From a virus, in IMG/VR virus record IMGVR_UViG_3300036719_002747, positions 1-21,135 of that record: a stretch of DNA of 21,135 bases. One strand, given 5' to 3'. The translations under genes and the position numbers were made by a program. Positions 1 through 21,135 of the stretch are shown piece after piece. A model generated the notes under the pieces. It saw nothing but the letters and a program-made list of their open reading frames with translations, had not been told where the DNA came from and ran no database searches. Each line of letters begins with the position of its first letter. Position 1 is the stretch's first letter.

Positions 1-18
1 GGCCGAGGAAGGTGAGCA

Positions 19-258
19 GTGACGACGTTGTATGCCGATCTGTGGGATGCCGACGGGGGGCGGCATCGGCACACTGTCCGTCAGGTGGCCGTTCACGTGG
101 TCGACCCGCAGGAAGTGTCTGCGGTGGAGCGGGTTGTCCCGTCGGGGGTGCTCGTCCGTTTGGGTGGGGCGTCGCTTGTCCTGTCGGATGTGGCTGCCCG
201 CAGGTTGGCTGAGGTGCTGGCCGACGCGGTGCGGTCCGCACGAGGGGTGGATCTGTGA
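19..258 (+). CDS. hypothetical phage protein, 79 aa
   Basis: I do not recognise a family. The GTG start is preceded by a purine-rich GGAAGGTGAG ribosome binding site. The start overlaps a TGA at 20-22 in the usual GTGA form, so an upstream gene probably ends there; its last visible residues would be AEEGEQ. The protein is mostly beta-like in the middle and ends in a helix (roughly residues 55-75, Ala/Arg rich). No signal peptide or membrane segment is seen. Its codons end mostly in G or T. The stop overlaps the start of the next gene (GTGA, 255-258), so the two are translationally coupled. The gene itself is fairly secure, its function unknown. Confidence 0.7.
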   Translation: MTTLYADLWDADGGRHRHTVRQVAVHVVDPQEVSAVERVVPSGVLVRLGGASLVLSDVAARRLAEVLADAVRSARGVDL

Positions 259-503
259 CCGGCCCTGAGGTGGTGCCTGCCTCGTTTGCGGATGGGGTCG
301 CCGCGCTGTTCGGGGGTGGGTTGGAGGTGCTGTCCGTGAACGGCCGTCTGTTGGCCGTGTCGGCTCGGGCGCGGGTTGAGGTGGCGGACCTGCCCGTTGA
401 TTGGCGGGAGTGGTTGGAAGGGGTGTTCGATCGGGCGGGGGGTGCGCCCGTTGGGGTGTCGCTCGGCCCGATTGCCCCGCATCCGCCGTCAGGCGCCCTG
501 TAG
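255..503 (+). CDS. hypothetical phage protein, 82 aa
   Basis: The GTG start lies inside the preceding stop (GTGA). The protein is small and soluble, with hydrophobic beta-strand-like runs and Trp residues near the middle (WREWLEG), and no motif I can name. It is the last gene of the rightward pair at the left edge and converges on the minus-strand gene ending at 541. Coupling and consistent G/T-ending codons support it as real. No function can be proposed. Confidence 0.65.
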   Translation: MTGPEVVPASFADGVAALFGGGLEVLSVNGRLLAVSARARVEVADLPVDWREWLEGVFDRAGGAPVGVSLGPIAPHPPSGAL

Positions 504-533
504 GCCGTTCTCCCGGGCCGTCAAGGGTTGGGT

Positions 534-547
534 GGGGTGGTTACCCC
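534..547. terminator. possible weak hairpin between convergent genes
   Basis: GGGGT (534-538) and ACCCC (543-547) can pair around a GGTT loop, in the gap between the convergent stops at 503 and 541; the hairpin includes the stop of the minus gene. There is no U-tract. It could be a weak bidirectional terminator or chance in GC-rich DNA. Confidence 0.25.
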
Positions 548-792
548 CGTCGGCCTGAGCGGCCGTTAGACAGCGTTTCAGGGGCTGTAGCGGGGGTGGC
601 GGGTTGAAGGTCCCGTTCCGTGACCAGCCCCGCCGCCAACGCCAACACCTCCAACCGCTCCACCAACTTGCGCAGATCCGACCTGAGGACCGGCACCGGC
701 CCCGCCATCGGATCGTCCGGCCCGTCACCCAACACGCCCCGCCAGTACCGCAACGACACTCGCAACCCGTCGACCTCCGACCAGTCGCTCAC
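541..792 (-). CDS. hypothetical phage protein, 83 aa
   Basis: Last gene of the leftward operon starting at 1445. Its GTG start overlaps the previous stop (GTGA, 789-792). The first two thirds are helical, with a leucine-rich stretch (residues about 38-58, LRKLVERLEVLALAAGL) that could form a short coiled coil; the C-terminus is low-complexity Ala/Thr/Pro. No family is recognised. The tight coupling supports it being a gene. Confidence 0.65.
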   Translation of the reverse strand: MSDWSEVDGLRVSLRYWRGVLGDGPDDPMAGPVPVLRSDLRKLVERLEVLALAAGLVTERDLQPATPATAPETLSNGRSGRRG

Positions 793-1055
793 CGCTCACC
801 GTCCCGCACGTCCTGCCGCCACCGCTCCGCAGCCACCCCCGCCGCATACGTGAACACCGCAGCCACACACCCCGCCCGGTCCCGCGCCGAGAACAAGCGC
901 ATCCGCCCGTCGCTGTAATGCACCTCCACCGACACGTACCGGCCGCCGTCGACAAACTGGCCCCATCCGTCCACGTCCCCGCCGAACGACACGCGGCCCG
1001 TCGCCTCGTCCACCACGGCGGTCACCGTCGCAGCCAGCGACCACGGCTCACTCAC
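789..1055 (-). CDS. hypothetical phage protein, 88 aa
   Basis: Third gene of the leftward operon. The GTG start overlaps the stop of the zinc-ribbon gene by 8 bases (GTGAGTGA). The protein has an alternating, beta-rich first half with many Gly and Val, and a helical C-terminal third. It resembles small actinophage proteins of unknown role, but I cannot name a family. Confidence 0.7.
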   Translation of the reverse strand: MSEPWSLAATVTAVVDEATGRVSFGGDVDGWGQFVDGGRYVSVEVHYSDGRMRLFSARDRAGCVAAVFTYAAGVAAERWRQDVRDGER

Positions 1056-1194
1056 CCGTCCACCGCCACGACCGGCGACACCGCTCGCACCGCCACCAGC
1101 ACACCCGCTCCCCGCACCCCGGGGCCGTCACCCACGTGAACGCCGCCGGACCCGTCCACCGGCCGCACCCGTAGCACCGGTCCGGGAACGTCAC
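1048..1194 (-). CDS. small zinc-ribbon protein, 48 aa
   Basis: A 48-residue protein with two paired cysteine knuckles: CYGC at about residues 7-10, and CWWRCERC near residues 33-40, which offers a CxxC pair. This is the plan of a single zinc ribbon that could bind nucleic acid or protein. It starts with GTG overlapping the stop of the upstream gene (GTGA, 1191-1194), and its own stop overlaps the next start by 8 bases. Position and coupling make it convincing despite its size. The role is unknown. Confidence 0.7.
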   Translation of the reverse strand: MTFPDRCYGCGRWTGPAAFTWVTAPGCGERVCWWRCERCRRSWRWTGE

Positions 1195-1445
1195 CCGTCC
1201 ACCCGGGCCGACCAGCCCACCGGCTCACCGACAGCCTCACCGACCGTCGAATCGAACTGGGCCGTCCACCGGTCCGCCAACACCGGCGCCGCAGCAACCG
1301 CCGCAGCGAACGACCGAAAGTAAACCGGCACCGTCCGCCGACCGTGCCGCCGCTCCCGAGAGACCGTCACCCCGTCAACCGACAGCGTGTACGCCGGACC
1401 CTCCCCGTAGGTCAGATGGTTCGTGATGTAAAGGTTCGTTGCCAT
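1191..1445 (-). CDS. hypothetical phage protein, 84 aa, leaderless operon head
   Basis: First gene of the four-gene leftward operon (1445 to 541). The ATG (MATNLYIT...) has no ribosome binding site; instead a TACGAT -10 element with an upstream TGC lies 6 bases before it, so translation is probably leaderless. The protein is beta-rich at the N-terminus and Ala-rich and helical in the middle (about residues 47-58). It looks like one of the small phage proteins that display a signal or substrate as a compact beta domain, but I recognise no family. A longer reading from further upstream would run through the repeat array and is rejected. Confidence 0.75.
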   Translation of the reverse strand: MATNLYITNHLTYGEGPAYTLSVDGVTVSRERRHGRRTVPVYFRSFAAAVAAAPVLADRWTAQFDSTVGEAVGEPVGWSARVDG

Positions 1446-1451
1446 CCACCC

Positions 1452-1460
1452 ATCGTAGCA
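1452..1460 (-). promoter_or_regulatory. extended -10 for leaderless gene at 1445
   Basis: On the minus strand this reads TGC-TACGAT, ending 6 bases before the ATG. TAnnnT is the actinobacterial housekeeping -10 form, and TGn is an extended -10 element. No clear -35 is present. Confidence 0.6.
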
Positions 1461-1462
1461 CA

Positions 1463-1558
1463 CCCGCCCGACACCCGGCGAACACCCGACACCAAACACC
1501 CGACACACAATTCCGGAAACCCAACACCCGACAGTCAACACACGAAACCCGACACCGC
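1463..1558. repeat. 14-bp-period direct repeat array upstream of operon
   Basis: Three perfect copies of AACACCCGACA lie at 1481-1491, 1495-1505 and 1523-1533, with degenerate copies near 1463-1473 and 1544-1554. Offsets are 14, 28 and 21 bases, so the stretch behaves as a decayed 7/14-bp tandem repeat. It lies between the end of GP88 and the -10 of the gene at 1445, and contains no gene. On the operon's coding strand the unit is TGTCGGGTGTT. Candidate operator, iteron set or simple repeat expansion. Confidence 0.6.
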
Positions 1559-1590
1559 CGCTGTATGGGGTGGGGTTTGGCGGGGGTGTG

Positions 1591-2382
1591 TTACGGGGTT
1601 GGGGGGTCGAATAGGGTGGGTTCGGTGGGTTGTGTGTGTGTTCCGTTGGTGGGGTGGCGGGTGGTTCGTTTGTTGTTGTGTTCGGTTTGGAGGGTGGCGA
1701 AGGTGTGGGTGCCTTGGCGGGTGCGGAGGTGGGGGATGTTGTTGGTGATGACGGCGATGCGGTTGGTGGGGTGGGTGATGGCTTGGCGGTCGTCGTCGGT
1801 TTGTGGGGTGTATCCGGCGGTGATGGCGGCTTGGTGGGTGGGGAATACGTCGCAGTGGCGGTCGATGTCGCGGTTGACGAGGTGATCTTGTTTGCCGCCG
1901 AGGCTGTAGAGCCAGTGGAAGTTGGTGGGGGGGTTGGGTTCGACGAGTCGTTTGAAGCGTTCTACTTCGCGGGTGTAGCAGTAGAAGGTTACGTCGGGGG
2001 TGGCTTGGGCGATGGTGAGCCATGCGGTCAGGTAGTCGTCGGAGTAGAAGTCTCCGGCGTCGTGGATGCGTACCCACTTGCCTTCGCGGTAGCGGCGGGC
2101 GGTTAGTTCGTCGATCATGTCGGCGGTCCAGCCGGGGAGGTTGTCGACGGTTTGTTGGAGGTTGCGGGTGTGGGCGGCTTTGACGTTGGGGAAGCGGTAG
2201 GTGCCGACTCGGGCGTAGCAGAGTGATGCGCAGATTCCGGCGGCGGGGCATGTGGTGATGCGGCGGCCGTCGTCGAACGTGGCGGTGAGTGCGGGGATGG
2301 TCCAGTTGTAGATGCCGTGGGGTTTGAGTTCGCTGTTTTGGGTGAGCATGTATCGGCGGGCCACTGGGTGTGATCGTACCAT
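1591..2382 (-). CDS. phage GP88-family protein
   Basis: I recognise the phage gene product 88 (GP88) family. After a short N-terminus comes a cysteine-containing core (CPAAGICASLCYARVGTY, about residues 45-62), then a conserved helix (AAHTRNLQ), then VRIHDAGDFYSDDYL (about residues 103-117), TFYCYTREV and the C-terminal NNIPH motif. The clustered Cys, His and Asp residues suggest a metal site; the family's biochemical activity is not established. The last 40 residues are low-complexity Thr/His/Pro. Two starts are possible, 2382 or the ATG at 2349; neither has a ribosome binding site. The coding strand is strikingly A/C-rich, opposite in skew to neighbouring genes, which hints at separate ancestry. 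Confidence 0.85.
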   Translation of the reverse strand: MVRSHPVARRYMLTQNSELKPHGIYNWTIPALTATFDDGRRITTCPAAGICASLCYARVGTYRFPNVKAAHTRNLQQTVDNLPGWTADMIDELTARRYREGKWVRIHDAGDFYSDDYLTAWLTIAQATPDVTFYCYTREVERFKRLVEPNPPTNFHWLYSLGGKQDHLVNRDIDRHCDVFPTHQAAITAGYTPQTDDDRQAITHPTNRIAVITNNIPHLRTRQGTHTFATLQTEHNNKRTTRHPTNGTHTQPTEPTLFDPPTP

Positions 2383-2393
2383 GCCGGGTTGGC

Positions 2394-2399
2394 TATGCT
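2394..2399 (+). promoter_or_regulatory. -10 for leaderless gene at 2406
   Basis: TATGCT in the context GGCTATGCT lies 6 bases before the GTG start. The identical nonamer precedes the other plus-strand leaderless gene at 16564. No convincing -35. Confidence 0.5.
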
Positions 2400-2405
2400 G
2401 TGCGG

Positions 2406-2603
2406 GTGGCTGGTTGTCCGGTGGTTCGTTCGGTGTGGGTGTCGTGGGTGCGTCAGGACCCTACGGTGATGTGGGGGATCGTGTGCCGGTTGGCGGCGGG
2501 GATGGCTGCCGGACAGTCGGGGACGTTGACGGTCCGGCCGACAGTTGAACCGACTCCGGGGGTTGGGGCGGATGCCGAACTGTGGTTCACTCCGGACGGC
2601 TAG
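2406..2603 (+). CDS. small hypothetical protein, 65 aa, leaderless
   Basis: A plus-strand gene between two minus-strand genes, starting with GTG 6 bases after a TATGCT -10. The protein has a Val/Trp-rich N-terminal half, then beta-like and acidic residues, ending in LWFTPDG. No known motif and no certain membrane segment. Its TAG stop shares the palindrome CTAG (2600-2603) with the stop of the convergent gp10-like gene. Start choice rests on the promoter; in-frame codons upstream to 2370 are also open. Moderate confidence that it is expressed. Confidence 0.5.
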   Translation: MAGCPVVRSVWVSWVRQDPTVMWGIVCRLAAGMAAGQSGTLTVRPTVEPTPGVGADAELWFTPDG

Positions 2604-3097
2604 CCTTTCTGTGGTGGCCGTCCGCCGGTGTCGCCGTAGTAGTCGACGTTGCTGGTGCCGTACAGACGTTCCAACGCCCGTTTGAAGTAGTGGCGGGGTG
2701 GGACACCACGTACCCGTTTCGCGAACACCCGTCGCCCTTGGCCGTAGATCCGTTGGTTCGACTGGCCGAAGAATCGGGTGCCTCTCGGTGATGCGATCCA
2801 TGAGAGGAACCGGGCGCGTTTCGGGGTGATCCACCGGTTGAGTGGACCGTACAGGCCGGTACCAACCTCTTGGTACAGATCGTAGGGTGGTTCACCGACA
2901 GTGGATCGGAACCTGACGGACGCGGTGACCCGTGACTTGTCGGCGGTGATCCGTTGTTTGAGGAACCCGGTGTCCTTTGGGGCGAGCACCCGGATGCCTG
3001 CACGCGTGAAGTTGGCGGCCACTTCCTGCCATTGGGCTGCGCCTGCCGGAGTGTTCACTTCCTGTTTGAACCGGCGGTTCGGTCGGACGCTACCCAT
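2600..3097 (-). CDS. HK97 gp10-like head-tail or neck protein
   Basis: The protein has the signature of the HK97 gp10-like family of neck/tail-completion proteins: an N-terminal helix, then APKDTGFLKQRI (about residues 39-50) where the DTG-L motif is typical, a central YQEVGTGLYGP (about 75-85), and a C-terminal PPRHYFKRALE (about 133-143). Such proteins join the head connector to the tail tube. The ATG overlaps the upstream stop by 8 bases (ATGGGTAG). It is the last of a leftward chain of coupled genes that includes the tail-terminator-like protein, as expected for this role. The C-terminus is basic and proline-rich. Confidence 0.75.
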   Translation of the reverse strand: MGSVRPNRRFKQEVNTPAGAAQWQEVAANFTRAGIRVLAPKDTGFLKQRITADKSRVTASVRFRSTVGEPPYDLYQEVGTGLYGPLNRWITPKRARFLSWIASPRGTRFFGQSNQRIYGQGRRVFAKRVRGVPPRHYFKRALERLYGTSNVDYYGDTGGRPPQKG

Positions 3098-3311
3098 GAT
3101 GTTCCTCTAGCCATTCGACGAACGCATCCAGCACAGCGACCCACACCTCGCCGGGGAGCGTGATCGTGTGGACCCCCCGGTCGTCGTGCCGTTCCGTCAC
3201 TGACAGGTGACTGGTGCCGTCGTCGGTGTAGAACGCGGACACGTCGACCGTCCGGTTCACTGACCCGTCGGCCGCCCACTGTTCCACGTGGAGCAGATCA
3301 TCGGCTGGCAT
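3090..3311 (-). CDS. small hypothetical protein in head-tail cluster, 73 aa
   Basis: The ATG at 3311 overlaps the upstream gene by 14 bases and is preceded by GGGGA. The protein is beta-rich and acidic, with alternating charged/hydrophobic residues (about 5-50) and a C-terminal amphipathic helix VAVLDAFVEWLEEHHG. I do not recognise a family. Its place between tail-terminator-like and gp10-like genes suggests a structural or assembly role. Confidence 0.7.
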   Translation of the reverse strand: MPADDLLHVEQWAADGSVNRTVDVSAFYTDDGTSHLSVTERHDDRGVHTITLPGEVWVAVLDAFVEWLEEHHG

Positions 3312-3462
3312 CAGAGTCCCCGTCGTTTGCGTCGCCTTGCACGTCGGGGGTTGTCGCCACGTTCGCACGGATCATCGCGTCGGCGTGATCGGGTGACACC
3401 GCGACCACCCGGTTCTTTTGGAACCCGAACGCGTGAGCGGTCATCCGCACCAGTTCTAGCAT
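3298..3462 (-). CDS. small hypothetical protein, 54 aa
   Basis: The ATG lies inside the stop of the upstream tail-terminator-like gene (ATGCTAG, 7-base overlap). The first half is helical (MLELVRMTAHAFGF), the last 15 residues are acidic and low-complexity. Coupling on both sides supports a real gene. No function can be assigned. Confidence 0.6.
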   Translation of the reverse strand: MLELVRMTAHAFGFQKNRVVAVSPDHADAMIRANVATTPDVQGDANDGDSDASR

Positions 3463-3971
3463 GGCTCGCGATCCACCAGACGGACCGCCATACGGATCTC
3501 CCATCCGCCGCATCCACCGGACCGGGCGAGAGGGGTCCAGCCGTACACGACAGCCCGGCCGTACCGTTCGTTCCACGGGTGGTAGCGGAGCGCCCGCCAC
3601 AGTTCCCGCACGTCGGTGAACAGATACTCGGCGGACTCGTTTACGGTGCGGACCGATGGGGCGTTGCCGTGCTCACCGTCGAACACGGGAACACACCGGA
3701 CGACAGACACCGCATACTCGGCGAGCCAAACGTCGTCGGCGCAGTCCTGCGGGCGGAGCAGCCCCGGGATGTACGAGCCGGTGTTCGGCCACTGGTCGCC
3801 CGCAAAGTCCAGCCGTTGCAGTTCGACGGACAGGATGCCGTCACAGCAGTTTGTCCAGTCGGTGTCAGGGTTGCCAACGACAAGCCGGTCGGGGACACCA
3901 CGGTTACCCCAGTCGGTTTCGGTGGCGGCCACGTTCAGGATCGCGTCCGCCCACTCCCACGCCGTTGTCAT
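3456..3971 (-). CDS. tail-terminator-like head-tail joining protein
   Basis: It resembles a family in actinophage head-tail modules in which a first helix is followed by a CCDG-type motif (here about residues 42-45) and beta strands (LSVELQRL), then DCADDVWLAEYAVSVVRCV (about 76-94), a helical segment, and a C-terminal GGCGGWEIRMAVRLV (about 151-165). These are tail-terminator or tail-completion proteins that cap the tail tube at the neck. The ATG is followed downstream by two coupled small genes and gp10, which fits. A TAGCAT element lies 6 bases before the ATG, but its TAG is also the stop of the upstream gene, so that promoter is doubtful. Confidence 0.6.
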   Translation of the reverse strand: MTTAWEWADAILNVAATETDWGNRGVPDRLVVGNPDTDWTNCCDGILSVELQRLDFAGDQWPNTGSYIPGLLRPQDCADDVWLAEYAVSVVRCVPVFDGEHGNAPSVRTVNESAEYLFTDVRELWRALRYHPWNERYGRAVVYGWTPLARSGGCGGWEIRMAVRLVDREPC

Positions 3972-3977
3972 AGCAGG

Positions 3978-3983
3978 ATGCTA
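3978..3983 (-). promoter_or_regulatory. possible -10 for gene at 3971
   Basis: On the minus strand TAGCAT ends 6 bases before the ATG, the same spacing as the other leaderless starts. Its first three bases are the stop codon of the gene at 3981-4343, so it may be coincidental. Confidence 0.3.
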
Positions 3984-4343
3984 GTCGGCGGTTGGGCCAC
4001 TCGTAGACCGGAGTGTCGTCACTTCCTCCGGCCAGTGAGCGCCGCCGTCCTTCGCACTGGAGAACACCAGATACACGTTCCGGGCGATCGCGTCGCACGC
4101 ATCAGCCGCCTCCGCTTGCGAACTGAAAGCAGGCGTCAGGTAGGCGAGGTGCCCGCCGAGCGCGTCGTTCGGGCTGTTCAGATAGGCGACCACAAACCAG
4201 TCGCGCCCCTGCTGCGCCACGTCGATCTTCGCGACGGTCTGCGCGTTCACATAGCAGCCGTACCCGGCGATCATCACACCAGCGACCGGCCGTTGCTCCC
4301 GACCCACCGCAGCCCCCTCGGGCAGATGCAACGTGTTGCTCAT
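3981..4343 (-). CDS. hypothetical protein downstream of endolysin, 120 aa
   Basis: The ATG overlaps the endolysin stop (ATGA, 4340-4343). The protein alternates beta strands (about residues 20-60, with YGCYVNAQ and DWFVVAYL) with an Ala-rich helix (about 73-90, SQAEAADACDAIARNVY). No signal peptide or membrane segment. Translational coupling to the endolysin could reflect a lysis or tail-tip role, but I recognise no family. Confidence 0.7.
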   Translation of the reverse strand: MSNTLHLPEGAAVGREQRPVAGVMIAGYGCYVNAQTVAKIDVAQQGRDWFVVAYLNSPNDALGGHLAYLTPAFSSQAEAADACDAIARNVYLVFSSAKDGGAHWPEEVTTLRSTSGPTAD

Positions 4344-5194
4344 CCCATCAGCCTCCGCGACAGTTCGTCGGCGACGGTGCCAGCCAGCACTTCAGGCGAC
4401 ACGTCGGTCCCGGTGCCGACACCAGCCTTCACCAACTTGTCGACCGTCGACTGCGACAGTGCGTCAGCGAACCGGAGCCAGTCGTTGTCCGGCATGTTGC
4501 GGGGGATGCCGTCGACAAGCCAGCCTTCCACGTCCTTGACCGACGAGTCCTTGCCTCCGGCGGCGAGGATGAACTGGATGGCTTGCAGATGCTGCGGCGA
4601 CGGAATCCACGTGCGGGTCATAAAGTCGGTGAGCCACACCTCGTTCCTGCCCTTACCTCGGATAAGCACCATGTCTTTGTCCCCTTTCTCGGACGACGGT
4701 GGCGGGGTCGGCCCCCACCCTACGGTCAGTGGCAGACGGCCGACACCGGGGATCAGCGAGAACCCCCGTGTCCGGCGGAGCACCTGCCCGCCGTTCGCCC
4801 AGTCGGTCCCGCTCGTGTTCCCTTCCAGCGTGACCATTGATCGTGCTGCGACGTTCACGGACTCCACGATGCCGACATGCTCAATGGAGTCGCCGCCGGG
4901 TCGAAAGTCGAAGAACACAATGTCACCCGGTCGCGCCTCAGACGGCGGATACCACCAGCCCTTGCGCTTGAACCCGTTGACCCCGGCCGGGGTGTACGCC
5001 CAGTCGCGGCTAATCAGCGACCGCAGATCCTCGCCGCCGCACCGGACGTAGCACCAGTCCACCCAGATTGCACACCACGGAACCCCATTCATTCCGTACC
5101 ACGCACCGTACTTGGTGCGGTTCGATCCGGCGGGAGACTCAACGGTTCCCAGTTCGGCGGTAGCGACACGCAGGAATTCCTGCACGGTTGGCAT
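4340..5194 (-). CDS. CHAP-domain endolysin
   Basis: The first 130 residues match the CHAP amidase/endopeptidase fold, which cleaves peptidoglycan peptides: AELGTVESP near residue 13, then WCAIWVDWC with the likely nucleophile Cys41, PGDIVFFDF near 89-97, His106 in EHVGIVE and the acidic/amide pair EGN at about 124-126. A proline-rich linker follows (TPPPSSEKGDKD, about 163-174), then a C-terminal region of about 110 residues that may bind the cell wall or promote assembly. There is no signal peptide, so release would need a holin. The ATG has no ribosome binding site but a TAGGCT -10 lies 6 bases upstream, so the lysin may have its own leaderless transcript. Confidence 0.85.
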   Translation of the reverse strand: MPTVQEFLRVATAELGTVESPAGSNRTKYGAWYGMNGVPWCAIWVDWCYVRCGGEDLRSLISRDWAYTPAGVNGFKRKGWWYPPSEARPGDIVFFDFRPGGDSIEHVGIVESVNVAARSMVTLEGNTSGTDWANGGQVLRRTRGFSLIPGVGRLPLTVGWGPTPPPSSEKGDKDMVLIRGKGRNEVWLTDFMTRTWIPSPQHLQAIQFILAAGGKDSSVKDVEGWLVDGIPRNMPDNDWLRFADALSQSTVDKLVKAGVGTGTDVSPEVLAGTVADELSRRLMG

Positions 5195-5200
5195 GGCGTC

Positions 5201-5206
5201 AGCCTA
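5201..5206 (-). promoter_or_regulatory. -10 for leaderless endolysin transcript
   Basis: On the minus strand TAGGCT ends 6 bases before the endolysin ATG, in the 20-base gap after the previous gene. Here the TAG is not a stop codon of the upstream gene. Confidence 0.45.
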
Positions 5207-5214
5207 GCCGACAA

Positions 5215-5520
5215 TCACGACACGGCCGATGCTACGGCCCATGCGATCGCCTCGTGCTCCAGATGCTCCGGGTCGACATGCAACGCGGCGGCGCCAGCCA
5301 CCAACGTGATGACACCCTCAACGACAAGCAAGGTGACGACGACACCCGTCGTGTCCAACGGCGGGTAGACCGGCACCACTTCCTGCCCGGCATAGCCAGT
5401 CACGCCGATCACATCACCCGTATCCGGGTCATACATTGCGACCGTGGCAGTGCCGTCGCCGTTGTTGGTGTAAACCTCAACGAGTCGGCCGTCGCTGTCG
5501 AACGTCTGTCGGTTCATCAT
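5215..5520 (-). CDS. small protein with one predicted membrane segment, 101 aa
   Basis: The ATG overlaps the fibre stop (ATGA, 5517-5520); a second in-frame ATG follows at 5517. The first half is beta-like with DGTATVAMYDPDTGDV, then a hydrophobic stretch at about residues 59-80 (VVVTLLVVEGVITLVAGAAAL) long enough to span a membrane, then an acidic helical tail. Lying between fibre and endolysin it could help lysis or tail assembly. I recognise no holin family, and a buried hydrophobic helix is an alternative. Confidence 0.7.
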   Translation of the reverse strand: MMNRQTFDSDGRLVEVYTNNGDGTATVAMYDPDTGDVIGVTGYAGQEVVPVYPPLDTTGVVVTLLVVEGVITLVAGAAALHVDPEHLEHEAIAWAVASAVS

Positions 5521-8381
5521 GGGACCGCCCTCAGGAAGATCACCGGAGGCTGCGTAGTGTTTGCTGCACCGGGTGTCGCCGTCGCTGGCAACGTACTGGT
5601 GACGCTCGCCTCAAACTTGGCGCCAGCGAACGTGTTGTTGTTCGACGGGACTGGCATGATCGGAGTGCCCGTAACGAACGTCGGCGAACCGCTGGTGATC
5701 TGCGCTACGGCGGCCAGCCAATAGACACCGACCGACAGCGACTGGGCAGGACTGATCGTCACCTCTTTGTACGCAGCGGCGGTCGTCAGGTCGACGGTTC
5801 CGGCGTCCAGCACAAGGGTTGATGGCAGATCGTTCGTGCTGTTGTAGATGCCGAGCCGGACAACCGACCCGGCACCCGCCGGGGTGGCAGCGTGGGTGAT
5901 GCCAATGCGATCGAACGACGTGGTGCGCGTAATGTAGATCGGCAAGTAGAACAACCGGTTTGACGTGACACCAGCGTTGCCGGTTGACGCCGCCGACGTT
6001 GCAACATACTGCCCAGCGACAATCAGCGACGGTGGCCGTTCCGTCCCACCAGCAATGGATTGCCAAGTCTGATCGCCACGCAAGAAACTGCCGCTGTTGG
6101 CGGTGCCGCTGCCCAAGCGTGCGGTCGCCAGCGTCCCGGACGTGATCTTCCCGGCGTCGATCGCGTTCGGAACCTCGTCCGCACCCTTCGCCAGTACGAG
6201 GATCTCGCCGTTGTTCGTGTTGACCCGAGTGACCAAGCCGATCATCTGCACCGCATCGGAGGTCCCGGTCGGCTTCGTGCCGGTCAACTGGCCTGCCGTT
6301 GTGCTGACGTAGAGCGGCTGGTTGATGCTGTAGGCGTTCGTGTCGACACCACGCAGTGTCCCGACGACGACCACGAACCCGGTGGCGTTGGCGGTCAGCG
6401 ACGTTTCGGTCAGGCCGATCGCTGGCATTGCCGCTGTCACGTTGGCGTCTGCGGGTGCGATCTCAATGGTGCTGGTGCTGCCGACGGTCCCGGTGGCGTA
6501 GACCGGGACACCCTTGGCGATCGTCGATGCCGTCGTGTTCTTGACCGGGACGAACACCGGCACGTCGTAGGTCCACTCACCGAGACCATTCAGGAACGTG
6601 TGCACGGTCGGCGTGCCGGTGCCCAAGCGTGCAGGCGGGAACACGCCGGACGTGATCTGGCTCGCGTCCAACGACAACGCGTCGGACCCGCCGGACTCAT
6701 GCGACTCGGCGTGCGGACGAACAGCCCCAGCCCCGAACCCAATGTCGCCGGACGTGGTGCTGATCGTGTTGCCAACCCCGTCGGTGAACGAGGTTGCCCC
6801 GATACCGGCGGACGCAATGTCGGACGGTTGGATATCCAGAATCTTCGATCCGCCGTACTCGTGCATGGTGAGCCACGCCACATCCATGCGGTTCTGCACG
6901 CCGATCTTCCATGTTTCGACGCCATTCGGGTCCATGCTGGCGTACTGCGCGTCGGTGCGTGAACCGACAGGTTCCCACCAGTAGCCGTCGTCGGCAGTCT
7001 GCACCACACCCGGTGCGCCCGAGTCGTAGGGCAGCCAGCGCCAGAACGTAACGGTCTCAGTAGCGGTGTCGTGCGTGACGCGTGCAATAACGGGGACACC
7101 CACCAGTTGCCCGCCATCATCAACGAACAAGCCCGGCCCCTCGCCCGGATCGCCCGTCAGCGTTGACTCGTAGAACCAGATGGCTGCGCCGTCGGTCAAC
7201 TGCCCGCTGAACGTGGAGTCGCTGTGCAGGACCGCCCACTCGGTCAGATCGCCACCCGTAGCGGCAGCCTTAGTTTGCGTGACCAGTTCCCGATACCTCT
7301 GATACGGCCACGCAGTCCCCGGGTCCAGTTCAGCATCGGAGTACGGCGCATGAAGATAGAACTTCATACGCACGTCGATCCCGTCCGGTGTGGCGGGCAG
7401 GGTACCGGTCCCCGTGCCAGCGTTCGTGATCTCCCACACCCCGTCGTAACTGCCGTCCATGCTGACGGCCGTCGGGAAACAGCGCATCCACAGCGCATCG
7501 GATTGGGTCATGTCCTCGGCGAGCGCATCGGCCAGCCACGGGCGTTCATCCGAACCGGTTGCCGCTCCCCACGTCGGGACGCCCCCGGACATGGTGACCA
7601 CGGCGCCGTCGGTTGCGGTGGTCGTTCCGGTTGTCGGGTCCCACCACGTGGGCAGGTCGTACTCGGAACCTGACCGCTGCTCCGGATACCACAACCACGT
7701 TCCAGTGAACGCGGTGGTATCAACAGGAATTAGCCGCAGTATCGTCGGAACACCACCTGTCTGCGCCAGATCAATCGACTGGACACCCGGTCCGCCGATC
7801 ACATCGGTGCCTACAGCGGTGATTGTCGTTGCTGATCCTGCAATCACAGTGACGTGACGGCCACCAGCGCGAGTCGCTGCGTCCGGCAGAGTGATCGTAC
7901 CGCCGACAGCCGAGTAAACACGGGTTGCGTCCGTAACTGTGACCGAGCCGGTGAAGTCCACTGCGACAGCGTTCGGTTCGTACAGCGGGTGGTCGTCTGC
8001 ACCGAGATTTGTAAGTGCTGAGTGATCGGTAGTTCCCGGATCGCCTTTCGCTGCGATCTCCGTCCAGAACGGGCCTTCACTCGGAGTATCCCCGACATTC
8101 CCACCGTTAGCGTTGATCCGATACCACGTCGCCCCGCCGTAGGTGGCAACATCGCCAACTGCGTATGCAGCACCTCCGCTGTATGCCCCCGTGAAGTTCC
8201 AGAGAGCATCTGCGCCCGGGGGACCGGGAGGACCGGGGTCTCCCTGCGGTCCCGGATCACCCGACGGACCCGCCGGACCCGCCGGACCCTGCGGACCCGA
8301 CTGGTTGATCGTCAGGGTGGCCCGCTTGGGGAACACCCCGGAGATCCCGACGTTCTGCTGGACGGTCAGTTTGCCGGTCAT
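5517..8381 (-). CDS. collagen-like tail fibre / receptor-binding protein
   Basis: A 954-residue protein built in blocks. A short N-terminal attachment region leads to ten Gly-X-Y triplets at about residues 29-58 (collagen-like trimer stem). Next is a module rich in aromatics (WNFTGAYSGGAAYAVGDVATY, about 61-81) that resembles CBM5/12 chitin-binding-type modules. A long middle region of about 400 residues, rich in Trp, Thr and Gly, is not recognised and may hold the receptor-binding site. Two related QITSG-type repeats (about residues 571-600 and 741-770, each with ARLG.GT and an FL..G.W end) are typical of phage fibres. Start ATG overlaps the upstream stop (ATGA). Confidence 0.85.
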   Translation of the reverse strand: MTGKLTVQQNVGISGVFPKRATLTINQSGPQGPAGPAGPSGDPGPQGDPGPPGPPGADALWNFTGAYSGGAAYAVGDVATYGGATWYRINANGGNVGDTPSEGPFWTEIAAKGDPGTTDHSALTNLGADDHPLYEPNAVAVDFTGSVTVTDATRVYSAVGGTITLPDAATRAGGRHVTVIAGSATTITAVGTDVIGGPGVQSIDLAQTGGVPTILRLIPVDTTAFTGTWLWYPEQRSGSEYDLPTWWDPTTGTTTATDGAVVTMSGGVPTWGAATGSDERPWLADALAEDMTQSDALWMRCFPTAVSMDGSYDGVWEITNAGTGTGTLPATPDGIDVRMKFYLHAPYSDAELDPGTAWPYQRYRELVTQTKAAATGGDLTEWAVLHSDSTFSGQLTDGAAIWFYESTLTGDPGEGPGLFVDDGGQLVGVPVIARVTHDTATETVTFWRWLPYDSGAPGVVQTADDGYWWEPVGSRTDAQYASMDPNGVETWKIGVQNRMDVAWLTMHEYGGSKILDIQPSDIASAGIGATSFTDGVGNTISTTSGDIGFGAGAVRPHAESHESGGSDALSLDASQITSGVFPPARLGTGTPTVHTFLNGLGEWTYDVPVFVPVKNTTASTIAKGVPVYATGTVGSTSTIEIAPADANVTAAMPAIGLTETSLTANATGFVVVVGTLRGVDTNAYSINQPLYVSTTAGQLTGTKPTGTSDAVQMIGLVTRVNTNNGEILVLAKGADEVPNAIDAGKITSGTLATARLGSGTANSGSFLRGDQTWQSIAGGTERPPSLIVAGQYVATSAASTGNAGVTSNRLFYLPIYITRTTSFDRIGITHAATPAGAGSVVRLGIYNSTNDLPSTLVLDAGTVDLTTAAAYKEVTISPAQSLSVGVYWLAAVAQITSGSPTFVTGTPIMPVPSNNNTFAGAKFEASVTSTLPATATPGAANTTQPPVIFLRAVP

Positions 8382-8722
8382 GTGTAGTTCCACGGGTTGA
8401 CGCGAAACGGGCCGGACACGATCGGCTCATCGTCGCCGTTCAGGTCCCACTCCATCGCCCACCAGTACGTACCGACAGCAAGGTCGGCGTTAGCGGACGC
8501 GATCTCAATGTGCCACTGGGCGGCCACCGCATCGTCAACGACAACGGTGAACGTGCGTGCAGCAGTCGTGTCCAGTTCCGAATCGGTGACCTTCGCCCGG
8601 ATTGTCACCCCTGACAGATCCGGGTTCAGGCAGTCGATCTCATACTGGAAGTCAGCACGCCACAGCGTGTTGACACGCACGTCCCACGGAAGGTGGCCGC
8701 CCAGTCCGTCAATGGTCGGCAT
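8378..8722 (-). CDS. baseplate-type structural protein (BppU N-terminal-like)
   Basis: A 114-residue beta-rich protein. The order of features, an opening aromatic strand (DFQYEID), an inner VTIRAKVTDSE strand (about residues 39-49), then a GTYWWAMEWDLNG stretch (about 83-95) and a closing GPFRVNP, follows a common pattern of small phage tail proteins related to the baseplate upper protein N-terminal domain. It would link the tail tip to the fibre, whose gene is coupled to it (ATGA). The ATG at 8722 has an AAGGGCGG sequence about 7 bases upstream. The function is inferred from fold pattern and position. Confidence 0.65.
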   Translation of the reverse strand: MPTIDGLGGHLPWDVRVNTLWRADFQYEIDCLNPDLSGVTIRAKVTDSELDTTAARTFTVVVDDAVAAQWHIEIASANADLAVGTYWWAMEWDLNGDDEPIVSGPFRVNPWNYT

Positions 8723-8737
8723 GAACGCCGCCCTTGA

Positions 8738-9415
8738 TTACGACGTGGTTGCGAACGTCGTCGGCTCGCAGTCGGCCGTCGGCAGGACAGTGATATCGTC
8801 GAAGATGTAGAAGGCGTACCAGTCGTCCGCCTCGGTGACGATGGTCTCCCACCGGTCAAGGTCGTAAGGCGAGCCGTCAAAGACCTGCTCGTTCTTGTAG
8901 CCCTTACCGGCATACTGGGGCTTGACGAGATCGGAGCCGTTGAGGGTGGTCGCACCCGACGGCCGCCAGTTCTTGACGAGCGGGAAGAACCAGCCAGCAA
9001 CGGGGGCGGTGCCGCCACCGGTACAAGCGTCGGTGTCCAACTTCATCAGGACCTCAATCGCGACGTTCGTGGAGCCAGCGGCAAGGTCGACACGGCTGTA
9101 GCCAACCACGTCGCCGCCGTCGGTGTGGAGGGTCGACCCCATGAGGAACGAGTCCAGCGCAGGGTTGATGCCACACGACGTGACGTTGACGTTCACGTAA
9201 GTGATCTCGTCCTGCCCGGTGTCCGAGTAGCACTTTTGGCCGCCGAAGTTACGCTCGGTCACCTCGTCGCCCTCGTCGATCTGCTCCTCCCACGAGATTT
9301 CGGAGATGTTGGAGAGGACCAACTTGTTGCCAGCGCCGGTCTCGGGCGCACCGCACTCGTCAAGGTCATACACGATGACCACGCCGTCGCCCTCACGCAC
9401 ATTGATGCAAGGCAT
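8738..9415 (-). CDS. major tail protein
   Basis: A 225-residue beta-rich protein whose pattern matches actinophage major tail (tube) proteins: an early strand followed by ISWEEQIDEGDEVTERNF (about residues 39-56), a pair of Cys near 62 and 81, LDSFLMGSTL (about 87-96), DVVGYSR, VAIEVLMK, then WFFPLVKNW and a glycine-rich GKGYKNEQ (about 170-177). Such proteins stack as rings to form the tail tube. The ATG has a GGGAG ribosome binding site 6 bases upstream. It lies directly after the head-to-tail connector gene. Confidence 0.75.
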   Translation of the reverse strand: MPCINVREGDGVVIVYDLDECGAPETGAGNKLVLSNISEISWEEQIDEGDEVTERNFGGQKCYSDTGQDEITYVNVNVTSCGINPALDSFLMGSTLHTDGGDVVGYSRVDLAAGSTNVAIEVLMKLDTDACTGGGTAPVAGWFFPLVKNWRPSGATTLNGSDLVKPQYAGKGYKNEQVFDGSPYDLDRWETIVTEADDWYAFYIFDDITVLPTADCEPTTFATTS

Positions 9416-9484
9416 CTGAAACTCCCGGTTGTCAGGCCCGTCAGGGCTGTCGGACTGCTCCGCCCATTATTCCGCACGGGTGGT
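9416..9484. other. intergenic gap before major tail gene
   Basis: A 69-base gap between connector and major tail genes. It contains the ribosome binding site of the tail gene, a short GCCC/GGGC hairpin around 9436-9447, and an AATAAT sequence (minus strand, 9466-9471) that could be a weak -10. Nothing is strong enough to call. Confidence 0.3.
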
Positions 9485-10204
9485 TCAGATTCGGGTGAGG
9501 CCAGCCCCTCGGCGGTTTGGATCGACCAGACGGCTGGCCCGGCCACGCTTTCCGATGCACCCGTAGGTTTCGATCACAGCGTCCACGGTGGGCAGCCCGA
9601 TCTTGCCCTCCGTGCGGGCTTGGAGGGACACGGTGACACCTTGGCGGCTGACCGACGTGGCGTTGTCTGGCAGGTCGCAGTCGCGACCAAGCATCCGCTG
9701 GAGCAACTGGCAGGCCAGTTCAGCGGCAGCCATCCGGAGTGGGGCCGGGGGGTTCTGGCCGTGCTCAACAGTGACGGACCATACGCCCTCACCGGTGAGC
9801 CGCCGCATGTTCTGGTACGGCCACGGCAGCAGTGGCGTTGGGGTGCTGTCGTCGGGGTCCAGTGCCGTGAGCCATCGGTGGTTCACAAGGGTCCAGTAGT
9901 CGTCGGTGACGGTGGCGCCGTTGACCGTCACATCAGTGATTTCCACGATCGGCCCTGACACCCACTCCAACAGGTCCAACTTCTCCCAGCGCGACCCGCA
10001 CCCGCAAATGTTGCGGTGGCCGCACTCAATGACCGGCCGGATTTCGGTGGTGCAAACGCCGCCGTACTGGCCGCACGTCACATCGTCCAGCCATTGAACG
10101 GCAGCGTCGATCGCAGTCTGAACTACGTTCGGCATGACACCAGTCAGGTCGCAGGTCAGGTCGCTACTGGTGATCCAGTCGTCACACATTTCGCCCAGTG
10201 GCAC
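9485..10204 (-). CDS. head-to-tail connector (adaptor) protein
   Basis: Pattern match to actinophage head-to-tail connector proteins: helical N-terminus with WLDDVTCGQYG (about residues 38-48), a cysteine-rich CGHRNICGCGS (about 61-71) that may bind metal, a strand GPIVEITDVTVNGATV (about 84-99), LPWPYQN.RRLTGEGVWSVTVEHGQ (about 125-149), a helix with AAAELACQLLQ (about 158-168), and SVSRQGVTVSL followed by GLPTVDAVIETY near the C-terminus. It would form the ring below the portal to which the neck and tail attach. The GTG start at 10204 has an AAAGGA ribosome binding site; a TACCCT -10 lies further upstream. Confidence 0.8.
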   Translation of the reverse strand: MPLGEMCDDWITSSDLTCDLTGVMPNVVQTAIDAAVQWLDDVTCGQYGGVCTTEIRPVIECGHRNICGCGSRWEKLDLLEWVSGPIVEITDVTVNGATVTDDYWTLVNHRWLTALDPDDSTPTPLLPWPYQNMRRLTGEGVWSVTVEHGQNPPAPLRMAAAELACQLLQRMLGRDCDLPDNATSVSRQGVTVSLQARTEGKIGLPTVDAVIETYGCIGKRGRASRLVDPNRRGAGLTRI

Positions 10205-10231
10205 GGTTTGTCCTTTCGGCCGAACCCCTTT

Positions 10232-10237
10232 AGGGTA
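10232..10237 (-). promoter_or_regulatory. possible promoter for connector/tail genes
   Basis: On the minus strand TACCCT, the same hexamer as in the promoter at 18366, is followed by a 27-base leader that contains the AAAGGA ribosome binding site of the connector gene. It sits within a short GC-rich imperfect palindrome (ACCC..AGGGT). Confidence 0.4.
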
Positions 10238-10252
10238 CCGGGTGGTCGTGCC

Positions 10253-10753
10253 CTAGCCTTGGTTGCGGCGCAGACCGAGCCGCTTCCAGTTGGCGTACAG
10301 CGTCTGACGTGACACTGAGAACCGGGCGGCCACGTCTTTGACGGTCATGCCGGTGCGGTGCAGGTCCCATGCTTGCCTGTAGCGATCGTCCGACAGTTTC
10401 TGGGAGTGGACTCTGACGATGGATGCGACTCTGCCGAAGAACTGATCGCGTGTTTCCCACTTCAAGTGGGCGGGGTTCACGCAGTCCTCAGAGCCGCAGT
10501 CGGCGACAGCCGCGTAGGCGTCCTCTGGTTTGGTTCCGTCGCGTTCCTCCAGCAGTACGACACGCAGGTTGACGGGTGTAGGCCGCTTGCCGGGTTCGGC
10601 TCGGCGGCCAACCCGGGGCACGCCGTTTGATACATGGCCGATCCAATGCCAGCACCCTGCCTCGTCGACGGTGGAGTGAAGCGCCGCACGATCCTCGTAG
10701 GTGGCGTTGTTCGGTGCGCGTGTAGTCAGCCGTGAGGCTGGCCGGTTCTGCAT
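10253..10753 (-). CDS. HNH-related protein with C-terminal helix-turn-helix
   Basis: Residues about 30-105 have the shape of the HNH homing-endonuclease-like family: an early CWHWIG (34-39), a strand and helix (VNLRVVLLEE), and DCGSEDCVNPAHLKWET (85-101) with the CVNPAHL signature. The first catalytic His expected before the Cys pair is not obvious, so nuclease activity is uncertain. Residues about 121-163 form a resolvase-type helix-turn-helix (MTVKDVAARFSVSRQTLYANW). The ATG lies 4 bases after the previous stop, with GGGAG upstream. A role as a DNA-binding nuclease or regulator is inferred. Confidence 0.75.
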   Translation of the reverse strand: MQNRPASRLTTRAPNNATYEDRAALHSTVDEAGCWHWIGHVSNGVPRVGRRAEPGKRPTPVNLRVVLLEERDGTKPEDAYAAVADCGSEDCVNPAHLKWETRDQFFGRVASIVRVHSQKLSDDRYRQAWDLHRTGMTVKDVAARFSVSRQTLYANWKRLGLRRNQG

Positions 10754-10757
10754 GGTG

Positions 10758-11078
10758 TCACTCCCAAGAGTGTCTGAGGAAGCCCGCAGCGTGGGCCTCG
10801 TTTGGGTGGGATTCTGTCCACTCGTGGTGTGGACGGCACAACAATTTGATATTTGACGGATCAAGGATCGACCCGCCACGTGACCGTTTCAGCACCTCGT
10901 GCATATCGACCCACTGCTTGGTGCAGCCCGGGTACTCGCAACGGGGTCCGCGTTGCTCCAGCAGTTGCTTTCGGAGCACGGCACGTTTGCGGTTATCTAC
11001 CTTCCGCTTGGCCGACTGAGCAGCGATCCGCTTAGTCGCTTTCAGCGGTGTCCGTCGTTTGATGGGCGACCGCTTCAC
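10758..11078 (-). CDS. HNH endonuclease
   Basis: A 106-residue HNH nuclease with a strongly basic N-terminus (about residues 1-40). The zinc-binding pair is Cys47 and Cys52 with Cys81 and His84, and the catalytic HNH set is His60 (MHEVLKRSRGGS), Asn76 (DPSNIKLLC) and His85 (PHHEW). Phage HNH proteins of this size often work with the terminase in DNA packaging, but no terminase is in the window. The GTG start lies 6 bases after a TAGTGT -10 with an upstream TGG, and has no ribosome binding site, so it appears leaderless. Confidence 0.85.
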   Translation of the reverse strand: MKRSPIKRRTPLKATKRIAAQSAKRKVDNRKRAVLRKQLLEQRGPRCEYPGCTKQWVDMHEVLKRSRGGSILDPSNIKLLCRPHHEWTESHPNEAHAAGFLRHSWE

Positions 11079-11084
11079 AGCAGC

Positions 11085-11093
11085 ACACTACCA
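11085..11093 (-). promoter_or_regulatory. extended -10 for leaderless HNH gene
   Basis: On the minus strand TGG-TAGTGT ends 6 bases before the GTG start of the HNH gene, inside the 41-base gap after the upstream gene. Confidence 0.55.
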
Positions 11094-11119
11094 CCGCAAG
11101 TGGACGGCCCTCTCAATGG

Positions 11120-11707
11120 CTAGACGAACGGACAGCCACACCATCGGTCCCACGACTCGGACCCGCCCGTCGCCCCTCCACACGCGTCGCAGCGGTTCGA
11201 CCAGAACCGAGCGGGCAGGGTATCCATGTGATGCAACGCCCGGGGTGGCACCATGAAACACGGGCGGCTCGGGTTTGCTCCGGGCCACCAACGATCGACC
11301 TTGCCGTCAACCGCCGTGATCCACCCGACGAACTCCACCCAGCCGTCGTTGGCATGGTTGGTGCGGACACCTACGAACACCCGGTCGTCAGGGTCTCGTG
11401 GGTGGAGCAGCACCCCTGACCTTGGGTGTGATGACGAGCGCACTTCCAGCCCGGGGACAACATCACCTCGGAGCGCCTTGTAGTTGTCGGTGACTTCAAC
11501 CCACTGATCGGCCACGCCCAGCCACGACGCCACACACAGTTCGGCGAGCGCACCGACCCTGTTGATCCGAGCCGACTCTTTCCAGTCGGCGTTCAGGCCG
11601 TAGGCGTTTGGGGTGTCACGCTGGTCGTGAAACGCTTGGCGCTCGTTGCCGACCCGGATCGCCCGGTCGCGTTCCTCATCGCTGAACCGATAGACGACAG
11701 CGGTCAC
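11120..11707 (-). CDS. PD-(D/E)XK nuclease-like protein with zinc knuckle
   Basis: The GTG start overlaps the lipoprotein stop (GTGA, 11704-11707). Residues about 35-150 match a nuclease-like core common in phages: a long helix (ARINRVGALAELCVASWLG) followed by GDVVPGLEVRSS, where Asp and Glu-x-Arg stand where a PD-(D/E)XK site would be, then strands VFVGVR and a VEFVGWI strand, and a FMVPPRALH end. The Lys is replaced by Arg, so catalysis is uncertain. The C-terminus has CDACGG and a WCGC pair, a probable zinc knuckle. A DNA-processing role is inferred from the fold pattern. Confidence 0.6.
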   Translation of the reverse strand: MTAVVYRFSDEERDRAIRVGNERQAFHDQRDTPNAYGLNADWKESARINRVGALAELCVASWLGVADQWVEVTDNYKALRGDVVPGLEVRSSSHPRSGVLLHPRDPDDRVFVGVRTNHANDGWVEFVGWITAVDGKVDRWWPGANPSRPCFMVPPRALHHMDTLPARFWSNRCDACGGATGGSESWDRWCGCPFV

Positions 11708-12102
11708 AGGTTCCACGGCGACGGGCCGACTTCGGCGTACAGATGCCATGCAGCCTTGGTGTTGCACGCCGGGTTCGTCCACTGTGACGGTGAGCAGCCG
11801 ACAGCCGTGAACCGGCGAGCGTGCAGCGGGAGCATCATTTGGAAGCAGCCGCTGGCGCCTGACGCGTTGCGAGCGGTCGGTGTGTTGCGGGACTCCCGAT
11901 AGACGATCCTCTTGGCCCATGCCTTGTCGCCGGGCCAGTGCCGGTCGATCGCCTCGTTGCAGTCCTTGGTCGGCCACAGGGCATCCAGCACTGCGGTCTG
12001 CTGTTCCGGTGTGAGTGACTTGTAGAGCGCGATCTCCTCGGGGGTACATGCTGCGGCCATCAGGGCGAGCAGCGCAAGGATCAATACACGGGTTGCTTTC
12101 AC
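11704..12102 (-). CDS. predicted lipoprotein with lytic-transglycosylase-like domain
   Basis: The first 19 residues form a lipoprotein signal (basic N-terminus, hydrophobic core LILALLALMAAA, then Cys19). A helical linker leads to a lysozyme-like SLT domain: YRESRN with the probable catalytic Glu70, then GASGCFQMM (about residues 82-90), a WTNPACNTKAAWHLY block (about 108-122) and a final SPW. This is the plan of a small lytic transglycosylase that cuts glycan strands, here tethered to the outside of the membrane. The GTG start has a strong GGAGG site. Alternatives are a cell-wall remodelling or superinfection-exclusion protein. The lipobox has Ala at -3, which is permitted but not ideal. Confidence 0.75.
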   Translation of the reverse strand: MKATRVLILALLALMAAACTPEEIALYKSLTPEQQTAVLDALWPTKDCNEAIDRHWPGDKAWAKRIVYRESRNTPTARNASGASGCFQMMLPLHARRFTAVGCSPSQWTNPACNTKAAWHLYAEVGPSPWNL

Positions 12103-12129
12103 GGTTGCCTCCGTAGGTTGAGGGTTGGG

Positions 12130-12402
12130 TTAGACAGTAACGAACGGTGCTGGATCTTCCAGCCCTGCGCTCCACCAGTCGGGCCAGATCAGGGATGGAT
12201 GCACCCCGATAGCGACTGCCGCGTTGTCGGCAGCGGTGATTGTCAGGCCCGCTGTCTGCCAGCGGATGATGGTTCGCTTCGCGACGTGGCAGACGGTTGC
12301 AACCGTCACGAGACTTGGGTTCGGATCGTCCACCCGGCTGCACACGTATCGGTAGAGCGGGTCGAATGAGAACCGGTGGCAGTGCGCCCCGTTACTTGGC
12401 AT
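12130..12402 (-). CDS. small helix-turn-helix DNA-binding protein, leaderless
   Basis: A 90-residue protein with a helix-turn-helix in the middle: a first helix (about residues 13-22), TVATVCHVAKRTIIRWQTAGLT (about 33-54) as the turn-containing pair, then ITAADNAAVAIGVHPSLIWPDWW, a C-terminal helix typical of a family of small actinophage DNA-binding proteins. The ATG lies 6 bases after a TACTAT -10 with an upstream TGC; the gene begins 24 bases after the phosphoesterase stop. It could be a regulator. A longer start at 12459 would run into the upstream gene and is less likely. Confidence 0.75.
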   Translation of the reverse strand: MPSNGAHCHRFSFDPLYRYVCSRVDDPNPSLVTVATVCHVAKRTIIRWQTAGLTITAADNAAVAIGVHPSLIWPDWWSAGLEDPAPFVTV

Positions 12403-12408
12403 GGCGGA

Positions 12409-12417
12409 ATAGTAGCA
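12409..12417 (-). promoter_or_regulatory. extended -10 for leaderless HTH gene
   Basis: On the minus strand TGC-TACTAT ends 6 bases before the ATG at 12402. It is the best match among the leaderless elements (TACTAT differs from TATAAT at two bases). Confidence 0.65.
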
Positions 12418-12425
12418 CCATTCCG

Positions 12426-13622
12426 CTACTGCGCCGGTTGGCAAACGTGCAGATCCCACCAGCGGCTATCACGAGTGGTGAACGTCAGGACACCCGGCTG
12501 CGAAGTGGCGCCACCGATCTCGGCGTACCAGCGACTCCCACCGTCCATTGCCGGGCACTGAAAGAGCCAGCGGCCGGACGCAACTTCCTCCACCCTCAGA
12601 TGGTGCCGGTGACCAACGACAAGCACGTCGCCAAGATCGGCGTCACCCCACCGGGTAAACGAAACCTCTCGCCACCAGTTACGCAGTTTATCGGCCGACC
12701 CGCGCTGCTGATCGCCGTGAGCGAGCAGCACGTTCGTCCCACAGATCGGCACGAGTGAGACCAGCGTGTCGCGTGGGATCACAAACTCAATGTGCGCACC
12801 CCACTCGGACTCGGCGCACACCTCGGCCAGTCCTTCCACCACGTCAACATCGGCGTTGTCCTCAAACGTCGTGTCGACTTTCTGGTTGCGGCGACCGTGG
12901 TTGCCGGGGATACCGACAACGGTGATGTGCTGGAACAGCGGGACTAGCCGCTTCAGCCATGCCAGCAGGATGCGGCGAGCCACACGAACCTGTCCGGACA
13001 GGTCCAGATCAACGGTGAACGGCTGCGCCGGGTACTGGCCGAACACGCCTTCCACAAGGTCGCCGAGCGCCGGGATCAACAGATGGGTGGCCCCATGTTT
13101 GACGGCGTGCTTGGCGCGTGCCTCAATGTCATCCAGCACATCAAGCAGCCGTTCCGCCGCTGCCGCACTCCCACCCTCTCCGCCAATCTGCCAGTCGGTG
13201 GCGACAACAACAAAGCACGAACCCGGTTCGTCGGTGACCGGCTTTCGGCGTGGCTTCCACCGCTTCACTTGTTTGAGCAGGTCAACCACATCAACGTCAC
13301 TGGTTGTGCGACGACGGATGGCCGCCTTGTATTGGCGGTAGATCGTAGCCTCACCACCAGCGGTCGGCCCCTCCCACGCGTTGACGCGCAGGGTCGCCTC
13401 GTCGACCACCCACTCGTCGGGCGACAGACCCCAATGAGCGAAGATGGCGGCCCAGTCAGGGGTGGCGTCGTTGGCGCACGTGCCGGTGACAAGTTCGCCG
13501 GTGTGCTGATCGACCTGCGTGAACCGCGGTGGTTCCTGCGGAGTCCGGCGGTTCGCGTCCGCCCGGCCGCTCGGTTCGTTACGGGTAATGGCCTGCTCTA
13601 CACCACGGACGAACTCACCCAT
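12426..13622 (-). CDS. calcineurin-like metallophosphoesterase
   Basis: A 398-residue protein of a family common in actinophages. An N-terminal helical part (about residues 50-130, PDWAAIFAHWGL, then IYRQYKAAIRRRT) precedes the phosphoesterase domain: metal ligands in ATDWQIGG (Asp143), ALGDLVEG (GD 187-188), GIPGNHGR (GNH 240-242), an AHGDQQ block (His302) and VVGHRHHLR (about 337-341), followed by a QCPAMDGGS end. Members hydrolyse phosphomonoesters or phosphodiesters of nucleotides or DNA; the substrate is unknown here. Its ATG overlaps the stop of the upstream HTH gene by 8 bases, so the pair is probably co-expressed. Confidence 0.85.
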   Translation of the reverse strand: MGEFVRGVEQAITRNEPSGRADANRRTPQEPPRFTQVDQHTGELVTGTCANDATPDWAAIFAHWGLSPDEWVVDEATLRVNAWEGPTAGGEATIYRQYKAAIRRRTTSDVDVVDLLKQVKRWKPRRKPVTDEPGSCFVVVATDWQIGGEGGSAAAAERLLDVLDDIEARAKHAVKHGATHLLIPALGDLVEGVFGQYPAQPFTVDLDLSGQVRVARRILLAWLKRLVPLFQHITVVGIPGNHGRRNQKVDTTFEDNADVDVVEGLAEVCAESEWGAHIEFVIPRDTLVSLVPICGTNVLLAHGDQQRGSADKLRNWWREVSFTRWGDADLGDVLVVGHRHHLRVEEVASGRWLFQCPAMDGGSRWYAEIGGATSQPGVLTFTTRDSRWWDLHVCQPAQ

Positions 13623-13914
13623 CGGTACCCGCCTTGGTCTGATAGCCGTGCTTGGTATGGAAGCCGTAGCAGACACACCTCTCGTTCCGATGCCGTCTGA
13701 TACTCATGTAACTCGGGGCCTCCAACCCGGCGTCAACCAGACGGCGCACAAGCCACGTGTGTGCGATCTCGTTGACGGGGCGGGACAGCAACTCGTTGAA
13801 CAGGTCTTTGTCGTCGCTGTCCATCAAATCGGTTAGGCGCGCCACGATGCAGCGACCTTCGGTCGTTGTGCGGTGTTCGTCATTCCGATGCACGGCATCG
13901 CTGAAAGCGCCCAC
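13615..13914 (-). CDS. HTH-type protein paired with phosphoesterase
   Basis: A 99-residue protein whose core (DKDLFNELLSRPVNEIAHTWLVRRLVDAGLEAPSYMSIRRHR, about residues 35-76, read in separate segments) follows a pattern seen in actinophages where a small helix-turn-helix protein precedes the metallophosphoesterase. SIRRHRNERCVC marks the recognition helix end. The GTG start has a TACAGT element 8 bases upstream and no ribosome binding site. Co-expression with the phosphoesterase is certain from the 8-base overlap. It probably binds DNA. Confidence 0.7.
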   Translation of the reverse strand: MGAFSDAVHRNDEHRTTTEGRCIVARLTDLMDSDDKDLFNELLSRPVNEIAHTWLVRRLVDAGLEAPSYMSIRRHRNERCVCYGFHTKHGYQTKAGTDG

Positions 13915-13922
13915 GGCAAAAG

Positions 13923-13928
13923 ACTGTA
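13923..13928 (-). promoter_or_regulatory. possible -10 for gene at 13914
   Basis: On the minus strand TACAGT ends 8 bases before the GTG start, a slightly longer gap than the other leaderless sites. Confidence 0.35.
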
Positions 13929-13945
13929 GTCGACTCAGGCTGCTA

Positions 13946-14218
13946 TTACGAGAGCCTGCGTCGGCGAACGACGTTCACCTTTGGGATATTGATGCCACCA
14001 CCAACCACCTCGCCGTAAACATCGGACGTAACGAGCCTGACGTGATCGGCGGTTTCTGCGGTTTCCGGCAGCAGGAACCCAACTGATTGGACCACTACAC
14101 GATCAACCCCGACCTCGTGTTCGGGCATCCAATGCGGTGCGCTGTCGTGAGCGTCGAACCACTCAATCAGATAGACCGGTCGTCGCGGCTCGGGCTTGGT
14201 GACCTTGGGCTTTGCCAT
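13946..14218 (-). CDS. small phage protein, 90 aa
   Basis: The ATG lies one base after the stop of the membrane protein gene. After a basic, proline-rich start the protein has YLIEWFDAH (about residues 15-23), HWMPEHEVG, SVGFLLPETAETADHVRL (about 44-61) and INIPKVNVVRRRRL at the end. This order (an IEWxDA start, a central SVG strand, an IPK end) is typical of a widespread small siphophage protein of unknown function. The C-terminal basic run may bind nucleic acid. Longer readings upstream are out of place because they overlap the membrane gene. Confidence 0.7.
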   Translation of the reverse strand: MAKPKVTKPEPRRPVYLIEWFDAHDSAPHWMPEHEVGVDRVVVQSVGFLLPETAETADHVRLVTSDVYGEVVGGGINIPKVNVVRRRRLS

Positions 14219-14219
14219 G

Positions 14220-14648
14220 TCAGCCGTTGCACTCGTTGACGAACGCTGCCGGATCGGCCACAGAAAGTCTAATGGCTTCACCGTAGGTGGCCGTCGTTCG
14301 ATCCACTTGCGTTGCGGCAGCAACCAGTTCACGGCGAGCGAGAGCAGCGCCGAGTCGCGCAGTCTCATCTTGTGGGTTGTCGACGAGCCGGTTTGTTGCT
14401 TCATCAAGCGCCGCCTCCGCACTCAGGAACTGGCTGATCGCATCGTCAACAGGGACTCTTGCCTCGGATCGGCAAGCAACGATCTGGCTTGCCAACTTCG
14501 CGTCCTCGGCGTCGTCGGCGGCGGAGAACAACTGGATGATCGCTACGACTGCCAGTGACAGCGTGAACAGCGTGACAACGAATGTGGCAAGGCCGACGAC
14601 CTTTAGCCCCTTCTCTACGGTGGCTCCGGCGAATCGAACAGTTCTCAT
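14220..14648 (-). CDS. membrane protein with N-terminal TM and helical domain
   Basis: A 142-residue protein with one strong transmembrane segment (about residues 17-42, VVGLATFVVTLFTLSLAVVAI) and a long Ala- and charge-rich helical region after it, likely coiled coil. The short basic N-terminus suggests N-in topology with the helical domain outside. Start ATG overlaps the upstream stop (ATGA, 14645-14648). Together with the small membrane protein upstream it could form a lysis accessory pair, but no family is recognised. Confidence 0.75.
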   Translation of the reverse strand: MRTVRFAGATVEKGLKVVGLATFVVTLFTLSLAVVAIIQLFSAADDAEDAKLASQIVACRSEARVPVDDAISQFLSAEAALDEATNRLVDNPQDETARLGAALARRELVAAATQVDRTTATYGEAIRLSVADPAAFVNECNG

Positions 14649-14845
14649 CGTGACACCATCAGGTTCAGGGCGAGTAGAATCGCAGCGGTTGTGGTCGACA
14701 CAAGGATGCCGACAAGGATGCCGAGCATCTTGCCGAGCCGGTCATCCAGATTCTTCAGTTCCAGTTCGTGGTCGTCTAGGTCATGCTCGGCGAGCAGTAG
14801 ACGGATATCGACGGCCAGCGGCTGACGTTCTGAGGATCGGCTCAT
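14645..14845 (-). CDS. XhlA-like small membrane protein
   Basis: A 66-residue protein with a charged coiled-coil stretch (about residues 22-38, EHDLDDHELELKNLDDRLG) followed by one C-terminal membrane helix (about 40-62). This is the plan of haemolysin XhlA-type proteins, which assist holin lysis in some phages. The ATG has a GGAG site 7 bases upstream, and a TACTAT -10 lies about 30 bases upstream. The call rests on topology only; a different role is possible. Confidence 0.65.
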   Translation of the reverse strand: MSRSSERQPLAVDIRLLLAEHDLDDHELELKNLDDRLGKMLGILVGILVSTTTAAILLALNLMVSR

Positions 14846-14876
14846 CAGTGGCTCCGTGTCGACTCTCCCTCCCCTG

Positions 14877-14882
14877 ATAGTA
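14877..14882 (-). promoter_or_regulatory. probable promoter -10 of the membrane-protein operon
   Basis: On the minus strand TACTAT, the same hexamer as at 12409, is followed by about 30 bases of leader containing the GGAG site of the XhlA-like gene. It probably drives 14845 to 13946. Confidence 0.45.
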
Positions 14883-14895
14883 AGAGCCGTTCGGT

Positions 14896-15102
14896 TCAGG
14901 TGCTATGGATCGCAGGCATGTCGACGACACCGGTCGGCATCCAATTGCCACGGGGGTGTCCTGCCTCATGGAACCACCACAACACAAACTGGATCGCCTC
15001 AACCATGTCCACGCCACGGCGTTCGGCCACGATCCACGCCTCGGCACTGAAGTCGTCGGTGACGAGATCAGCGCAGGCTTCGCACACTGATGGCGTCTGC
15101 AT
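14896..15102 (-). CDS. small CxxC protein, 68 aa
   Basis: The ATG at 15102 overlaps the upstream gene by 35 bases; a GTG at 15114 is an alternative start. The protein has CEAC near the N-terminus (about residues 7-10), an Ala/Trp-rich helix (AEAWIVAERRG), then VEAIQFVLWWFHEAGHP (about 34-50) where His residues could complete a metal site with the CxxC. Small size and a zinc-like pattern suggest a binding protein; function unknown. Confidence 0.6.
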   Translation of the reverse strand: MQTPSVCEACADLVTDDFSAEAWIVAERRGVDMVEAIQFVLWWFHEAGHPRGNWMPTGVVDMPAIHST

Positions 15103-15244
15103 CACGATGCTCACGTCGGTGGTGCTCCCGGGCTAGTGCCGCAGCCACCGGCGAGTCGACTGGTTGGCCGTATTCTGACCAAGATGCAAGCACGTAACTC
15201 AGGCATGTTGCGCAGGTCACATCGGTCAAGTACCGCCACGGCAT
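15068..15244 (-). CDS. small CxxC protein, 58 aa, leaderless
   Basis: A gene of 58 codons starting with ATG 6 bases after a TATGTT -10. The protein begins MPWRYLTDVTCATC, has a helical stretch (VLASWSEYG) and a His/Arg-rich C-terminal half (about residues 38-50). Cys11 and Cys14 with downstream His residues may bind a metal. It overlaps the next gene by 35 bases in a different frame. Moderately secure because of the promoter and the zinc pattern. Confidence 0.6.
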   Translation of the reverse strand: MPWRYLTDVTCATCLSYVLASWSEYGQPVDSPVAAALAREHHRREHRDADAISVRSLR

Positions 15245-15250
15245 CACGCC

Positions 15251-15256
15251 AACATA
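15251..15256 (-). promoter_or_regulatory. -10 for leaderless gene at 15244
   Basis: On the minus strand TATGTT ends 6 bases before the ATG. The flanking sequence has no extended -10. Confidence 0.5.
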
Positions 15257-15269
15257 CCCGTGTCACGGG

Positions 15270-15635
15270 TCAGTCGGGGAGAGTGGCGTACCCCATCATG
15301 TGCTGCCAAGTCTCAAAGTCCCAGTGGCCGTCGGGGAACAACTCTGCCCCGAAGTAATCCCAGTGCAACCGCATTGGCAAGCCGGTGAAGCCGGGCGGGT
15401 CCAACGTCCCGTCATCGTCCGGATACACCTTCACCCACTCGTTAGTCAGAGCGATACCGGTCGCAATCGCGTCCTGTCCAGCCTGCCGGGCGAAGATGAG
15501 CGCCAACACCCCATCAAGGACGCGACGGTCGGCAAACGCCACACACACATCGTGGAGCATCCGCCGGTACGTTGCGTCGGCAAACGACCGGCAGATCGAC
15601 TCAATAGTCTCAGCGACCGACGCGTCCCCGCTCAC
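15270..15635 (-). CDS. hypothetical protein after ClpP-like protease, 121 aa
   Basis: The GTG start lies inside the protease stop (GTGA, 15632-15635). The protein is helical in its first 65 residues (SICRSFADATYRRMLHDV, VLDGVLALIFARQAGQD) and ends in an aromatic, Asp-rich segment (GHWDFETWQHMMGY, about 102-115). Translational coupling suggests that it works with the protease. No family is recognised. The extension to 15707 lies inside the protease gene and is rejected. Confidence 0.7.
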   Translation of the reverse strand: MSGDASVAETIESICRSFADATYRRMLHDVCVAFADRRVLDGVLALIFARQAGQDAIATGIALTNEWVKVYPDDDGTLDPPGFTGLPMRLHWDYFGAELFPDGHWDFETWQHMMGYATLPD

Positions 15636-16378
15636 AGCAGGTCGGCCTCGGTTCCCAGCCGGTCGAAGAACCCGTACTTGTCCACGGCCTCGTCGGCAAG
15701 CATCCACCAGTCCTTGCGTGACCAGCGGCCAATCAACTGCTTTGCAGACAGAGTGGACCGGGCAGCGATCAGTTCGGCAAATCGCTTCTCAATCATCCGC
15801 ACCCACTCGGTGCGATCCTCAACCTCGCTGGTCTTACCGCCAGCCATGAACGCTGCCTCGTGCAGCATGAACGAGGCGTTCGGCATGATGATCCGCTGAT
15901 CGCCCGCCTGCGACAAGATGGCGCCCATTGAAGCGGCCATCCCGGTGACGACAGTTGTGACGAGCACGCCGGATGCACTGAGTGACCGGATCGTGTCATA
16001 CAAAGCGACGCCATCAGTGACGGAGCCGCCGGGCGAATTGATGACGACCTTGAACGTCCCAGCCTCTGGATTGACTCGCCGCCAGATCGTGATGGCGTCC
16101 ATCGCCTTGCCGACAGTGCCATCGTTGATTGCGCCGAACAGCCGGTAGGTCGACCGGTGAGTGTCAGCCGACAGTTCAACCTGTCGCTTCCACCGCTCCC
16201 GTTCGGTCGACATTTCTACCTGTTCGGCAGCGTGGGCTGCCGCCTTTGCTTCGGCGGCGGAACGGGCGGCCTCATGTCGGTTGCGTTCTGCTTCGGCCTG
16301 CAACTTCGCGGCCTCAGCCTCAAACTTGGTGGCCTGCGCCAGTTTCAGGATGAGATCAGCGTCCTCAGTTGATGCCAT
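15632..16378 (-). CDS. ClpP-like serine protease with N-terminal coiled coil
   Basis: Residues about 8-68 are an Ala/Glu/Arg-rich helix, probably coiled coil. From about 72 the ClpP (S14) fold is clear: NSPGGSV (114-120, oxyanion strand), TGMAASMGA with nucleophile Ser150, FMLHEA with His173, and SRKDWWML with Asp223, followed by DEAVDKYGFFD. All three catalytic residues align in spacing with ClpP. In phages, ClpP-like proteases usually cut scaffold or capsid proteins during head maturation. A capsid-like gene lies about 0.8 kb upstream on the same strand, which fits, though the two are separated by the holin and other genes. The ATG has a TAGTCT element 6 bases upstream, but the TAG is the upstream stop. 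Confidence 0.85.
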   Translation of the reverse strand: MASTEDADLILKLAQATKFEAEAAKLQAEAERNRHEAARSAAEAKAAAHAAEQVEMSTERERWKRQVELSADTHRSTYRLFGAINDGTVGKAMDAITIWRRVNPEAGTFKVVINSPGGSVTDGVALYDTIRSLSASGVLVTTVVTGMAASMGAILSQAGDQRIIMPNASFMLHEAAFMAGGKTSEVEDRTEWVRMIEKRFAELIAARSTLSAKQLIGRWSRKDWWMLADEAVDKYGFFDRLGTEADLL

Positions 16379-16384
16379 TCCGGC

Positions 16385-16390
16385 AGACTA
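16385..16390 (-). promoter_or_regulatory. possible -10 for ClpP-like gene
   Basis: On the minus strand TAGTCT ends 6 bases before the ATG. The TAG doubles as the stop of the 47-residue gene upstream, so it may be coincidental. Confidence 0.3.
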
Positions 16391-16531
16391 CTGTCCGGCC
16401 GGTTCCAACTGGTACGTCGTCACGACCGCACCCTGCGAACGCAAGTACGCAGCCCATGCCATCACGGCCTGTTCTGAGCCGCGACGGTAGAAGTGACGGT
16501 TCAGTTCATCCGTCCATTCGACCGCCCACAT
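16388..16531 (-). CDS. small hypothetical protein, 47 aa, leaderless
   Basis: A 47-residue protein (MWAVEWTDELNRHFY...) that starts 6 bases after a TAGGGT -10 with an upstream TGA. It has a beta-helix-beta look (an opening WAVEW strand, helix AVMAWAAYLRSQG, closing AVVTTYQLE strand), similar to many tiny actinophage proteins. It reads divergently from the DUF1360 gene, their starts only 32 bases apart. No function is known. Confidence 0.65.
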   Translation of the reverse strand: MWAVEWTDELNRHFYRRGSEQAVMAWAAYLRSQGAVVTTYQLEPAGQ

Positions 16532-16537
16532 GGCATC

Positions 16538-16546
16538 ACCCTATCA
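16538..16546 (-). promoter_or_regulatory. extended -10 for leaderless gene at 16531
   Basis: On the minus strand TGA-TAGGGT ends 6 bases before the ATG. It faces the plus-strand -10 at 16552. Confidence 0.55.
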
Positions 16547-16551
16547 GGGGC

Positions 16552-16557
16552 TATGCT
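16552..16557 (+). promoter_or_regulatory. -10 for leaderless DUF1360 gene
   Basis: TATGCT in the context GGCTATGCT ends 6 bases before the ATG at 16564. The same nonamer precedes the plus-strand gene at 2406. Confidence 0.55.
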
Positions 16558-16563
16558 CACGGC

Positions 16564-16905
16564 ATGGGAATGACTGCGTTCACGTTTGTCCTGCTCGCAC
16601 TTGCGATCTACCGGGTCATCCGCCTGTGGTTGGACGACACGATCACGATGCGTCTGCATGATGCGGTGATGAGCCGCATCACAAACAACGGGTTGGCGTT
16701 CAGCGGGTGGCGCTGGTGGCTGAGTGAACTCCTGTCGTGCCAGTGGTGCCTCGGCATCTGGGCAGGGTTCGCGACTGCGATCGCCTACGGGCTGTGGGCG
16801 GACACGCTGACGGTGCCGGGCGTGCTCGTCGTGGGGCTGGCGTTGGCGGCCGCCCAGTCAATCATCCACGTTGTCATGGGGGCGTTCGACCCCGACGACG
16901 ATTAG
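16564..16905 (+). CDS. DUF1360-type membrane protein
   Basis: A 113-residue membrane protein recognisable as DUF1360: an N-terminal membrane helix (about residues 5-20, FTFVLLALAIYRVIRL), an amphipathic middle (LRDAV-like LHDAVMSRI), then the hallmark LLSCQWCLGIW (about 56-66) entering a second membrane region, and a third hydrophobic run (VPGVLVVGLALAAAQSIIH, about 81-99), ending acidic. The family occurs in phages and Gram-positive bacteria; its role is not known, and a lysis or envelope function is a guess. It begins leaderless and its TAG stop shares TTAG with the stop of the convergent holin gene. Confidence 0.8.
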   Translation: MGMTAFTFVLLALAIYRVIRLWLDDTITMRLHDAVMSRITNNGLAFSGWRWWLSELLSCQWCLGIWAGFATAIAYGLWADTLTVPGVLVVGLALAAAQSIIHVVMGAFDPDDD

Positions 16906-17189
16906 TCCCAGATGCTTGGGTAGCCGTCATCCTCGCTGGGCGTTGCGGGCGGTTTGATGACGCTGGCCGAGTCGGACGGCCCGATGCCCTTGGTCAGCAG
17001 CGCGAGCACAAAGGTGCCGGTGGCTGCGAGTGCAGCGACGGCGGCACGCTGGGCAAGGTCGGCGTTGGCAAGGTCGGCCAGCACTGTCCCGTCGCTTACC
17101 GGGCCGATAGCGGTCAGGTAGGTGACGAGGAACGTGCTGATGAACGTCCGGGCGACCCGCTCGGCTACGTCTTTCCAGTAGGCATCCAT
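16902..17189 (-). CDS. r1t-type holin
   Basis: A 95-residue protein with two membrane segments: about residues 12-30 (ARTFISTFLVTYLTAIG) and about 48-66 (AAVAALAATGTFVLALLTK), joined by a short loop, with an N-terminal amphipathic helix containing RVARTF. The N-terminus, spacing and the DSAS motif after the second helix match r1t holins, which form the holes that let endolysin reach the cell wall. The ATG overlaps the stop of the capsid-like gene by 1 base (TGATG). The endolysin itself lies 12 kb away, which is unusual. Confidence 0.75.
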   Translation of the reverse strand: MDAYWKDVAERVARTFISTFLVTYLTAIGPVSDGTVLADLANADLAQRAAVAALAATGTFVLALLTKGIGPSDSASVIKPPATPSEDDGYPSIWD

Positions 17190-18040
17190 CAGATCGGCAG
17201 CGTCAAGATATCGGCGACCGTTGCGAACACTGGAGCAGTCGGGAACCTGTAAATGGCCTGCCGTTCTGCGTAGAACTCCACGAGGTTCTGCCGGGCGTAA
17301 GTGCCACCGAAGGTGTCGGTCCCGGTAACGGAGATCGGGCCGACACCAACCTCAACGGGACCGGTGATGTAGATGTAGAAAGAACCCGGGTCGGGTTCGC
17401 TGGAACCAACGGGGGCAGTATTTGTGTTGGTCGGGTAGCCGGGTCCGGGGATCACGGTGTGGCCGAGGATGGTCTCCAAGCGATTGCCGCTCCGGACAAC
17501 AAGGTTGTTGACAGTCAGTTCATGCAGTACGCCGATCGGAACGTGCAGCGTCCCCATCAGCCCGTTTGTCTCCACGGAGAACGCATCCAGCAGAACTGAC
17601 ACGGCAACAGCAAGCGACTGCGATCCGACAAACGCCGACAGGTCGGTGGCGGTGCTCTGAAGCGACGGGTTGCCGGTCACGGCGCCAGTCCACAGTTCCT
17701 GAGCAAGCAGATACGCCGTCTTAGCGTCCAGCGTGGCGGTGGCTTCAGCCCGGTACTCGGCCTCGTCGACCCGGCCGTGACAGCCGTGATGGGTGTAGAT
17801 CGCGACCGGGACGAACTCGCTGATGCTTTCGGTGTCGATATCGTCCTTAGTTGCCTCGGTGACGCAATCGACCTCCCACAGACCTGCGGTCATGGTGTGA
17901 ATGTCACGCGCGGCCAGCCCGGTGCGCCACCGCTCAAACGATGCAACCTCGGCAGGCAGTGGGTTGGCGCTCGTCAGCAGCGACACCTCCGGCGGAACCG
18001 GACGGATCGGTGATGCTGGTGCAGGTGCAGCGTTCGGCAT
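17189..18040 (-). CDS. virion structural protein, capsid-like candidate
   Basis: A 283-residue protein with a proline-rich start (about residues 1-20), PPEVSLLTSANPLP, then FERWRTGL, a central EYRAEATATLDAKTAYLLAQELWTGA motif (about 95-120, read in parts), and a strand-rich C-terminal half with NRLETILGHTVIPGPGYP (about 185-202) and GPVEVGVGPISV. I recall this pattern from a family of actinophage virion proteins found near the connector, possibly a capsid type. Its start is chosen at 18040, with GGGAG 6 bases upstream, rather than 18076, which lacks a ribosome binding site. A TATGCT -10 lies at 18072-18077. Exact role uncertain. Confidence 0.65.
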   Translation of the reverse strand: MPNAAPAPASPIRPVPPEVSLLTSANPLPAEVASFERWRTGLAARDIHTMTAGLWEVDCVTEATKDDIDTESISEFVPVAIYTHHGCHGRVDEAEYRAEATATLDAKTAYLLAQELWTGAVTGNPSLQSTATDLSAFVGSQSLAVAVSVLLDAFSVETNGLMGTLHVPIGVLHELTVNNLVVRSGNRLETILGHTVIPGPGYPTNTNTAPVGSSEPDPGSFYIYITGPVEVGVGPISVTGTDTFGGTYARQNLVEFYAERQAIYRFPTAPVFATVADILTLPI

Positions 18041-18071
18041 TAGTGCTCCCATGACGGCAACAGACGACTCC

Positions 18072-18077
18072 AGCATA
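18072..18077 (-). promoter_or_regulatory. probable -10 for capsid-like/holin unit
   Basis: On the minus strand TATGCT, the hexamer also used at 2394 and 16552, is followed by a leader of about 30 bases that carries GGGAG for the ATG at 18040. Confidence 0.4.
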
Positions 18078-18094
18078 GGCTGCGTCCGTGCCGC

Positions 18095-18298
18095 TTAGAC
18101 GGTGATGCCGCCTTTGCGAAGCCGAGTCTGCAAGTTGAACATGGTGCGGCGGCCGTTTCGTGGCGTGCCAGCGACCGTAATCATGGAGCCGTCCGGCAGT
18201 TTGAGCAGGAAGTGATTGCTCTTGGTGCGTTCCACGGTGACCCCAGCGGCCTCCGCTCGCTTTAGGATCTTCCGAATGTCTTTGTCGACGGCTGTCAT
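18095..18298 (-). CDS. orphan HicA-like protein, 67 aa
   Basis: A 67-residue basic protein with the HicA plan: helix (DKDIRKILKRAEAAG, about residues 6-20), strand VTVERTKSNHFLLKLPDG (about 21-37) with the His of the HicA motif at His30, strand MITVAG, then a turn and a helix near the C-terminus. HicA proteins are mRNA interferases in toxin-antitoxin systems, normally paired with HicB; no HicB is next to it. Phages also carry HicA-like proteins with no partner. The ATG has AAAGG 8 bases upstream, and an extended TGC-TACAAT promoter lies 26 bases upstream, so it has its own transcript. Confidence 0.7.
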   Translation of the reverse strand: MTAVDKDIRKILKRAEAAGVTVERTKSNHFLLKLPDGSMITVAGTPRNGRRTMFNLQTRLRKGGITV

Positions 18299-18323
18299 TT
18301 AGGGCCTTTCTTCAGTTGAACTG

Positions 18324-18332
18324 ATTGTAGCA
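18324..18332 (-). promoter_or_regulatory. extended -10 promoter of HicA-like gene
   Basis: On the minus strand TGC-TACAAT, one base from the consensus TATAAT, is the strongest -10 in the window. It is divergent to the promoter at 18343-18371. Confidence 0.65.
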
Positions 18333-18342
18333 GGTCATCAAT

Positions 18343-18371
18343 CTGACACGGGCGGCCTTCGCTGATACCCT
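18343..18371 (+). promoter_or_regulatory. complete sigma-70-type promoter for leaderless gene at 18379
   Basis: CTGACA (18343-18348) as -35, a 17-base spacer, and TACCCT (18366-18371) as -10 with a TGA extended element. The -10 ends 7 bases before the ATG at 18379. It is the only site here with a good -35. Confidence 0.65.
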
Positions 18372-18378
18372 CTGCACC

Positions 18379-18534
18379 ATGCCTTACCACCAAGCGGCTA
18401 TCGCCGCGCACCGACGAGGCAGCGCACACGACGGATGCGACTGCGGCCCACGACGAGAACCTGACGGCGACCGATGCGCCCGTTGTGGATGGCCGATCAT
18501 CCCCCAGCGGGCGAACCCTCAACCCACACCCTGA
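18379..18534 (+). CDS. small zinc-finger-like protein, 51 aa, leaderless
   Basis: A 51-residue plus-strand gene behind a good promoter. After a His/Arg-rich start come CDC (about residues 20-22) and CARCGWP (about 33-39), so four Cys could bind one zinc, followed by a Pro/Gln-rich tail. It overlaps the 3' end of the minus-strand gene at 18497 by 38 bases. A longer open frame on the minus strand (18295-18537) covers the same span but lacks a plausible start. The promoter is the main support; without it this gene would be doubtful. Confidence 0.55.
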   Translation: MPYHQAAIAAHRRGSAHDGCDCGPRREPDGDRCARCGWPIIPQRANPQPTP

Positions 18535-18676
18535 CAACGTAAAGGCACGGGTCGAACCCGTCCTCCCATTGCAGTTCCTCGTCGTCCGTCATCGGCACGC
18601 CGTCATGCGTCTGGCACGTGAGCATGGAGCAGAATCCGTGCTCCAGCCCGTAGAGGTACCACTCGTCCAGTGTCAT
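18497..18676 (-). CDS. small hypothetical protein, 59 aa
   Basis: The ATG lies inside the previous stop (ATGA, 18673-18676). The protein starts MTLDEWYLYGLEHGFCS, has TCQTHDG (about 20-26), an acidic DDEELQWEDG (about 31-40) and ends in a beta strand (CLYVVRVWVEG). I recall this order (DEWYxxGxxxGFCS, then THDG, then an acidic run, then a C-terminal strand) from small actinophage proteins of unknown function. Codon use and the coupled start support it. Confidence 0.75.
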   Translation of the reverse strand: MTLDEWYLYGLEHGFCSMLTCQTHDGVPMTDDEELQWEDGFDPCLYVVRVWVEGSPAGG

Positions 18677-18864
18677 TCAGGGTTCCAGTCTGTCCATGCC
18701 GCATCAGGATGGCGGCCGAACCACCAGTCCCGACATTCGGCGCAGCCCCACACATACACGATCTGGCCGTCGTATGTTTCGGCTACCACGTAGCCAGCCG
18801 CTGGGGCGTTCCAATGGCTGCCGTTGATCTCACAAAGATGGCTAGAAGCCTTCCGACGCGCCAA
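18673..18864 (-). CDS. small CxxC protein, 63 aa
   Basis: The TTG start at 18864 is preceded by GAAGGGA 6 bases upstream; a TTG at 18885 lacks such a site. It overlaps the upstream zinc protein by 23 bases. The protein has CEINGSHW near residue 11, a beta-like middle (YDGQIVYVWG), then CAECRDWWFGRHPDAAW, where the Cys pair and the Cys11/His residues may bind zinc, and an acidic, Trp-rich end. Function unknown. Confidence 0.6.
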   Translation of the reverse strand: MARRKASSHLCEINGSHWNAPAAGYVVAETYDGQIVYVWGCAECRDWWFGRHPDAAWTDWNPE

Positions 18865-19159
18865 GCCAGTTCCCTTCCAGATCAAAGTCGTGGCGGGTTA
18901 CCCGACCGGATCGGATTGCGCCGCACTCGTCGCAGTAGTGGTCGACGTTGTAGTGGCCCTCAGCCCATCGGCGGCGCTCAATCGTGCGACAGTGACGGCA
19001 CGGTTCAGCGATCGGCGGCAGCCCCGAGTCTGCGCTGACAACAAGCGCCCATCCCTTGTCCATGCACTCTGGACAGCGGTACAGCGGTTCGGAGAACCGG
19101 CTCGCTGGGCGTTTGGGGAACGATGCGGTTGGTGCTTGTGCCTGCTCAGTCGGTGCCAC
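18842..19159 (-). CDS. zinc-finger protein, 105 aa
   Basis: The GTG start at 19159 overlaps the helicase-loader-like gene by 14 bases and has AAGGAG 7 bases upstream. Two Cys pairs, CPEC (about residues 29-32) and CRHC (about 54-57), frame a glycine-rich loop, and a third CDEC (about 75-78) with nearby His suggests a second small zinc site. Paired zinc ribbons like these occur in phage replication-module proteins that bind DNA or RNA. The coupled position behind initiator and loader genes supports a replication-linked role, but I cannot name it. Confidence 0.7.
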   Translation of the reverse strand: MAPTEQAQAPTASFPKRPASRFSEPLYRCPECMDKGWALVVSADSGLPPIAEPCRHCRTIERRRWAEGHYNVDHYCDECGAIRSGRVTRHDFDLEGNWLGASEGF

Positions 19160-19607
19160 TGGTCAACTCCTTCAGTGTGGTTGCTCGTCGTTTCTCGGTG
19201 TACGTGTTGATGAACCGGTCGCGCAGCCTGTCTAACTGGCGCATATCGTCGACGGGGACGCCCTGAAGTCCACCGCAAAGTTCGTACACAATCCGGCTTG
19301 CCACCCGGTCCGGTGTTGGCCCGGTGATCGGGGTACGCGACTGGGCTTGACTGGCTGAGTCGACGATAGCGCGCCATTGCTGGTCGGCTTGCGAGCGGCT
19401 GCCAATGGCAAGGTCGATCACGTCTGCCGGAGTCGGCTGCCAGCGTTGAGTGACGAACAGTTGGTTGACCGCGCGGATGGCTGCGTCAGGCCGGTCGATT
19501 GTGGTCAAGGCGTTGGCGTAGAACGTCTTTCGGGTGCCTGTCATGTCTGCCTGCGGCCATAGTTCGCCGATGAGGCTGGCGACCTTGACGGCTTCCTCTG
19601 GGGTCAC
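19146..19607 (-). CDS. helicase-loader-like replication protein
   Basis: The GTG start overlaps the initiator stop (GTGA, 19604-19607). The protein is helical: TPEEAVKVASLIGELWPQ (about residues 2-19), then an FYANALTTI block, then AAIRAVNQLFVTQRWQPTPADVIDL (about 43-67, read in parts), followed by a polar linker and a C-terminal helical region. This resembles phage helicase loader proteins of the G40P-inhibitor type, which bring the replicative helicase to the origin. An initiator gene upstream with origin repeats inside it supports that role. No P-loop is seen, so it would not be an ATPase. Confidence 0.65.
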   Translation of the reverse strand: MTPEEAVKVASLIGELWPQADMTGTRKTFYANALTTIDRPDAAIRAVNQLFVTQRWQPTPADVIDLAIGSRSQADQQWRAIVDSASQAQSRTPITGPTPDRVASRIVYELCGGLQGVPVDDMRQLDRLRDRFINTYTEKRRATTLKELTSGTD

Positions 19608-20512
19608 AGCCCCATTGCTTTCATCTGTCGGACCATCTCGGTTACGTCCTCGTCGTTGGTTGTTGGTTTGGTTCGGCTGAGAGCCACCCTGCACTGGTCC
19701 CAGTGGTCGCGCAGTGCCCCGGCGGATCGGATCTGGTCGGCCCAGCAGAACCCTTTGCGGTCTGGGCTGGAAAGCCGATCGAAGATAGCATACACCATCG
19801 TCGCCACGTCGTCGGGGGATGGGGCCGGGCCGTCCACATGTTTCGGTCCCCGCTTCAGCAGCAGCCGCATGTCGCGCACCCACGCCGCCGAGACCTTCGG
19901 TCGCGAACCCCGCTGGTCCTGCACCTTGTCGGCCAGCAGTGTGCAGAGAGCCGTGACTTCCTGTTCGTCGTCAGGCGCAGCGACGGCGGGCAAACCGCCG
20001 GAGCCTGAAGAAAGAGCCTGAAGTGAATATGCATTGGTATCTTCGGTATTACCTTCATAGGGGTGTTGGGAATCCGCAGGGGGGGTGTTGGGAATCCGCA
20101 CCCCGGGGTGTTGGGAATCCGCAGTCGTCCAGTCTACGAGGTAGTATTTCTGGCTGCCGTGCTCCGGATGCCCAACGATCTGATGCCGCAGCAACCCGGT
20201 TTCCTGCAACCGCCTGATAGCGTCACGGACCCGGCCGACTGACAGGCTCAACTGCTCGGCCACATCGTCGTAGCGCAGTTTCACCCACGGCAACGACGGG
20301 TCATCCGCAGCGAATCGTCGGGTCTCCCCGGCTGCGTCCCGAATCCAATTCCACTTCCAGACACGCATCAGCACCAGCGAGTCGACGGTCGCGCTCGTCC
20401 TGCTGATACCAGCCTCCACGAGCAGGTCGACCACCCGTGGGTGATAGACGACCGCATCGTGGTGGACGCCTTGGGTTACGAACGCTGGCGCAGCGTCCAC
20501 GAAGTCACTCAT
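19604..20512 (-). CDS. replication initiator (lambda O-like arrangement)
   Basis: A 302-residue protein. Residues about 75-130 form a winged helix (LRYDDVAEQLSLSVGRVRDAIRR, then TGLLRHQIVG and a KYYLVDW wing). Residues about 131-151 are encoded by three 19-bp repeats; 151-172 is a flexible Ser/Gly/Asn linker encoded by AT-rich DNA. Residues about 185-302 form a helical C-terminal domain (VRDMRLLLKRG, then DDVATMVYAIFDRL, FCWADQIRSAGALRDHW). In lambda O the N-terminal domain binds iterons in its own gene and the C-terminal domain binds the loader. The ATG (20512) has AAGGGA upstream; the longer frame to 20671 crosses the promoter region. Confidence 0.8.
   Translation of the reverse strand: MSDFVDAAPAFVTQGVHHDAVVYHPRVVDLLVEAGISRTSATVDSLVLMRVWKWNWIRDAAGETRRFAADDPSLPWVKLRYDDVAEQLSLSVGRVRDAIRRLQETGLLRHQIVGHPEHGSQKYYLVDWTTADSQHPGVRIPNTPPADSQHPYEGNTEDTNAYSLQALSSGSGGLPAVAAPDDEQEVTALCTLLADKVQDQRGSRPKVSAAWVRDMRLLLKRGPKHVDGPAPSPDDVATMVYAIFDRLSSPDRKGFCWADQIRSAGALRDHWDQCRVALSRTKPTTNDEDVTEMVRQMKAMGL
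20007..20123. repeat. candidate replication origin: iterons plus AT-rich stretch
   Basis: Three identical 19-bp copies of GGGGTGTTGGGAATCCGCA lie at 20060-20078, 20082-20100 and 20105-20123, spaced 22 and 23 bp. The 54 bases beside them (20007-20060) contain 21 G/C, so about 61% A+T, in an otherwise GC-rich window. All of it lies inside the initiator gene. The unequal spacing puts copy 2 in a different reading frame from copies 1 and 3, so the DNA is conserved rather than the peptide. This matches an iteron-type origin with an unwinding element. Confidence 0.65.
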
Positions 20513-20540
20513 CGCACCATCCCTTCGGCGAGTGTCCGGC

Positions 20541-20546
20541 AACATA
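20541..20546 (-). promoter_or_regulatory. -10 for leftward replication operon
   Basis: On the minus strand TATGTT lies about 30 bases before the initiator ATG; AAGGGA serves as ribosome binding site. It faces the plus-strand promoter at 20553. Confidence 0.45.
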
Positions 20547-20552
20547 GCAGCG

Positions 20553-20561
20553 TGATAAGAT
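20553..20561 (+). promoter_or_regulatory. extended -10 for rightward operon
   Basis: TGA-TAAGAT, close to the consensus TATAAT with a TGn extension. Transcription would start near 20568 and give a leader of about 80 bases before the GTG at 20647. Together with the facing minus element at 20541 it forms a compact divergent promoter region. Confidence 0.55.
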
Positions 20562-20583
20562 CCCCGCACAACCATCCCGCGGT

Positions 20584-20621
20584 CGTCCGGTGTCCAGCCC
20601 CCCCAGTGTGGGCACCGGACG
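20584..20621 (+). other. hairpin in leader of rightward operon
   Basis: CGTCCGGTG (20584-20592) is exactly complementary to CACCGGACG (20613-20621), with a further 2 bp after a mismatch. The loop is C/G rich. It lies in the presumed 5' leader between the promoter at 20553 and the GTG at 20647. It may act as an RNA structure, attenuator or operator. Confidence 0.45.
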
Positions 20622-20646
20622 CCGTGGGAAGATCGAAGGGGACGTT

Positions 20647-20955
20647 GTGGCAGAGCGGTACGCCATTCCACAACAGGTACAGAGGAACGCCAAGCACGGC
20701 CTGAAGTTGCGTGCCGACCTCAACCGTGGCGGCACAGACGTTGGCGTCAACACGGCGAGAATTCTTGCAGCCGGTGGCAGCATCGGCATTGAGAAAGTTA
20801 GGCACATCAACCGGTACTTCCCTCGTCACGCAGGCGACAATTTGGACGACAAGAAATCCAACGGTTGGATCGCATGGCAGTTGTGGGGCGGGTCGGCCGC
20901 TTGGGCGTGGACCCGTGGCATTATCCGCAGGGCTGACGCAGAGTCCAAGCGGTAA
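20647..20955 (+). CDS. phage protein with head-protein-associated small domain, 102 aa
   Basis: The GTG start is preceded by AAGGGGA; the open frame continues upstream to 20590 through the hairpin, which argues for the later start. The protein begins MAERYAIPQQVQRNAKHGL, continues with GGTDVGVNTARILAAGG (about residues 27-43), HINRYFPRHAGD (about 53-64) and NGWIAWQLWGGSAAWAWTR (about 72-90). This order matches a short domain seen fused to phage head proteins such as proheads' proteases or portals, and also alone. It probably heads a rightward structural operon that continues beyond the window. The exact role is unknown. Confidence 0.65.
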   Translation: MAERYAIPQQVQRNAKHGLKLRADLNRGGTDVGVNTARILAAGGSIGIEKVRHINRYFPRHAGDNLDDKKSNGWIAWQLWGGSAAWAWTRGIIRRADAESKR

Positions 20956-20961
20956 CCGGCT

Positions 20962-21120
20962 ATGCCAGCCGCGTCGATCGTGCTTTGGCGTGTGACCGGC
21001 GACGGCCACAGCCCAAGGTTCTATCCGACTGAGCGGGCCGCCCGGGCACAGGCCAAGTCGATAGGCGGGACGGCCGATCGGATAGAAGTTGTGTTGGAGC
21101 ACCCTCAGCCGCCTGAGTGA
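20962..21120 (+). CDS. small hypothetical protein, 52 aa
   Basis: A 52-residue protein that follows the preceding stop by 6 bases. It opens with a strand (ASIVLWRVTG), has FYPTERAARAQAKSIGG (about residues 20-36) as strand-helix, then IEVVLEHPQPPE. Similar tiny alpha/beta proteins are common in phages. Its stop overlaps a following GTG (GTGA). Real by position and coupling, function unknown. Confidence 0.6.
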   Translation: MPAASIVLWRVTGDGHSPRFYPTERAARAQAKSIGGTADRIEVVLEHPQPPE

Positions 21121-21135
21121 CTGCGGTACTTCAGT
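21117..21135 (+). CDS. start of next gene, cut by window end
   Basis: A GTG overlaps the preceding stop (GTGA, 21117-21120) and opens a frame reading VTAVLQ before the sequence ends. Only the overlap pattern supports it. Confidence 0.35.

Follow-up and report, generated by a model that had tools for sequence, protein, structure and literature searches.

A putative lambda-O-type replication origin inside the initiator gene of a probable actinobacterial phage

Three identical short repeats lie inside a phage gene that appears to encode a replication initiator, and the question is whether they mark the origin at which that initiator acts. Origins of this kind are already established for lambdoid phages and SPP1. 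In lambda, iterons and an A+T-rich stretch within the O gene constitute ori-lambda (PMC7466680), while in the Bacillus phage SPP1 oriL lies in gene 38, where direct repeats accompany an A+T-rich unwinding element; gene 38 encodes the origin-binding protein, and the helicase loader gp39 acts at oriL (PMC6316719). The window studied here comprises the full length of an IMG/VR viral contig (21,135 bases), which is probably itself a fragment. Taking together the sequence anatomy, the remote homology to O and the conservation of the layout in relatives, all of which were observed, we consider it very probable that the window contains a lambda-O-type replication origin inside its own initiator gene.

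The initiator gene occupies positions 19604-20512 on the minus strand and encodes 302 amino acids. About 390 bases into it stand three copies of the 19-base iteron TGCGGATTCCCAACACCCC, all on the minus strand: iteron 1, the first in the direction of the gene, at 20105-20123, iteron 2 at 20082-20100 and iteron 3 at 20060-20078. The copies are identical at 19/19 bases, their start-to-start distances are 22 and 23, and the spacers between them are GGGG and CCC, so that the coordinates, copy number and spacing given in the earlier note proved exact. The peptides were also read as that note had claimed (ADSQHP, RIPNTP and ADSQHP), but only the middle copy differs, since it is out of frame with copies 1 and 3, which are read alike. 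The iterons encode residues 130-151, a linker region of low confidence in the AlphaFold model, and their dyad symmetry is weak (5/9 pairs, centred on GGAATCC). The 16-base iteron core GTGTTGGGAATCCGCA has only these three sites in the contig at up to two mismatches, and at up to three mismatches an equal number of matches was obtained in 0/100 dinucleotide shuffles. Moreover, the repeat score of the gene (42) exceeded those of all 100 synonymous-codon shuffles (highest 34), in which codons were permuted among synonymous positions, leaving protein and codon usage unchanged; for lambda O, used as a positive control, the score was reached by 1/100 shuffles in this first test and by 0/60 in the survey described below. 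When the core was searched in a set of viral contigs, just four matches were found, all of them single and in unrelated genes, which indicates that the exact iteron is not a shared sequence.

Directly downstream of the iterons, in the direction of the gene, lies a candidate DNA-unwinding element at 20007-20059 on the minus strand, with 62% A+T. The A+T-rich stretch that had been proposed to adjoin the repeats is thus present, and it is the A+T maximum of the contig at both 40- and 54-base lengths, the contig average being 36.5%; the 50 bases downstream of the iterons have 62% A+T, as compared to 38% across the gene. The enrichment is nevertheless moderate, as the 40-base maximum reaches 65%, against 80% in lambda. 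GC skew displayed no clear minimum at the iteron site in this contig, which is a fragment. An inverted repeat (CGTCCGGTGTCCA / TGGGCACCGGACG, 12/13 pairs) was also observed at 20584-20621, between two divergently read genes.

The encoded protein is composed, according to the AlphaFold model, of a winged helix (about residues 25-125), a disordered linker (about 127-177) and an O-like C-terminal domain (about 180-299). As the gene is on the minus strand, the order in the direction of the gene is winged helix, iterons, A+T-rich stretch, C-terminal domain and overlapping next gene. The N-terminal part is modelled as helical and winged-helix-like; overall confidence is low, while the helical C-terminal domain is confident. 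Pfam matches to winged helices were weak and under the cut-offs, and PDB matches to solved HTH proteins were weak, though consistent, which together with the low-confidence model favours the winged helix that the earlier note had placed there. The same note described the initiator as unrelated-looking with respect to lambda O, which turned out to be wrong. The window protein matches phrog_391, annotated as 'replication initiation O-like', at both of its ends (E 1e-6), and also phrog_22834, while lambda O matches phrog_391, phrog_2514, phrog_2357 and phrog_22834. In addition, a profile built from the window protein and eleven relatives was aligned by hhalign to the C-terminal domain of lambda O with E 8e-10, through the motif W..D.RL....F.W..N..S..KLRDK. 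Based on the phrog_391 matches and this profile alignment, the initiator is remotely related to lambda O.

The next gene (19146-19607, minus strand) encodes an all-helical candidate helicase loader of 153 amino acids; its GTG start codon lies at 19607, and it has GTGA (19604-19607) in common with the stop codon of the initiator gene. Its product is 46% identical to that of the gene at the equivalent place in the relative L072, and this L072 copy has a weak match (E 0.019) to phrog_8924, to which the gene after the initiator gene of phage Alderaan belongs. No significant sequence or fold match to known loaders was found for the window product. Its best natural fold match was lambda P, with a non-significant E of 0.8; all its fold matches, lambda P included, were discounted because the structure model is weak (mean pLDDT 65). 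The proposal that this gene encodes a helicase loader stands as no more than plausible. Next in the cluster is a small CxxC zinc-ribbon-like protein (18842-19159, minus strand), 44% identical to the L072 protein at the same position. Elsewhere in the window, two adjacent HNH endonuclease-type genes, possibly homing endonucleases, are found on the minus strand within the structural gene region (10253-10879 and 10758-11078), and a Mre11-like phosphoesterase / exonuclease is encoded at 12426-13676, also on the minus strand; the latter has a distant relative that is widespread among phages of Streptomyces and Cutibacterium.

In its arrangement the locus resembles lambda O in several respects: the iterons lie in the initiator gene between the DNA-binding and C-terminal halves, the A+T-rich stretch follows them, the next gene overlaps, and the C-terminal domains are homologous. 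It differs in having three iterons instead of four, of unrelated sequence, in the weaker A+T-rich stretch (62%), in a next gene without recognisable relationship to P, and in belonging to a GC-rich phage with a probable actinobacterial host. The likeness to SPP1, drawn from its published description, consists of repeats and an A+T-rich element within the initiator gene, although SPP1 additionally possesses oriR, a second origin, and a helicase of its own. The domain order of the window protein is shared by the O-like initiators of phrog_391 / phrog_22834 from actinobacterial phages and prophages (for instance L051, L066, L057, L050); many members of these families carry repeats at the position of the window's, with iteron sequences that vary, and several of them have a common half-site, GGGGTGCA / TGCACCCC, partly like the GGGGTG...GCA of the window. 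Finally, the RepA-like initiators of the extrachromosomal mycobacteriophages Miko, Rachaly and Jeeves are HTH proteins, as in the window, and their origin is thought, with lambda as the model, to lie in or adjoining the gene; however, the accessible text of that study reports no repeated motif in the neighbouring regions examined (PMC7157519).

To place the window among its homologs, initiator genes were surveyed. Direct tblastn and pattern searches with the window protein returned almost no relatives, and no close relatives of the full-length protein were found; relatives were therefore reached via alignment with distant phage proteins. They were collected by C-terminal domain alignments and near-duplicates were removed, which yielded 60 non-redundant initiator genes, the window and lambda among them; a further 135 ORFs of these loci served as controls. 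In 26/60 initiators, against 6/135 control ORFs, internal repeats scored above all 60 synonymous shuffles (Fisher p 1e-10), and this comparison with relatives lends good support to the lambda-O-like plan put forward for the locus. The remaining 34/60 genes fail this strict test; in some of them the repeats are weak, others are perhaps without repeats, and for some of the more distant full-length homologs no repeat signal was detected at the sensitivity of the survey. Of the positives, 22 have a locatable C-terminal domain motif, and in each of these the repeats stop ahead of that domain, at a rather constant distance from it (median 153 nt; 164 in the window and 217 in lambda), and their spacings are mostly 16-17, 22-24 or 33 bp. 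Moreover, among the 34 genes in which no more than one shuffle attained the score of the real sequence, the 50 bases that follow the last repeat exceed the gene in A+T content (p 2e-5), while the 50 bases before the first repeat have no such excess (p 0.83).

The repeat sequences differ from phage to phage, with a similar position in the gene. Six copies of GGGGTGCAGAATCTGCACCCC are found in L066 and L074, and six of CCCCCGAACACGGTTCACC in L081. Two full-length relatives have kept arrays similar to that of the window: L139 has GGGGTGCA sites spaced 23 and 22, as in the window, and L048 has GGTATCAAATCTGATACC and variants of it, four related sites at distances of 33, 22 and 22, one of which is a near-perfect palindrome. 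Clear palindromic sites occur in L048, L074 and L098. Some surveyed genes, however, carry purine-rich runs (GGGAACAGG) and not palindromic sites, and these may be different in kind. Such runs were observed in the linkers of Alderaan and its relatives (L011:2907-2954, L069, L096), and also of L129, L135, L150 and L151, for example GGGAACAGGGAACAGG, which encodes the peptide NREQGTG; they form no palindrome and are mostly not followed by an A+T-rich stretch. A separate observation concerns L051, L054, L062 and their relatives, whose near-identical initiators have strain-specific iterons at gene nt 262-390 (CGAACACGGT, CGAACACCGT, CGAACGCCGT), with several copies altered within one gene; judging from these sequences, a concerted change of iterons is possible.

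The nearest homologs of the window at the C-terminal domain are L072 and L047. L072 is a four-gene syntenic relative with the genes in the same order; besides the next gene and the zinc-ribbon protein, the identities are 43-52% for the C-terminal domain and 57% for the phrog_779 protein. Its initiator (L072:2836-3348), of about 170 amino acids, has neither winged helix nor repeats, and that of L047 (L047:2977-3417) is similar; both consist of the C-terminal O-like domain alone, and the next gene still follows. Homologs that keep the gene and lack the repeats had been named in the earlier note as evidence against an origin; L072 and L047 are indeed without repeats, but the winged-helix half is missing from them as well. 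This joint absence fits the origin model better than it refutes it, and suggests, from two cases, that winged helix and repeats were lost or gained together. It is conceivable, although we hold the idea only tentatively and slightly lean against it, that the winged-helix half and the iteron array form one exchangeable 'origin specificity' cassette on a fixed C-terminal domain and next gene. If so, phages without the cassette, such as L072 and L047, must mark their origin in some other way.

Could the repeats have another role? They might be initiator binding sites for regulation, by autorepression or a transcription block, with the origin elsewhere. Winged helices are frequent in repressors, and a contig that is a fragment leaves room for an origin outside it. 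Nevertheless, we regard this as unlikely: the sites are deep within the gene, away from the promoter, an A+T-rich stretch comes after them in the window and in most relatives, and the equivalent layout serves as an origin in lambda (PMC7466680) and SPP1 (PMC6316719).

Somewhat less likely still is that the repeats arose not long ago by neutral tandem duplication, within a sequence-tolerant linker. The identity of the three copies is what a young duplication would give, the spacers are simple and the linker is predicted to be disordered; such an event, however, does not account for the unrelated repeats that many homologs carry at this position, similarly spaced and out of frame, for the one-sided A+T bias in those homologs, or for the rarity of repeats in control ORFs (6/135). 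Selection for a repeated linker peptide could draw on the fact that copies 1 and 3 both encode ADSQHP, but the middle copy is read in another frame, as RIPNTP, and out-of-frame copies occur in 18/20 homologs with repeats (purine-rich type excluded); given these mixed reading frames, peptide-level selection is rejected as highly improbable.

Returning to the in-gene origin, iteron binding, melting, helicase loading and origin activity are proposed by analogy with lambda (PMC7466680) and SPP1 (PMC6316719). The N-terminal winged helix would bind the three 19-bp iterons in the linker-coding part of the gene, where a site spacing of about two helical turns (22-23 bp) would align the initiator in a stack on one face of the DNA. 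The stacked initiator would then help to melt the downstream A+T-rich stretch; its C-terminal O-like domain would bring in the protein encoded by the overlapping next gene and, via this protein, the replicative helicase.

The host probably belongs to the Actinobacteria, as suggested by the relatives and by the best matches of other window genes. In-gene iterons were not found described for actinobacterial phages with initiators of this O-like group, in a literature search beyond whose reach most subscription papers lay. Origins are poorly mapped in phages of Actinobacteria, and the mycobacteriophage RepA study, in its accessible text, proposed a lambda-like in-gene origin without having detected repeats near the gene (PMC7157519). 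For a large set of O-like phages, the present results would provide a rule for origin prediction: the region to inspect is the part of the initiator gene that codes for the linker, immediately ahead of an A+T-rich stretch. The segments so predicted are small enough for replicating-plasmid tests.
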